In this document: piece after piece, positions 1 through 64,000 of the stretch
How the letters are laid out: each line of letters begins with the position of its first letter
How positions within the stretch are numbered: position 1 is the stretch's first letter
NCBI GenBank assembly: GCA_002013415.1
Contig: MAEX01000006.1
Span: 62,001 to 126,000 of the forward strand
DNA from: Mycobacterium sp. D16Q14
GTDB taxonomy: Bacteria; Actinomycetota; Actinomycetes; Mycobacteriales; Mycobacteriaceae
Reading direction: 5' to 3'
Length of the DNA: 64,000 nucleotides
The notes under the pieces: generated by a model
Told to the model about the DNA's origin: nothing
Seen by the model: the letters and a program-made list of their open reading frames with translations, nothing else
Databases searched by the model: none
Program-made: the position numbers and the translations under genes

Positions 1-1088
1 GCGGGCCAATCCAGCAAGTCGGCGCATTCCATGGGATCGCGTTCCAACAGATCGAGCACCTTGGCCCACACCTGCAGCACATGGTCGGCCTGCGGATCTG
101 GGTCGCGGGACGCGACGAGCTCGGCCACCCGCTCCAGGTAGATACGCTGCAGCGCAAGCGCTGTCAGTTCTCGGCCGTCCGCCAGCGCCACGGTGGCCCG
201 CAGCGACGGATCGCGACTGATCACATGCACCGCGTACACCGGCCGTGCCAGGGCCAGATCCGACAGGTCAGCCCCGGATTCGATCAGGTCCAGCACCAGG
301 GAGGTGGTACCCACCTTGAGGAATGTCGAGGTCTCGGCGAGGTTGGCGTCTCCGATGATGACGTGCAGCCGTCGATATTTGTCGGCGTCGGCATGCGGCT
401 CGTCGCGCGTGTTGATGATGCCCCGCTTGAGGGTGGTTTCCAGGCCGACCTCGACCTCGATGTAGTCGGCACGCTGCGACAACTGGAAGCCGGAGTCGTC
501 ACCGGAGGGCCCGATGCCCACGCGACCAGAACCCGTCACAACCTGGCGGGATACGAAGAACGGGGTGAGGCCCGTGATGATCGCCGAGAACGGCGTCTGC
601 CGGTCCATCAGGTAGTTCTCGTGGGTGCCGTAAGAGGCACCCTTGCCGTCAATGTTGTTCTTGTAGAGCTGCAGCCGGGCCGCGCCGGGCACGCTGGCGA
701 CGTGTCGCGCGGCGGCCTCCATCACGCGCTCACCGGCCTTGTCCCAGATGACGGCGTCCAACGGATTGGTGCATTCGGGCGCCGAGTACTCCGGGTGCGC
801 GTGATCGACGTACAGGCGAGCGCCGTTGGTGAGGATCATGTTGGCCGCCCCAACCTCGTCGGCGTCGACGATGGGAGCCGGGCCGGTGGTGCGCCCCAGA
901 TCGAAGCCACGGGCGTCACGTAGCGGCGACTCCACCTCATAGTCCCAGCGCGTGCGCTTGGCCCGCTGGATCCCCGACGCCGCGGCGTAGGCCAGCACCG
1001 CCTGCGTGGAGGTAAGGATCGGGTTGGCGGCGGGGTCCGTGGGTGACGAAATGCCGTATTCAACCTCAGTACCGATGATCCGTTGCAT
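1..1088 (-). CDS. dop: Pup deamidase/depupylase Dop (C-terminus off the left edge)
   Basis: Dop removes the prokaryotic ubiquitin-like protein Pup from substrates and, in mycobacteria, deamidates the Pup C-terminal Gln before ligation by PafA. The first 362 residues of a protein normally near 500 are present. The N-terminus ([13 protein letters not shown]) contains the Glu cluster used for Mg/ATP binding in the Dop/PafA carboxylate-amine ligase fold. [13 protein letters not shown] carries the catalytic Asp at residue 95, and [17 protein letters not shown] is a conserved Dop segment. The ATG at 1088 gives the family N-terminus exactly. The gene reads leftwards, and pup and prcBA would be expected beyond position 1. 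It is separated from its partner mpa by an accessory block. Confidence 0.95.
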
Positions 1089-1091
1089 GAC

Positions 1092-1139
1092 GTTCAGCCT
1101 AGAGAGGTGGGGCTGAACACCACGCCGGGGACTGTTCAG
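1092..1139. promoter_or_regulatory. Overlapping inverted repeats between dop and a methyltransferase gene
   Basis: GTTCAGCC (1092-1099) pairs with GGCTGAAC (1111-1118). CTGAACA (1113-1119) pairs with TGTTCAG (1133-1139). The three half-sites form two overlapping perfect dyads in the 92-bp gap between the divergent genes. This suits a regulator operator for one or both genes. The regulator is unknown. Confidence 0.45.
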
Positions 1140-1180
1140 ACTCCTCTGCGTGCCACCGAATCGGCATTAGCGTCGGCCTC

Positions 1181-2005
1181 ATGAGCCACCCCGAGAAGAT
1201 TCATGTCGATCTCAGTGGAGCACCGCAGACGATGCTGGCGACCTTCTATGCCAAGGCTCTGGATGCCGATCTACCCGAGCCGATCCTCGGCGACCGGCTG
1301 GCCCGCGATATCGCCGACCGCATCGACTACGACTGGTCCAAGACGACCATCACCGCGCGCAGGTCCCCCGCCGTGACGACTCGCTCCGCGCACTTCGACA
1401 GCTGGGCCCGGGCATTTCTGTCCAGACACGCCGAGGCCGTCGTGCTGCATCTGGGGTGTGGTCTCGATGGTCGCTTCTTCCGTCTCGACCCCGGCCCGGG
1501 GATCGAGTGGTACGACGTCGACTATCCCGATGTGGCGTCACTGCGCAGCCAGCTCTATCCCACACACGACAACTACCATGTCGTCTCCGCATCGGTGACC
1601 GATCCGGCGTGGCTCGCGCACATCCGGGGTGACCGCCCGGTGCTGGCGATCGGCGAAGGACTGACGATGTATCTGACGGAGGCGGACGGCATCGCACTGT
1701 TTCGCCGCATCGTTGACCACTTTCCCTATGGGGAACTGCAATTCGATGCGTTCAACAGGTTCGGCATCAAGACACAGTGGTCGAATGCGGTGGTGCGTCG
1801 CTCCGGAGCGACGCTGTATTGGGGCATCGACCGCCCCGAGGACCTCATTCGCGCGATACCCACGCTGCAACTACTCCAATGGGAGTCGCCGTTCGATTCG
1901 GAGGCCTTCCGGCAGACCAAGACCGCGTATCGGCTTCTGGCGAAGGCGATGTCGCTGTCCCCGACGCTGCGATATATGGCGCAATACCACCGCTACGCGT
2001 TCTGA
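1181..2005 (+). CDS. Class I SAM-dependent methyltransferase, LCM/TcmP (PF04072-like) family
   Basis: A 274-residue protein of the leucine carboxyl methyltransferase-like family that is greatly expanded in mycobacteria. It shows the SAM-binding glycine loop LHLGCGLDGRFF (about residues 89-100), the acidic ribose-binding segment WYDVDYPDV, and the family motif GEGLTMYL. The ATG at 1181 follows an intergenic region with overlapping inverted repeats. It is divergent from dop and convergent with the aminotransferase of the biosynthetic operon. Substrate is unknown. It could tailor the product of the neighbouring operon, but that is only positional inference. Confidence 0.85.
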   Translation: MSHPEKIHVDLSGAPQTMLATFYAKALDADLPEPILGDRLARDIADRIDYDWSKTTITARRSPAVTTRSAHFDSWARAFLSRHAEAVVLHLGCGLDGRFFRLDPGPGIEWYDVDYPDVASLRSQLYPTHDNYHVVSASVTDPAWLAHIRGDRPVLAIGEGLTMYLTEADGIALFRRIVDHFPYGELQFDAFNRFGIKTQWSNAVVRRSGATLYWGIDRPEDLIRAIPTLQLLQWESPFDSEAFRQTKTAYRLLAKAMSLSPTLRYMAQYHRYAF

Positions 2006-2083
2006 GAAGTTGGGGTTGGCCGCAGCGGTCCTTGCCGTTTCGGGGCCGGCAATCGGGGGGACGGATCGCCGCGGCCAACCAGT

Positions 2084-3124
2084 CTATGACGCAGGTCTAC
2101 TCATCTGGGGCGCTGCGCCGTCGCCAATCTCGTCGATCTCCAGCAGCCGCCGCGCGACGATGGCCATCTCGCGCGGATCACCGACTGTGAGCCGGACACC
2201 GCCATCGGGGTATTCCTTCGCGACAACGTCATCCGTTCCCAGAATGGACATCCAGGGCTCACTGTCGCCACGCGCGGGCAGATACACGAAGTTGGCATGG
2301 GAGTCCGGGATGTGTGCGCCCATCTGTGCGAGCCGTTCCCGGAGCTGATCACGTTCGTAGACAATGGAATCGACCCGTAGCCGCAATTCATCTTCGGCCG
2401 CGTAGGACGCCGCGACCGCCACCGCGGCCGCGCGGTTCATGCCGAACGGAAGCTGGTATCTACGAATGACACCACAGACCGCGGGAGCGGCCAGCCCGTA
2501 GCCGATGCGCAGCCCCGCCAACCCGTATGCCTTGGAGAATGTGCGCAGCACAACCAGGTTCGGGTGCGCTGCGATCAACCTCGGAATGTCCAGATGTGCA
2601 TCGGGATCCACGAATTCGATATAGGCCTCATCGAGAATGACGACACTGGACGGCGGAGCCTCACGGACAAACTCATAGACCTGATCGGCAGGTATCAGCG
2701 TTCCGGTCGGGTTATGTGGCCGGCACAGCACCACGGCGGCGGCATCGGCGTCACAGGCCGCTCCCAGTAGCTCATCCAGATCAGTCATCCCATTGTTCGC
2801 CAGCGGGATCGGCACCTGGATCAGTCCGGCAATATCGGCAAGTATCGGGTAACCGTCGAATGTCGGATGCGCAAAGACCAAAGAATCGCCCGGCTGGCAC
2901 AACGCCTGCAATACCTGCAGCGCCACCCCGGTGGCCCCGACACCCACCACCACTTCCTCCGGTGTCATACCGACACGTTCGGCGATCAATCTCGGGAGCA
3001 CCACGGGTAGAAACTCGGGGTACCGATTCACCTCCGCAATGTCATGCCTGAGCGCATCGCGCACCGATGGCAGTGGGCGATAGGGATTTTCGTTCAGCGC
3101 CAATCGGAGCGGACTGATCGTCAC
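2084..3124 (-). CDS. PLP-dependent aminotransferase, HisC-like fold type I
   Basis: A 346-residue aminotransferase resembling histidinol-phosphate aminotransferases. LALNENPYRPLPSV is the N-terminal substrate loop, LCRPHNPTGT and ILDEAYIEF are cofactor-site motifs, and TFSKAYGLAGLRIGYG carries the Schiff-base Lys. The chosen start is the GTG at 3124, overlapping the upstream stop as GTGA (3121-3124) and preceded by a GGGAGGGG ribosome binding site. A longer ORF from 3142 is possible but lies inside the upstream gene. It is the last gene of a four-gene operon, not in a histidine operon (hisG/hisE lie at 40-41 kb). A role in secondary metabolism, such as aminating a ketone, is therefore more likely than histidine synthesis. 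That role is inferred. Confidence 0.85.
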   Translation of the reverse strand: MTISPLRLALNENPYRPLPSVRDALRHDIAEVNRYPEFLPVVLPRLIAERVGMTPEEVVVGVGATGVALQVLQALCQPGDSLVFAHPTFDGYPILADIAGLIQVPIPLANNGMTDLDELLGAACDADAAAVVLCRPHNPTGTLIPADQVYEFVREAPPSSVVILDEAYIEFVDPDAHLDIPRLIAAHPNLVVLRTFSKAYGLAGLRIGYGLAAPAVCGVIRRYQLPFGMNRAAAVAVAASYAAEDELRLRVDSIVYERDQLRERLAQMGAHIPDSHANFVYLPARGDSEPWMSILGTDDVVAKEYPDGGVRLTVGDPREMAIVARRLLEIDEIGDGAAPQMSRPAS

Positions 3125-4134
3125 AGACCCCTCCCGCCCCACCGCACGGCCGCCGCAGCCGCGTAATCACCGGCATGGGCGAACCCCGCCAGCATCACGG
3201 TGTCGCCGACCTTGACCTGCCCATCGGAGATCGCCTGATCGAGCGTGTGCGGAATACCCACCCCGAACAGGTTGCCGCACTCGTCAAAGGTATCGGGGTG
3301 CTTCTCCCGGGGCAGCTGCAGGGCATCGCGCCAGTTCCGCAGGAAGATCCGGTTTGGCTGGTTGGTCACCAGGGCGTCGAGATCCGTTGACGGAACCCCG
3401 ATTCGATCACAGACCGCCAGTGCCACCTCGGGCACCATCCTGTTGCCGCGGGCCAGCACCTTGCTGATCTTGTGCTCGGTGAACGCCACCCGCCCCTGCC
3501 CAGGTCCGGCCTCCCAATACTTGCGATGAGGCGTGACCGCGTAGGTCATGTCTCCCGCGAACTCACCGAAATTCCGTGTCTCGATACCCAAAACCGGCGA
3601 GCCCCCTTCACGGGTGATCAGCGCCGCGGTGGCGCCGTCCCCCGGTATCGAGGCCTGTGCGGTGGAGCGCACTTGCTCTTGCACAAAGATCTGGCCCGCC
3701 GCGTTCTGCATATTCACGATGAGCGCCGAGCGGGCGCTCGACGAGGCCATCATCTGTTGCACAAGCTTGAGCATCAGAACGAACGACACGCAGCCGCCGT
3801 TGTGCACGTCCAGAATCCACTCCGGGCGGATTTGCAGCCGGTTCGCCACCTCGCCACCGCAGCCCACAAAGGGCAAGTCGGGCAACTGGGTGTGCGTCAG
3901 GAGAATGTCTACCTCGTCCAACACACTGTCCCCGTGCCGGGCCTTGAGACCGGCGACCGCACGCTCGGCCATATCCACCGCGGATTCGTCGGCGGCGACG
4001 TGATGCCGATGAGCCGGGCTCCGGAACATGACGTTCTCGGCCAGGTCATCGTCCTTGGCATACTGCGCGAAATAGTCAGCGCTGACCCGGTTCTCGGGAA
4101 GATAGCTGGAGATATCGAAAATGCTGACGGTCAT
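3121..4134 (-). CDS. Beta-ketoacyl-ACP synthase III-like enzyme with altered catalytic triad
   Basis: A thiolase-fold protein of 337 residues (FabH usually 310-340). The active-site Cys is visible in NGGCVSF (residue 115), and the Asn of the canonical triad in ECGNLFGVGIP (residue 288). The His of the usual HQAN motif is replaced by Asn (VTNQPNRIF, residue 258). The C-terminal GFAHAGDYAAAAAVRW matches the FabH C-terminal segment. The ATG at 4134 overlaps the upstream stop (ATGA, 4131-4134), whereas a longer ORF to 4254 lies within the upstream gene. Loss of the His suggests acyl transfer (ester or amide formation) or an unusual condensation rather than fatty-acid initiation. It is the third gene of the operon. 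Confidence 0.85.
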   Translation of the reverse strand: MTVSIFDISSYLPENRVSADYFAQYAKDDDLAENVMFRSPAHRHHVAADESAVDMAERAVAGLKARHGDSVLDEVDILLTHTQLPDLPFVGCGGEVANRLQIRPEWILDVHNGGCVSFVLMLKLVQQMMASSSARSALIVNMQNAAGQIFVQEQVRSTAQASIPGDGATAALITREGGSPVLGIETRNFGEFAGDMTYAVTPHRKYWEAGPGQGRVAFTEHKISKVLARGNRMVPEVALAVCDRIGVPSTDLDALVTNQPNRIFLRNWRDALQLPREKHPDTFDECGNLFGVGIPHTLDQAISDGQVKVGDTVMLAGFAHAGDYAAAAAVRWGGRGL

Positions 4135-4835
4135 TTCATCCACTCCGGAACGATCGGAAGCCCATGGCTGTGGCGGTATTCGGCGATGGCCTTGAGATTC
4201 AGCAGCTCCAACAGGTGGCCCGCGCCGAACATGTCCCAGAAGTCCCCTACCCACGGCTTACGTTGTGGAGGAGCGGTTTCCGGATAGGGATTCTCGTCGT
4301 AGAACGGGTGGTGGCAGTTGGTCCACAGCACGACGGAGCCCGGCTTGTTGAGCACCACCTGCGCGTCGACCACCCGCATGAGGTAGATCATCCACAGGTG
4401 ATCGCCCTGATCCCAGGCACAGTGATAATCGACGGTTCCGGATTCGGCGTTCGACTCGGTGCGGGTATAGATCAGCGTGTCGGAGCCCAAGCGGTCATGT
4501 GCGACCCACAGCCCGGCCTCATCGGTTTCCTCGAAACCGCGCAGGCTGTAGGTCCACTCCTCCAGGCAACGGGTATCGGAGAGGTATCGATGCAATTCGT
4601 CGGGTGGGCAGTCCACGTACTCCTGGACGGTGCAAAACGGGCCGAACACCTGATCATGCGGATACACCGATCGCATCATGTCCATGATGATCGGAGTCGC
4701 CTTCTCGCGCGGCGAGGTCTCGATGCGGTGCACCCCGGGCAGCGCGTCCCCGGTGCCCGCATCGGCGGCGATATCGCTAAGCGCGGGCAAGGCTTTCAGG
4801 CCAGGCGTGGATGTTTCGGTAATCGTGTCGGTCAT
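4131..4835 (-). CDS. SRPBCC/START-like (polyketide cyclase-type) protein
   Basis: A 234-residue protein with the look of an SRPBCC helix-grip domain. A VQEYVDCPPDELHRYLSD-type start of strand and helix is followed by W-rich strands (LEEWTYSLRGF, VDYHCAWDQGDHLWMIYLMRVV) and a long C-terminal helix region. Such proteins bind hydrophobic ligands, and some catalyse cyclisation or aromatisation. No catalytic residues can be assigned here. The ATG at 4835 is preceded by AAGGAG, and the gene overlaps the end of the ThDP gene by 59 bp and the next gene by 4 bp, so translational coupling is likely. Family assignment is by pattern only. Confidence 0.65.
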   Translation of the reverse strand: MTDTITETSTPGLKALPALSDIAADAGTGDALPGVHRIETSPREKATPIIMDMMRSVYPHDQVFGPFCTVQEYVDCPPDELHRYLSDTRCLEEWTYSLRGFEETDEAGLWVAHDRLGSDTLIYTRTESNAESGTVDYHCAWDQGDHLWMIYLMRVVDAQVVLNKPGSVVLWTNCHHPFYDENPYPETAPPQRKPWVGDFWDMFGAGHLLELLNLKAIAEYRHSHGLPIVPEWMK

Positions 4836-6510
4836 GTGTTTTCTCCTTAGCGATTTCAGATGACAGGAACGGAGCAAACGGGGGTATCTCGTCGGTAGAG
4901 CAAATGACCTCCACCACGGAAGGACCGCTGTGAGCCATCGCCGCATTCATGGCAGCCTCGAGATCGGCCACCGTATCGGCCGAACGGCACATCAGGCCGG
5001 GGAACATTGCCGCCAGCCCGGCCCCGATGCGCGAGGGCGAGAACCGGTTGAAGCTGTACTGCCCTCCGTAATACAGCTGTTCGCGGGTGACACACATGGC
5101 GTGCGCGTTGTTGTTGACGATGACGAAGGTGACCGGCAGTCGATGTTCGATTGCCGTGTGAATCTCCATGCCGTGCATGAAGAATGCGCCGTCGCCCGCG
5201 ACCACCACGGTGCGGCCGCCCCGCGCGAACGCACAGCCGATGCCTGCGCCGAAGGCATACCCCATGCCACCCATCCCGAGGGCAACGACGTAACGCCCCT
5301 GGCGCCGAGCGCCCAGGTAGTGCACCGCAGCGGCTCCGGTGTTGCCGGCATCGACGAAGATATCCGCCTCCGCAGGAATCACCCGGTCCAGAACGTGCAT
5401 GCCATCGTGGTACCTGACACCTTCGCCGTCATGTGCGGGCGGTTCGAGATGAGCTGGTGCGTAGATCGTTTCGTTGTCGGGGCAGTCGGCGCGCACCGGT
5501 AGGGCCGCGGCGAGCTGGGCCAGTGTGGACACCAGATCCTCGGTCTGCAGGTGCCGCGATGCGATGTGCGGTGTCGCCGAACCGATCGAGAGTACCGGTG
5601 TTGTGGAGAAGTCGACGCCCCCACGAGTCATCACGGGCATGGTGGTCCCGACGCACACACACGTCACACCGTGGTGCATTACCCTTTCCACCGCCGGGTG
5701 TCCCATTACCCCGATGACACCCAGCAGTCGCGGATCCTCGCCGTCCACAGCATCTTTGGCGTCGGGAGACACCGCGACAAAGGCGTCAAGACGATCGATG
5801 AGATCAGCCAGCTCGTCACGAGCATTGTGCCGCGCCACCTCCGGGCCGGCCACCACCAGTATCCGGCCGGGCGTATCGGCCAGATACTCGGCGAAATCGG
5901 CAAGCTGGGTCGGCACCGCCCCGGGCCGAGCATGCGGCTCCCGCATCTGCGGCAGCGACCTCAGGCGGGCCTGCTGAACATCTTTAGGTATCAAGAGCAC
6001 CGCGGGCAGACCGTCCCGGACCGCAGCCAGGGCATGGGCAAGCGCCCCGGCGATTTCTTCCGGGTGCTGCACGCGGGCGCAGTAACCGGAGATGGGACGG
6101 AAAACCGCCTCCAAGTCCATGCTTCCGGCACGCCCACTCCCGTCCTGAAACGCGCCGTTACCTTCCAACGGGCGGGGCGGCTGGCCCACGATCGCCAGGA
6201 CGGGAACTCCGCTCGCATATGATTCGGCAAGCGCGGGAACAAGATTGACGGCACCACCGCCCGACGTGGCGGCCACCACGCTCATCCTCGACGTGGCGCG
6301 CGCGTAGCCGTCGGCCATCGTGCCCGCCGAGAACTCGTGTTTGGCGACGACGGCCTCGATACCGGGTGTGTAGTGCACGGCATCGTAGAGATCCTCGATG
6401 TTGGCGCCGTCGACTCCGAAGAGGTAATCGACATCGTGGTGACGCAGCTCCAGCGCGAGCCAGTCAACCACTCGTATGTTCCCGTTCCCGGCACATATCG
6501 GCGTGGTCAT
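4777..6510 (-). CDS. Thiamine diphosphate-dependent enzyme (acetolactate synthase/decarboxylase superfamily)
   Basis: A 577-residue three-domain ThDP enzyme. The N-terminal pyrimidine domain carries the catalytic-Glu segment VVAKHEFSAGTMADGYARA, and the central domain follows. The C-terminal PP domain has the ThDP motif, beginning VVAGDGAFF and ending FVIVNNNAHAM (GDG to NNN spacing typical). It does not have the length or neighbours of the ilvB/ilvN pair. The context is a biosynthetic operon with SRPBCC, KAS III-like and aminotransferase genes, so decarboxylation of a 2-oxoacid or acyloin-type carboligation is plausible. The ATG at 6510 lies 7 bp downstream of a SigL-type -10 element, which predicts a leaderless mRNA. 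First gene of the operon. Confidence 0.88.
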   Translation of the reverse strand: MTTPICAGNGNIRVVDWLALELRHHDVDYLFGVDGANIEDLYDAVHYTPGIEAVVAKHEFSAGTMADGYARATSRMSVVAATSGGGAVNLVPALAESYASGVPVLAIVGQPPRPLEGNGAFQDGSGRAGSMDLEAVFRPISGYCARVQHPEEIAGALAHALAAVRDGLPAVLLIPKDVQQARLRSLPQMREPHARPGAVPTQLADFAEYLADTPGRILVVAGPEVARHNARDELADLIDRLDAFVAVSPDAKDAVDGEDPRLLGVIGVMGHPAVERVMHHGVTCVCVGTTMPVMTRGGVDFSTTPVLSIGSATPHIASRHLQTEDLVSTLAQLAAALPVRADCPDNETIYAPAHLEPPAHDGEGVRYHDGMHVLDRVIPAEADIFVDAGNTGAAAVHYLGARRQGRYVVALGMGGMGYAFGAGIGCAFARGGRTVVVAGDGAFFMHGMEIHTAIEHRLPVTFVIVNNNAHAMCVTREQLYYGGQYSFNRFSPSRIGAGLAAMFPGLMCRSADTVADLEAAMNAAMAHSGPSVVEVICSTDEIPPFAPFLSSEIAKEKTHDRHDYRNIHAWPESLARA

Positions 6511-6516
6511 GACTAG

Positions 6517-6544
6517 TACACGACTGTCACACGTGACCGGTTCA
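6517..6544 (-). promoter_or_regulatory. SigL-type promoter of the ThDP/KAS III/aminotransferase operon
   Basis: On the minus strand, TGAACC (6544-6539) is followed after exactly 16 bp by CGTGTA (6522-6517). This fits the reported mycobacterial SigL consensus (TGAACC, about 16 bp, CGTgtt) as I recall it. The same hexamers with the same spacing precede the sigma gene itself. Its distance to the ATG at 6510 implies transcription starting at or next to the start codon. Confidence 0.75.
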
Positions 6545-6664
6545 ACAATCCACGAGAAAAAGTGATCGAGTTATCTCAATCATGCGATGGCACAATATGA
6601 ATCGAGTTTCAGATAGTGCCAATATGGGCACGTCAAAGCATCACGAGCCTGACATATGGGGACT

Positions 6665-7411
6665 TCAGCGACGCAGTTCGAGGAACACCAGGGGTGCCGC
6701 GTCGCCGTGATTGTCGATCACCTGGACACTCTCGATCTGATCCTGAGCCATCGGAACAGTCGTCGATGTCATCATCGCGGAGCCCGGCTTGGCCGTCCAC
6801 GAACTGGCGATGATGTTCCCACCCTCGCGGGTACCGATCCGCAGCGCGTACGGCGCCGCGGAGCCGTCGGCATCATCTCCGTACGCCGGATAACTGCACC
6901 ACATTTCGATACGGGTCCCGGCACCGTCGCGGGCAATGGCCACTTGCGCACTCAGCGGCGATGGCGTCACTTGACGCATCGGCTGCCAATGCTCACCCGA
7001 GGGCAGCGAACCCGCCGCGACATTCATCGGCGCGGGCCGGTGATACCACGGTGGCGGCACCAAGGAAACCGTCAGTGCCACGGCGGCGGCCACCGCGACG
7101 GCGCCCACATACGCCAGTCGGCGCACGGCACTCTGCCGTCGCCACCGAGCCTGCAGCTTGGGCCACAGAGCCTGGACCGGGCAGCTGGTAGCCGGCTTCG
7201 CGAGTGCCGGAGGGTCTTCGAGTTCCATCTTCTCGGCGTAGCCGCGATCGACCTTGGACAGCAGGCCGGGCATGGCGGTGACCTCCGACAGAGCGCGCTG
7301 ACAGCTGGCGCAGTCAACCAGGTGCTGCTCGTACTCACGCCGTTCGGTCGACGAGAGCGCGCCCAGCACATAGGCGGCATCCCAATCGGCGTAGACATGT
7401 TCGATAGTCAT
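6665..7411 (-). CDS. rslA: Anti-sigma factor, RslA-like (membrane-anchored zinc anti-sigma)
   Basis: A 248-residue anti-sigma factor. The N-terminal zinc-binding domain has H-x3-C-x2-C (EQHLVDCASC) after WDAAYVLGALSSTERREYE, very like M. tuberculosis RslA, which binds SigL. A single transmembrane segment (about residues 115-138, LAYVGAVAVAAAVALTVSLV) is followed by an outer C-terminal domain of the RskA/RslA type. The start at 7411 overlaps the sigma gene stop (ATGA, 7408-7411). It should hold the sigma factor inactive at the membrane until a redox or envelope signal. It lies directly upstream of the biosynthetic operon. Confidence 0.85.
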   Translation of the reverse strand: MTIEHVYADWDAAYVLGALSSTERREYEQHLVDCASCQRALSEVTAMPGLLSKVDRGYAEKMELEDPPALAKPATSCPVQALWPKLQARWRRQSAVRRLAYVGAVAVAAAVALTVSLVPPPWYHRPAPMNVAAGSLPSGEHWQPMRQVTPSPLSAQVAIARDGAGTRIEMWCSYPAYGDDADGSAAPYALRIGTREGGNIIASSWTAKPGSAMMTSTTVPMAQDQIESVQVIDNHGDAAPLVFLELRR

Positions 7412-7947
7412 CGCGTGACCCCCATTTCCTGCAGCGACAACCTAAGCGCACGCACGCCGTAGTGCAGGCGTGATTTGACGGTACCTTCGGGCACCCCGAG
7501 CTCAGCGGATATGTCGGCGACTGAACTCCCGCGGTAGTACGCACGCAGGATGACGGCTCGGTGATCCGTGGACAGTGTGCGGAGCGCCTCGGCGACCAGC
7601 CACGCGTCTAGCGTCGCATCCACCTGGTCGGGGGACGCGAACTCGGGTGTCTCGGCGGTGGCTATCTCGCTACGAAAACGGGAGCTACGCGCGTTATCGC
7701 GGACCAGATTGTGAGCAACCGTGAAGAGCCAGGCGCGCGCAGATCCTTCGGTCTGGTTGACCAGTGTTGGATGCCGCCAGGCGCGTAACAGCACCTCTTG
7801 CACGATGTCCTCCGACAGCGCCGAGTCGTGGGTCAGATACATAACATAACGATGCAGCGGGCCTGCGTACTCGTCATAAAAGGCCCGCATAAGACTCGAT
7901 GAGCCATTGACGCCGATGTCTTTCGGCCCAGCCTGCCCATCCGCCAT
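7408..7947 (-). CDS. sigL: ECF RNA polymerase sigma factor, SigL-like
   Basis: A 179-residue ECF sigma factor. Region 2 is seen in MRAFYDEYAGPLHRYVMYLTHDSALSEDIVQEVLLRAWRHP, and region 4 in STDHRAVILRAYYRGSSVADISAELGVPEGTVKSRLHYGVRALR. The C-terminus (RLSLQEMGVTR) closely matches M. tuberculosis SigL. The ATG at 7947 has GGAGG about 7 bp upstream. Its own promoter region carries TGAACC-N16-CGTGTA, so it is probably autoregulated. It is paired with an RslA-like anti-sigma gene by a 4-bp overlap. Confidence 0.87.
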   Translation of the reverse strand: MADGQAGPKDIGVNGSSSLMRAFYDEYAGPLHRYVMYLTHDSALSEDIVQEVLLRAWRHPTLVNQTEGSARAWLFTVAHNLVRDNARSSRFRSEIATAETPEFASPDQVDATLDAWLVAEALRTLSTDHRAVILRAYYRGSSVADISAELGVPEGTVKSRLHYGVRALRLSLQEMGVTR

Positions 7948-7964
7948 GGAACACCTCCGACGGT

Positions 7965-7992
7965 TACACGAATCGACCGCCCGATTGGTTCA
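7965..7992 (-). promoter_or_regulatory. SigL-type autoregulated promoter of sigL-rslA
   Basis: On the minus strand, TGAACC (7992-7987) is followed after 16 bp by CGTGTA (7970-7965), about 18 bp upstream of the sigL ATG and its GGAGG site. Hexamers and spacing are identical to the element in front of the ThDP operon. Confidence 0.75.
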
Positions 7993-8039
7993 ACGTACGC
8001 CCGTTTTGCCTCATCGAGCAGCCTTGTCATCATGATCGG

Positions 8040-9188
8040 GTGCGCAATCTCGAGGATGTTCACGAATGGTTCCTGTCCCGGGGCTTACCCGTTGTGCTGG
8101 ACCGGCGGGTGCGCTCCCGCGAGCTCCTCGACCGCGCCGCACCCATGATCGGAGTGGCCGGCGCGGGCGTCTCACTCTACGAATTGCTCTCCACCGACAA
8201 CGACACCCGCTCGATCATGCTGATGGCCCTGCTGATCGTGCTCGCCCTGCTCATGGCGGCGCAGCCGCTTGTGCTGACGGCGCTGCAGCGCCTTGGCACC
8301 GTCCGTGCCGATTCGGTGCGCCGCGCCTTGTCCTGGCTCGTCATCACGATCTTCGTGATCGTGCTGCCCCTCGCCGACACCGGCTCGTGGACAGCGGCCG
8401 CCGCGATGATGCCCGCGTTCCTGCTCGCCGCGCTGGTACTGATCTGGCTGACCTATCTGGGTGCAGGATCCATCGGTCTGTGGGCGCTGCGTTACGCCTC
8501 GACGCAGTTCGGCGCACTCGCCACACTCATGTCCCGCGCGCTGCCGCTGCTCATGTTGACCGTGGTGGTGTTCTTCACCGGCGAGCTCTGGCAACTGTCG
8601 GCACGTATTACCCGGGAAAGGCTATGGCAGACCATTGGTTTCCTGGCACTGACGGCGTTGGCCTTCATGGCGGTGACGGTGCGTGACGAGCTGGCGAGCC
8701 TGCGCGAGAACCGTGCCGGAGACCCGGCGACCGCGGCGCTGCTGGTGGGCACACCACTGGCCGACCTCTCCGACGATGAGTCACCGCGTCTGGCCTTGAG
8801 ATGGCCGGAACGCGTCAATGTGCTGCTGGTGATGGTGGTTTCACAGGCCATTCAGGTCGCGTTCTTCACCGCCGGAGTGTTCGCCTTCTTCATGCTGCTG
8901 GGCATCGTGGCGGTGCCACACGACGTGATGGCCCTGTGGTCCAACGAGGCCGCCTGCGCATCCGGGGCGGCGCCGCCATGCGCGGGCACCTGGTTCGGGA
9001 TCCGGATCGGAGTGCCGCAGACGTTGATCCATATGGCGTTGTTGGTGGCAGTGCTCTCGGGGTTGTACTTCACGGTCAACAGCAGTGTCGATCCCCAGTA
9101 CCGCAGCCGCTTCTTCGAACCGCTCATCGCCGATGTGGCGATCAGCCTGGCCGGCCGCGACGCATACCTCGCGGCCACCCGCGCCTAG
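8040..9188 (+). CDS. Multi-spanning integral membrane protein of unknown function
   Basis: A 382-residue protein with a short cytoplasmic N-terminus (RNLEDVHEWFLSRGLPVVLDRRVRSRELLDRAAP) and roughly seven to nine hydrophobic segments, for example IMLMALLIVLALLMAAQPLV, LVITIFVIVLPLA, MMPAFLLAALVLIWLTYLG, LPLLMLTVVVFFTGELW and VAFFTAGVFAFFMLLGIVAV. A paired-Cys loop (ACASGAAPPCAG) probably faces outward. The start is the GTG at 8040. It diverges from sigL, and its stop overlaps that of the following minus-strand gene by 4 bp (CTAG, 9185-9188). I do not recognise the family. Relation to the SigL system is positional only. Confidence 0.8.
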   Translation: MRNLEDVHEWFLSRGLPVVLDRRVRSRELLDRAAPMIGVAGAGVSLYELLSTDNDTRSIMLMALLIVLALLMAAQPLVLTALQRLGTVRADSVRRALSWLVITIFVIVLPLADTGSWTAAAAMMPAFLLAALVLIWLTYLGAGSIGLWALRYASTQFGALATLMSRALPLLMLTVVVFFTGELWQLSARITRERLWQTIGFLALTALAFMAVTVRDELASLRENRAGDPATAALLVGTPLADLSDDESPRLALRWPERVNVLLVMVVSQAIQVAFFTAGVFAFFMLLGIVAVPHDVMALWSNEAACASGAAPPCAGTWFGIRIGVPQTLIHMALLVAVLSGLYFTVNSSVDPQYRSRFFEPLIADVAISLAGRDAYLAATRA

Positions 9189-9790
9189 CGCATTCGCCGG
9201 GCCAGGGTGGGCACGCCGTCGCCGTCGAGCTCGCCGATCACCACTGAGCGCCCTGCCGTCGCCAGTACCAGCGCCTCTCCGGGGCCGCGCACCTCCGGCC
9301 CGGAGCCCTTGGCCCAGTCCACATCGGTGGCCACGAACCGCAGTCCCTTGGTGTATCGCTTCGGGTGAGCACCGAAGTCCGGATGATCCAAGGCGAAGAT
9401 CAGCCGGTCCACGGGGATGGCACGCGGTTTACCCAACGGTCTCCTGATGTCCTGCTGGTGCACCATGGCGTCGGTATGAAGAGCCGCGGGCGCCATCTTG
9501 CCGAAGGCTCCGGGTCGCACGGCCGACTCGAAATGGCGCAACAGTTCTTGATTCGATAGATGGCCGGTGCGTTCCAGCAGTGCATCGTTGAGTTTGTCGA
9601 TCGATGGGTTGCGCAGTGCGGTTCCCAGATACGCACCGAGCGATACCGCGTCGACACTGGCATGTGCCACGACATCGCGGACCCGCCACCCCGCACACAG
9701 TGACGGCGCCATCCAGTCATCCTCGGTGAGCGTGTGCAGGAATTCGGCGAGGCTGGCGCGCTCGGCGGAAAGCATTTCTCGGGGTTTCAT
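9185..9790 (-). CDS. Maleylpyruvate isomerase/DinB-like (mycothiol-dependent type) enzyme
   Basis: A 201-residue protein of the actinobacterial maleylpyruvate isomerase N-terminal (TIGR03083-like) family. The signature LTEDDWMAPSLCAGWRVRDVVAHAS is present near residues 16-40, and a second conserved part FVATDVDWAKGSGPEVRGPGEALVLATAGR near 140-170. Members are four-helix-bundle metalloenzymes, many of them mycothiol-dependent. The substrate cannot be told here. The ATG at 9790 with AAAGGA upstream is preferred over a longer ORF to 9892 whose extra residues form an implausible hydrophobic extension. Confidence 0.8.
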   Translation of the reverse strand: MKPREMLSAERASLAEFLHTLTEDDWMAPSLCAGWRVRDVVAHASVDAVSLGAYLGTALRNPSIDKLNDALLERTGHLSNQELLRHFESAVRPGAFGKMAPAALHTDAMVHQQDIRRPLGKPRAIPVDRLIFALDHPDFGAHPKRYTKGLRFVATDVDWAKGSGPEVRGPGEALVLATAGRSVVIGELDGDGVPTLARRMR

Positions 9791-9981
9791 GTGTCGTCCT
9801 TTGGGGCTGACGTCGGGCTGTACTCGCCATGCTAGGAAAACCACGCTGACCAGCACCGCCGCGGCCTGCCAGGCACTGCCAGATAGTGCCAACGCATTAT
9901 CGTGAGCCCGCCGGGCTTTCTATCCTCGCGATATGCCCCCACGTCGACTCGACCAAACCGCAAGCCTGACCGCGCAATTCA

Positions 9982-10800
9982 ATGCCTGGCAGCGCGCCGC
10001 CGAGTCCCATGCAATCCGGTGCTCTGCTCGATGACCCACAGTCCGGCTGGTTCGTGACGCATCCGCTGTTCCGGCTCGGCCTCACCTCGCCGACGGCGGC
10101 GCGGTGGGGCCTGCGACTGCTGGATCGGTGGTGCGGTGGTCTACACGCCCACATCATGGTGCGCCGCCGGGTGTCCGATGACGAGCTGCGCGCAGCGGCG
10201 GCATCCGGCATCGCCCAAGTCGTTGTTCTTGGTGCGGGATTTGATACCAGCAGCCAACACCTCGGGTCGCTGCCCGTCACCGTGTTCGAGGTCGACGCGC
10301 CCTCGACACAACGAGACAAGAGACGTCTGGTGGAGCACCACGGTGTGCCGCCGCGATGGGCGCCGTGCGATTTCGAACGGGATGATCTGACCACCAGCCT
10401 GCACACCGCGGGATTCGATTCGACGGCACCGGCGCTGGTGCTCTGGCTCGGCGTCACCTACTACCTGACGCTGCCCGCACTGGAATCGACACTGGCGCAG
10501 CTCAAAGACCTCTGTGCACCGGGAAGCCGGCTCGTGATGGATTACGGCGATCCGGACATCGTGGGCCATGACAGTCCACGACGAGACGTGCGGCGTGTGT
10601 CACGCTATGTCAGCCGGAAGGGCGAACCTTATCGCACCGGCATGACCGCTGCCCACGTCGACGAACTCCTTGCACGCCACGGCTTTCAGACGATCACCCA
10701 CCAGCGGGTACCCGGTCTCCTGGACCGCTACGACCCGACGGACAAGCGTCGGCTCGCGCGCGGTGATCGGAACGCGGTGCTGACAGCTCAGCGCGTGTGA
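9982..10800 (+). CDS. LCM-family SAM-dependent methyltransferase, apparently frameshifted at its 5' end
   Basis: This frame carries most of a PF04072-type methyltransferase: VVVLGAGFDTSSQHL (SAM loop), VFEVDAPSTQ (acidic motif) and LVLWLGVTYYLTLP. The ORF from 9982 gives an odd start (MPGSAPPSPMQSG). The expected family N-terminus is in another frame, from the ATG at 9933 (MPPRRLDQTASLTAQFNAWQRAAESHA), which stops after 33 codons. Deleting one A near 10012-10014 would join the two as AESHA-SGALLDDPQS, a normal family sequence. Either the gene is frameshifted, or the assembly has a 1-bp insertion. An in-frame ATG at 10009 could still start a shortened protein. It converges on mpa. Confidence 0.7.
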   Translation: MPGSAPPSPMQSGALLDDPQSGWFVTHPLFRLGLTSPTAARWGLRLLDRWCGGLHAHIMVRRRVSDDELRAAAASGIAQVVVLGAGFDTSSQHLGSLPVTVFEVDAPSTQRDKRRLVEHHGVPPRWAPCDFERDDLTTSLHTAGFDSTAPALVLWLGVTYYLTLPALESTLAQLKDLCAPGSRLVMDYGDPDIVGHDSPRRDVRRVSRYVSRKGEPYRTGMTAAHVDELLARHGFQTITHQRVPGLLDRYDPTDKRRLARGDRNAVLTAQRV

Positions 10801-10814
10801 ACAGTCACATAGGC

Positions 10815-12632
10815 CTACAGGTACTGGCCCAGGCTCGATTCGGTGTCGATCGCGCGGCTGGCACTCGAGCTCTTGCCAGTGACCAGCGTGCGGATGTAGA
10901 CGATCCGTTCGCCCTTCTTGCCCGAGATCCGCGCCCAGTCATCCGGATTGGTGGTGTTGGGCAGATCCTCGTTCTCGGCGAACTCGTCAACGATCGAGTC
11001 GAGCAGATGCTGAATCCGCAGGCCCTTCTGACCGCTCTCCAGCACCGCCTTGATGGCGTTCTTCTTCGCACGATCCACGACGTTCTGGATCATGGCGCCG
11101 GAGTTGAAGTCCTTGAAGTACATGACTTCCTTGTCACCGTTGGCATAGGTGACCTCCAGGAACCGGTTGTCGTCGATCTCGGCGTACATCCGGTCCACGA
11201 CCTTCTCGATCATCGCCTTGATGGTCAGTCCGCGATCGCCACCGAACTCGGCGAGATCGTCCTCGTTGACCGGCAGCTTCTCGGTGAGGTACTTGGAGAA
11301 GATGTCCTGCGCCGACTCGGCATCGGGCCGTTCGATCTTGATCTTCACATCCAGGCGGCCGGGCCTCAGGATCGCCGGATCGATCATGTCTTCACGGTTG
11401 GAGGCGCCGATGACGATGACGTTCTCCAGGCCTTCGACACCGTCGATCTCGGAGAGCAGCTGCGGCACCACGGTCGTCTCGACGTCGGAGCTGACACCGG
11501 TACCGCGGGTGCGGAAGATGGAGTCCATCTCATCGAAGAAAACGATGACCGGCGTACCGTCCGAAGCCTTTTCGCGGGCTCGCTGGAAGATCAAGCGGAT
11601 ATGCCGCTCCGTCTCACCGACGAACTTGTTGAGCAGCTCCGGGCCCTTGATGTTCAGGAAGTAGGACTTGGCCTCGCGGGAGTCGTCGCCACGCAGCTCT
11701 GCCATCTTCTTGGCCAGCGAGTTGGCAACGGCCTTGGCGATGAGCGTCTTTCCGCATCCGGGCGGCCCGTACAGCAGCACACCCTTGGGCGGACGCAGGG
11801 CGTACTCCCGGTAGAGATCCTTGTGCAGGAACGGCAGCTCCACCGCGTCGCGGATCTGCTCGATCTGCCGGGTCAGGCCTCCGATGTCGCTGTAGCTGAC
11901 GTCCGGCACCTCCTCCAGCACCAGATCCTCGACCTCGGCCTTGGGGATCCGCTCGAAGGCATACCCGGCCTTGGTGTCAACCAGCAACGAATCGCCGGGC
12001 CGTAGCTTCCGCGGCTTAAGATCCGCTCCGTCGGCGTCCTCGGAGACATCCGAGAGGTCCGGTGCGATCAGCGGATCGGCCAGCCAGACGATGCGTTCCT
12101 CGTCGGCATGTCCCACCACGAGCGCGCGGTGACCGTCGTCCAGCAGCTCGCGCAGCGTGCTGATCTCACCGACAGATTCGAAGTTGCCGGCCTCGACCAC
12201 CGTGAGCGCCTCATTGAGGCGCACGGTCTGGCCCCGGCGCAGCTCAGCGGTCTCGATGTTGGGCGAGCAGGTCACCCGCATCTTGCGGCCCGAGGTGAAG
12301 ACGTCCACCGTGTCGTCGGCCTGTACCGCCAGCAACACGCCGTAACCGCTCGGCGGCTGGCCCAGCCGGTCAACTTCCTCGCGCAGCGCCAAGAGCTGCT
12401 GACGGGCCTCCTTGAGGGTGTCCATCAGCTTGGCGTTCCGCGCGTTCAGGGAGTCAATGCGGGCCTCAAGCTGGTTCAGGTCACGCAGACGACCGGCATC
12501 GCCGGCGCTCGCTCCTCGCGAAGTCGCACTGTCTTCCAACTCTTGGCGAAGCGCCGCAATCTCTCGGCGTAGCCGCTCCAACTCGGCGGCATCCGGTGTG
12601 CCGAACGCCTCTGAACGCTCCGACTCACTCAT
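10815..12632 (-). CDS. mpa: Mycobacterial proteasome ATPase Mpa (ARC)
   Basis: The hexameric AAA+ unfoldase that binds Pup on substrates and threads them into the 20S proteasome. The 605 residues compare with 609 in M. tuberculosis. An N-terminal coiled coil (about 15-90, [17 protein letters not shown]) recognises Pup and is followed by tandem OB domains (about 95-240). The AAA module has Walker A GPPGCGKT, Walker [11 protein letters not shown] and the arginine-finger region [11 protein letters not shown]. The C-terminal GQYL, with its penultimate Tyr, docks into the proteasome. The ATG at 12632 is preceded by AAAGGAGG. A longer ORF to 12650 would include the ribosome binding site. Confidence 0.97.
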
Positions 12633-12777
12633 GATGTCCTCCTTTCCCACACCGAGAATTGGTGCGGTGGATACTTCAACGCTACCGGCGATTGGCCGGT
12701 CATGCGGGGTCTACCCGTTGTCTGTGACGTCTACGCTGTTAGCGTTCGTCACATTCAGGTCGATCGAAAGGACAACC

Positions 12778-13320
12778 GTGAGCTCACAAACCGGTATGTC
12801 GGGGGTCGCCATGCTGGGTTTACTCGCGGCGGCGGTTGGCTTGGCAGTGCCAATGGGCGAGCCGACAGCCAGCTCTCCTAGCTCGACAGCAACGATCGCG
12901 ATACCCCTCGACGTCGCCCCCGTGTCGTGGGATATCCCGATGGACGTTCCTTCCGACCCGGCCGATGCCACACCCACATCCGATGAGTTGAGCGGTTTGC
13001 TGTATTCACTCGCCGATCCGGGCGTGTCGGCCCTCGCCAAGGGCGGTCTGGTCGAGGGCGGCATCGGTGCCGGCGAGGGGATCTACGCTGATCGCGCGTT
13101 CAAGAACGCCAACCGCGATGGTTTCCTACCGCTCGCTTTCACGGTGTCCGACGTCACATCCACCGGACCGGGCCTGGCCTCGGCTGCGGTCACCATTACC
13201 GGTCCCAAGACCCAGGCCTACACGACGAAGATCAACTTCGTGAATCAGGACGGCTGGAAGATCGGCAAGGCGTCAGCCATTTCGCTAATCCAGGCGGCAT
13301 CCGGTAAGTCTGGAAGGTAG
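12778..13320 (+). CDS. Secreted low-molecular-weight antigen, MTB12/CFP2-like
   Basis: A 180-residue protein with an N-terminal signal-peptide-like segment (VAMLGLLAAAVGLAVPMG). The mature domain is strikingly like M. tuberculosis MTB12 (Rv2376c): LSGLLYSLADPGVSALAKGGLVEGGIGAGE, then LPLAFTVSDV and NFVNQDGWKIGKASAISLIQAA. The start is the GTG at 12778 with AAAGGA upstream. An ATG at 12796 is an alternative. It probably is exported. Molecular function of the family is unknown. It is followed by a distant paralogue of the same fold. Confidence 0.85.
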   Translation: MSSQTGMSGVAMLGLLAAAVGLAVPMGEPTASSPSSTATIAIPLDVAPVSWDIPMDVPSDPADATPTSDELSGLLYSLADPGVSALAKGGLVEGGIGAGEGIYADRAFKNANRDGFLPLAFTVSDVTSTGPGLASAAVTITGPKTQAYTTKINFVNQDGWKIGKASAISLIQAASGKSGR

Positions 13321-13355
13321 ACGTAGCCGATATGCCGAATGGAGTCACCTGGATC

Positions 13356-13922
13356 ATGGCCCGTCACCTTCAACTCGCAGTCGTCGCGGCGGGTGCAGCC
13401 GTTCTCGCCCTGACCGCCTGCAGCAGCTCAAGCGATAAGGCCGCCCCGGTCAGCTCCTCGGTGACGCAGCCCGCGTCCCCGGCCGCCGCCGCGGCCGACC
13501 CAGACCATCCACTGCCGGATCCGGCGGTGCTGACCGATGTTCTCAACCGTCTCGCCGATCCGACCCTGCCGGGCGCCGAGAAGGTCACCGCCGTTCAGGG
13601 CGCCACCCCCGAACAGCTGGACAAGTTCACCAAGGCGATCGGCGACGCCGGGTTCTCGCCCTTGTCGTTCACCGTGAAGGACCCCAAGTGGTCGACGGAG
13701 ACCGCGGGCGATGTCGAGGCCGTCGTCACCATCAACAGCCCGAGCCCCAAGATGGGCGGGTTCGCGGTGCCGATGTCGTTCTCACCCGAGGGCCAGGGGT
13801 GGAAGTTGTCGAAGCGGACCTCCGACCTACTGCTCAAGACCGGGACATCGCTCGCGGGTACCGCCGCACCACATGAGGCGCCTCCCGCAGCTGCCCCGGC
13901 TCCCGAGGCACCTGCCCCGTAG
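13356..13922 (+). CDS. lppK: LppK-like lipoprotein (MTB12-fold paralogue)
   Basis: A 188-residue lipoprotein. The signal peptide ends in a lipobox LTAC (VLALTACSSSS, Cys near residue 25), followed by a Ser/Pro/Ala-rich linker. The folded domain VLTDVLNRLADPTLPGAEKVTAVQGATPEQLDKFTKAI ... GQGWKLSKRTSDLLL matches M. tuberculosis LppK (Rv2116), which also lies between mpa and trmI. A Pro/Ala-rich tail ends the protein. The ATG at 13356 fits the signal peptide. The domain pattern (LADP, EGA/G, GW-KLS/IGK) is shared with the preceding MTB12-like gene, which suggests an old tandem duplication. Confidence 0.85.
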   Translation: MARHLQLAVVAAGAAVLALTACSSSSDKAAPVSSSVTQPASPAAAAADPDHPLPDPAVLTDVLNRLADPTLPGAEKVTAVQGATPEQLDKFTKAIGDAGFSPLSFTVKDPKWSTETAGDVEAVVTINSPSPKMGGFAVPMSFSPEGQGWKLSKRTSDLLLKTGTSLAGTAAPHEAPPAAAPAPEAPAP

Positions 13923-15044
<1,122 letters not shown>

Positions 15045-15050
15045 CTACCC

Positions 15051-16394
15051 ATGTCTCAACCCACATTTGATTCCCTTGGCGTGCCCGCACCACTTATCGA
15101 CGTGTTGCAGGCCGCTGGAATCAGCGCGCCGTTCCCCATCCAGGCCGCGACTCTTCCCGACACTCTCAGTGGCCGTGACGTACTGGCCCGTGGCAAGACC
15201 GGCAGCGGAAAGACTCTCGCGTTCTCCCTTCCTGTCGTCTCCCGTATTGCCAGTGGCAACCGGGTACCGCGTAAGCCGCGTGCACTCGTGCTGGCACCCA
15301 CCCGGGAGCTGGCGACCCAAATCAGCGCAGTCATCGAACCTTTGGCCGCGATCTGCCGCCTCAAGGTCACCACCATTTTCGGTGGAGTCTCCCAGCACCG
15401 GCAGGTGCAAGCCCTCTCGGCCGGCGTCGACATCGTGGTCGCCTGCCCGGGACGCCTGGAAGACCTTCTGAAGCAACGCCATCTGAGTCTGGACGCCGTG
15501 GAGATCTGCGTGCTGGACGAGGCCGACCACATGGCCGACCTCGGATTCCTGCCCGCGGTGACCCGGCTGCTGGCCGCGACACCGAGTTCCGGTCAGCGCC
15601 TGCTGTTCTCGGCCACCCTGGATAACGACGTCGACAAGCTTGTCAAGCGGTTCCTGCACAACCCCGCCGAGCACTCGGTCGATTCCGTCGACTCCCCCGT
15701 CGCCGCGATGACGCATCACGTGTTCACCGTCAGCGGCCCGGATGCCAAGCGCGATCTCGTCAACACGCTGGCCTCCGGCACCGGGCGGCGCATCCTCTTC
15801 ATGCGCACCAAGCATCAGGCGAAGCGGCTCGCGCATCAGCTCAACCAGTCGGGTATTCCCTCGGTTGACTTGCACGGCAACCTTTCTCAGGGTGCACGCG
15901 ATCGTAACCTCGCCGCGTTCTCCGGTGGCCAGGCACGGGTGCTGGTGGCTACCGATGTCGCCGCACGCGGAGTCCATGTCGATGACGTGACCTTGGTCGT
16001 GCACGTCGACCCGCCCGCCGAGCACAAGGCCTACCTGCACCGGTCGGGCCGCACGGCCCGCGCCGGCGGTGCCGGTGACGTGGTGACGGTGGTGCTTCCC
16101 GAACAGCGACGCGACGTCACGCAGCTGCTGCGCAAGGCCGCCATCACGGCCACCCCGCAGCAGGTGACGGCTCATTCCGACGAGGTCAAGAAATTGGTGG
16201 GCGAGGTAGCACCGTATGTGAAACCTGCTCCCGCCCAGAAAGCCAGCGGCTCCCCCGCACCGAACGCACAGCGCGGCCAGCGGTCGCAGCGGCCCCGTGG
16301 CGGCACCGAGGGACGCCCCGCGCGGGCGCCTCGGCGCGGTGGAAACGGGCAGCGGTCCGCGCAGCGCGCAGGCAGCGGTAGCACGTCGAGGTAG
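15051..16394 (+). CDS. ATP-dependent DEAD-box RNA helicase, RhlE-like
   Basis: A 447-residue helicase. The Q motif is in GISAPFPIQAATLP, motif I is GKTGSGKT, Ia is APTRELA, II is DEAD (VLDEADHMADL), III is SAT and VI is HRSGRTAR. The C-terminal tail from about residue 385 is Gly/Arg/Pro-rich and basic, typical of RNA-binding extensions. It probably remodels rRNA or mRNA structure, often in the cold. It resembles M. tuberculosis Rv3211. The gene has a long structured leader and ends before a strong convergent stem-loop. Confidence 0.92.
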   Translation: MSQPTFDSLGVPAPLIDVLQAAGISAPFPIQAATLPDTLSGRDVLARGKTGSGKTLAFSLPVVSRIASGNRVPRKPRALVLAPTRELATQISAVIEPLAAICRLKVTTIFGGVSQHRQVQALSAGVDIVVACPGRLEDLLKQRHLSLDAVEICVLDEADHMADLGFLPAVTRLLAATPSSGQRLLFSATLDNDVDKLVKRFLHNPAEHSVDSVDSPVAAMTHHVFTVSGPDAKRDLVNTLASGTGRRILFMRTKHQAKRLAHQLNQSGIPSVDLHGNLSQGARDRNLAAFSGGQARVLVATDVAARGVHVDDVTLVVHVDPPAEHKAYLHRSGRTARAGGAGDVVTVVLPEQRRDVTQLLRKAAITATPQQVTAHSDEVKKLVGEVAPYVKPAPAQKASGSPAPNAQRGQRSQRPRGGTEGRPARAPRRGGNGQRSAQRAGSGSTSR

Positions 16395-16420
16395 GTCTGA
16401 ATCCACGATCGATATGCCGA

Positions 16421-16461
16421 CTACCGGAGGTCATCCGCCAACCGCGGGTGACCTCCGGTAG
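16421..16461. terminator. Bidirectional stem-loop terminator between the helicase and desaturase genes
   Basis: CTACCGGAGGTCA (16421-16433) pairs perfectly over 13 bp with TGACCTCCGGTAG (16449-16461) around a 15-nt loop. It sits exactly in the gap between convergent genes. There is no T-run, as usual for actinobacterial terminators. Confidence 0.75.
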
Positions 16462-16467
16462 TTGCGT

Positions 16468-17388
16468 TCAGGCACCTCTTGCCGCGCGCGTGGCCGCCTT
16501 CTCCTCGTAGTACTTCGCACGTTCATCCACGGCGGCAAGGAATTTCACGAGAGTCTCGCGAGCCAGCTCACCCTCGGGCCCGACATCGGAACGTTCGAAC
16601 ACCCGCCAGAACCGCAGGATAGGCTGCAGCACCTCGTCGTGATGGATGCGCAAGTCGTAGATGCCCGCCTTCGCGATGGCTATCGCGTTCTGCGCGAAAC
16701 CCGCCATCCCCATACCCGGCATCGAGAAGCCGACGATCTCCTTGCAGATCGCCTGTATCGCAGCATCGGGCTCGATATCGAGTGCCGCCGACATGAGATT
16801 GCGGTAGAAGACCATGTGCAGGTTTTCATCCAGCGCCACCCGCGCCAACAGCTGATCGGCGATCGGGCAGCCCGAGGCCTTCCCCGTGTTGCGGTGTGAT
16901 ATCCGTGTGGCCAGCTCCTGGAACGACACGTAAGCCAACGCCTCCAGGGGTGTCTTATCCCCTGAGTCATAACCGGCGACGGTGTGCGCCATGCGCATTG
17001 CTTCAAGATTGGTCGGGTCCACACCACGGGTGACCACCAGATAGTCGCGAAGTGCGATGCTGTGCCGCCCCTCCTCCGCCGTCCACTGGCCCACCCAGGT
17101 TCCCCACGCGCCGTCTCGCCCAAATCTCGTGGCGATCTCACGGTGATAGGACGGCAGGTTGTCCTCGGTCAGCAGATTGACGATCAACGCCGCCTGGGCC
17201 ACCGGGTCGAGAGGGCTGTCCTCCGGCCGCCAATCCTCGCCACCGAGGAAGGCAAAGTCCCTGCCCCGGCTCCATGGCACGTAATCATGTGGGGCCCATG
17301 GCCGCGCGACACCCAGGTGCCGTTCGAGATTCGCCTCGACAACGGGCTCCAACTCGGTGAGCAATCGCGTTTGTAGTCCGGTCACCAT
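16468..17388 (-). CDS. Acyl-ACP desaturase, DesA1-like (soluble diiron)
   Basis: A soluble diiron desaturase of 306 residues that would introduce a cis double bond into an acyl-ACP (mycolic meromycolate or fatty acid chain). Iron-ligand motifs are visible: TEDNLPSYHRE, TAEEGRHSIALRDYL (ExxH) and DENLHMVFYRN (ExxH), plus ATRISHRNTGKA, which is shared with M. tuberculosis DesA1. The ATG at 17388 sits better after AAAGGAGAGG than the GTG at 17397. A palindromic operator is centred about 46 bp upstream of this start, and the same palindrome precedes the DesA3-like gene. Confidence 0.88.
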   Translation of the reverse strand: MVTGLQTRLLTELEPVVEANLERHLGVARPWAPHDYVPWSRGRDFAFLGGEDWRPEDSPLDPVAQAALIVNLLTEDNLPSYHREIATRFGRDGAWGTWVGQWTAEEGRHSIALRDYLVVTRGVDPTNLEAMRMAHTVAGYDSGDKTPLEALAYVSFQELATRISHRNTGKASGCPIADQLLARVALDENLHMVFYRNLMSAALDIEPDAAIQAICKEIVGFSMPGMGMAGFAQNAIAIAKAGIYDLRIHHDEVLQPILRFWRVFERSDVGPEGELARETLVKFLAAVDERAKYYEEKAATRAARGA

Positions 17389-17420
17389 CTCGTCCACCTC
17401 TCCTTTCGGCCTACCCCCGT

Positions 17421-17448
17421 CTGTAACCTACGGTACCGTAAGTTACAG
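17421..17448 (-). promoter_or_regulatory. Palindromic operator of the acyl-ACP desaturase gene
   Basis: A 28-bp dyad with arms CTGTAACCTACGGT and ACCGTAAGTTACAG (13 of 14 positions pair), centred at 17434/17435. The central CTACGGTACCGTA recurs in front of the DesA3-like gene at 23844-23856. The form suits a TetR-type regulator. The acyl-CoA-responsive regulator MadR of mycobacterial desaturase genes is a candidate. Confidence 0.7.
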
Positions 17449-17483
17449 AAAAAGTGGCTGACGAATTGGTGAACTGACCAGGA

Positions 17484-19451
17484 CTAGGCAGACCCGGCGC
17501 CGGCGCCCGCGACCACGGGTGCCACCAGGTAACTCGGCTGGTCAGGGTCCAGAACAAGAGCCTGACCGTGACGACTCGCCCACAGTTCAGGAACGGACGG
17601 TATGTACCTCGGCAGGCTGGCTGCCGAGACAACGACCCGCAGCCGGTGCCCGGCCGCGATCACCGCGTCCACCTCCGTGAGATCGATATCGAGTGTTATC
17701 GGCACACCGGGCTCCACCGGGAGCTTGCACCCCGTACCAGTGGGATGCCAAGGCGATAGGTAGTCGCCGTCCGCGGTCCGCAAACTCCTGCCCTCGTCCA
17801 CGCCCCGCCGCGATGCCAGCAGCGCACCCTCGGCCAGCATCCGGGAAAAGCCGTCGGGTGCCACATCCGTCACCGAAACGACCCAGAATGCCTCCGTCCC
17901 CAACGCTTTGGTGCGCAGATGAAGGTTGAGCGCCCCGGAGATCACCCATGACTCCGCGGCCGCGGCGCTGGTGAACGTGAGCGCACCACGCTCGAAGTAG
18001 CGCGAGTCCTTGAGCCCGGACGTTCCCAAGGCGGCGGTGAAACCGGCCGTCAACCGGGAGGTGGTCGGCGATTTCAGCAGTCCCATCCGGCGTCGAAGGA
18101 GGTGCTCGGTCCTATTGAGCGGTGCGGCACCACCCAACGACCCGTCGAATGTCGAACCAGCGCCCACGCCCGAGGGTTCGGCGTCCAGGTAGAAGCGTTG
18201 CGGCCTTGCCTCGGGCCGCGGATAGGCGTCCAGGGTGTGCCAACCGCCACTTTGCTGCTGCAAGGTGAGCGGGCCGTAGCTCTCTATTCCGTTGTCAATA
18301 CCTTTGAGCCACCTGTCAAACCATGCACGCTGCAAGACATCCAGCCGAGGCGGTCCACCCTGGCGGCCAAGCTGTGAACCCGGCGAGCCGTGATACCCCT
18401 CGTTGATGACGACCTGAAATCTGCCACCCGGCAACGCGGCTCGGCGATGGATACGCAAGGCGGCCGGGCCAAAGATGTCGTCCCACGCCCCATAGACAAA
18501 CGTCGGGATCTCGATGTCCTCGAACCGGGGGCTGATCTGCTGGAAGTATTCGTCGTTGTCAATCAGTGCACCTTTGCCGCGCAGCCCCTCGAAGATGTAC
18601 CGCACCACGCGATTCAGCGGCGCCCGCAACCGCCCCGCGAGCCAGCCCAGCCCGATGCCACCACGTGTCACATCCGACGGCGACGGCAGCCACTTTCCCA
18701 GTGCGACGGCAAGCATCCAGACAGGCAGGAAAAATGTCTGTGCTCCACCGGTTTTCATGAGGTCTCGGGATATGTCACTGACCGGCTCCACCGCGAACAC
18801 CGCGCCGAGACCAGGCACCTGATTCCCGGCAGCCTGGAGCGAGTTGATCGAGCAGTAGGAGATTCCATACATCCCCACCCCACCGTCGCACCATGGCTGC
18901 GCCTGCGCCCACGCCACCACCTCGGCGGTGTCGCGCTGCTCGACATCGTTGAGCATCCCCCAGTCACCGGTGGAGGCGCCGGTTCCCCTAACGTCCACAA
19001 CCACCTGGGCATACCCACTGCGGATCAGCGAGTCATTCACCCCAAACGTCGTCAGGCCACCGCCCGGAATCGCGCGCGCCAGTTCGGCGAGCTCGACCAG
19101 ACGCGGGTTCTTCGGCGGTGCGGCCGGCACGGTCACGCCGAACCGACTCAGCCCGCGAAGCAGCCACGCGGCCAGATGAGTAACGGATTTGTTGTAGGGG
19201 GTGAGGTTGAAAAGCACCGGGACCGGGTCACTCACCGGAGTCCCGTCGGCGTTGGCCGGCCGGAACACCTGGGCTTTGAGCACGGTCCCATCGGACAGCG
19301 GTATCGAGACATTGGGAGTGAAGGACACCCGGGAGTACCGGCTGGGTCCATCGGTCACCGCGGTCCATCGCTCGGCCTGGGCGGCCCCGGCGAGCGCCGT
19401 GTCGTTTACCTGCAGGCTCTCCAGAGGGCTTCGATGCTTTGCCGTCGTCAC
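17484..19451 (-). CDS. CocE/NonD-family hydrolase (X-Pro dipeptidyl-peptidase-like)
   Basis: A 655-residue alpha/beta-hydrolase of the cocaine esterase/X-prolyl peptidase family. The nucleophile is in GMYGISYCSINSLQAAG (G-x-S-Y). The acid is probably the Asp in VYGAWDDIFGP, and the His is in NEGYHGSPGS. The C-terminal jelly-roll domain (GALTFTSAAAAESWVISGALNLHLRTKA ... GHRLRVVVSAASLPRY) is typical. VDVRGTGASTGDW is the family oxyanion region. The start is the GTG at 19451 with GAGAGGAA upstream. No clear signal peptide is seen. Substrate is unknown; esters or amides are likely. Confidence 0.87.
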   Translation of the reverse strand: MTTAKHRSPLESLQVNDTALAGAAQAERWTAVTDGPSRYSRVSFTPNVSIPLSDGTVLKAQVFRPANADGTPVSDPVPVLFNLTPYNKSVTHLAAWLLRGLSRFGVTVPAAPPKNPRLVELAELARAIPGGGLTTFGVNDSLIRSGYAQVVVDVRGTGASTGDWGMLNDVEQRDTAEVVAWAQAQPWCDGGVGMYGISYCSINSLQAAGNQVPGLGAVFAVEPVSDISRDLMKTGGAQTFFLPVWMLAVALGKWLPSPSDVTRGGIGLGWLAGRLRAPLNRVVRYIFEGLRGKGALIDNDEYFQQISPRFEDIEIPTFVYGAWDDIFGPAALRIHRRAALPGGRFQVVINEGYHGSPGSQLGRQGGPPRLDVLQRAWFDRWLKGIDNGIESYGPLTLQQQSGGWHTLDAYPRPEARPQRFYLDAEPSGVGAGSTFDGSLGGAAPLNRTEHLLRRRMGLLKSPTTSRLTAGFTAALGTSGLKDSRYFERGALTFTSAAAAESWVISGALNLHLRTKALGTEAFWVVSVTDVAPDGFSRMLAEGALLASRRGVDEGRSLRTADGDYLSPWHPTGTGCKLPVEPGVPITLDIDLTEVDAVIAAGHRLRVVVSAASLPRYIPSVPELWASRHGQALVLDPDQPSYLVAPVVAGAGAGSA

Positions 19452-19622
19452 TACGTGTTCCTCTCGGGCGGGGCCGCGCTGCCCATGGCCAATGAGAGGT
19501 CCACGTTACTTCGAGTACGGATATTTCGGGGACGACTTGTGACATGTGTTGAATGGCGCCCGCCTATTTCGTGCACGGCGTGGCGTCAGCACCTGTCGGA
19601 CGTGATGCCTAGGCTGCCAACC

Positions 19623-20513
19623 ATGGAGGAGACCACGCAGAACCGGCCAACGCGCCGGCCCGCGCTCTCTCCTTCTCGTGCCAGCGACTTCAAGCAGTGC
19701 CCACTGCTGTACCGGTTCCGCGCGATCGACAGGCTCCCCGAGCCGCCGTCCGCGGCACAGGTGCGCGGCAGTCTCGTGCACGCCGCTCTGGAAGATCTCT
19801 ACGCTCGGCCCGCCGCCGAACGGGAGTACGCCACCGCCGCCGGATTGGTGGAGCCCGCGTGGGAACGCCTCGTGGAATCGAACCCCGAACTCGCCGCAGT
19901 GGTCGAGTCCGAATGCCTTCCAGGGTTTCTCGACGAGGCCAGAGACCTGCTGTCGGGCTACTACCGGCTCGAAGATCCCACCCGATTCGATCCTGACAGC
20001 TGCGAGGAGCGCGTCGAGGTCGAGCTGTCCGACGGCACGATGCTGCGCGGATTTATCGACCGCATCGATATCGCACCCGGAGGCGCGATGCGTCTGGTGG
20101 ATTACAAGACAGGACGTGCACCTCGCGCCCTGTTCGAAGCCAAGGCGCTGTTTCAAATGAAGTTCTACGCCGTCGCGCTATATCGCACCCGCGGTGTGGT
20201 GCCGCGACGGCTGCGACTGCTGTATCTGTCCGATGGCGAGGTGCTCGACTACTCACCGGATGAGGCGGAGCTGCTCAAGTTCGAGAAGACGTTGATGGCG
20301 ATCTGGCGGGCGATTCAAAACCTCGGCACCACGGGCGACTTCCGGCCCAACCCGTCCCGATTATGCGGCTGGTGCGCCCATCAGTCGCTGTGCCCCGCAT
20401 TTGGCGGCACGCCGCCGCCCTACCCGGGCTGGCCCTCCGGTTACGGTGTCTCTGATACGGATATCGAAGATGCTGAAGCCTCCGCGACCGCGATCCCGGG
20501 AGATGCCGCATGA
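19623..20513 (+). CDS. RecB/Cas4-like PD-(D/E)XK nuclease with Fe-S cysteines
   Basis: A 296-residue protein like M. tuberculosis Rv2119. The nuclease core shows GFIDRIDI, RLVDYKTG (D-x-K) and QMKFYAVAL (the RecB QxxxY motif). One Cys near the N-terminus (FKQCPLLYRF) and three near the C-terminus (LCGWCAHQSLCPAF) have the Cas4/AddB-type arrangement for a 4Fe-4S cluster. It is likely a DNA end-processing nuclease. No CRISPR locus is near. The ATG at 19623 is chosen. Upstream sequence in the same frame belongs to the antisense of the CocE gene. It overlaps the next gene by 4 bp. Confidence 0.87.
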   Translation: MEETTQNRPTRRPALSPSRASDFKQCPLLYRFRAIDRLPEPPSAAQVRGSLVHAALEDLYARPAAEREYATAAGLVEPAWERLVESNPELAAVVESECLPGFLDEARDLLSGYYRLEDPTRFDPDSCEERVEVELSDGTMLRGFIDRIDIAPGGAMRLVDYKTGRAPRALFEAKALFQMKFYAVALYRTRGVVPRRLRLLYLSDGEVLDYSPDEAELLKFEKTLMAIWRAIQNLGTTGDFRPNPSRLCGWCAHQSLCPAFGGTPPPYPGWPSGYGVSDTDIEDAEASATAIPGDAA

Positions 20514-21319
20514 CGCTGGACCTGACTGGCTGCTACTACCGGCGCTTGGACGCCGACGGCGAGTTCCAGGTATTCGAGTCCACCGCGCTGACCGCCAGCG
20601 GGTGGGGTCCGAATCTCCAGCACGGCTCGCCCCCGATGGCGTTGCTACTCAAGGCCATCGAGGAGCTGCCCGAGCCGCGTGAGAGCCTGCGGATCGGCCG
20701 GGTCGCGCTGGACATCCTCGGCCCGGTTCCCCTGGAGCCGGTGCGGGTGCGGGCGTGGATCGAACGGCCGGGGCGCCGGATCGCACTTGCGGTCGCCGAG
20801 ATGGAGGCGCACGCCAATGGCGGATACCGTGCAGTCGCGCGGGCCAGCGCGTGGCTGTTGGCCACATCGGTGACCGCCGACAAGGCCAGTGACCGATATC
20901 CACCACTGCCCGAGTACCCGCAGGGCCCCACCCCGACCGCCTTCGGTTTCGAGGGCTCCAACTACTCGAAATCTGTTGATTTTCAGTGGTTTTCGGTACC
21001 CGATGGAGAACCACAGGTGGCCTGGATGCGGCCACACGTGCATATCGTTGACACCGAGCCCACCACTCCATGGCAGCGGCTGGCGTCGGTCATCGATTCC
21101 GCGAACGGAATCGGCGCGGTGCTCAACCCGCTGCGATTCGTCTACATGAACACCGACACCGTGATGCACGTGCACCGGATTCCCCACGGTGATGATTTCG
21201 GAGTGCGCGCCCGCATGTCGGTCGGACCCGACGGTATCGGCGTGACCACGGCGGAGATCTTCGACCGCCGGGGTTACATCGGCTCCAGTGCACAGACCGT
21301 GTTGGTCCAGCGGCGCTAG
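20510..21319 (+). CDS. Acyl-CoA thioesterase family (double hot-dog) protein
   Basis: A 269-residue TesB-like thioesterase. The N-terminal hot-dog domain includes WGPNLQHGSPPMALLLKAIEEL and LRIGRVALDILGPVPLEPVRVRAWIERPGRRIALAVAEM, and the second domain includes WMRPHVHIV and DTVMHVHRIPHGDDFGVRARMSVGPDGIGVTTAEIFDRRGYIGSSAQTVLVQ. It starts at the ATG overlapping the nuclease stop (ATGA, 20510-20513), so the two are probably co-transcribed. Substrate is unknown. Confidence 0.85.
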   Translation: MTLDLTGCYYRRLDADGEFQVFESTALTASGWGPNLQHGSPPMALLLKAIEELPEPRESLRIGRVALDILGPVPLEPVRVRAWIERPGRRIALAVAEMEAHANGGYRAVARASAWLLATSVTADKASDRYPPLPEYPQGPTPTAFGFEGSNYSKSVDFQWFSVPDGEPQVAWMRPHVHIVDTEPTTPWQRLASVIDSANGIGAVLNPLRFVYMNTDTVMHVHRIPHGDDFGVRARMSVGPDGIGVTTAEIFDRRGYIGSSAQTVLVQRR

Positions 21320-21320
21320 A

Positions 21321-21460
21321 TTACGGCGAACCGCTCCTGCGCCGGACGGTTTCCTTGATGCGCTCCGGCAGTGCGGGAACGTCAAGCAGTTGGGGAAGCA
21401 ATGCGGGTTCACGGGTCAGCGCCCGGAAGGCCAGCCCGACGGTGACATCGTGGTCTGGAC
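21321..21460 (-). pseudogene. 3'-terminal fragment of an unidentified minus-strand gene
   Basis: On the minus strand an uninterrupted coding-like stretch reads GSPDHDVTVGLAF, continues through REPALLPQLLDVPALPERIKE and ends RRRSGSP at a TAA (21323-21321). It has a plausible helix-rich protein composition but no start. Upstream of about 21460 the frame turns into arginine-rich nonsense, exactly where a plus-strand fragment begins. It is read as the C-terminal end of a gene cut off by recombination. The family is not recognised. Confidence 0.4.
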
Positions 21461-21772
21461 TGCCAGGCCGCCTTCGACATCTTCCCCGACTTCGCCTTCT
21501 ACCCGCAGGACGGGACGAATCGGTCGTTGCCCTACTGGGACTACTTCGATGGTCAGTGGCGCGTGACCATTCCGTGGCGAGGCATCGGCCGCATGATCGG
21601 CGAAACCATCGAACCCAACACCGGAGCCAAGCTCAAGGGAACGGGCCGCTGCCTGAACTTCATTGGCATTGACCGCTATACATTGACCGAAGACTTCAAG
21701 ATCACCCACATCGATACCGACTGGGACATGCTCTACGGCGCCGCACAGCTGGCCGGATTGGGCCCCTCATGC
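21458..21772 (+). pseudogene. 5'-truncated SnoaL/NTF2-like gene fragment
   Basis: The plus-strand frame reads LDCQAAFDIFPDFAFYPQDG, continues as LPYWDYFDGQWRVTIPWRGIGRM, passes through GRCLNFIGIDRYTL and ends DTDWDMLYGAAQLAGLG. This is the C-terminal half of a SnoaL/NTF2-like fold (polyketide cyclase or ester-binding family). A stop lies just upstream at 21443, and the frame runs on after 21772 through non-homologous sequence. The N-terminal half is missing. Best read as a remnant, although a TTG at 21527 could in theory start a short peptide. Confidence 0.55.
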
Positions 21773-21814
21773 GGAGCCGCAGCCTTCAGAAGATCGGACT
21801 ACGCGCCGCTTTGG

Positions 21815-22483
21815 TCACGACCGGTCAGCGGGCGCAGAGACACCTTTGTAGCAGGCGATGAGGCCGCCAATGAACCCAAGAGCCGCCGCCTCGATAGCCA
21901 CAATCAGCACATTGGTCGGACTCATCAGCTGCGCCAAGTTCCCGATGAACAGACTCAGCGGAGTGTGCTTACCGAAAGCCGAGAAGAAGTAGACGCCAGC
22001 TGCCCCAACAGCTATCAACGCCAGCGGCACCGCGGCAACCGCGGTAGCGAGGACACGGGGAACGATGAACGCATGCGTGACGTCCATACCCCTGCCCCGC
22101 ATGGCGTCGATCTCCTGCTGAATCCGGGGCGAATCGGCCTCGGCGAAGACAACGGTGGCACCCGTGGCCGCCGCGACCAACACCACGTGCGTCGGGAATC
22201 CCGTCGGGCCGAACACCAGGGCCTCGAGGACGAGCACGATCACCACGGCCAGCGGTATCGCCACCATGCACATCGGCAGCACCGACACTCTGGCTATCGA
22301 CCACACCTGCCGGAAGAACTCGCCCACCGCGGGTGGGCGACGCAGCATGGCACCCAACGTGTCCAGTGCCATCCCCAGAAAGCCGGTAAAAGTTCGCCTG
22401 GGCTTCTGCTGGACAGGGCTCCCGATCAAGCCGTCCCCCGGGTCCGCGTCGGTCACCGTCGGGGCTTCTAAATACGTCGTCAC
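21815..22483 (-). CDS. Truncated, orphan YrbE/MlaE-family ABC transporter permease
   Basis: A 222-residue protein like the YrbE permeases of mycobacterial Mce lipid importers: FFRQVWSIARVSVLPMCMVAIPLAVVIVL, then IQQEIDAMRGRGMDVTHAFIVPRVLATAVAAVPLALIAV, and GGLIACYKGVSAPADRS at the C-terminus. Normal YrbE proteins (about 255-290 residues) continue for some 40 residues after the CYKG motif with a last membrane helix. That part is absent. The usual segment before the EIDAMR coupling helix also looks shortened. There are no mce or second yrbE genes nearby. Start is the GTG at 22483. It is probably non-functional. Confidence 0.65.
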   Translation of the reverse strand: MTTYLEAPTVTDADPGDGLIGSPVQQKPRRTFTGFLGMALDTLGAMLRRPPAVGEFFRQVWSIARVSVLPMCMVAIPLAVVIVLVLEALVFGPTGFPTHVVLVAAATGATVVFAEADSPRIQQEIDAMRGRGMDVTHAFIVPRVLATAVAAVPLALIAVGAAGVYFFSAFGKHTPLSLFIGNLAQLMSPTNVLIVAIEAAALGFIGGLIACYKGVSAPADRS

Positions 22484-22568
22484 ATATCACTGCATATCGT
22501 GTTCTGCTCGCGCTCGCGGCGGAATCATCAAGATCACCGTACGACGCGCGGGTCACCAGGCCAGAAGG

Positions 22569-23810
22569 CTAGACGGACACCTTGTTGCGGCGGTGCTCAC
22601 GAACCATGGCGATGGCAGTCTTGAGCCCACGCCGCGGAACCGAATTCGACTCGGCAGCAGGAGGTTCTAGGACCACGAACATGCGCTCACTACGAGTCTC
22701 CGGCGCGTTGTCCGCAGTGGCATGCAGGAACCGGTCCGGTAGCGACAGCTTGGCGATGGTGCGCCAGGTTTTCGCGTACTGGAGCAGCATCGACCCGGTC
22801 GTATACGGCAGGTCATAGCGCTCGCAGATATCCCGCACGCGCACCGAGATCTCGTGCAGCCGGTTGCTCGGCAGGTCCGGGTACAGGTGATGCTCGATCT
22901 GGTGACACAGGTTGCCACTCATCAGCCGCATCGTCGGCCCCGCATCGAAGTTCGCGCTGCCCAGCAGCTGGCGCAAGTACCACTGGCCACGCGTCTCGTT
23001 CTCCATATCGGTCACGGAGAACTTCTCGGCGCCGTCCGGAAAATGCCCGCAGAAGATGACGGCGTTGGACCAGAAGTTGCGAATCAGGTTGGCCGTTGCC
23101 GTGGCGGTCAATGTGGATCGGTAGGTCGCCCCCGGCGACAGCGCGGTGATTGACGGGAATGCGACGTAGTCCTTGAAGACCTGCGAACCCGCAGACGTGA
23201 TCAGCTCACGCACCCGCTGCTTGGTCGCCTCGCGGGTTTCCTTTGTCCAGATCTTGCGGAACTCCAGGTGCTGCAGGGCAATTCCCCACTCGAATCCCGC
23301 CGCGAGGATGAAATTGAGCGGCAGGTTCAAGAGGTTGCGCACCTTCCACGGCTCGTCGCGCGTGACACGGAGGATCCCGTAGCCCACGTCGTCGTCCAGA
23401 TCGAGGATGTTGGTGTACTTGTGATGCTCGACGTTGTGCGTGAAGCGCCAGTGCTTGGAGGCGCCGGCCATGTCCCACTCCCACGTCGAGGAGTGAATCT
23501 CGGGGTCGTTCATCCAATCCCATTGGCCGTGCATGACGTTGTGGCCGATCTCCATGTTCTCGATGATCTTGGCAACGGCCAGCGTCACCGTGCCGGCCCA
23601 CCATGCGGAGCGCTTCTTGCTCGCCGCCAGAAGGGCGCGGCCGGTCAATTCGAGCGCGCGTTGCGCGCCGATGGTGCGCCGGATATAACGGGCGTCACGC
23701 GTACCGCGCGACTCCTCGATCTCACGCCGGAGCCCATCGAGCTCGACGGCCAGGTTCTCGACGTCCTCGCTGGTGAGATGCGCGAATGCCGAGATGTCCG
23801 TGATCGCCAT
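22569..23810 (-). CDS. desA3: Membrane acyl-CoA desaturase, DesA3-like
   Basis: A 413-residue membrane fatty-acid desaturase, closely like M. tuberculosis DesA3 (Rv3229c, stearoyl-CoA delta-9 desaturase). Three His boxes are visible: GHNVMHGQWDW (HxxxH), HNVEHHKYTN (HxxHH) and HQIEHHLYPDLPSNR (HxxHH). The ATG at 23810 (MAITDISAFAHL) with AAGGACACC upstream matches the family N-terminus. The longer ORF to 23879 crosses the operator. The electron-donating oxidoreductase usually paired with DesA3 is not adjacent. The promoter carries the same palindrome as the soluble desaturase gene at 17.4 kb. Confidence 0.93.
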   Translation of the reverse strand: MAITDISAFAHLTSEDVENLAVELDGLRREIEESRGTRDARYIRRTIGAQRALELTGRALLAASKKRSAWWAGTVTLAVAKIIENMEIGHNVMHGQWDWMNDPEIHSSTWEWDMAGASKHWRFTHNVEHHKYTNILDLDDDVGYGILRVTRDEPWKVRNLLNLPLNFILAAGFEWGIALQHLEFRKIWTKETREATKQRVRELITSAGSQVFKDYVAFPSITALSPGATYRSTLTATATANLIRNFWSNAVIFCGHFPDGAEKFSVTDMENETRGQWYLRQLLGSANFDAGPTMRLMSGNLCHQIEHHLYPDLPSNRLHEISVRVRDICERYDLPYTTGSMLLQYAKTWRTIAKLSLPDRFLHATADNAPETRSERMFVVLEPPAAESNSVPRRGLKTAIAMVREHRRNKVSV

Positions 23811-23841
23811 TGGTGTCCTTCCGCAGCTGCGATACCGCCAC

Positions 23842-23857
23842 CCTACGGTACCGTAGG
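23842..23857 (-). promoter_or_regulatory. Palindromic operator of the DesA3-like gene
   Basis: CCTACGGTACCGTAGG is a perfect 16-bp palindrome centred at 23849/23850, with GTTAC continuing on one side. It lies about 40 bp upstream of the start codon. It shares CTACGGTACCGTA with the site at 17421-17448. Confidence 0.7.
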
Positions 23858-23914
23858 TTACTCGCCGGTAAATGGACACGCCACAGGTGGTGACAACCAG
23901 GCCACGCTATGCCT

Positions 23915-23951
23915 CGACACGCCGCATTCTGTACAGATCCGGGGCGTGTCG
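23915..23951 (-). terminator. Stem-loop after nuoN (putative end of nuo operon)
   Basis: CGACACGCC (23915-23923) pairs perfectly with GGCGTGTCG (23943-23951) across 19 nt, 44 bp past the nuoN stop. It is placed to terminate the nuo transcript before the DesA3 promoter. There is no U-tract. Confidence 0.5.
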
Positions 23952-23994
23952 TCGCCACGTACGGCGAGTCACGGCCGGTGATCGGTGACTGGAC

Positions 23995-25593
23995 TCACGT
24001 GGCGAAGTTGACGAGATTCCCAACCAGTTCGAGCAGCGGCTGGGGCACCACGCCGAGGAGAACCGTGACGAGTGCACTCACTCCAATCGATATCGCGACG
24101 GCGGGGCCCGGGATCCGTAGCACCCCCGAGTCCGGTACCGGATCGGCGAAGAACATCAGCACGATCACCCGCACGTAGAAGTATGCGGCGATCGCGCTGC
24201 ATATCACTCCCACCACCACCAGCGGCATGGCCCCGCCGGACGCGGCGGCCTCGAAGACCGCGAACTTGCTGACGAATCCACTCGTCAGCGGGATACCCGC
24301 GAAGGCCAGCAGAAACAGTGCGAAGACAACACCGAGCACCGGCGACCGGCGACCGATTCCGGCCCATCGACTCAGATCGGTGATCTCTTCGTCCTCATTC
24401 GGGCCGTCCTCTCCGTCTCCCGAGCGCACGAGTCCCGCAATGGCGAAAGCCCCCACGGTGCTGAAACCGTATGCCGCCAAATAGAACAACGTCGACGACA
24501 CACCACGCTCATTGGCGGCCGCGACCCCGGTCAAGAGAAATCCGGTATGCGCGACCGCCGAATAGGCCAACATGCGCTTGACGTCGGTCTGTGTCACCGC
24601 ACCGATGGATCCGATCAGCATGGTGGCGATCGCCACCGCCCACAGCACCGGACGCCAATCGGCCGTGATCCCCGGCAGCGCCACATACAGAACTCGTAGC
24701 AACGCCCCGAACGCCGCGATCTTGGTGGTGGCCGCCATGAATGCGGTGACCGGGGTCGGTGCACCTTGATACACATCGGGGACCCAGAAATGGAAGGGCA
24801 CCGCTCCTACCTTGAACAGCAGACCCACCGACAGCATGGCGACTCCGAGCAGCAAGAAGGACCGCTCCCCCGCATCCGCCTGGACAACCCGTGCGACCGC
24901 GCCGAGTTCAACGGTTCCGGCGTATCCGTATACGAAGGCCGAGCCGAACAGGAAGAACGCAGAGGAAAACGCCCCGAGCAGAAAGTACTTGAGCGCCGAC
25001 TCCTGGGACAGCAGACGCCGACGTCGGGCCAGCGCACACATCACGTATAGCGGAAGCGAGAACACCTCCAGGGCAACAAACATCGTCAGCAGATCGTTGC
25101 AGGCGGGAAAGAGCATCATGCCGGCGATCGCAAATAATGTCAGCGGAAAGATCTCCGTTTGGGTGATACCGGTGCGGTTCAGCACTCGCTCCGGTTCACC
25201 GCCCGGAACGCTGGACGCCTGCGCGGCGAAGGCATCCAGGCCACCGCCGGCGCCCACCGTACTGGGAAGCGCGGCAACTGTTCTGCGTTGTGCCATCACC
25301 GCCAGCGCCAGACCGGATGCCACCAGGACGAGCCCCTGCAGGTAGAGCGTGGGGCCGTCTATCGCCACCGCGCCGTTCATGACGACGTGGCGCGAACCAC
25401 TCAGCGCCACCACTGCCACAAAGGCGCCGAGGATTCCGGCGGTGGCCAGCGCCAGTTGAGTGGCGAACCGGTACCGCCGCACAACGAATGCCTCCACCAT
25501 TACCGACACCACCGCGACCCCGAACATGATCAGCATGGGAGAAAGCGCGCCATAGGCGATCGGCGGGGCGGGAAGGATTCCGATATCGGTCAT
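23995..25593 (-). CDS. nuoN: NADH-quinone oxidoreductase subunit N
   Basis: A proton-pumping antiporter-like membrane subunit of complex I, 532 residues, about 14 helices. Typical segments are MMLFPACNDLLTMFVALEVFSLPLYVMCA, ESALKYFLLGAFSSAFFLFG, VGAVPFHFWVPDVYQGAPTPVTAFMAATTKIAAF (with the buried Lys residues of the proton path) and GIPLTSGFVSKFAVF. The start overlaps the nuoM stop (ATGA, 25590-25593). Last gene of the operon. Confidence 0.96.
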   Translation of the reverse strand: MTDIGILPAPPIAYGALSPMLIMFGVAVVSVMVEAFVVRRYRFATQLALATAGILGAFVAVVALSGSRHVVMNGAVAIDGPTLYLQGLVLVASGLALAVMAQRRTVAALPSTVGAGGGLDAFAAQASSVPGGEPERVLNRTGITQTEIFPLTLFAIAGMMLFPACNDLLTMFVALEVFSLPLYVMCALARRRRLLSQESALKYFLLGAFSSAFFLFGSAFVYGYAGTVELGAVARVVQADAGERSFLLLGVAMLSVGLLFKVGAVPFHFWVPDVYQGAPTPVTAFMAATTKIAAFGALLRVLYVALPGITADWRPVLWAVAIATMLIGSIGAVTQTDVKRMLAYSAVAHTGFLLTGVAAANERGVSSTLFYLAAYGFSTVGAFAIAGLVRSGDGEDGPNEDEEITDLSRWAGIGRRSPVLGVVFALFLLAFAGIPLTSGFVSKFAVFEAAASGGAMPLVVVGVICSAIAAYFYVRVIVLMFFADPVPDSGVLRIPGPAVAISIGVSALVTVLLGVVPQPLLELVGNLVNFAT

Positions 25594-27197
25594 CGTCGCT
25601 CACCTTCGCCATGGCGGAGGGCGACATCGGCCACAACCGGCGGTGGGTCCTTCTCGTTGACGGTGCGCAGTGTCTGTTCGACCGCGGGATTCACGATGTC
25701 CAACAGTGGCTTGGGGTAGATGCCCAACACGAGAAGCAACGCGACCAACGGCACCACCACGGCGAATTCACGGCGCTTCAGATCGCCGATGGTCTCGTTC
25801 CCGGGTGCGAGCGGGCCGGTCATCATCCGCTGGTACATCCACAACACGTAGATAGCGGCGAGCACCAACGCGATGACCGCACACGCCGCGGCCGCCGGGT
25901 ACCGCGTGAATGTTCCCACCAGCACCAGAAACTCGCTGATGAACGGCGCCAGGCCGGGCAGCGACAGTGTGGCCAGACCGGCCACCAAGAACGACCCGGC
26001 GAGAACCGGTGCCACCTTCTGCACTCCGCCGTAGGCCGCGATGAGTCGAGAGCCCTTGCGGGACACCAGGAACCCCGCCACCAACATCAATGCCGCGGTG
26101 GAGATGCCGTGGTTCACCATGTACAGCGTCGACCCCGATTGTCCCTGACTGGTCATCGCGAAGATGCCCAGGATGATGAATCCGAAATGCGATATCGAGG
26201 TGTAGGCGATCAGTCGCATCACGTCGGTCTGACCGATCGCGAGGATGGCTCCGTAGACGATGCCGATGACCGCCAGGGTGATGATCAGCGGCGTGAAATA
26301 TCTACTGGCATCGGGGAACAGCTGGATGCAGTACCGCAGCATCGCGAAGGTTCCCACCTTGTCGACGATCGCCATCATGAGCACCGCGCTGGCCGGGGTG
26401 GCGTGCACCGCGGCATCGGGCAACCAGGTATGCAGCGGCCAGAGCGGGGCCTTCACCGCGAACGCGAACATGAAGCCGAGAAACAGTGCCTTGGCCACAC
26501 CCGGGTCGATCCCGAGCGCGCCGGTGGCGACCATTTCGGTGATATCGCGTAGATCGAAGGTGCCGCCTTGGCTCCCGGTCTGACCTTGCGCCGTAACCAC
26601 GTAGAGCCCGATGACGGCAGCTAGCATGACCAGGCCGCCACACAGGTTGTACATCAGGAACTTCACCGCCGCGCGTGACCGCTGCCCGGTGTCCGAGTGG
26701 GTGCTCCCGAACCCGCCGATCAGGAAGTACATCGGGATAAGCATCGCCTCGAAGAAGATGTAGAACAGCAACACGTCCAGCGCGGAGAAGGACAGCAACA
26801 CCATCGATTCCACGACCAGGATGAGCGCGATATAGCGTTGCGCCACAGGACGATTCTCGTACCCCGGGGCCTCTGCTCCGTCATTCCATGAGGCCAGCAA
26901 CAGGATCGGCAGAAGCCCCGTAGTCAGCAGCACCAGTGCGAGTGCGATTCCGTCGAGACCCACCGCGTACCTCATCCCGAATGCCGGTATCCAGGAAACC
27001 GATTCGATGAACTGGTACTGCGGACCTGCGGGATCAAACGCAACCGCCAGCGCCATCGCGACGATCAGGACCAGCACCGAGGCACCCAGCGCCACGTATT
27101 TGGCCAGGGTCCGCCGATGGTTCGGCATGATCAGCACGGCACCGGCGCCCACCAACGGAATAAGCCACAGAGCTGTCACCGCACCCATCGCGCTCAC
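25590..27197 (-). CDS. nuoM: NADH-quinone oxidoreductase subunit M
   Basis: An antiporter-like membrane subunit of complex I, 535 residues. Conserved parts are [92 protein letters not shown] and [16 protein letters not shown]. The GTG at 27197 overlaps the nuoL stop (GTGA, 27194-27197). An ATG three codons later (27188) is an alternative. The longer ORF to 27350 lies inside nuoL. Confidence 0.96.
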
Positions 27198-29065
27198 CAC
27201 CTCACTGCCATCAACGCCGCGATCACCAGAGCCGCTCCGGCACACATGGATAACGCGTAGGAGCGGACATGGCCGGTCTGCATATGCCGCACCCAGCCCG
27301 AGACGGCGCCCAGTGCGGAGGCCACACCGTTGACGAGGCCGTCGACCCAACGGTCGTCGGCGCGCACCAGGTGCCGGGTGAGCCGTTGTCCGGGACGCAT
27401 GAACACCGCCTCGTTGACGGCATCGCCATAAAGATCCCGGCGTGCGGCGACGGTGAGCGCCGACCCTTGCGGCGCCGTTTCAGGCACGTCGGCGCGGTAC
27501 ATCCGGTAAGCGACACCGACGCCGCAGAGCACCACCGCGACGGTGACAGCGCTGATCCCCCAGGCAGGAACGGGTACCTCGACGTGATGCGCACCGACGA
27601 TCGGTTTCAGCCAGTTCTGCAGGGCCCCACCGAAGCTGAGCAGGAATCCCGCGGCCACCGAACCGATGGCGAGCACCATCATCGGCCAGGTCATCACCGA
27701 CGGCGACTCATGCGGATGCGCGTTCTGCCTCCATCGACGGGAGCCGAAGAAGGTGAGGAGCATGACCCGAGTCATATAGAACGCCGTGATCCCGGCACCC
27801 AGCAGCGCCGCCGTGCCAAGGAGGAATCCGCCGGCACCGCCGTGACCGAAGGCGACCTCGATGATCTTGTCCTTCGAATAGAACCCTGCGAACGGCGGAA
27901 CCCCGATGATGGCGAGGTATCCCAGCCCGAAGGTGATAAAGGTGATCGGCATGACGGAGCGCAGCCCACCGTAACGGCGCATATCGGTTTCTTCGTTCAT
28001 ACCGTGCATGACCGAACCGGCTCCGAGGAACAGCCCCGCCTTGAAGAACCCGTGGGTGAGCAGATGCATGATCGCCACCGCATACCCGGCGGGCCCGAGC
28101 CCCGCCGCCAACACCATGTAGCCGATCTGCGACATCGTGCTGGCGGCAAGGACCTTCTTGATGTCGTCCTTGGCGCAGCCGATGATCGCTCCGAAGAGCA
28201 GGGTGACGGCACCGACGCTCACCACCGCGACCTGTGCGTAAGGGGCGCGTTCGAAGATCGGTCCGGACCGGGTGATCAGATAGACGCCGGCGGTCACCAT
28301 GGTGGCCGCATGGATGAGGGCCGATACCGGGGTGGGGCCCTCCATCGCATCCCCAAGCCAGGACTGCAGCGGCACCTGGGCCGACTTTCCGCACGCCGCC
28401 AGCAATAGTGCCAATCCGATTGCGGTGTTGCGACTCTCGCCGGCCGCACCCGCCGAGCCGAGCACCTGGGCGAAGCCGACAGAGCCGAACGTCGCGAACA
28501 TCAGCATCATGGCCAGGGCCAGCCCCATGTCGCCGACGCGGTTGACGATGAAGGCCTTCTTGGCCGCGACAGCGGCCGAAGGTTTCTGGTACCAGAAACC
28601 GATCAGCAGGTAGGACGCCAGGCCAACTCCCTCCCAGCCCACATACAACCCCAGGAAGTTGTCGGCGAGCACCAGCACCAGCATCGCCGCCAGAAAGAGA
28701 TTCAGGTAGCCGAAAAACCGTCGCCGATCAGGGTCATCCGCCATGTACCCGATCGAGTAGATGTGGATAAGCGAACCCACCCCGGTGATCAGCAGTGCGA
28801 AACACACGGACAGCTGATCGAGTGTCAATCCGAAATCGACGCGCAGTGCCCCGACCGGAACCCAGGCGAAGAGCGTTTCGTGCACCACACGTTCGGAGGC
28901 TGTGCGGCCGAGCATGCCGACAAATGACACGACGGCCACGAGAAAGGAGGCCAACGCCGTCGCGCAGCCCAAGAGATGCCCCCAGCCATCACCCCGGCGG
29001 CCGACGAGCAGAAGGACGACCGCACCAGCCAGGGGCAGCACCGGCATGAGCCATGTCACGGGCAC
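27194..29065 (-). CDS. nuoL: NADH-quinone oxidoreductase subunit L
   Basis: The most distal proton-pumping membrane subunit, 623 residues. Motifs include [89 protein letters not shown] and [26 protein letters not shown], followed by the long lateral helix and a final transmembrane helix. The ribosome binding site AGGAGG overlaps the nuoK stop and is closer to ideal for the GTG at 29059 than for 29065, so the first two residues are uncertain. Confidence 0.96.
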
Positions 29066-29072
29066 TCCCCTC

Positions 29073-29372
29073 CTAGAACTTCAACAAATCGGCGTCGTCG
29101 ACCGAAGCCGACCTGCGGGTGCGGAATATGGTCATGATGATCCCCAGTCCCACAACCACTTCCGTGGCCGCGACCACCATGGTGAAGAATGCGATGACCT
29201 GGCCGTCGAGGTTCCCATGCATCCGGGCGAAGGTGACGAACGCCAGGTTGGCCGCGTTGAGCATCAGCTCGACACTCATGAAGACCACAATTGCGTTGCG
29301 GCGCAACATCACCCCGGCAGCCCCGATGGTGAAGATGAGCGCAGCCAGATAGAGGTAATTGTCGGGATTCAC
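29073..29372 (-). CDS. nuoK: NADH-quinone oxidoreductase subunit K
   Basis: A three-helix membrane subunit of 99 residues, the normal length. [15 protein letters not shown] carries the essential membrane Glu, and [23 protein letters not shown] carries the second one. It overlaps nuoJ by 4 bp (29369-29372). Confidence 0.96.
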
Positions 29373-30130
29373 CGCGCCTCCATATTTCGCGGGGTGAGCA
29401 CACCGCTGACCGACAACTCCGAGAATGACCCGTCGGGAAGAAGCGCGGGCACGTCGACAGCGTTATGCCGCGCGTACACACCTGGATTGGGCAATGGCGT
29501 GGCACGGTCGCCACGCTGGAAGCGGCGAATCGCCATCTCGCGCTGTCCGCCGGTCTGCCCCAGCTTCTCGCGGTGCGCCAGCACCATCGCGCCGATCGTC
29601 GCGGTGATCAATAGTGCGCCGGTGAGTTCGAACGCCCACAGGTAGTCGATGAAGATGCGCTCGGCCAGACCTTCCACGTTGCCGCGGCTGTTGGCTTGGT
29701 CCAAACCCACGAATGCTGTGGTGGAGGCATTTCCGATGCCCGCGACGGCCAGCATCCCGAACCCCAGCCCGGCGGCGATGGCACCCACCCGCTGCCCCGG
29801 CAGGGTCTCCACCAGCGAGTCGGAGGAATCTACGCCCACAAACATGAGGACGAACAGAAACAGCATCATGACCGCGCCGGTGTACACCACCACCTGGGCG
29901 ACACCGAGAAACAGCGCACCCTGGGCCACGAAGAACACCGCGAGGATCACCATCGTCATGGCCAGGAAGATCGCCGAGTACACCGCCTTGGGTGCAGCGA
30001 TCACACCGAGCGCGCCGAGCACGGCGACGGTGCCAAGCACCCAGAACGTCACCCCCTCCCACGTCGGCGTGCGCGAGAGCCCCTCGGCCGCAAGCACCGT
30101 CACATGGCCCGCCGCGGCATCGAAGCTCAC
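29369..30130 (-). CDS. nuoJ: NADH-quinone oxidoreductase subunit J
   Basis: A five-helix membrane subunit of 253 residues. The core is [51 protein letters not shown], with the conserved Tyr/Gly transmembrane helix 3. The long hydrophilic C-terminal tail (from about residue 190) is characteristic of actinobacterial NuoJ. It overlaps nuoI and nuoK by 4 bp each. Confidence 0.96.
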
Positions 30131-30663
30131 CTGACCTCCTTCCCGGCCTGAGGCAGGTTGCCCAGGTAGTAGTCAGTGTCGGTGGTGCCCGGGTACATCG
30201 CGTGCGGCGGCGGCGCCATTCCTGGCTGCAGCGGTGCCAGCAATTTGTCCTTGCCGTAGATGAGGTCGGACCGGTTGTCATCGGCCATCTCGTAGTCGTT
30301 GGTCATGGTCAGAGCGCGGGTCGGGCATGCCTCGATACACAGCCCGCAACCGATGCAGCGCAGATAGTTGATCTGATAGACCCGGCCGTATCGCTCACCT
30401 GGCGAGAAGCGCTCTTCCTCGGAGTTGTCGGCGCCCTCGACGAATATGGCATCAGCCGGACATGCCCAGGCACACAGCTCGCAGCCGATGCATTTCTCGA
30501 GCCCGTCGGTGTACCGGTTGAGTTGGTGCCTTCCGTGATATCGGGGAGCTGTGGGCTCCTTCTCCTCGGGGTACTGCTCGGTGACCCGCGTTTTGAACAT
30601 CGACGAGAAGGTGACCCAGAACCCTGCCATGGCGTCGACCGAATGTCGCAGAAGATTAGGCAT
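30127..30663 (-). CDS. nuoI: NADH-quinone oxidoreductase subunit I (two 4Fe-4S)
   Basis: A peripheral-arm subunit carrying clusters N6a and N6b. The 178 residues contain [12 protein letters not shown] and [12 protein letters not shown]. The ATG at 30663 ([19 protein letters not shown]) overlaps the nuoH end by 8 bp. The longer ORF to 30915 is an artefact inside nuoH. Confidence 0.96.
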
Positions 30664-31924
30664 GTGCGTCCTCCTTGGTGGTCGGACCCGGGTCCGCGCC
30701 GACGTGCTGCCCGGGCAACGGCGGCACCGGAAATCCGCCGGCCATCGGATCGAACCTGCTGGACAACAAGATTTTTGGCGATTCGGGGCGCCGCGACAGA
30801 GCACCCACCAGGGCGATGCTGCCCACCGAGACCACGACGCCGATGACCCCGAGGATGATCGACGGATTTCCGTATCCATAAAGCGCCATGGCCTGCACCA
30901 CGCCGACGACGACAATCCACACCAGCGCCACCGGGATCAAGACCTCCCAGCCCAACCGCATGAACTGGTCGTAGCGCAGCCGCGGCAATGTGGCGCGCAG
31001 CCACATGAACAGGAACATGAAGCCCCAGACCTTGGCCACGAACCACAACACCGGCCACCATGAGGTGTTCGCACCGTCAATCAGGCTCAACGGCCAGGGC
31101 GCATGCCAGCCACCAAGGAACATGGTCGCCGCTAACCCGGAAACCGTTGCCATGTTGATGTATTCGGCGAGCATGAACATCGCGAAGCGCAACGAGGAGT
31201 ATTCGGTATGGAAGCCGCCGACCAGCTCACCCTCCGCCTCGGGCAGGTCGAACGGTGCCCTGTTGGTCTCACCGACCATGGCGGTCACGTACACCAGGAA
31301 GGACGGCAGCAGCAGGAAAACATACCAACGGCCGGCCTGCGCCGCGACGATCCCCGAAGTCGACATCGTTCCGGCCAGCAGGAACACAGCGGCGAAGGTC
31401 AGGCCCATCGCGATCTCGTAGGAAATCACCTGCGCGGAGGACCGCAATCCACCCAGCAGCGGGTAGGTAGATCCGGAGGCCCAGCCGCCCAACACAATCC
31501 CGTACACGCCCACGGAAGTGACCGCGAGCACGAAAAGAATCGCCACCGGTAGATCGGTGAGCTGAAGTGGTGTGCGATGCCCGAAGAACGAGACCACGGG
31601 ACCGAACGGAATGACCGCGTACGCGACGATCGCCGGCACCACAGAGATGATGGGCGCCAGTAGGTAGATGGGCTTATCGACCCCGGCGGGGGTCAGGCCC
31701 TCTTTCAGAGCCAGTTTCACACCGTCGGCCAGGCTCTGCAGCAGCCCGAACGGGCCCACCCTGTTGGGACCGATGCGACGCTGCATCCAGGCAAGCACCT
31801 TGCGCTCGACAAGAATCGCCACGAGCACGGTCAGCACCAGAAAGGCGAACACCGCAACACATTTCAGGAGTACGAGCCATAGCGGATCGACTCCGAACTG
31901 CGACAAATCGGTCTTGCCTGTCAC
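30656..31924 (-). CDS. nuoH: NADH-quinone oxidoreductase subunit H
   Basis: The membrane subunit forming the quinone-binding site with NuoB and NuoD, 422 residues. [33 protein letters not shown] and [26 protein letters not shown] are the signature regions. The start is the GTG at 31924, overlapping the nuoG stop as GTGA. The ORF to 32011 extends into nuoG. Confidence 0.96.
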
Positions 31925-34305
31925 GGCGCCACCTCGATTCGGACCAGTTGCCCGAGCGCCGGGCCGAGCTGCTGATGAACCTCCGAACCGGCCGAGCGCA
32001 GGGGCACCCACACCACCCTGTCCGGCATCTCGGTGATCCGCAGCGGCAGGGTAATGGCACCGCGGATCGACTCCGACATGCTGCGTACGGTCACCAATTC
32101 GCCTTCGGAAGCTCCGATCTCGATGGCGGTCGCCTCCGATAGCCGCACCTCGGCGGTATGGGCAGTCCCGGCAAGGAACTGCTCACCGTCCTGCAGCCGA
32201 CCGGCGTCCAGCAGCAGCCGCCAGGACGACAGCACCGCCTCGCCCGCCTCGGGCCGCGGCCTGGCGGTCGCCCTGATCGGCCCCGGGATCTCCCGCGCCC
32301 CTTCCCACGGACCGATGTCCGCGAGCTCGGCGAGTGCCTCGGCCGCGTGGTTCAGGCCGATCGGACGATCCATCCGCCGCGAGAGCGCGGCAAGCACTCT
32401 GAGATCGTCGAGGGCATCACTGGTGTCCAGCGTGGTCTGGAAGGGTCTCAGCCTGCCTTCCCAATTCACGAAGCTGCCGGATTTCTCCGCGACCGCCGCC
32501 ACCGGAAGTACCACGTCGGCGAGCTCGGTGACAGCGCCGTGGCGCATCTCCAGGCTCACCACGAATCCCGTCCTGAGCGCACCGACGGCGGCGGCGGGAT
32601 ACGGAAGATCCGCCAGCTCGACTCCACCGACAAGGAACGCGTCGAGTCCGCTCCCGGGATCCAACATGCCGGCGGCATCGAGTCCGGGCATGTCGGGCAG
32701 TGCGATCACTCCCCACTTGTCGGCGACATTGCGTCGCGCAGCACTGTCCGATACCGGGTGGCCACCCGGTAGGATCCTGGGCAACGCGCCCGCTTCCAAG
32801 GCTCCACGCTCCCCTGCCCTGCGGGGAACCCACACCAGTGTCGCGCCCGTCTTCGCGGCGAGCTGGGCCGTGGCCGACAGCGCTCCGGGTATCCACGCCA
32901 GCCGTTCCCCCGCCATGATCACGGCTCCGGGCTGGTGCAAGAGTTCCGAATCAGCCAGGCCCGCGATGGTTTCCGGTTCAGTACCGGGAACGGTGGCGAT
33001 CACACGGGCCGAAAGCTTGGTGGATCCGCGGCTGACAAACGGCGCGATGGAAAGCACCCTGAGTCCCCGCTTGCGGACTGCCTTACGCAGCCGCAGGAAG
33101 ACGATGGGAGATTCCTCTTCCGGCTCGAAGCCCGCCAGCAGAACCACCGGCGCGGACTCCAAAGCCGCATACGTCTGCGTCATCCCGTGCCCGGCGACGC
33201 CCGAGCCGAGGAATGCGGCCTCCTCGGCGCTATGCGCGCGGGCCCGGAAATCGATGTTGTTGGTGCCCATCACCATGCGGGCGAACTTCACATATGCGTA
33301 GGCGTCTTCGACGGTGAGCCGTCCACCGGTGAGGACCCCGGCATTGGTGCCTGCATCCGCCAAACCCTTTGCGGCGGTTTCCAATGCCTGTGGCCAGGAC
33401 ACCGCTACCAGATTTCCGGACTCGTCGCGAATCATCGGATTGGTGATGCGGTCGCCCGCGGTGGCGTACGTGAATGCCCAGCGCCCCTTGTCGCAGTTCC
33501 ATTCCTCGTTGACTTCGGGATCGTCACCGGCCAGGCGCCGCAATACCTTTCCCCGCCTGTGGTCGGTGCGCTGCGCGCATCCGCTGGCACAGTGCTCACA
33601 CACACTAGGGGTGGACACCAGATCGAACGGACGGGCCCGGAATCGGTACGCGGCACCCGTGAGAGCACCCACTGGACAGATCTGCACGGTGTTGCCGGAG
33701 AAGTAGGACTCGAAGGGTTCGTCGCTGGCAATGCCAACCTGTTGTTGCGCACCGCGTTCGAGGAGCTCGATGAAGGGGTCACCGGCCACCTGCTGGGAGA
33801 ACCGGGTGCAACGCGCGCACAGGACACAGCGCTCCCTGTCGAGTAGCACCTCGGTGGACAGCGGAATCGGCTTGGGAAACGTGCGCTTGGCTTCGGCGAA
33901 CCGGGACTCGGCGCGACCGGTCGACATGGCCTGGTTCTGCAGTGGGCACTCTCCGCCCTTATCGCAGACCGGACAGTCGAGTGGGTGATTGATCAGCAGC
34001 AGTTCCATCACGCCGCTCTGCGCCTTCTGCGCTGCTGCCGACGTGACCTGCGTATGCACCACCATCTCGTCGGTGACGGTGGTAGTGCAGGCGGCCAACG
34101 GTTTACGCTGCCCCTCCACTTCGACCAGACACTGGCGGCACGCACCCACCGGATCGAGGAGCGGGTGATCGCAGAACCGGGGAATCTGGACGCCAATCAG
34201 CTCAGCGGCACGAATGACCAATGTGCCCTTGGGCACCGAGATACTGGTTCCATCGATGTTGACGGTGACCAGCTCAATCTCGGTTCCCCTTTCTACGGCA
34301 GTCAT
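31921..34305 (-). CDS. nuoG: NADH-quinone oxidoreductase subunit G (Fe-S)
   Basis: The large electron-transfer subunit, 794 residues. The N-terminal 2Fe-2S ferredoxin domain ([22 protein letters not shown]) is followed by [18 protein letters not shown] and [19 protein letters not shown] for 4Fe-4S clusters. The four-Cys set with [15 protein letters not shown] matches the extra N7-type cluster, then come the molybdopterin-oxidoreductase-like domains ([23 protein letters not shown]). The start at 34305 overlaps the nuoF stop (ATGA, 34302-34305). Confidence 0.96.
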
Positions 34306-35606
34306 CGGTTCCCCTCCCCGAAGACGGTGCTGGCCCGCGAATCGAAGGGACATCCGTTCTGTAGGTGTGCCTCGTACTCTCCGCGGAAGTACTTGAGCGA
34401 GGACATGATCGGACTCGCGGCGCCGTCACCGAGAGCGCAGAATGACTTGCCCAGCACGATGTCCGAGATGTCGAGGAGTTTGTCCAGGTCTTCGCCGGCC
34501 CCCTCGCCCGATTCCAGTCGCTGGAGGATGCGCACTAGCCAGTAGGTACCCTCCCGGCAGGGTGTGCATTTACCGCAGGACTCGTGCGCGTAGAACTCGG
34601 TCCACCTCAGCACCGCGCGTACCACGCACGTGGTGTCATCGAATATCTGTAATGCCTTGGTGCCCAGCATCGATCCGGCGGCACTCACTCCCTCGTAATC
34701 GAGGGGGACATCCAGATGCTCGGCGGTGAACAGCGGTGTCGATGAGCCACCGGGAGTCCAGAACTTGAGCCCGTGTCCGTCGCGCACCCCCCCGGCCAGC
34801 TCCAGCAGCTCACGCAGTGTCACTCCGAGCGGAGCCTCATACTGTCCGGGAGTACGCACATGCCCGGACAACGAGTACAGCGTGAATCCCGGCGATTTCT
34901 CCGATCCCATTGTCCGGAACCACTCGGGACCGCGCCTCAGGATGACCGGGACACTCGCGATGGACTCGACATTGTTGACGACCGTCGGGCTGGCATACAG
35001 ACCGGCAACCGCGGGAAACGGGGGCCGCAGCCGCGGCTGGCCGCGGCGTCCCTCCAACGAGTCCAAGAGCGCAGTCTCTTCTCCGCAGATGTAGGCGCCC
35101 GCGCCGGCGTGCACTACTAGCTCCAGATCGAAACCGCTATCAAGAATGTTGCGGCCCAGGTATCCGGCCTCGTAAGCCTGTGCCACCGCGGTCTGCAACC
35201 TCCTGATCACCGAGATCACCTCACCGCGCACGTAGATGAAGGCATGTGCGGCCCGGATGGCGTAGGCCGCGATCACGATTCCCTCGATGAGGGTGTGTGG
35301 TGTCGCCAGCATCAACGGAATGTCTTTGCAGGTACCGGGTTCGGACTCATCGGCGTTCACCACCAGGTAGTGCGGCTTGCCGTCACCCTGCGGAATGAAA
35401 GACCATTTGGTGCCCGTGGGGAATCCGGCACCTCCCCGCCCACGCAGACCCGCGTCCTTGACCAGGGCGATGACCGCATCCGGATCCATACCCAGTGCGG
35501 TGCGCAGACCCTGGTAGCCCTCATGGCGCAGATACCCGCCGAGAGTCCAGGAGTCGGCTTCGTCCCAGTGCTCGGACAGGACCGGGGCCAGGATCATTGA
35601 CGACAC
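34302..35606 (-). CDS. nuoF: NADH-quinone oxidoreductase subunit F (NADH/FMN/4Fe-4S)
   Basis: Holds the FMN that accepts electrons from NADH, 434 residues. [18 protein letters not shown] and [12 protein letters not shown] form the FMN/NADH site, and [15 protein letters not shown] plus [15 protein letters not shown] bind cluster N3. The GTG at 35606 has GGGAG upstream. An ATG three codons in (35597) is an alternative. There is a short gap to nuoE. Confidence 0.96.
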
Positions 35607-35619
35607 CTATTCACTCCCT

Positions 35620-36348
35620 TCATCCCTCCCGTACGTCTTTGGCTAGTCGCAGGCCCGCCAGTGTCGGGTCGCCCGGCCGTGCCGCGGCGACTGCGTCGGG
35701 CCGGTCGTCGGCGAACCCCGCCAAGATCCGGGCGGTCTGTCTGAACGTGCACGGCGGGGCACCGCGCCGTGGCTCGGGAATACGGTCGCTGCGGAGGTCT
35801 TCCACCAGATCGACTGCTCCATCGGGGGTTTGGTTGTCGAAGAACTCCCAATTGACCATCAACACCGGCGCGTAGTCGCACGCGGCGTTGCACTCGACAT
35901 GCTCGAGCGTGACTTTGCCGTCCTCCGTGGTACCGCCGGGTGGCACGCCGAGTTCATCGACCAACCGCGTCAAGATCGCGTCACCACCGAGCACCGCGCA
36001 CAGCGTGTTGGTGCATACCCCGACGAGGTAATCACCGGTCGGTTGGCGCCGGTACATCGAGTAGAAGCTCGCCACGGCGGTGACCTCGGCGGATGTCAGT
36101 TCCACTTGTCCCGAACAGAATTCAATACCCGCTCTGGTCACATACCCGTCTTCCGACTGCACCAAGTGCAGCAGCGGCAGCAACGCCGACCTACGGCTCG
36201 GATACCGGTCGAGGATCTCCTTGGCGTCGATGGCAAGCCGTGACACCACTTCCGGCGGATAGGTTCTGTGTCCGGCGAAGTTGCCCTCGTCCTCCGGCGG
36301 GCGACTCCCGAGTTCAAGAAAAACGCTCTCGCGCTCCGTCTCCTTCAC
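35620..36348 (-). CDS. nuoE: NADH-quinone oxidoreductase subunit E (2Fe-2S)
   Basis: A thioredoxin-like 2Fe-2S subunit, 242 residues. The cluster ligands are in [12 protein letters not shown] and [12 protein letters not shown]. Actinobacterial NuoE has a C-terminal extension, also seen here ([20 protein letters not shown] onwards). It starts at a GTG overlapping the nuoD stop (GTGA, 36345-36348). Confidence 0.96.
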
Positions 36349-37643
36349 CTGTCCACCCCACCCATCACCGGATCGATACTCGCGACCGCGGCGATGAGAT
36401 CGGCCACCATCCCGCCCTCACACATCGCCGAGACAGACTGCAGATTCGTAAACGACGGATCGCGGAAATGCACGCGGTAGGGCCGGGTTCCGCCATCGCT
36501 GACCATGTGCACCCCGAGCTCGCCGCGCGGCGACTCGACGGCGACGTACACCTGTCCGGCCGGCACCCTGATCCCCTCGGTCACCAGTTTGAAGTGGTGG
36601 ATCAGCCCCTCCATGGAGGTGCCCATGATCTTGGCGATGTGCTTGGGCGAGTTGCCCAATCCATCTGGGCCCGACGCCAGATCTGCGGGCCACGCAATCT
36701 TCTTGTTGTCCACCATGATCGGTCCTGGCCTCAACCGATCCAGACATTGCTGAGCGATCTTGATGGACTCGCGCATCTCCTTGACCCGGATCAGATATCG
36801 ACCATAGGAGTCACAGTCCCCATCGGTGATGACGTCAAAGTCATAGTTCTCATACCCGCAGTACGGTTGTGCACGTCGCAGATCATGCGCAAGCCCCGTG
36901 GCGCGCAGCACCGGACCCGTGATGCCCAATGCCATACACCCGGTGAGATCCAGGTATCCGACGCCCTGGGTCCGCGCCTTCCAGATGTAGTTCTCGTTCA
37001 ACAGGTTTTCCATGTCGCGCAACCTGCCGGGCAGGATATTCAGCAGATCCTGCACCTCTTGCTCGGCGCCATCGGGCAGATCCTGCGCCAGCCCACCGGG
37101 CCTGACGTAGGCGTGGTTCATACGCAGGCCGGTGACCGCTTCGAACACCTTCAGGATCATTTCGCGTTCGCGAAATCCGAGGAACATCGCAGTCATCGCA
37201 CCAAGCTCCATGCCACCGGTGGCGAGTGCGACCAGATGGGAGGAGATGCGATTGAGTTCCATCATCAACACCCGAATCACGGTGGCGCGCTCCGGGATTT
37301 CGTCGGTGATGTCAAGTAACCGCTCGACCCCCAGGCAATAGGCGGTCTCGTTGAAAAACGGGGACAGGTAGTCCATCCGGGTCACAAAGGTGACGCCCTG
37401 CGTCCACGTGCGATACTCCAAATTCTTTTCGATACCGGTGTGCAGGTAGCCGATTCCGCAGCGCACGTCGGTAACCGTCTCCCCCTCGATCTCCAGGATC
37501 AGGCGCAGCACCCCGTGGGTCGAGGGATGCTGGGGACCCATGTTGACGACGATGCGCTCGTCGCTGGCTTGGGCGGCGGCAGTGACGATCTCATCCCAGT
37601 CCTGCCCGCCGGCCATGAGATGAATCTCGGGCTGTGCTGTCAT
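36345..37643 (-). CDS. nuoD: NADH-quinone oxidoreductase subunit D
   Basis: The 49-kDa-type subunit at the quinone site, 432 residues. [24 protein letters not shown] contains the quinone-facing His, and [20 protein letters not shown] and [13 protein letters not shown] [19 protein letters not shown] are conserved. The ATG at 37643 shares one base with the nuoC stop (TAATG). Confidence 0.96.
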
Positions 37644-38329
37644 TAGTTGTAGGACCTCCGCTGATCGGGCGGCGCAATGGTCGCCCCGTGGTACTCGACC
37701 GGCACGCCACCGAGCGGATAGTCCTTACGCTGAGGATGCCCCTCCCAGTCATCTGGCATTTCGATTCGCGTCAACGCGGGGTGATCATCGAAGACGATGC
37801 CGAAGAAGTCGTAGGTTTCCCGTTCATGCCAGTCGGTGGTCGGGTAGACGGCATTCAGTGACGGAACATGCGGATTACCTTCCGGCACGGCCACTTCCAG
37901 TAGAATGCGACGGTTCCAGGTAATCGACATGAGTGGGTAGACGGCATGCAGTTCCCGCGCGGCGTCCTCCGGGTAGTGCACACCGCTGACACCGAGGCAG
38001 AGCTCGAAACGCAGTTCCGGGTCATCCCGCAGAGACTGGGCGACCTGCACCAGATGCTCGGCCCGGACGTGAATCGTGAGCTGATCGCGGTAGACGATGA
38101 CACCCTCGATGGCGTCCTCATAGGTGACATGCTCCTGGTCCGCGAGTACCGATTCCAGCCGATCGACAACCTGATCGAAGTACCCGCCATAGGGACGGGC
38201 CGAGCTGACCGGCAAGGAGATGGGCAGAACCAGTCCGCCATAGCCGGACGTGTCGCCACTGCCGTGGACCCCGAAGAGCCCATGCCGTACCCCGATGACC
38301 TCGCCTGGGTTCTGCTCGTCGCCGGTCAC
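37643..38329 (-). CDS. nuoC: NADH-quinone oxidoreductase subunit C
   Basis: The 30-kDa-type peripheral-arm subunit, 228 residues. [59 protein letters not shown] is the signature region. The start is the GTG at 38329, overlapping the nuoB stop (GTGA, 38326-38329). The ORF to 38488 is spurious. Confidence 0.95.
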
Positions 38330-38880
38330 CGCAGTAGGCCCTTCATCTCGATGGTCGGCGTGGCGGCAAGGGCCGCCGCTTCGGTCTCGCGGATGACTTC
38401 CGCACGGTTGGCCCCGAGCGGCATGTGGGCGATCTTCTCGTGCAGCTTCAAGATTGCATGCAACAGCATTTCCGGGCGCGGAGGACACCCGGGAAGGTAG
38501 ATATCCACGGGGACAACATGATCGACACCCTGGACGATGGCATAGTTATTGAACATCCCGCCCGAAGAAGCACAGACCCCCATGGCGAGCACCCATTTCG
38601 GTTCGGCCATCTGGTCATAGATCTGCCGCAACACCGGGGCCATCTTCTGACTGACCCTGCCCGCCACGATCATGAGGTCGGCCTGCCGGGGTGTCGCCGA
38701 GAACCGTTCCATGCCAAAGCGGGCGATGTCGAATCGGGGGCCCGCAGTCGACATCATCTCGATAGCGCAGCAGGCCAGTCCAAAGGTGGCGGGCCACAAC
38801 GAACCTTTGCGCACGTACCCCGCCAGCGCCTCGACGGTGCTCAGCAGAAATCCGCTAGGCAGTTGTTCCTCAAGACCCAT
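38326..38880 (-). CDS. nuoB: NADH-quinone oxidoreductase subunit B (4Fe-4S N2)
   Basis: Carries the terminal cluster N2 next to the quinone site, 184 residues. The ligands are the tandem Cys in [10 protein letters not shown], and [14 protein letters not shown] and [10 protein letters not shown]. It is separated from nuoA by 72 bp with no clear feature. Confidence 0.97.
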
Positions 38881-38952
38881 GGCTCTCCCGACAGGTGTGC
38901 TTATTCGTGATGTTGCAAGGACTTCCGCGCCGCCCCGCCGATCGCACAGGGG

Positions 38953-39339
38953 CTAATCCCAGCTCAGGCCACCGCGCCTCCATTCGTAGGCGTACGCCAC
39001 CGACACGTTGACGATGAACAGGGCCATTGCGAGCAGTCCGAACACTCCGAGGGCCTCGAAGTGGACGGCCCACGGATACAAGAAGACGATCTCGATATCG
39101 AAGATGATGAACAACATCGCGGTGAGGTAGTACTTCACGGGCACCCGGTGTCCGCCGACGGCGGCACCGTGATGATCACGGCCCATCGAGTGCTGGGCGG
39201 GCTCGATACCGCATTCATACGCCTCAAGCTTCGCGCGGTTGTACCGGCGCGGACCGACGAATGACGAAATCCCAATGGAGAAAACGGCAAAGGCCACCGC
39301 AATGGCGCCGAGTACCAAGATCGGTACATATGCATCCAT
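38953..39339 (-). CDS. nuoA: NADH-quinone oxidoreductase subunit A
   Basis: A three-helix membrane subunit of 128 residues. YECGIEPAQHSMGRDH and RVPVKYYLTAMLFIIFDIEIVFLYPWAV are the conserved regions. The ATG at 39339 (MDAYVPILVLG) gives the expected N-terminus. First gene of the nuo operon, about 200 bp downstream of the receiver gene in the same direction. Confidence 0.96.
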   Translation of the reverse strand: MDAYVPILVLGAIAVAFAVFSIGISSFVGPRRYNRAKLEAYECGIEPAQHSMGRDHHGAAVGGHRVPVKYYLTAMLFIIFDIEIVFLYPWAVHFEALGVFGLLAMALFIVNVSVAYAYEWRRGGLSWD

Positions 39340-39484
39340 GGCAGAACAGCCTCCCGAATCGATCGATCGGGTCCCTGTGCTGGATCGGCAACGCTGCCGC
39401 GTCATTGCTGTCTGTGGTCGAGGGCTGCCGACCAGTACAGATGTGACCTAACAAACACACTATCGGTTGGCGCCTGATCCATGC

Positions 39485-39499
39485 CACCGTTTGACGGTG
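39485..39499. promoter_or_regulatory. Small hairpin between the receiver gene and nuoA
   Basis: CACCGT/ACGGTG with a 3-nt loop, lying in the roughly 200-bp region upstream of nuoA and just after the receiver gene. It could be a weak terminator or attenuator. It is too short to be sure. Confidence 0.25.
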
Positions 39500-39546
39500 T
39501 TTTGCGCAATTAAGTACGTGAGCCGAAGGGCCTGGGCCGGCTGATG

Positions 39547-39942
39547 TCAGCGGTGTGTCGCGGCGGCCGAACCGAGCAGCTCGATCACCGTCGCGATCAG
39601 TCGCATCGGGTCGATCGGCCGCGGTACCACGCCCTCTGCGCGGGACCAGGTCGCCAGCCAGCTGTCCTCCGGACGTCCGGTCAGGACCACAATCGGAGGC
39701 GGCGCGTCGACCTCGTCCTTGACCTGCTTGGCCACGCCCATCCCGCCGAAGGGCGCCGCTTCACCGTCGAGGATCGCCAGGTCGATACCGCCCGCGGCGA
39801 GGCGTTCGATGACCATGGGCCCGGTGGCCACCTCGACAAACTCCAGCGGCGGCAATGCGGAATCCGGCCGTGTGCCAATTCCCTCAATTACCTTGCGCCG
39901 GACCGTGATGTCATCGCTATAGACGAGGACGTGCAGCGCCAT
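39547..39942 (-). CDS. Stand-alone atypical response-regulator receiver protein (Rv3143-like)
   Basis: A 131-residue single receiver-like domain with no output domain. LVYSDD supplies the acidic pocket, GIDLAILDGEAAP has the candidate phospho-Asp, and IVVLTGR has the Thr. The conserved Lys before the last proline motif is replaced by Arg (VVPRPIDP). M. tuberculosis Rv3143, also just upstream of nuoA, is clearly the same gene. It may act by protein-protein contact rather than on DNA. Co-transcription with nuo is possible across the 207-bp gap. Confidence 0.85.
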   Translation of the reverse strand: MALHVLVYSDDITVRRKVIEGIGTRPDSALPPLEFVEVATGPMVIERLAAGGIDLAILDGEAAPFGGMGVAKQVKDEVDAPPPIVVLTGRPEDSWLATWSRAEGVVPRPIDPMRLIATVIELLGSAAATHR

Positions 39943-40001
39943 ACGGCCATGCTAGGCCGAGCCGCGGCCACTCGCGAAGGAATCCGGGAAACCCCGGGAA
40001 A

Positions 40002-40871
40002 CTAGGCCCGGAAGAACCTGACTTCGGACGCCAAGATGGCCTTCGCGCCGATCGCGGCCAGCGCATCCATGGTGGTATTGACGCCCTTGCGTGGGGCCAG
40101 GGCACGCACCGCCACCCACTTCTCGTCGGCCAGCGGAGCCAGCGTCGGAGATTCCAGACCTGGCGTCACCTTGAGTGCCTCGTCCAGAACCGCACGCGGG
40201 CAGTCATAGTCAAGCATCAAATACAGCTGACCGAACACCACACCCTGGATGCGCGCCGTCAGCTGTGCGCGAGCCGTTTCCGTTGCCGGATCGGCGTTCT
40301 CCCGCTCGATCAGCACGGCCTCTGAATCGCACAGCGACTCACCGAAGGCCACCAGTCCGTGCTGGCGCAGGGTGCGGCCGGTACCGACGATATCGGCGAT
40401 CACATCGGCGACGCCAAGCTGGATGGATATCTCGACAGCACCGTCCAACCGAATGACATCGGCCTCGATTCCCTTGGTGGCCAGATCCTTTCGAACCAGG
40501 TTGGGGTAGGCAGTGGCGATCCGCTTCCCCGCGATGTCGTAAATCGTCCAGTCTCGCCCGGCGGGCGCGGCGTAGCGGAACGTCGATCCACCGAATCCCA
40601 GCGCGAGTCGCTCAGTCACCGGCGCATCGGAGTCCATCATCAGGTCGCGGCCGGTGATACCAAGATCCAGCTCGCCGGAGCCGACGTAGATCGCTATGTC
40701 CTTGGGCCTCAAGAAGAAGAACTCGACGTCGTTCTGCGGATCGAGCACCGTGAGGTCCTTGGCGTCTCCGCGCCGCCGGTAGCCGGCCTCGGAGAGAATC
40801 TCGGACGCGGCCTCACTGAGCGCCCCCTTATTGGGGACAGCGACGCGCAAGGCTCCGTTCACACTGGTCAT
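40002..40871 (-). CDS. hisG: ATP phosphoribosyltransferase (long form)
   Basis: The first enzyme of histidine synthesis, condensing ATP with PRPP, feedback-inhibited by histidine through a C-terminal ACT-like domain. 289 residues, near the 284 of M. tuberculosis. [23 protein letters not shown] starts domain [27 protein letters not shown] binds PRPP, and the C-terminal domain runs from about 215 to the end. The ATG at 40871 is preferred. The ORF to 40916 overlaps hisE. hisE is directly upstream and ends at 40873. Confidence 0.95.
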
Positions 40872-40872
40872 G

Positions 40873-41154
40873 TCAGAGCTTCCGGTAGACGTCATCGAGG
40901 GTGAGACCGCGGGCAATCAGGAGTACTTGCGCCCAGTAGAGCAGCTGGCTGACCTCCTCGGCGAGTGACTCGTCGCTCTCGTGCTCGGCAGCCAGCCACA
41001 CCTCGCCCGCCTCTTCGAGCAGCTTCTTGCCCAGGGTGTGTACACCCGCGTCGAGGGCGGCGACGGTCCCACTTCCCTCGGGCCGGGTTCTGGCACGGTC
41101 ACTGAGCTCGGCGAACAGCTCCTCGAAGGTCTTCACGGGTGGCGATTCTGTCAC
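40873..41154 (-). CDS. hisE: Phosphoribosyl-ATP pyrophosphatase
   Basis: The second histidine-pathway enzyme, hydrolysing phosphoribosyl-ATP to phosphoribosyl-AMP. 93 residues, stand-alone form (not fused to HisI). [16 protein letters not shown] (metal-binding Glu cluster) and [14 protein letters not shown] are the MazG-like signature. It forms an operon with hisG. Confidence 0.94.
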
Positions 41155-41170
41155 GACCGGCCCCGGCGAG

Positions 41171-41854
41171 TCATATGGGTTTGCAGGTAGTCGCCGTCAG
41201 GACGTCAGCGTGGGCACGGCGCAAGTCCTCCGGGGACATCCCCGACAACGTGGTGGCAAGCCTGCGCCGATCAGTGCCGGGCACCTCGACGTGGTTGGGC
41301 ACCACCAGCACCGCACAACCCGCTGCCTCGGCCGCAGCGGCACCGGTCACCGAGTCCTCGATGGCCAGGCAATCGGCCGGGTCCACGCCCAGCAGCGCCG
41401 CGGCCCGCAGGTACGGGTCCGGGGCCGGTTTGGTGCGCACCACCTCGTCACCGCATACGGTTCCGAAAAACCATTGTGTGCCAATGGTCTTGAGCGCCTG
41501 GTTGGTGAGTGATCGGATGGTGTTGGTCACCAGCGCCATGGGCACCCGCTCGGCGGCAAGCTGCGCGAGCATGTCCTGGGCGCCGTCGCACCAGGTGAGA
41601 TCGGTTTCAAAGAGCTCGCCGGTGTACTCGTGTAGCCAGTCGTTCTCACGGGCCATCAGCTCGGGGTCCGACTCCAGCCCGAACGCTGCGAACATCATCT
41701 GCATGGTGGCCTCGGCGGATCCGCCGAGCAGCGCGGTGCGCAGCTCGGGAGTCATCTCGCCGCCCAGCCTGCGGCACGTTTCGGCCATCGAGATATCCCA
41801 GAGCTTCTCCGAGTCGATGAGCGTGCCGTCCATGTCCCACAGCACCGCACGCAT
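41171..41854 (-). CDS. HAD-superfamily phosphatase (beta-phosphoglucomutase-like)
   Basis: A 227-residue HAD hydrolase. Motif I is [14 protein letters not shown], motif II ALVTNT, motif III the Lys in RTKPAPDPY and motif [19 protein letters not shown]. The four-helix cap between motifs I and II marks subclass I. Substrate is unknown; small sugar or nucleotide phosphates are likely. It lies between hisE and metH, all on the minus strand, so it may belong to a hisE-hisG transcript. Confidence 0.88.
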
Positions 41855-41900
41855 GCGACCAATTCTGCCAGAGGTCGCCTGCTGCCCATGACGCTGGTGC

Positions 41901-45668
<3,768 letters not shown>

Positions 45669-45676
45669 AGGGCACT

Positions 45677-45693
45677 CCTTCCGTAGCGGAAGG
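45677..45693 (-). promoter_or_regulatory. Hairpin covering the metH ribosome binding site
   Basis: CCTTCCG-TAG-CGGAAGG is a perfect 7-bp stem with a 3-nt loop. Read on the minus strand, its 3' arm is the GGAAGG of the metH Shine-Dalgarno (GGAAGGAG, 8 nt before the GTG). If it forms in mRNA it would block initiation. Confidence 0.5.
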
Positions 45694-45918
45694 CGTCCTT
45701 AACTCTGCCGAGCGTGGCGGTCACGGGCTGTGATCCGGAACCGTTGCAACGCCTCTCGACCAGATGGAGTCTACGTCGTCGCTCAACAGTCGTGCGAACG
45801 CCCAATATGTCGTGCGGGTTTCTCTGGGGGCCGTCGTATCAACAATGTGATCCGGCTATCTAATCCCTTCTCCGCCAGCCGCGGCTCGTCCCCGTCACGC
45901 AGGGCTTACGCTGGCACC

Positions 45919-46800
45919 GTGACCCCGCCGGATACCGCCCAGAACGGCCTGCCCGCGCTGCGCGACCCGGTGGTGGTTGCCGCATTCGAGGGCTGGAATG
46001 ACGCCGGCGATGCGGCCAGCGCGGCGTTGGAGCACCTGGACACCACCTGGCAGGCCACCCCGTTGATGACCATCGACGATGAGGACTACTACGACTACCA
46101 GGTCAATCGTCCCATCGTGCGGCTGGTCGAGGGCGTCACCCGCGAGCTGGAGTGGCCCGGTATGCACATCTCCTATTGCTCACCGCCCGGCTCGCAGCGC
46201 GATGTGGTGCTGATGCACGGCGCCGAGCCGAACATGCGCTGGCGCACCTTCTGCAACCGCTTGCTGGCCATCGCGGACCGCCTCAACGTGTCGACCGTGG
46301 TGATCCTGGGCGCCCTGCTGGCCGACACGCCGCACACTCGGCCGGTGCCCGTGAGCGGCACCGCCTACTCCCCCGATGCGGCCAAGTTCTTCGGCCTGGA
46401 GGAGACCCGATACGAGGGTCCTACCGGTATCGCCGGGGTATTCCAGGACGCCTGCGTGAACGCCGGGATACCCGCCGTCGCATTCTGGGCGGCGGTACCG
46501 CACTACGTATCCCAACCCCCCAATCCGAAGGCGACAGTCGCCCTGCTGCAGCGCGTCGAGGATGTGCTCGACGTCGAGGTACCGCTCGGAGATCTGCCGG
46601 AGCAGGCCGAGGAGTGGGAGCAGGCGGTCTCCGAGATGACCACCGAGGACGAGGAGATCGCCGAGTACGTGCAGTCGCTTGAGGAGCGCGGCGACGCCGA
46701 GGTGGACACCACCGAGATTCTCAGCAAGATCGACGGCGACGCCTTGGCCGCCGAATTCGAGCGCTACCTACGACGGCGCGGGCCCCGATTCGGGGGCTAA
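45919..46800 (+). CDS. PAC2-family protein (Rv2125-like)
   Basis: A 293-residue protein of the proteasome-assembly-chaperone-2 fold, near the 292 residues of M. tuberculosis Rv2125, which has the same position next to metH. VVVAAFEGWNDAGDAASAALEHL opens the domain, and VVILGALLADTPHTRPVPVSG and GPTGIAGVFQDACVNAGIPAVAFWAAVPHYVSQPPNPKATVALLQRVEDVL follow. The C-terminal acidic helix region (EEWEQAVSEMTTEDEEIAEYVQSLEERG) is typical. Function is unproven. The GTG at 45919 has no ribosome binding site but a TTACGCT -10-like element just upstream, so the mRNA may be leaderless. Confidence 0.87.
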   Translation: MTPPDTAQNGLPALRDPVVVAAFEGWNDAGDAASAALEHLDTTWQATPLMTIDDEDYYDYQVNRPIVRLVEGVTRELEWPGMHISYCSPPGSQRDVVLMHGAEPNMRWRTFCNRLLAIADRLNVSTVVILGALLADTPHTRPVPVSGTAYSPDAAKFFGLEETRYEGPTGIAGVFQDACVNAGIPAVAFWAAVPHYVSQPPNPKATVALLQRVEDVLDVEVPLGDLPEQAEEWEQAVSEMTTEDEEIAEYVQSLEERGDAEVDTTEILSKIDGDALAAEFERYLRRRGPRFGG

Positions 46801-46815
46801 GCCCGTTGCCGCGCA

Positions 46816-47970
46816 TCAGGAAAGCCGCTGCACCGCCAACTCGTCGAGCGAAAGATAGCAGTTCACGGCCATGGTCAGGTCGGCTTCGGCCAGCAGTGAC
46901 TGGATGACGTGTTTGACGCCGTTGGTTCCGTCCAGTGCCAGCCCGTACACGTACGGCCGGGCGATCCCCACCAGGCTGGCGCCCAGGGCGACGGCGCGCA
47001 ATACGTCGATACCGTCACGGACCCCCGAGTCGAAAGTCACCGGAACCGAGCCGGCCGCCTGGACTGCCGAGGCTAGACCATCGATGGCGGGAATTCCGCC
47101 ATTCGCTTGCCGCCCACCGTGATTGGAATAGGCAATGGCATCGATGCCACGATCCACCGCCTGCCGAACGTCGTCGACATCGCAGATGCCCTTGAGAATG
47201 ATCGGGAGTTTGGTCAGCTCGCGATAGCGGTCGATGTCTGCCCAGGTGAGACCCGGATGGCTGAACAGCGACGCCCACACCAGACCGGCGTGCATCGGGG
47301 CTAGTTCTCCAGCGGAACGCACCCCCGCGATTTCCAGGAAGCGGGGATCTGAGGTGTAGTTCGCCAGGCAATGTCCGTGCAGCATCGGCAGGTAACCGTG
47401 TGTGAGATCACGCGGGCGCCATCCCAATGTGCCGGTGTCCAGGGTCACCGCGAGCGCGTCGTACCCCGCCGCCTCGGCACGCCGGATAAAGCTGTCGGTC
47501 AGCTCGGCATCTGATGACGGGTACAGCTGGAAAATCCCGTAGGAATCGCCGCGCTCCGCGGCGACCTCCTCGAGAGTGGCCGAAGAGAGCGTCGAGTACA
47601 TGGCGGGCACATCGAGTTCACGGGCGGCGGCGGCCGTCAGCAGATCACCACGGTCACGGACGGCACCCAGCACGCCAACTGGGCAGATGAACACCGGACT
47701 GGTGAGCTCGCGCCCCAGAAATGACGTCGACATGTCCCGAGTCGTACGGTCTCGCAACATCCGGGGCACGAGCCCGTAGTGGCGCAGTGCGGCGGCATTC
47801 GCATCCTGGGTGTGCTCATCACCGGCGCCACCACGCACGTAGCCGAAGATTCCCTCGCCCAGCGTCTGCTCCGCACGACTCTCCAGTTCGGCAAAGGTGA
47901 AGGGAAGGGTCGACACCTTGCCAAGCGCACCCGCCGCATAGAACTGGAGCTGGAAATCGCCGAAATTCAT
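46816..47970 (-). CDS. FMN-dependent alpha-hydroxy-acid oxidase, lactate 2-monooxygenase-like
   Basis: A 384-residue TIM-barrel flavoenzyme. The N-terminus (LPFTFAELESRAEQTLGEGIFGYVRGGAGDEHTQDAN) and SNHGGRQANGGIPAIDGL, which has the active-site His, match the lactate 2-monooxygenase of M. smegmatis (about 394 residues). LDTGTLGWRPRDLT and ILKGICDVDD are further shared parts. It would oxidise L-lactate or a related 2-hydroxyacid with O2. The ATG at 47970 has GAGGAG upstream. A perfect dyad lies 34 bp upstream. Confidence 0.87.
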   Translation of the reverse strand: MNFGDFQLQFYAAGALGKVSTLPFTFAELESRAEQTLGEGIFGYVRGGAGDEHTQDANAAALRHYGLVPRMLRDRTTRDMSTSFLGRELTSPVFICPVGVLGAVRDRGDLLTAAAARELDVPAMYSTLSSATLEEVAAERGDSYGIFQLYPSSDAELTDSFIRRAEAAGYDALAVTLDTGTLGWRPRDLTHGYLPMLHGHCLANYTSDPRFLEIAGVRSAGELAPMHAGLVWASLFSHPGLTWADIDRYRELTKLPIILKGICDVDDVRQAVDRGIDAIAYSNHGGRQANGGIPAIDGLASAVQAAGSVPVTFDSGVRDGIDVLRAVALGASLVGIARPYVYGLALDGTNGVKHVIQSLLAEADLTMAVNCYLSLDELAVQRLS

Positions 47971-48003
47971 CGAGCACTCCTCATCGTCCGGACATTCGCC
48001 GGA

Positions 48004-48021
48004 TGCTCAGCGTACTGAGCA
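48004..48021. promoter_or_regulatory. Perfect dyad upstream of the lactate monooxygenase-like gene
   Basis: TGCTCAG-CGTA-CTGAGCA, 7-bp arms with 4-nt spacer, 34 bp upstream of the start codon. It is suitable for a dimeric regulator such as a GntR-family lactate regulator. No regulator gene is adjacent. Confidence 0.4.
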
Positions 48022-48153
48022 CTTTCGGCCTCATCCAGCACCATCGGCCGGGTGGCCACGCATGCTCGTCAGTCAGGTCGCACATTGACCTGCGGAACAG
48101 GTAGCTCGTGCATCTACACGGCTGGCAGCAATCCACCACCCAGCAAAGAGGGC

Positions 48154-48172
48154 CCAAGTTAGGGATACCTTA
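48154..48172. promoter_or_regulatory. Weak IdeR-like iron box upstream of the SagB-type gene
   Basis: On the minus strand, TAAGGTATCCCTAACTTGG matches the degenerate IdeR consensus TWAGGTWAGSCTWACCTWA at about 14 of 19 positions. It lies 72 bp before the TTG start. If real, it would tie the SagB-type gene to the siderophore regulon. Confidence 0.35.
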
Positions 48173-48243
48173 CCGGGGTTCCTTATGATCGTCCGTGAAA
48201 CGCATACGCATTCGGCGTCGGCATACCGTCCGGAAGGCTTCCG

Positions 48244-49623
48244 TTGTCCGCTCTCACCTACCCCGCCGGAACCCGGTTCGCCCTTCGCGACGGCGCAACG
48301 TGCCTCGTCACAGCCGCGGGCGGGATACTCCTGAACCCACCGCGCAACGAGAAACTCACCGGGCTCTCACAGCACCAGCGGCGCGTACTGAAGACTCTCA
48401 ACAGCGGCCCCTCGACGCTCGCGGAACTGATAACCGATGCCGATAGCGACGCCATCGAGGCACTCATCGCGCGGTTACTCGAAGGCGGATGGTTGTCGCT
48501 GACGGTTCGTGACGACAGGCACGACCTCTATGCCGTCGAGTGCTTCGGCGTCCCCGGCCCCCAACCCGACGGTGCCGCACCGTCGGGCGTCCATCTGTCC
48601 AAATTCTCCGTACTGCATCGCGATTCACGTGGATACGTGCTGGAGAATCCGCTGAGCTGGTGCGATATCCGCATCCACGATCTGCGCCTGCTCCCCCTGC
48701 TTGATGGCCCCGAACGCGCCGTCGCCGACCTGGGCGAGGATCTCATCGCGCGGTTCCAGGCCGATCTGCGCTGGGGCGGATTCGTCGTCTCCAACGGCGA
48801 CGAGGAAAATCACGAGTTCACCTCAATCAGCTGGAGCGCATCGGACCTGTGGTTCCACCGACGCAGCACCCTGGGCGAACGCACCATCACCTGGGACCAC
48901 TTCGGTCCCACGAAATGGGCGAAGGGCAAGTTCCCACAGCCGGCAGCGCGCAAACCCGACTATCCGGGAAGCCCGGTCGCGCTACCGGCCCCGGATCTGG
49001 CGGCCCTACGCGCCGGGGATCCGACCCTCACCACGGTGATCGAGGACCGGGTCTCGGTCCGCGCCTTCGATGACGCCAACCCCATCACCATCGAACAGCT
49101 TTCCGAGCTCCTGTATCGCACGGCTCGTACCCGTGGCGTCCGCTCGGAAAGCGAAGGCGAAGAACTCCTGTCCCGTCCGTACCCCTCGGGTGGCAGCGTG
49201 TACGAGCTGGAGCTGTATCCGGTGGTGCGCAACGTCGCCGGACTCGCTCCGGGCATGTACCACTACGACTCCTTCGAGCACGTACTGCGGCCGGTCGCCG
49301 ACGCCGACTCCAGCGCGGTCAAGCAGCTGCTGAAATCGACCTCCGCGACACTGGAGGGGGGCGCCGAACCACAGGTGCTGCTGGTGATGGCCGCGCGCGC
49401 CGGGCGGGTGATGTGGACCTACGAACAGGTCGCCTACTCGGCCATCCTCAAGCACGTCGGTGTACTCATGCAGACCATCTACCTGGCTGCCACCGCCATG
49501 GGTCTGGGCGCATGCGCCCAGGGATTCGGCGATACCGCGGCGTTCACCGCAGCCGCGGCCGTTCCGGAGCTGCAGGAGTGCAGCGTGGGCAGCATGGTGC
49601 TGGGTACGCCCGCGACCTCCTGA
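48244..49623 (+). CDS. SagB/ThcOx-type FMN dehydrogenase (azoline-oxidase-like nitroreductase fold)
   Basis: A 459-residue protein. The C-terminal half (about 255-459) is a nitroreductase-fold SagB domain: IEDRVSVRAFDDANPITIEQLSELLYRTARTRGV, RPYPSGGSVYELELYPVV (the SagB PSGG signature), PGMYHYDSFEHVLRPV and GLGACAQGFGDTAAF. The N-terminal half is a ThcOx-like leader or winged-helix-type region. Relatives use FMN to oxidise thiazolines or oxazolines to azoles. The TTG at 48244 follows GGAAGG at a good distance. It converges on the mbtB-like gene, whose Cy domain makes an oxazoline. A role in oxidising that ring is inferred. Confidence 0.8.
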   Translation: MSALTYPAGTRFALRDGATCLVTAAGGILLNPPRNEKLTGLSQHQRRVLKTLNSGPSTLAELITDADSDAIEALIARLLEGGWLSLTVRDDRHDLYAVECFGVPGPQPDGAAPSGVHLSKFSVLHRDSRGYVLENPLSWCDIRIHDLRLLPLLDGPERAVADLGEDLIARFQADLRWGGFVVSNGDEENHEFTSISWSASDLWFHRRSTLGERTITWDHFGPTKWAKGKFPQPAARKPDYPGSPVALPAPDLAALRAGDPTLTTVIEDRVSVRAFDDANPITIEQLSELLYRTARTRGVRSESEGEELLSRPYPSGGSVYELELYPVVRNVAGLAPGMYHYDSFEHVLRPVADADSSAVKQLLKSTSATLEGGAEPQVLLVMAARAGRVMWTYEQVAYSAILKHVGVLMQTIYLAATAMGLGACAQGFGDTAAFTAAAAVPELQECSVGSMVLGTPATS

Positions 49624-49635
49624 CCGGTCAGGAGG
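49616..49635. terminator. 20-bp perfect palindrome across two convergent stop codons
   Basis: CCTCCTGACC and GGTCAGGAGG form a gapless palindrome containing both the SagB gene stop (TGA, 49621-49623) and the mbtB-like stop (49630-49628). Only 4 bp separate the two genes. It is likely to act as a bidirectional terminator. Confidence 0.6.
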
Positions 49636-52600
49636 TGCCGGCCAGGATCTCCTCATCGGTCATCGCCGCGATCTCCAGGTAGTGCCCCGCGACCACAGCC
49701 AGGCGATCCGGCGTACCGAGTTCGATCTCGCGCTGCTTGAGCCGGTCGGCAAGCCCGGCGACGGTACGGGTGGCAAAGAGGTCGCCGACCAGCGCGTGCT
49801 CGACCGACAGCCAGTCGCGCACTCGCGCGATGACCGTCGTGGCGAGCACCGAGTCACCGCCCTGGGCAAAGAAGTCGTCGTACACCCCAATGGATTCCAC
49901 GCCCAGCACACCTGCCATCAGATCGGCGAGGGCTGTGTCGAGATCATCCCGGGGAGCCGAGTCGGTGCCGGCGGTGGCCACCTCTTCGAGCAGAGCGGTC
50001 ACCGCCCCCCGATCAATTTTCCCGTTGGGGGTCAACGGCATCTGATCCAGGAGCTCGACGCGAGCCGGGACCATGTAACCGGGCACCACATCGCCGAGCA
50101 GCGCAGCATAATCTGCCGACTGATCCGGGACGCCCGACACCGCGGCAACGAGGATCGGCGCATCACCGCCGACAATGGCAGCGACGGCATGCCGCACACC
50201 GGGCACCATCCGCAGCGCGCTTTCCACCTCGCCCAGCTCCACGCGATAACCGCGGATCTGCACCTGATGGTCTGCGCGGCCGAGGAACTCGATGGTTCCG
50301 TCGGGCCAGTACCTGGCCATGTCTCCCGTCCGATACCAGCGCAGTCCGTCGTACTCGACGAACCGTTCCGCGGTGCGTTCGGGGTCATAGCGATATCCGG
50401 CCGCGACATTGGCACCACCCACCCAGAACTCACCGGGTACCCAGTCCGGGCAGTCGCGACCCGCGGGTGACACCACCCGGCATCGGACGTTACGCAGCGG
50501 CACACCGAAAGGAACCGTCGCCCAGTGCGCGGGCGGATCGCCCACCACCTCACAGATGGTGTTGTGAATGGATGTCTCGGTGGCTCCGCCCAAGCCGGAG
50601 AACCTGCAGCCCGGGACCTGCGCGGCCAGGCGGGTCGCCAGGTCGGCGCCCACCCAGTCACCGCCCAGGGTGACCGCCCGCAGCGAGTCACCCAGGCCGT
50701 TACCGCCGATCTCCAGGATCATGTCCAGCATGCTCGGCACACAGTTGAGGATCGAAACCTTATGGCGCCGTATTAGATTCACCCATGTGGTGGCCTCGGC
50801 GCGCTGCTCGACATCGACTGCCACCAGCGATCCGCCGACCGAGAACATTCCGAAGATGTCATACACGGATGCGTCGAACTCCAACGCCGACAGGGCCAGC
50901 ACCCTGTCGGTCGGCCCGACATCGAACCATTCATTGACAGCATCGATGGTGTTCATCGCCCCGCGGTGCAGCACGTCCACACCCTTAGGAGTGCCGGTCG
51001 AGCCAGACGTGAAGATGACATACGCGATCGCGTCGGTCGGTGGAATGACTGGCGCAGCCAACGGTTCGCCATGATGCCGAGCGGTATCGATGGATATCGA
51101 CGGCACCGGAATGTCAGCGCCCGAGACAGTTATCGCCATCGCAACTCCACCGGTTTCGAGGATGCTGGCCCGGCGACGGGCGGGCTGGTCAAATCCGATG
51201 GGGATGTAAGTCGCCCCAGCCGCGAGCACACCGAGCACGGCGAGAATCTGATCACGCCCCTTGGGCAGCTGCACCGCCACCGCATCGCCGGGCTGAACGC
51301 CCCGGGCCTGCAGCGCACCGGCTACCGCCAGGGCCTGCGCGGCCAAGTCGCCATACGTCCATACCCCGTCCTCGTCACCGAAGCCCCACACCACCGCGGA
51401 TGCGCCGGGGTGCGTCTTCGCGAAATCGAAGAAGCCTTCATGCAGGCATCGGCCGCTCACCGGGCCGTCTGTCGCATTGACGGTTCGCCTGACATCGGCT
51501 TGCGAGGCCGGAAGCCGAACGGCCGCATCGGCATTCCAGCCGTCGTCTCCGGCACACAGTGCAGCCACCGCATCGGTGTAGCGCGCGAACATGGTGTCGA
51601 CCATGCCCTCCGGGAATGCCGATTCGCGCACATCCCAGTTGAGCAGCAGGCCGCCGCGCACCTCAGTGACCTGCGCGTCCAGCAGCACCTGCGGTCCTTG
51701 GGAAATGATCCAGACCGGTTCTCCAAAAGTATCCATAACCGACGAGGCGAACAGCTCCCCCAGATTCAGCGCGCTGGTGTAGACAACCGGCGCCAATACC
51801 GGCTCGCCCCGGCGCCTACCGAGATCGCGGAGCACATTCAGCCCGGGATACGCCGAATGCGCCCCGCTCTCGTACATGCTGCGTTGCAAGGCCCGGGCCC
51901 GGTCTGCTACCGACATCTGATCGGTGAGATCGACGTCGAGCATGATCGAGGAAGTGAAGTCACCGATCACCCGATCGATATCGGGATGCACCGATTCACG
52001 ATGGAACAGAGGGACATTCAGCAGAAACCGGCTTTGCGCGGACCACCCTCCGATCGTCTCCGCGAAGACCGCTGCCATCGCCATCGCGGGGGTGATGCCA
52101 CGCTGATGCGCGGCCGCCAGCAGCTGCTGCTTGGCCTGCGGTTCCAGCCAGTAGTCGTATCGGACGGTGCGGTGTGGTTCGGAGCGTTCACTCACCGGTA
52201 CGGTCGGCAGCTCGGGTGCACCCGGCAGGTCGTCCAGCCGCTCGCTCCACCATTCCCGATCACGCTCGCGCGCCGCCTCATCACCGCGCTGCTCGGTGCG
52301 GTACCGCCGGTAGGTGTATCCCAACTCTGGTTGCGCGGCACCGTGATACAGCGCGGCCAGATCGGATACCAGCACTCGGTAGCTCATCGCGTCCCCGGCC
52401 AGCATGTCGACATCCAGATGCAGGCGGCTGCGCTGCTCGTCGCGTATGGTCAGCGTGACATCGAGCACCTGGCCGTCCTCGATCGCCAGGCGCTGATGTG
52501 TCTTGCGTTCACGGAGCTCAGTCAGTACCCCCTCGATTTCGTTGTCCGCACGTCCCCGCAGGTCCACCACGCTAAACACATCACGCTCCGGAGCTGACAA

Positions 52601-53110
52601 GGTCTGCTGGGTGCCGTCAGGCAGGAACCTGGTGCGCAGCATCGGATGTGCCGCCACGAGCCGTTCCACCGCCAGCCGCAGCCGCTCGGGATCGATTGCT
52701 CCACCGTCGAACTCGACGTACAGGTGCGCGGCGACACCACCGAGCTCCTGATCTTCTGAACGACCGATCCAGTAGGCGTGCTGCATGGTGGCCAGCGGGT
52801 AGGGCGCATCCTCCGCCGCGTCGTCCGTGTCCGCCGGGGCGCCGGCGGCCGCGATGTCGCCACCGACAGACAAGACCGGTTCCGTTTCCGCATCCAGTAG
52901 CGCGAACCAGGACTCGACCGATGGCTCGGCGGCGAGCTGCGCAAAGGTGATGCGGCTCCCCCGCTTGCGCCATCCACCTGCCAGGGTCATCATGCGGATC
53001 GAGTCCAGCCCAAGCGTGATGAGGTCGTCGGCGTCCGAGATCTCCTGGGCTTCAAGCCCGATGAGGTCGGCGACAGTCGCCTTGATCTCGTCCTTGCTGA
53101 TTGATTCCAT
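49628..53110 (-). CDS. mbtB: Phenyloxazoline-type synthetase, MbtB-like (ArCP-Cy-A-PCP)
   Basis: An NRPS of 1160 residues. The N-terminal aryl carrier protein (LGLDSI, Ser37) would take salicylate. A cyclisation domain (about 100-520) has DMLAGDAMS, fitting the Cy motif DxxxxDxxS. An adenylation domain (about 545-1030) has IFTSGSTGTPKGV, FDASVYDIFG, YRTGDMARY and NGKIDRG. A PCP (FFAQGGDSVLA) ends the protein. The expected activity is salicyl-Ser/Thr to hydroxyphenyl-oxazoline. M. tuberculosis MbtB (about 1414 residues) carries a C-terminal thioesterase domain that is missing here. The ATG at 53110 is chosen, 20 bp after mbtF. Last gene of the mbtE-F-B transcript. Confidence 0.88.
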   Translation of the reverse strand: MESISKDEIKATVADLIGLEAQEISDADDLITLGLDSIRMMTLAGGWRKRGSRITFAQLAAEPSVESWFALLDAETEPVLSVGGDIAAAGAPADTDDAAEDAPYPLATMQHAYWIGRSEDQELGGVAAHLYVEFDGGAIDPERLRLAVERLVAAHPMLRTRFLPDGTQQTLSAPERDVFSVVDLRGRADNEIEGVLTELRERKTHQRLAIEDGQVLDVTLTIRDEQRSRLHLDVDMLAGDAMSYRVLVSDLAALYHGAAQPELGYTYRRYRTEQRGDEAARERDREWWSERLDDLPGAPELPTVPVSERSEPHRTVRYDYWLEPQAKQQLLAAAHQRGITPAMAMAAVFAETIGGWSAQSRFLLNVPLFHRESVHPDIDRVIGDFTSSIMLDVDLTDQMSVADRARALQRSMYESGAHSAYPGLNVLRDLGRRRGEPVLAPVVYTSALNLGELFASSVMDTFGEPVWIISQGPQVLLDAQVTEVRGGLLLNWDVRESAFPEGMVDTMFARYTDAVAALCAGDDGWNADAAVRLPASQADVRRTVNATDGPVSGRCLHEGFFDFAKTHPGASAVVWGFGDEDGVWTYGDLAAQALAVAGALQARGVQPGDAVAVQLPKGRDQILAVLGVLAAGATYIPIGFDQPARRRASILETGGVAMAITVSGADIPVPSISIDTARHHGEPLAAPVIPPTDAIAYVIFTSGSTGTPKGVDVLHRGAMNTIDAVNEWFDVGPTDRVLALSALEFDASVYDIFGMFSVGGSLVAVDVEQRAEATTWVNLIRRHKVSILNCVPSMLDMILEIGGNGLGDSLRAVTLGGDWVGADLATRLAAQVPGCRFSGLGGATETSIHNTICEVVGDPPAHWATVPFGVPLRNVRCRVVSPAGRDCPDWVPGEFWVGGANVAAGYRYDPERTAERFVEYDGLRWYRTGDMARYWPDGTIEFLGRADHQVQIRGYRVELGEVESALRMVPGVRHAVAAIVGGDAPILVAAVSGVPDQSADYAALLGDVVPGYMVPARVELLDQMPLTPNGKIDRGAVTALLEEVATAGTDSAPRDDLDTALADLMAGVLGVESIGVYDDFFAQGGDSVLATTVIARVRDWLSVEHALVGDLFATRTVAGLADRLKQREIELGTPDRLAVVAGHYLEIAAMTDEEILAGTS

Positions 53111-53129
53111 CCGTGCTGTCTTCCTGTCG

Positions 53130-56100
53130 CTATCCGTCGAGTGCCCGAGCCAGCGCGGCAACGCTCCGTTGCCACAGCCGCGCCAGCCGGTCTGCATCCG
53201 CCGAGGTTAAAAGATTTGAGCTCCATTGCCAGTTGGTGATCAACTGCGGTCCTTCGGCAGTCGTCATCACCGCCGAACCGATGTTGATGGCGAATCGCAA
53301 CGGCAGATCCGGTTCGGAATCCGGAGGCACGGCGAGACTTCGCGAATCCGTGATCAGCGACCATGGCTGATCGTCGATACCACTGATATCCATCCGGCCC
53401 ACATAGTTGAACTGGATCTGCGGGTCACGCGCCGAAGCCAGCTCCGCACTGTGCTCCGCATAGCGAAGCAAACCGTAATCCAGTCCCTGATGCGGAATTC
53501 CACTGAGATGCTCGGCCACCGTGGCCAAGAGCCGACCGGCAGCCTGGCTGTCGTTCTCCATCTGATCAATGTTTATCGCCGTCTCACCGGCGGCCACGCG
53601 TACCGGATAGACCGTGGTGAACCAGCCGACGGTGCCGCTGGTGTCGGTGTCGAGCTCCGCGTCGGCCCTGCCGTGCCCCTCCAGCGATACCAAGGTTCCC
53701 GCGGCGGGGTCCTGTCCGCGCTGCGTACGCCAGCTGGCCACCGTGACCGCCAGCGCCGCCAGCAGGAACCCGTAGACACCTTCGGGCTTGTTCAGCGAGG
53801 CCAGCAGCCGCGCCGTCATGTCGACAGGTGTCGGTACTGCGGTCGTTTGCAAGGTTCCCCAGGTGTCGCGGACCGGGTCGGCGTGCCGCGAGCCCAGCTC
53901 CGGATCGGCACCAGAGATCTGTGTGGCCCAATAGTCCCGCTGACGTGACACGTCCTCGCTGGAGGCCCGCTGCTGCATCAGCTGGCTCCACCGGCGATAC
54001 GAGGTGAACTCCATCGGCGCCTTGGGCACTCCGTCGGATTCCACCGCGTGCCACGCATCCGCGAGGTAGCCCAGCACAATATGCCAGGACACCACGTCCA
54101 TTGCCAGATGATGGACGGTCAGCAGCAGGGCGTCGCCCGCCTCGGCGTCTGTGAGCCAGGTTGCCCGCATCATGGCACCTGACGACGGGTCCAGGGCGTC
54201 AAAGGCCCTTCGTGCCGCAGTGGTAATCGCGGCGTGGGTGGCTTCTCCTGCGGGCAGTTCCACGTGGCTGAGCACACTTTCGGCGCGCACCACCCCAGGT
54301 TCACGGGTGACCACCCGAGGCCCCTCAGGGGTATCCACCAGCGTCGACCGCAACATGGCGAATCCATCGAGAAGCAGCTGGAGCATCTGCTCAATCCGTG
54401 GACCATCGATGCCCTCGGGCAACCGGACAAGCACCGACAACGAGAGCCGACGGTAGATTTCGCTTTCGTACATCCACGACACCACCGGCAGTGGCGGAAC
54501 CTCGCCGTAGTCCGCCTCTCCCGCAATTGAATCCAGGCCCTCGATGCGACCGGCTCGCTCGTCTATGAGAGCCGCGAGCTGCCGGATCGTCGGCGCGGCC
54601 AACACCATGCGCGGGGTAATCACCAGGTCGCGCTTGCGCGCCTTGTTCACCAGCGAAATCGCGACAATGCTGTCCACGCCAAGGGAAAAGAAGTCTTCGT
54701 CGATACCCGGAGCGGTTCCGTCGAACAGTTCGGCACAGCATTCGCACAGTGCACATTCGGTGGGGGTGGCGGGTTGTGTCGCCTCACCCTCTGCGGCGCC
54801 GCCGGACAGGGCGTCCAGTGCAAGCCCCTCCAGCACATCGCCGTCCAGCTTGCCGTTCACCGTTACGGGCAGCCGCTCAAGCACAACCAGACGCGACGGC
54901 ATCATGTAAGACGGCAGCCGATCGGCAAGTCTCATCAGAGTCCGGGCAGAGTCGAAGTCGGCCATTTCCTGGTGGGAAACAACAAAACCCACGAGGCTCG
55001 CGCCGCCCGCGCGGCGCACCACGGTCACCGCGGCTGTCTGGACACCCGGTTGGAGGCGCAGTACAGATTCAATCTCGCCAACCTCGACTCGGTAACCGCG
55101 GATCTTCACCTGAGAGTCGGCACGGCCCAGATACGCGAAACCTCGGTGCGGTAGGCGGCGCACCAAGTCGCCCGTCCGGTACATGCGCTGACCCGGTCGC
55201 TGCGGATCGGCGACAAAGGCACCCGCCGTCACCGCGGGCTTACCCGCGTATCCGCGAGCCAGTTGGGCACCAGCGAGATACAGCTCACCCACGGCACCAT
55301 CCGGCACCGGCCGCAACCGCGAATCCAGAACGTACCCGGCCATTCCCTGATTGGGCGTGCCGATGGTGGGCTCCGAATAGTCTTTCACCGATGCCACAAC
55401 AGCTTCGACTGTCGTCTCGGTGGGGCCGTAGCAGTTGTAGACCGCGGTACCACTCAGCGAACGCAGCCGGTTCCACAAAGCCGTCTCGATTGCCTCGCCA
55501 CCAAGGGCCAGCACGGGAAGCTCCCGGTCGAGCAAGCCCGCGGCGGACAACTGGGCCAGCATCGACGGCGTGGTGTCGATCATGTCGATACCGTGCGCGG
55601 CCATGCCCCGCACCAGCCGGTGCGCGTCCCGCATGGCCTCGGCGTCGAACAGGTGCACGGTGTGCCCGTCCAGCAGACCGATCATCGGTTGCCATGAGGC
55701 GTCGAAGCTCAACGACCAGGCGTGGGCGATCCGCAGCGTGCGTCCGAGCCGCGCGGTAGCCGGTCGATACACCCGATCACGGTGGTCGGCAAAGTAACTC
55801 ATCAGCGCCCCGTGCGTGCCGATGACCCCCTTGGGCTCACCGGTCGAGCCGGAAGTGAAGATGAGGTAGGCACTCTGCTCTCGGTGCCGATCGACCACAG
55901 GCGGAGCGATGGGGCGCGCGGAGATCCGCTCGATGCTCACCTGCTCGTCGAGCACCAGAACGGGATATCGCCCGTCGCTGATATCCCGATGTTCGCCGAC
56001 CGTGACGATGAGTTTCGGATCAGACTGACGCAGAATCGATTCGATGCGCGCCGCCGGTAATCCGATGTCCACCGGAACATATGCCGCGCCCGCGGCAAGC

Positions 56101-57689
56101 ACCGCAAGAATAGCGACGATAGCATCGGTAGATCGCGGGAGGACCAGTGCCACAGCATTTTCCGGACCGATTTCGTAGTCGGCCAGCTCGGCGGCTAACC
56201 GGCACGCGTCGGCATGCAACTGTGCGTAGGTGTAGCGCTTGTCGGCCCCCACCGAATGCACAGTAAGCGCGATTTCGTCGGGGTTCTCGGCCGCCTGCGC
56301 CGCGAACAGCTCCCACACCGAAGCAACCGACGGATCGGCCGCGGACGGCGTCACGATGATTTCCGCGCGCTCACGAGCAGTCAGCACATCGAGCGCATCC
56401 GGTGTCTGGTCACCGATCTCCGGCAGCTGACGTAACACCGAGACGAGACGCTCGCCAATGCTGGCGCCCGAAACATGCGGTAACGCTTCCGGAATTGCTT
56501 CAATGAGCACGAGCAGCGAATCTCCATGCATGTGCGACACCACGGTGAGCGGATAGTGGGCCAGACTTTCCATCTCCACCGGACGGAAGCGAGTGCCGTC
56601 TGCCATCTCGACGGCCTGAGCCGCATCGCCTATCGGGGCGTTCTCGAAGACGAACAGGGTGTCGAACAACGCGGCACTGCCCTCGGCGCGCTGCAGCGCG
56701 GACAGGCTCAGATACCCAATATCGCGCATCGCTGCGGCCTCGCGCTGCAATTGTGCACACTGATCAACTACCGACGCCGAGTAGTCGACGTGATGCACCA
56801 TCGGCACCGAGTTGATAAAGAGCCCGACCATCCGCTCGACATCGGGTAGTTCCTTGGGCCGCCCGGACACGATGGTGCCGAACACCACATCCGTGCGATC
56901 GGTCAGCCTGCCGAGCACGAGCGCCCACGCGAACGCCGTCACGGTATTGAGGGTAAGCCCGTTCACGGCCGCCCACTGGCGAAGCCGCGCGGTTTCCTCT
57001 GGGGTCAAAAGGAATTGCGATTTCTGGGGCACGCTGTCGTGTGCGGCGACAACGCCGTCGGCAAGCATGAGCGGCCCGGAGACGGTGCTCAGGTAGCGCG
57101 TCCATCGCCCGGTCGCGGCGGCGTCGTCCTGCGCGTTGAGCCACGCGATGTAATCGCGGTAGGGCCGCACCGTCGGCAAGCCGTCGACAGCGCCGTCTGC
57201 CTGATAGGCGGCGAGGAGTTCACTGAAGAAGATGGCGATCGCCCAGCCATCCATGAGGATGTGGTGGGTGGTGACGATCATCCGGTGCCGCGATTGGCCG
57301 GGGACGGCGAGCAGCACGATGCGGATCGCGGGACCCCTGCCCAGATCGAACGGCCGGCGCCGCTCGCTCAGCGCGATCTCGTCGAATTCCGTTGGCTGTG
57401 CCTCACGTTCTTCCCACGGAATGTCCGCGTGAGTAGGCACGATCTGTACGGGTTTGGGCAGCCCGCGGTCCCAGAAGGCAGCACGCAGATTGGGGTGCCG
57501 AGTCAGGAGCGCCTGAGCACTGCGGTGCAGCAGATCGACGTCGAGACCGCCTTCGATATCGGCGACGAACTGCATGCTGTACAGATCGACGCTCTCGTCG
57601 GCGAGCTGAGATAGCGCAAAGAAGCCCTCCTGCAAGGGACTCAGCGCCAACACGTCCTCGATCTGAGGTTGCTGTTCGGTATCCGTCAC
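53130..57689 (-). CDS. mbtF: Mycobactin-type NRPS MbtF (C-A-PCP-E)
   Basis: A 1519-residue NRPS. The condensation domain (about 10-435) has HHILMDGW. Adenylation (about 455-965) has IFTSGSTGEPKGV, SFDASWQPM, NCYGPTETTV and YRTGDLVRR. The PCP (FFSLGVDSIVAI) is near 1000. The C-terminal domain (about 1070-1519) has epimerisation-type motifs HHLAMDVVSWHIV, SLEGHGR, GWFTTVYPV and FNYVGR. In mycobactin synthesis MbtF adds the second lysine and an E-like domain ends the line (M. tuberculosis MbtF 1461 residues). The GTG at 57689 overlaps the mbtE stop by 4 bp. Confidence 0.87.
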   Translation of the reverse strand: MTDTEQQPQIEDVLALSPLQEGFFALSQLADESVDLYSMQFVADIEGGLDVDLLHRSAQALLTRHPNLRAAFWDRGLPKPVQIVPTHADIPWEEREAQPTEFDEIALSERRRPFDLGRGPAIRIVLLAVPGQSRHRMIVTTHHILMDGWAIAIFFSELLAAYQADGAVDGLPTVRPYRDYIAWLNAQDDAAATGRWTRYLSTVSGPLMLADGVVAAHDSVPQKSQFLLTPEETARLRQWAAVNGLTLNTVTAFAWALVLGRLTDRTDVVFGTIVSGRPKELPDVERMVGLFINSVPMVHHVDYSASVVDQCAQLQREAAAMRDIGYLSLSALQRAEGSAALFDTLFVFENAPIGDAAQAVEMADGTRFRPVEMESLAHYPLTVVSHMHGDSLLVLIEAIPEALPHVSGASIGERLVSVLRQLPEIGDQTPDALDVLTARERAEIIVTPSAADPSVASVWELFAAQAAENPDEIALTVHSVGADKRYTYAQLHADACRLAAELADYEIGPENAVALVLPRSTDAIVAILAVLAAGAAYVPVDIGLPAARIESILRQSDPKLIVTVGEHRDISDGRYPVLVLDEQVSIERISARPIAPPVVDRHREQSAYLIFTSGSTGEPKGVIGTHGALMSYFADHRDRVYRPATARLGRTLRIAHAWSLSFDASWQPMIGLLDGHTVHLFDAEAMRDAHRLVRGMAAHGIDMIDTTPSMLAQLSAAGLLDRELPVLALGGEAIETALWNRLRSLSGTAVYNCYGPTETTVEAVVASVKDYSEPTIGTPNQGMAGYVLDSRLRPVPDGAVGELYLAGAQLARGYAGKPAVTAGAFVADPQRPGQRMYRTGDLVRRLPHRGFAYLGRADSQVKIRGYRVEVGEIESVLRLQPGVQTAAVTVVRRAGGASLVGFVVSHQEMADFDSARTLMRLADRLPSYMMPSRLVVLERLPVTVNGKLDGDVLEGLALDALSGGAAEGEATQPATPTECALCECCAELFDGTAPGIDEDFFSLGVDSIVAISLVNKARKRDLVITPRMVLAAPTIRQLAALIDERAGRIEGLDSIAGEADYGEVPPLPVVSWMYESEIYRRLSLSVLVRLPEGIDGPRIEQMLQLLLDGFAMLRSTLVDTPEGPRVVTREPGVVRAESVLSHVELPAGEATHAAITTAARRAFDALDPSSGAMMRATWLTDAEAGDALLLTVHHLAMDVVSWHIVLGYLADAWHAVESDGVPKAPMEFTSYRRWSQLMQQRASSEDVSRQRDYWATQISGADPELGSRHADPVRDTWGTLQTTAVPTPVDMTARLLASLNKPEGVYGFLLAALAVTVASWRTQRGQDPAAGTLVSLEGHGRADAELDTDTSGTVGWFTTVYPVRVAAGETAINIDQMENDSQAAGRLLATVAEHLSGIPHQGLDYGLLRYAEHSAELASARDPQIQFNYVGRMDISGIDDQPWSLITDSRSLAVPPDSEPDLPLRFAINIGSAVMTTAEGPQLITNWQWSSNLLTSADADRLARLWQRSVAALARALDG

Positions 57690-60600
57690 GACTGCGCCTG
57701 CCAGGTTGCGGTGAGCTCAGCGAGCGCCTCGGCACTCAGGCCAGAAGCACTCATCGGAGCGCTGGGCTCTACCGACCTTTCAGTATCCGAATTACACTCT
57801 GCCGCAACAGAGTCAGCGGAATCGACAGCGCCCGCCAGCTGGGAGATCGTCGCGCATTCGAACACCATTTGCGGGGTCATCGCCAGCCCTCGTTCGGCGG
57901 CTCGGGTCGACCATTGGATGGAGATGACGCTGTCGCCGCCAAGAGCAAAGAAGTTGTCCTCGGGATCGATATCGCTGATCTCCAATAGTTCCTCCAGGAT
58001 GGCGATGAGTGCGAGCGTGGTCCCCTCGGACCCCTCATTCACTGGCGCCGCGACACGTTCGTGTGCGGCGGCCGGCGGAGCCAACAGCCGCTCCATGGCA
58101 TCCGCCGGTAGCAGCACGATCTCGGAAACCCGTAGGTCCTGATCAATCGCGAACGCGTCGAACGCCGCATCCAGCGCACGTGCGATCAACCGGGTGGTCT
58201 CGGGGTCATACAGATCGGCGTTGGCCACCACCGACACATCGAGCCCGCCCGATGGGGTGACGTTTAGCGCGAAGTTCAGATCTAAATAGGAGACGTCCAC
58301 GTCCATAGGCAGTGGCACCAAAGAAGTCCCGCCGGAGCCTGTCAGATCGCGTGCCTCCGTACCCCAATCCGCACCACGGAAATTGACCATGGTCTGAAAC
58401 AGAGGATTCCAGGAGAGCGAACGCGGCGGATTGATGGCCTCCACCAGTTTCTCGATGGGCAGTTCCTGGTGTGCATGTGCGTTGAGCGTGGCGTCACGGC
58501 TACGTTTCAGCACCTCGCGCAGGGTCGGGTCCGCGGACAAGTCGTTCCGTAGCGCCACCATGTTGGCGAACAACCCAACAAGATTCGCGACATTCGGGTG
58601 CACTCGGGCGGCGACCGGGCTACCGATGACGATGTCCGTGCCACCGCCGAGCCGATGCAGAACGGAGGCCAGTGCCGCCTGGTAGACCATGAATTCGGTG
58701 ACACCATGCTGCTCGGCCATCCGAGTCAGTGCCTGTCTGCGCTCCGGCAGCACAGTGAATCTCTCGACCTCACCACGCTTTCCGAGAATCTGCGGCCGAG
58801 CACGATCGTGTGCCACCGCTATCTCGACGGGCACGCCGGCCAACAGCTCACGCCAGTATGCGACCTCCGCCTGTCCGAACTCGCTGCCGGCGCCGAATGC
58901 ATTGCGCTGCCACAAGACATAGTCCGCGTATTGCACCGGTTGCGGATCCCACTGTGGCGCCTGCCCCGCGATGCGGGCGCGGTACGCGGCCACCAGATCA
59001 TCGACGATCACGGTGAACGAGACGTGGTCCACCACCAGATGGTGGACTGCCAGGGCCAGCACGTGCTCCTCGGCACCCAGTTCGACAATGGAGGGACGGA
59101 ACAGCGACTCCGATTCCAGCCCGAATATGTGGTGTCGCAGCTCGGCCAGGGTGTCCGCAAGGTTCTCCGGATCGGTCCGGAGGATCGATACCGACAGCTC
59201 CCGCGACGGATGCACGATCTGGTAGGGCCCGCCCTCATGGATCGCGAAATTGGTACGTAACGTCTCGTGACGGGCAACCAGGTCGTTAAGGGCCGCGATC
59301 AACGCGGTTATCTGCAAGGGGCCATCGAAGCGCAACGCCAGCCACATGTTGCCGATATCGGTAACACCCTCCATCTGGCACTCGAACCACATGGACAGCT
59401 GCGACGAGGAGAGTGGCAGACGCTCCGGACGCGCGGTTTCGACGAGATCCGGACGACCGTCCTGAGGAGCGACCTCCATCTCATCGGAATCATCGAGGTC
59501 CAGCTCATCGAGCTCGATCTCGAACTCCTCGTGGAAGTACGTGACAAGCTGCTCGGCAAGTCCCGCCGGAGTGGGACTGTCGAAGACCGTGCGCACCGTC
59601 AAGTCGATGCCGAACTGAGCGCGGATCTGCGCGACGAGGCGCGCGGCCAGTAGCGAGTGACCACCCAGCTCGAAGAACGAATCATCGACACTGACCGCGT
59701 CACGCCCGAACAAGTTGGCGAAGATCGCGCACATTCGGCGTTCGGTAGGCGTCGTCGGGGCCAGAAATGCCCTCGCCGCCATTGCGTCCGGAGTGGGCAG
59801 CGCTCGCTTGTCCAGCTTGCCGCTGGTGGTCAGCGGAATCTCGGGAATGACCACGAATGCGCTGGGCACCATGTACCCCGGCAGCAGTTCCTGAGCGCGA
59901 GCGCGCAATTCGTCCAAGTCGATCTCCGCGTTGGGTCCATCGGCGGCCGGCACGACATAGGCGGCCAGCATGGGACCCACCTGCGGATCCTCCACCACGG
60001 CGACCACACAACGACCGACTCGCGGATCGGCGCCGATAACCCCCTCTACCTCACCGAGCTCGATGCGGAATCCGCGGACCTTGACCTGCTCGTCGGCGCG
60101 GTCGACAAACTCGAGTTGGCCGAAAATATTGCGGCGCACCAAATCACCGGTGCGGTACAGCCGACCTCCGGGACTGAACGGGTCGGCCACGAACCTCTCG
60201 GCGGTGAGCACGGGCCGACCACGATAACCGCGGGCCAGCTGCGTACCGCCGAGATACAACTCAGCGACGACGCCGGCAGGCACCAGCTCGAGCGACTCGT
60301 CCAACACGTAGGCGTACACGTTTCGATTCGGCAGGCCTATCGGCACGACCGAATTGCCGTGGGGGCCTTCAACAGGCATATACGTCGAACACACCACGGC
60401 CTCAGTGGGTCCGTAGTGATTCCTTAGTTCGAGGTCGAACATGAGGGCAAACTTGTCCGCTACCTCGCCGGGAAGCGCTTCACCACCGACGGGGATGTGC
60501 CGTAGCCCGCGCAGCTCACGGGCCTCGGGCATCAACATCACCGAATTGAGCAGGGACGGCACCATATGCAGCACCGTCACGCCCCGACGCCGCACCAGAT

Positions 60601-62725
60601 CGATCACATACCCAATATCGGAGAAAGGATTTGGCTTCGGAACAACGACCTGCGCCCCCAGGGACAGAGGGCACAGAATATCGGCCAACGAGGCATCGAA
60701 GCTCACCGAGGTGGACTGCAGCATCCGATCCTGGGCGGTCATGCTCCAGTCGGCCGTAAAGGCGACCACATGCTCAGCGATCGCCACATGCGCCACGGCA
60801 ACACCCTTGGGCCGTCCGGTGGACCCGGAGGTGTAAATCACGTAGGCCACGTTCTCGGGTAGCAGCGGCCGCAACCGATCCGCGTCGATAATCGCGGCAT
60901 CGGAAAGGGCGGCGGCGTTCTCCTCGGCTGCTTGGAACTCCCTTGCTCCCAACACCATCCGGGGCCTCGCATCGGTACTCAGATACTCGATGCGCTCCTC
61001 GGGCAGGCCAGGGTCAATGGGCATATACGCCGCACCCGATTTGAGGACCGCGAACATCGCCACGATGAACTCGACCGATGTCGACATCTGGAGGGCGATC
61101 ACATCCTCGGTGCCCACCCCATGCGCGATGAGCCACCGCGCGAGGCGGTTCGCGCGACGGTGCAGCGCGTCATAGGTAAGTTCCACCTCATCGGACACCA
61201 CCGCCAACGCATCCGGAGTCGCCTGAGCCGCCGTCTGAAGAACATCCACGAGCGTCGCACGCGGAACATCGGACAGCGCTCCGTGAGACTGCGCCAGGAT
61301 CGCCGAGCGCTCCTCGGCGCCCAAGAGATCCAACCGTGAGAGGGGCTCCTCCGGGCGAGCCAGGCCATCATCAAGCAGCCGACCATAGTGCGCGAGGAGC
61401 TGATCCACCAGCCACTGAGGTAGCGCATCGGTCTGGTATTCGATCTCAACCACGGTGCCCGTATTGTCCGTCGCAATCGCCAGAGCCAGTGGCACTTGCG
61501 CGGCACCAGCATCGAGATCGAGGCGGGTGGTTTCCACGCCTGCCAGCCGATATCCGTTGGGGTCCTTGCGCATACTGAAGCCGAGCCGCACCAGCTCATC
61601 TAGTCCGTCGCGGCCGCTGCCGCGGCTCGGATTGACCTCGCGCACCACCTCGTCGATTCCGACGTCCTGGTGTCCGAAGGCCCCCAGGCACGCCTCGCGC
61701 ATTGTGGCCACGTATGCGGCGAAACCTGCCTTCGGGTCTACGCCAGCGCGTAACAGCACCGTGTTACCGAAATAGCCAATTGCCTTTTCCGCATTGGCCT
61801 TGCGCTCCACTACCGGGATAGCGATGAGGAAATCCGTGGCCGCGGTGTAGCGATGAATAAGCGTGCCGAAGGCCGCCAGCAGCACCATGAACGGCGTTGC
61901 CGAGTGCGCTCGGGCGAATTCCTCCATCCGCGCTGCAGTCTCGGCGGAAAGCGGAATCGCTCGCCGCCGCGCAGCTCGTGAAGTGACGTTTGACGATGAC
62001 GAGCCGGGAAGGTCCAGGGGCTCGGGAAGTGGCGTCAGGGACTGGCGCCAATAGTCGATGCCGGCGTCCGACGACCTGGGGGCGGCTGCCCCCACGACCA
62101 TGAACTGAGGCGCGTCACCCTCAACCGGGCGGGCGTTGTAGTACTCGCTCAGCTCGGCGAAGAACACGTCCCAGGAGTTGTCGTCGAAGCAGATGTGGTG
62201 CACCACCAACAGCAGAACGAAATCCTGCTCACCCAAACGGAGCAGCGTGACCCGCAACGGCAGGTCGGCAGTCAGGTCGAACGGGCGTCCGAGCTCGCGG
62301 CCTGCCAGCGCCTGAATCTCCCGCCCGCGCACGCCCTCCTCAATATTTGCTAAATCTACAGTGGTCCAAGGAAGTTCGATGTCCTCGGCGAAGACCTGAT
62401 ACGGCTCTCCGGCGGCGTCGACGCCATAGGTAGTGCGCAGAATGTCGTGCCGCCGGATAATCGCCGCGAAGGCATCACGCAGCCGAATCTCGTCGAGAGA
62501 ACCTCGCATCCGATGCGCGACACCGACATTCAGCGTGGTGTCAGCCTCATCTTTGGTCTGCAGAAACCACATGCGTCGCTGGCCTGGCGCGAGTTCGCGT
62601 CGCTCGCCCGCCTGGACCCGGGGGGCCACGCCGGCGGCGACTTTCGCCTCCACGCCACTTTCGGCAAGCCGTTTGCGCAGCAGCTCCCGTCGGCGGTCCA
62701 ATGCGGACAACTGATCTCCGCTCAC
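57686..62725 (-). CDS. mbtE: Mycobactin-type NRPS MbtE (C-A-PCP-C-PCP)
   Basis: A 1679-residue NRPS, almost the length of M. tuberculosis MbtE (1682). The first C domain (about 45-465) has HHICFDDNSW, where the usual Gly after Asp is Asp. A (about 485-985) has IYTSGSTGRPKGVAV, SFDASLADIL, NHYGPTEAVV and YRTGDLVRR. PCP has FFELGGHSLLAA. The second C domain (about 1110-1530) has HHLVVDHVSF, and the last PCP FFALGGDSVISI. It is expected to add N6-hydroxylysine to the growing siderophore. The GTG at 62725 lies about 80 bp downstream of an IdeR box. First gene of the minus-strand NRPS transcript. Confidence 0.88.
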   Translation of the reverse strand: MSGDQLSALDRRRELLRKRLAESGVEAKVAAGVAPRVQAGERRELAPGQRRMWFLQTKDEADTTLNVGVAHRMRGSLDEIRLRDAFAAIIRRHDILRTTYGVDAAGEPYQVFAEDIELPWTTVDLANIEEGVRGREIQALAGRELGRPFDLTADLPLRVTLLRLGEQDFVLLLVVHHICFDDNSWDVFFAELSEYYNARPVEGDAPQFMVVGAAAPRSSDAGIDYWRQSLTPLPEPLDLPGSSSSNVTSRAARRRAIPLSAETAARMEEFARAHSATPFMVLLAAFGTLIHRYTAATDFLIAIPVVERKANAEKAIGYFGNTVLLRAGVDPKAGFAAYVATMREACLGAFGHQDVGIDEVVREVNPSRGSGRDGLDELVRLGFSMRKDPNGYRLAGVETTRLDLDAGAAQVPLALAIATDNTGTVVEIEYQTDALPQWLVDQLLAHYGRLLDDGLARPEEPLSRLDLLGAEERSAILAQSHGALSDVPRATLVDVLQTAAQATPDALAVVSDEVELTYDALHRRANRLARWLIAHGVGTEDVIALQMSTSVEFIVAMFAVLKSGAAYMPIDPGLPEERIEYLSTDARPRMVLGAREFQAAEENAAALSDAAIIDADRLRPLLPENVAYVIYTSGSTGRPKGVAVAHVAIAEHVVAFTADWSMTAQDRMLQSTSVSFDASLADILCPLSLGAQVVVPKPNPFSDIGYVIDLVRRRGVTVLHMVPSLLNSVMLMPEARELRGLRHIPVGGEALPGEVADKFALMFDLELRNHYGPTEAVVCSTYMPVEGPHGNSVVPIGLPNRNVYAYVLDESLELVPAGVVAELYLGGTQLARGYRGRPVLTAERFVADPFSPGGRLYRTGDLVRRNIFGQLEFVDRADEQVKVRGFRIELGEVEGVIGADPRVGRCVVAVVEDPQVGPMLAAYVVPAADGPNAEIDLDELRARAQELLPGYMVPSAFVVIPEIPLTTSGKLDKRALPTPDAMAARAFLAPTTPTERRMCAIFANLFGRDAVSVDDSFFELGGHSLLAARLVAQIRAQFGIDLTVRTVFDSPTPAGLAEQLVTYFHEEFEIELDELDLDDSDEMEVAPQDGRPDLVETARPERLPLSSSQLSMWFECQMEGVTDIGNMWLALRFDGPLQITALIAALNDLVARHETLRTNFAIHEGGPYQIVHPSRELSVSILRTDPENLADTLAELRHHIFGLESESLFRPSIVELGAEEHVLALAVHHLVVDHVSFTVIVDDLVAAYRARIAGQAPQWDPQPVQYADYVLWQRNAFGAGSEFGQAEVAYWRELLAGVPVEIAVAHDRARPQILGKRGEVERFTVLPERRQALTRMAEQHGVTEFMVYQAALASVLHRLGGGTDIVIGSPVAARVHPNVANLVGLFANMVALRNDLSADPTLREVLKRSRDATLNAHAHQELPIEKLVEAINPPRSLSWNPLFQTMVNFRGADWGTEARDLTGSGGTSLVPLPMDVDVSYLDLNFALNVTPSGGLDVSVVANADLYDPETTRLIARALDAAFDAFAIDQDLRVSEIVLLPADAMERLLAPPAAAHERVAAPVNEGSEGTTLALIAILEELLEISDIDPEDNFFALGGDSVISIQWSTRAAERGLAMTPQMVFECATISQLAGAVDSADSVAAECNSDTERSVEPSAPMSASGLSAEALAELTATWQAQS

Positions 62726-62804
62726 CGAGCACCACCACTCAGGACGAAAGCCTGGAATCCGAACGACTCCGCGCGCATGAAATGAACCACCTCAATCTAG
62801 GAAC

Positions 62805-62823
62805 TATGCCTAGCCTTACCTTA
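62805..62823 (-). promoter_or_regulatory. IdeR box for mbtE-mbtF-mbtB
   Basis: On the minus strand, TAAGGTAAGGCTAGGCATA matches the IdeR consensus TTAGGTTAGGCTAACCTAA at 13 of 19 positions (more with W degeneracy), about 80 bp upstream of mbtE. Iron-loaded IdeR would repress here. Confidence 0.7.
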
Positions 62824-62907
62824 ATGTCTGTCGGCAGCGGCGGGTGACGCCCCATGGGTGCCGTGAATCACCATGCTCCGAGCGAGAGCTACATGCCCAA
62901 TGGTGGG

Positions 62908-62926
62908 TTACGTTAGGCTAATCTAA
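62908..62926 (+). promoter_or_regulatory. IdeR box for mbtT and the PKS gene
   Basis: TTACGTTAGGCTAATCTAA matches the IdeR consensus at 17 of 19 positions, ending 28 bp before the mbtT-like GTG. This is the best iron box in the window. Confidence 0.85.
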
Positions 62927-62954
62927 CTATCTGCAAGTCGGAAGGAAGCTCGAC

Positions 62955-63719
62955 GTGGATCGCAAACTCGGATGGATCAGGCAGTTCCATAAGCCGGAGT
63001 CACCCGATGCTCCATTACTGCTGTTCTTTCCTCATGCAGGTGCTGGCGCTTCGGCATATCGCACACTCTCTAAAGCTGCTTCAGCAAATTTCAATGTTCT
63101 GATATTTCAGTACCCCGGACGCCAAGATCGCGCAGGTGAGCCAGCCCTGCTGACGCTTCCCGATATCGCTTCGGGAGCATTCCACGAGTTCCAGTCATCG
63201 GAGAACAATCGCGGCCTTCCCATCCATACATTTGGCCACAGCATGGGCGCCGTGGTCTCGTTTGAGTTCGTCCGACTCGCAGAAGCCGCCGGACTGGACG
63301 TGCGTCAACTGACCGTCTCCTCGGCGGTGGCGCCGGCCAATATCGCCGACAAGCCCGCCCTGCCGACCGACGATGACGCGGTGCTGGCACATATGGGCGC
63401 CCTCGACGGGACGAACTCCGCGGTCATGGGCAATCTCGACGTCATGCGAATGGCGCTGCCGGTCATGAAGGGCGACTACCGGGCCTTCAACGCGTACAAA
63501 TGCGCCGAGGACGTCAAGGTTGCGGCACGCATCCACTCAATCGGCGGAGACCAGGACCCCATGATCACCATGCGTGATCTGTACGGCTGGGGTAAGCACA
63601 CCAACGAACTCGACGTGACGTTGTTCGATGGCGGACATTTCTTCCTCAACTCCCAGACCGAGGCTCTGGCAGAGCTGCTGGCCGCGAACGCAGCCCGCGC
63701 GGACCTGCCGCAACGATGA
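62955..63719 (+). CDS. mbtT: Type II thioesterase of the siderophore locus, MbtT-like
   Basis: A 254-residue alpha/beta-hydrolase of the NRPS-associated thioesterase type. LLFFPHAGAGASAYRTL is the oxyanion region, GHSMGAVVSFEFVRLA has the nucleophile Ser, GGDQDP the Asp and DGGHFFLNSQ the His. It would clear misprimed carrier proteins, or supply the release function missing from the MbtB-like protein. The start is the GTG at 62955 with GGAAGGAA upstream. It overlaps the following PKS gene by 4 bp (ATGA, 63716-63719) and has a strong IdeR box. Confidence 0.88.
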   Translation: MDRKLGWIRQFHKPESPDAPLLLFFPHAGAGASAYRTLSKAASANFNVLIFQYPGRQDRAGEPALLTLPDIASGAFHEFQSSENNRGLPIHTFGHSMGAVVSFEFVRLAEAAGLDVRQLTVSSAVAPANIADKPALPTDDDAVLAHMGALDGTNSAVMGNLDVMRMALPVMKGDYRAFNAYKCAEDVKVAARIHSIGGDQDPMITMRDLYGWGKHTNELDVTLFDGGHFFLNSQTEALAELLAANAARADLPQR

Positions 63720-64000
63720 GCGCCACCGACGCCGATCCCGTTGTCATCTCCGGGATGGCGATCGAAATGCCCGGGGCAATCGATACCCCGGCAGCATTCT
63801 GGAGCGCATTGGCGGACGGTCGCGAACTCGTGTGCCCTTTCCCCCGTGATCGTGATTGGCCCGTCGACGAGCTGTTGTCGCTGTCCAATCTCGACGGGTG
63901 GGGACGCGTGTCCGACGCCGGTGGATTCCTCACCGACGCAAGTGCTTTCGACCCCACCTTTTATGGCATCACGCAGCGCGAAGCAGTCGCCATGGATCCG
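63716..64000 (+). CDS. mbtC: Beta-ketoacyl synthase of the siderophore locus, MbtC-like (right edge, partial)
   Basis: The first 95 residues of a type I ketosynthase domain: [48 protein letters not shown], then GGFLTDASAFDPTFYGITQREAVAMDP, the canonical KS N-terminus just before the DPQQR motif. It resembles M. tuberculosis MbtC, the small ketosynthase that works with MbtD to make the hydroxybutyrate unit. Whether this is stand-alone MbtC or a larger PKS cannot be told. Translationally coupled to mbtT. Confidence 0.8.
   Translation, partial: MSATDADPVVISGMAIEMPGAIDTPAAFWSALADGRELVCPFPRDRDWPVDELLSLSNLDGWGRVSDAGGFLTDASAFDPTFYGITQREAVAMDP

Follow-up and report, generated by a model that had tools for sequence, protein, structure and literature searches.

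One of the closest described relatives of the locus presented here is the SigL–RslA pair of Mycobacterium tuberculosis (Mtb), which we take to be Rv0735–Rv0736 and whose sigma factor is one of the less understood in mycobacteria. The −35 consensus of SigL is TGAACC.

A −10 element of the type C-G-T-G-N-C/A has been described for Mtb SigL, in which residue 60 sets the specificity at −11 (PMC6372665). The reported targets include sigL itself, pks10, and Rv1138c–Rv1139c, among others (PMC6372665, PMC13002591). The zinc ligands of Mtb RslA have been named, and oxidation of its CXXC motif releases the zinc and weakens SigL binding (PMC2877774). Immediately downstream of the pair lies Rv0737, encoding a MarR regulator (PMC13002591), and thus an operon as described below is absent from that slot in Mtb. 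In M. smegmatis, the marR gene is Ms_1492, in a setting called a separate gene cluster (PMC13002591), and a sigma-70 factor is tabulated under MSMEG_1486 (PMC5445863). The numbering, taken as such, suggests room for four genes (MSMEG_1488–1491), the first of which is up-regulated by G-quadruplex ligands (PMC8931766).

The second system of interest is the bacterial carbazole cassette, consisting of the aminotransferase CqsB7, the thiamine diphosphate (ThDP) enzyme CqsB3, the KASIII-like CqsB1, and the cyclase CqsB2 (PMC7466098). As carriers, this review names Streptomyces, Sorangium, and Scytonema, but not mycobacteria. In the literature searched, with most subscription papers outside its scope, we recognised no paper linking SigL with a carbazole-type operon.

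The window (the whole stretch of DNA analysed, 64,000 nucleotides from Mycobacterium sp. D16Q14, grouped here with Mycobacteroides) carries a sigL-like gene, an rslA-like gene, and, downstream of the latter, an operon of four overlapping genes on the same strand (Table 1). We propose, with a probability of roughly 80%, that SigL transcribes both sigL–rslA and this adjacent operon, the predicted maker of a carbazole-like aromatic small molecule. The proposal starts from what was observed directly, namely the anatomy of the locus, the paired promoter motif and its conservation, and the synteny. With an autoregulated sigma factor, an anti-sigma factor, and a neighbouring target, such a locus would resemble the ECF sigma systems in which the factor acts both on its own gene and on the operon beside it. 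Unlike in those systems, the target would be a specialised-metabolite-like operon, predicted to be leaderless in Mycobacteroides, and the operon is often absent while the sigma factor persists.

Table 1. Features of the locus, in window positions
Feature	Position	Strand	Basis
Predicted SigL promoter of sigL–rslA, TGAACC-N16-CGTGTA	7965..7992	-	Pattern and conservation
sigL-like ECF sigma factor gene	7408..7947	-	NF007227 above cut-off; best PDB match Mtb SigL
rslA-like anti-sigma gene, zinc motif HXXXCXXC	6665..7411	-	Domain match and alignment
Imperfect palindrome TGATTGAG-N4-CTCGATCA, part of ~50 conserved nt on the upstream side of the operon promoter	6563..6582		Alignment
Predicted SigL promoter of the operon, TGAACC-N16-CGTGTA	6517..6544	-	Pattern and conservation
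ThDP-dependent enzyme, NzsH/CqsB3-like role predicted	4777..6510	-	Domain and PDB match
CqsB2/NzsI-like Bet v1-type cyclase	4131..4835	-	CqsB2 homology
KASIII-like enzyme with Asn for the active-site His; role predicted to be CqsB1/NzsJ-like	3121..4137	-	Domain and alignment
HisC/aromatic aminotransferase-like enzyme	2084..3142	-	Domain and PDB match

The identity of the two regulators, as given in a first-pass annotation of this DNA, stood up well. The sigma factor finds Mtb SigL as its best PDB match (E 2.4e-58) and is encoded by a single copy in its own genome (E ≤ 1e-30); Mtb and Mycobacteroides SigL agree at about 58–59% over ~166 amino acids. The residue equivalent to Mtb SigL 60 is Gln in the window and Asp in Mtb, a difference that speaks against the proposal. 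The anti-sigma gene was again found between sigL and the operon, and its product is RslA-like (PDB match 3hug_B, E 1.9e-15). It keeps H5, H30, C34, and C37, the counterparts in the alignment of the four Mtb RslA zinc ligands, and the H-C-C of the zinc motif is kept in 86/86 aligned RslA hits. The zinc ligands and the type of the sigL autopromoter are alike in Mtb and in the window. Because the four ligands are kept, a redox or zinc input is the better guess, and the membrane signal that RslA was earlier proposed to sense is not supported as stated.

The same annotation had pointed to identical hexamers with identical spacing (16 nt) in front of sigL and of the operon, and both sites were recovered by reading as well as by pattern search. 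They fit the SigL consensus as claimed, matching the −35 TGAACC as well as the −10 CGTGN(C/A). At −8/−7, where the revised consensus has AG (PMC6372665), the operon promoter reads CT and the sigL promoter AC, which again speaks against SigL control. The pattern TGAACC-N15-17-CGTGT occurs twice in the window versus 0.07 expected, a number that none of 100 shuffles reached. The genome search proposed earlier with this pattern refound both sites, but its six matches (all at spacing 16, the other four within long ORFs) do not exceed the eight of the reversed control, and the genome-wide count was dropped as evidence. The pattern alone being weak at that scale, position and conservation carry the weight. 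The relaxed form TGAACY-N16-CGTRT gave 11 matches in the whole genome versus 5 in the control; none of the five extra sites inspected was assigned to a gene, and we claim no further regulon members.

Could the paired motif be a coincidence? The genome-wide frequency, no higher than that of the reversed control, would allow for it, but the upstream regions of related loci say otherwise. The strict motif TGAACY-N16-CGTR precedes 51 of 64 sigL genes (0.04 expected) and 73 of 98 ThDP genes (0.11 expected), as opposed to 2/96 cyclase, 0/95 KASIII, 0/71 aminotransferase, and 0/70 rslA genes, counted over loci with at least 150 nt of upstream sequence. These 98-locus counts hold repeats and the loci are not independent species (L168 and L169 may repeat L097 and L070, and L015–L032 may overlap L044–L123). 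Given these controls and the conservation in Mycobacteroides, a chance origin of the pair is already very unlikely.

That conservation was assessed in ten Mycobacteroides genomes (the window, L044–L049, L162, L163, and L165; L161, L164, and L166 duplicate L044, L045, and L047), none of which shows a change in either hexamer of either promoter. Loss of the element from close relatives that keep the operon, named at first pass as a sign against SigL control, was thus found in none of the ten. Upstream of sigL only 10 of 65 positions are invariant, and the hexamers stand out there; upstream of the operon they stand out less, with 65 of 100 positions invariant, indicating that this whole region is constrained. 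The palindrome listed in Table 1 has no other perfect match in the genome and one with a mismatch, its matches within the window at up to three mismatches are not above chance, and no regulator was found for it. A second palindrome, GTCAC-GT-GTGAC in the spacer of the operon promoter, was dropped as a candidate, being without conservation in L046, L047, and L049.

From the operon −10 to the ATG at 6510 there are 6 nt in all ten Mycobacteroides genomes, and in six further loci of 71 the ATG lies 6–7 nt past the −10. With so short a distance, the transcript is predicted to be leaderless and to start at or beside the ATG; an alternative in-frame GTG of the ThDP gene is absent from 3 of the 10 genomes. 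The sigL start differs from that of the operon in having a short leader carrying GGAGGT. Leaderless messengers are common in mycobacteria, with 5′-ATG mRNAs amounting to 24% in M. smegmatis (PMC6448022) and leaderless mRNAs to nearly one-quarter in a second report (PMC4633059).

The gap between rslA and the operon is only 154 nt (6511–6664) and the genes are co-oriented, which would be compatible with an operon transcribed mainly by read-through from sigL–rslA or by another sigma factor, the second SigL-like site being secondary. The conserved ~50-nt block with the palindrome hints at another regulator, and many relatives have a marR gene beside the operon. However, the site keeps its fixed distance to the ATG in 10/10 Mycobacteroides genomes, and it is also retained where rslA and the operon lie further apart, with other genes or several kilobases in between, as in L170 and in Nocardia loci including L065. 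We therefore regard read-through or a different sigma factor as the main source of operon transcripts as rather improbable, and prefer direct transcription by SigL.

Direct transcription by SigL also agrees with how the motif follows the linkage of the genes. A looser form of the motif precedes both genes in 61 of the 66 loci that contain the pair, and in 54 of them the spacing is 16 at each of the two sites. In loci of at least 8000 nt (n = 78), 55 of 60 operons linked to sigL carry the strict motif, versus 6 of 18 unlinked ones (Fisher p 1.7e-6). The five linked exceptions comprise four near-forms and L080, without any form of the motif at the operon. No motif was found at sigL in L051, L091, L107, and L123 within the stretch examined. 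A strict rule is further contradicted by L227 and six more loci, which carry the motif although the stretch fetched holds no sigL. The promoter common to sigL and the operon, as originally claimed, is hence conserved where the genes stay together. The trees of SigL and the enzymes agree (Mantel r 0.93 with the ThDP enzyme and 0.86 with the cyclase, 66 loci), which vertical descent alone would also give. A covariation between SigL residue 54 and the operon −11 position (Arg with A in 20/20, His with G in 42/45) was rejected as proof, as it tracks the Nocardia/Mycobacterium split and is not independent.

The operon was initially taken for a small-molecule pathway, a view borne out by its four enzyme types. 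The key member is the cyclase, which has no match in Pfam or NCBIfam but is clearly related to CqsB2 (6ipv/6ipw; E 1.9e-46, 77 of 174 aligned residues identical). It keeps Tyr144, Tyr172, His206, and Glu209 of CqsB2, with Asp in place of Glu105, and the five catalytic positions are invariant in 23 aligned family members (22 relatives were chosen from 120 of 1011 matches). Foldseek with an AlphaFold model likewise returned CqsB2 first (E 1.4e-14), but the model is moderate (mean pLDDT 72.7) and the rmsd is 17.9, so the identity of the cyclase rests on sequence. For the ThDP enzyme, the best PDB match is BbmA; a literature search on BbmA/CsmA found no paper. The aminotransferase is closest to 4r2n, a putative Mtb phenylalanine aminotransferase structure (E 8.6e-60), and its start, read by eye, is likelier the GTG at 3124, which overlaps the stop codon of the KASIII gene.

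In the KASIII-like enzyme, Asn replaces the active-site His (NQPN for HQPN) in 85/85 aligned hits, with the Cys and the second Asn kept. Ten further loci show Asn in nine and His in L233 only. The exchange possibly reflects changed condensation chemistry; lacking the usual His, the last carbazole steps may differ.

Taken side by side, the operon has the same four enzyme types as the cassettes for carquinostatin (CqsB1/B2/B3/B7) and neocarazostatin (NzsJ/I/H). It differs from the Streptomyces carbazole cassettes in its tie to SigL, in the exchanged Glu105 and KASIII His, and in the distance of its cyclase, ~43% identical to CqsB2 (42–49% in 18 loci, window included) versus 72% for L233, which also keeps the KASIII His. 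Furthermore, neither a prenyltransferase nor a dedicated 3-hydroxybutyryl-ACP supply (second KASIII, ACP) was seen among the ORFs scanned beside the operon; fatty-acid synthesis could provide this substrate. Judged by their sequences, the operon enzymes are a separate subfamily that is predicted to work like a carbazole cassette without being filed as one, so that a product other than carquinostatin is expected. One genome, G450, contains both the present cassette type (L224) and the carquinostatin-like one (L233), and would help to distinguish their products.

Alternatively, the operon might belong to fatty-acid or amino-acid metabolism. The highest-scoring NCBIfam models of the ThDP enzyme are acetolactate synthases (all below cut-off), the KASIII has lost its active-site His, and copies of the cassette unlinked to sigL have lipid-type neighbours (AMP-ligase and MMPL genes). 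Yet BbmA, rather than an acetolactate synthase, is the best PDB match of that same ThDP enzyme, and every enzyme type of the published cassette is present. In addition, the cyclase, a CqsB2 homologue with four of the five cited catalytic residues, is the most conserved enzyme between Mycobacteroides and other loci (~64–78% versus ~48–55% for the ThDP enzyme). On balance, a fatty-acid or amino-acid operon seems unlikely, and the carbazole-like assignment is retained.

Such operons are found beside sigL in numerous mycobacteria and Nocardia. In a GTDB genus sample, 129 of 198 genomes have the cyclase (E ≤ 1e-40) and 170 of 198 have SigL; with 149 of the 170 SigL genomes compared, both genes are listed in at least 111 genomes, and in 93 of these 111 they lie no more than 12 kb apart. 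If a specialised-metabolite operon was the ancestral neighbour target of SigL, an unrecognised aromatic small-molecule family is predicted in the 129 genomes with a cyclase. A class-wide sample yielded the cyclase (E ≤ 1e-20) in only 27 of 394 genomes and 5 of 137 genera. The ThDP gene accompanies the cyclase in all but a few loci, whereas the aminotransferase is missing from some unlinked copies.

The order secY-adk-map-sigL-rslA-ThDP-cyclase-KASIII-aminotransferase-marR occurs in 28 of 89 loci examined (the secY, adk, map, and marR domains were checked in L054). In Mycobacteroides, including the window, and in Nocardia, sigL, rslA, and the operon stand without the secY-adk-map and marR flanks within the stretch fetched, and L172 (G016) is an exception in having sigL–rslA in another setting. 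Many Mycobacterium loci end, after the operon, with the MarR-family gene at the Rv0737 position (for example, L054:10588–11103 and L170:12361–12867), which may regulate the pathway in addition to SigL.

Conversely, at least 38 genomes among those listed for the genus have sigL without a cyclase match. From 18 of 38 such genomes, and from two more with unlinked copies, 20 sigL loci were fetched, all of which keep secY-adk-map-sigL-rslA and marR without a linked intact operon. The motif is present upstream of sigL in 16 of these 20. As marR adjoins rslA in 17 of the 20 (at up to ~300 nt), the usual slot of the operon is between rslA and marR, from which it was probably lost on several occasions. 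The other three loci show a ThDP remnant (L189), part of the KASIII gene together with the aminotransferase (L191), or an interval of ~3.4 kb (L193).

ThDP-cyclase-KASIII copies away from sigL have neighbourhoods of their own, beside an AMP-binding ligase in L167–L169 (L168 and L169 also have an MMPL transporter there) and beside a cytochrome P450 in L171 and L062. The SigL motif is absent at L062 and at the counterparts of L167–L169 and L171.

Combining these observations, SigL–RslA is likely a redox-type switch with the operon as its often-lost neighbouring target. RslA, a zinc-type anti-sigma factor, would keep SigL sequestered up to its own oxidation, as has been described for the Mtb protein, and the freed SigL would drive both promoters as a feed-forward pair, yielding a predicted leaderless operon mRNA next to a sigL mRNA with a leader. 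The aminotransferase would then convert an aromatic amino acid to an arylpyruvate, the ThDP enzyme would join it to pyruvate, the KASIII-like enzyme would add an acyl group, and the CqsB2-like cyclase would close the ring. Carbazoles of the CqsB/Nzs group have been studied as protectants against oxidative damage (PMC7466098); by analogy, such a role of the putative product would fit a redox switch, although this is speculation. More tentatively still, SigL–RslA may have originated as a redox switch devoted to a carbazole-like aromatic metabolite, possibly an antioxidant, of mycobacteria and Nocardia, Mtb SigL having been orphaned by deletion of the operon between rslA and Rv0737. If the ancestral neighbour target of SigL was a specialised-metabolite operon, its puzzling regulon in species that have lost the operon becomes interpretable.

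Beyond the Actinomycetes, a Burkholderia protein (P0082) is 71–73% identical to the window cyclase among the matches listed, which suggests a transfer outside this class. In the window itself, the region lies between two LCM/TIGR00027-type methyltransferase-like genes (1181–2005 and 9982–10800).
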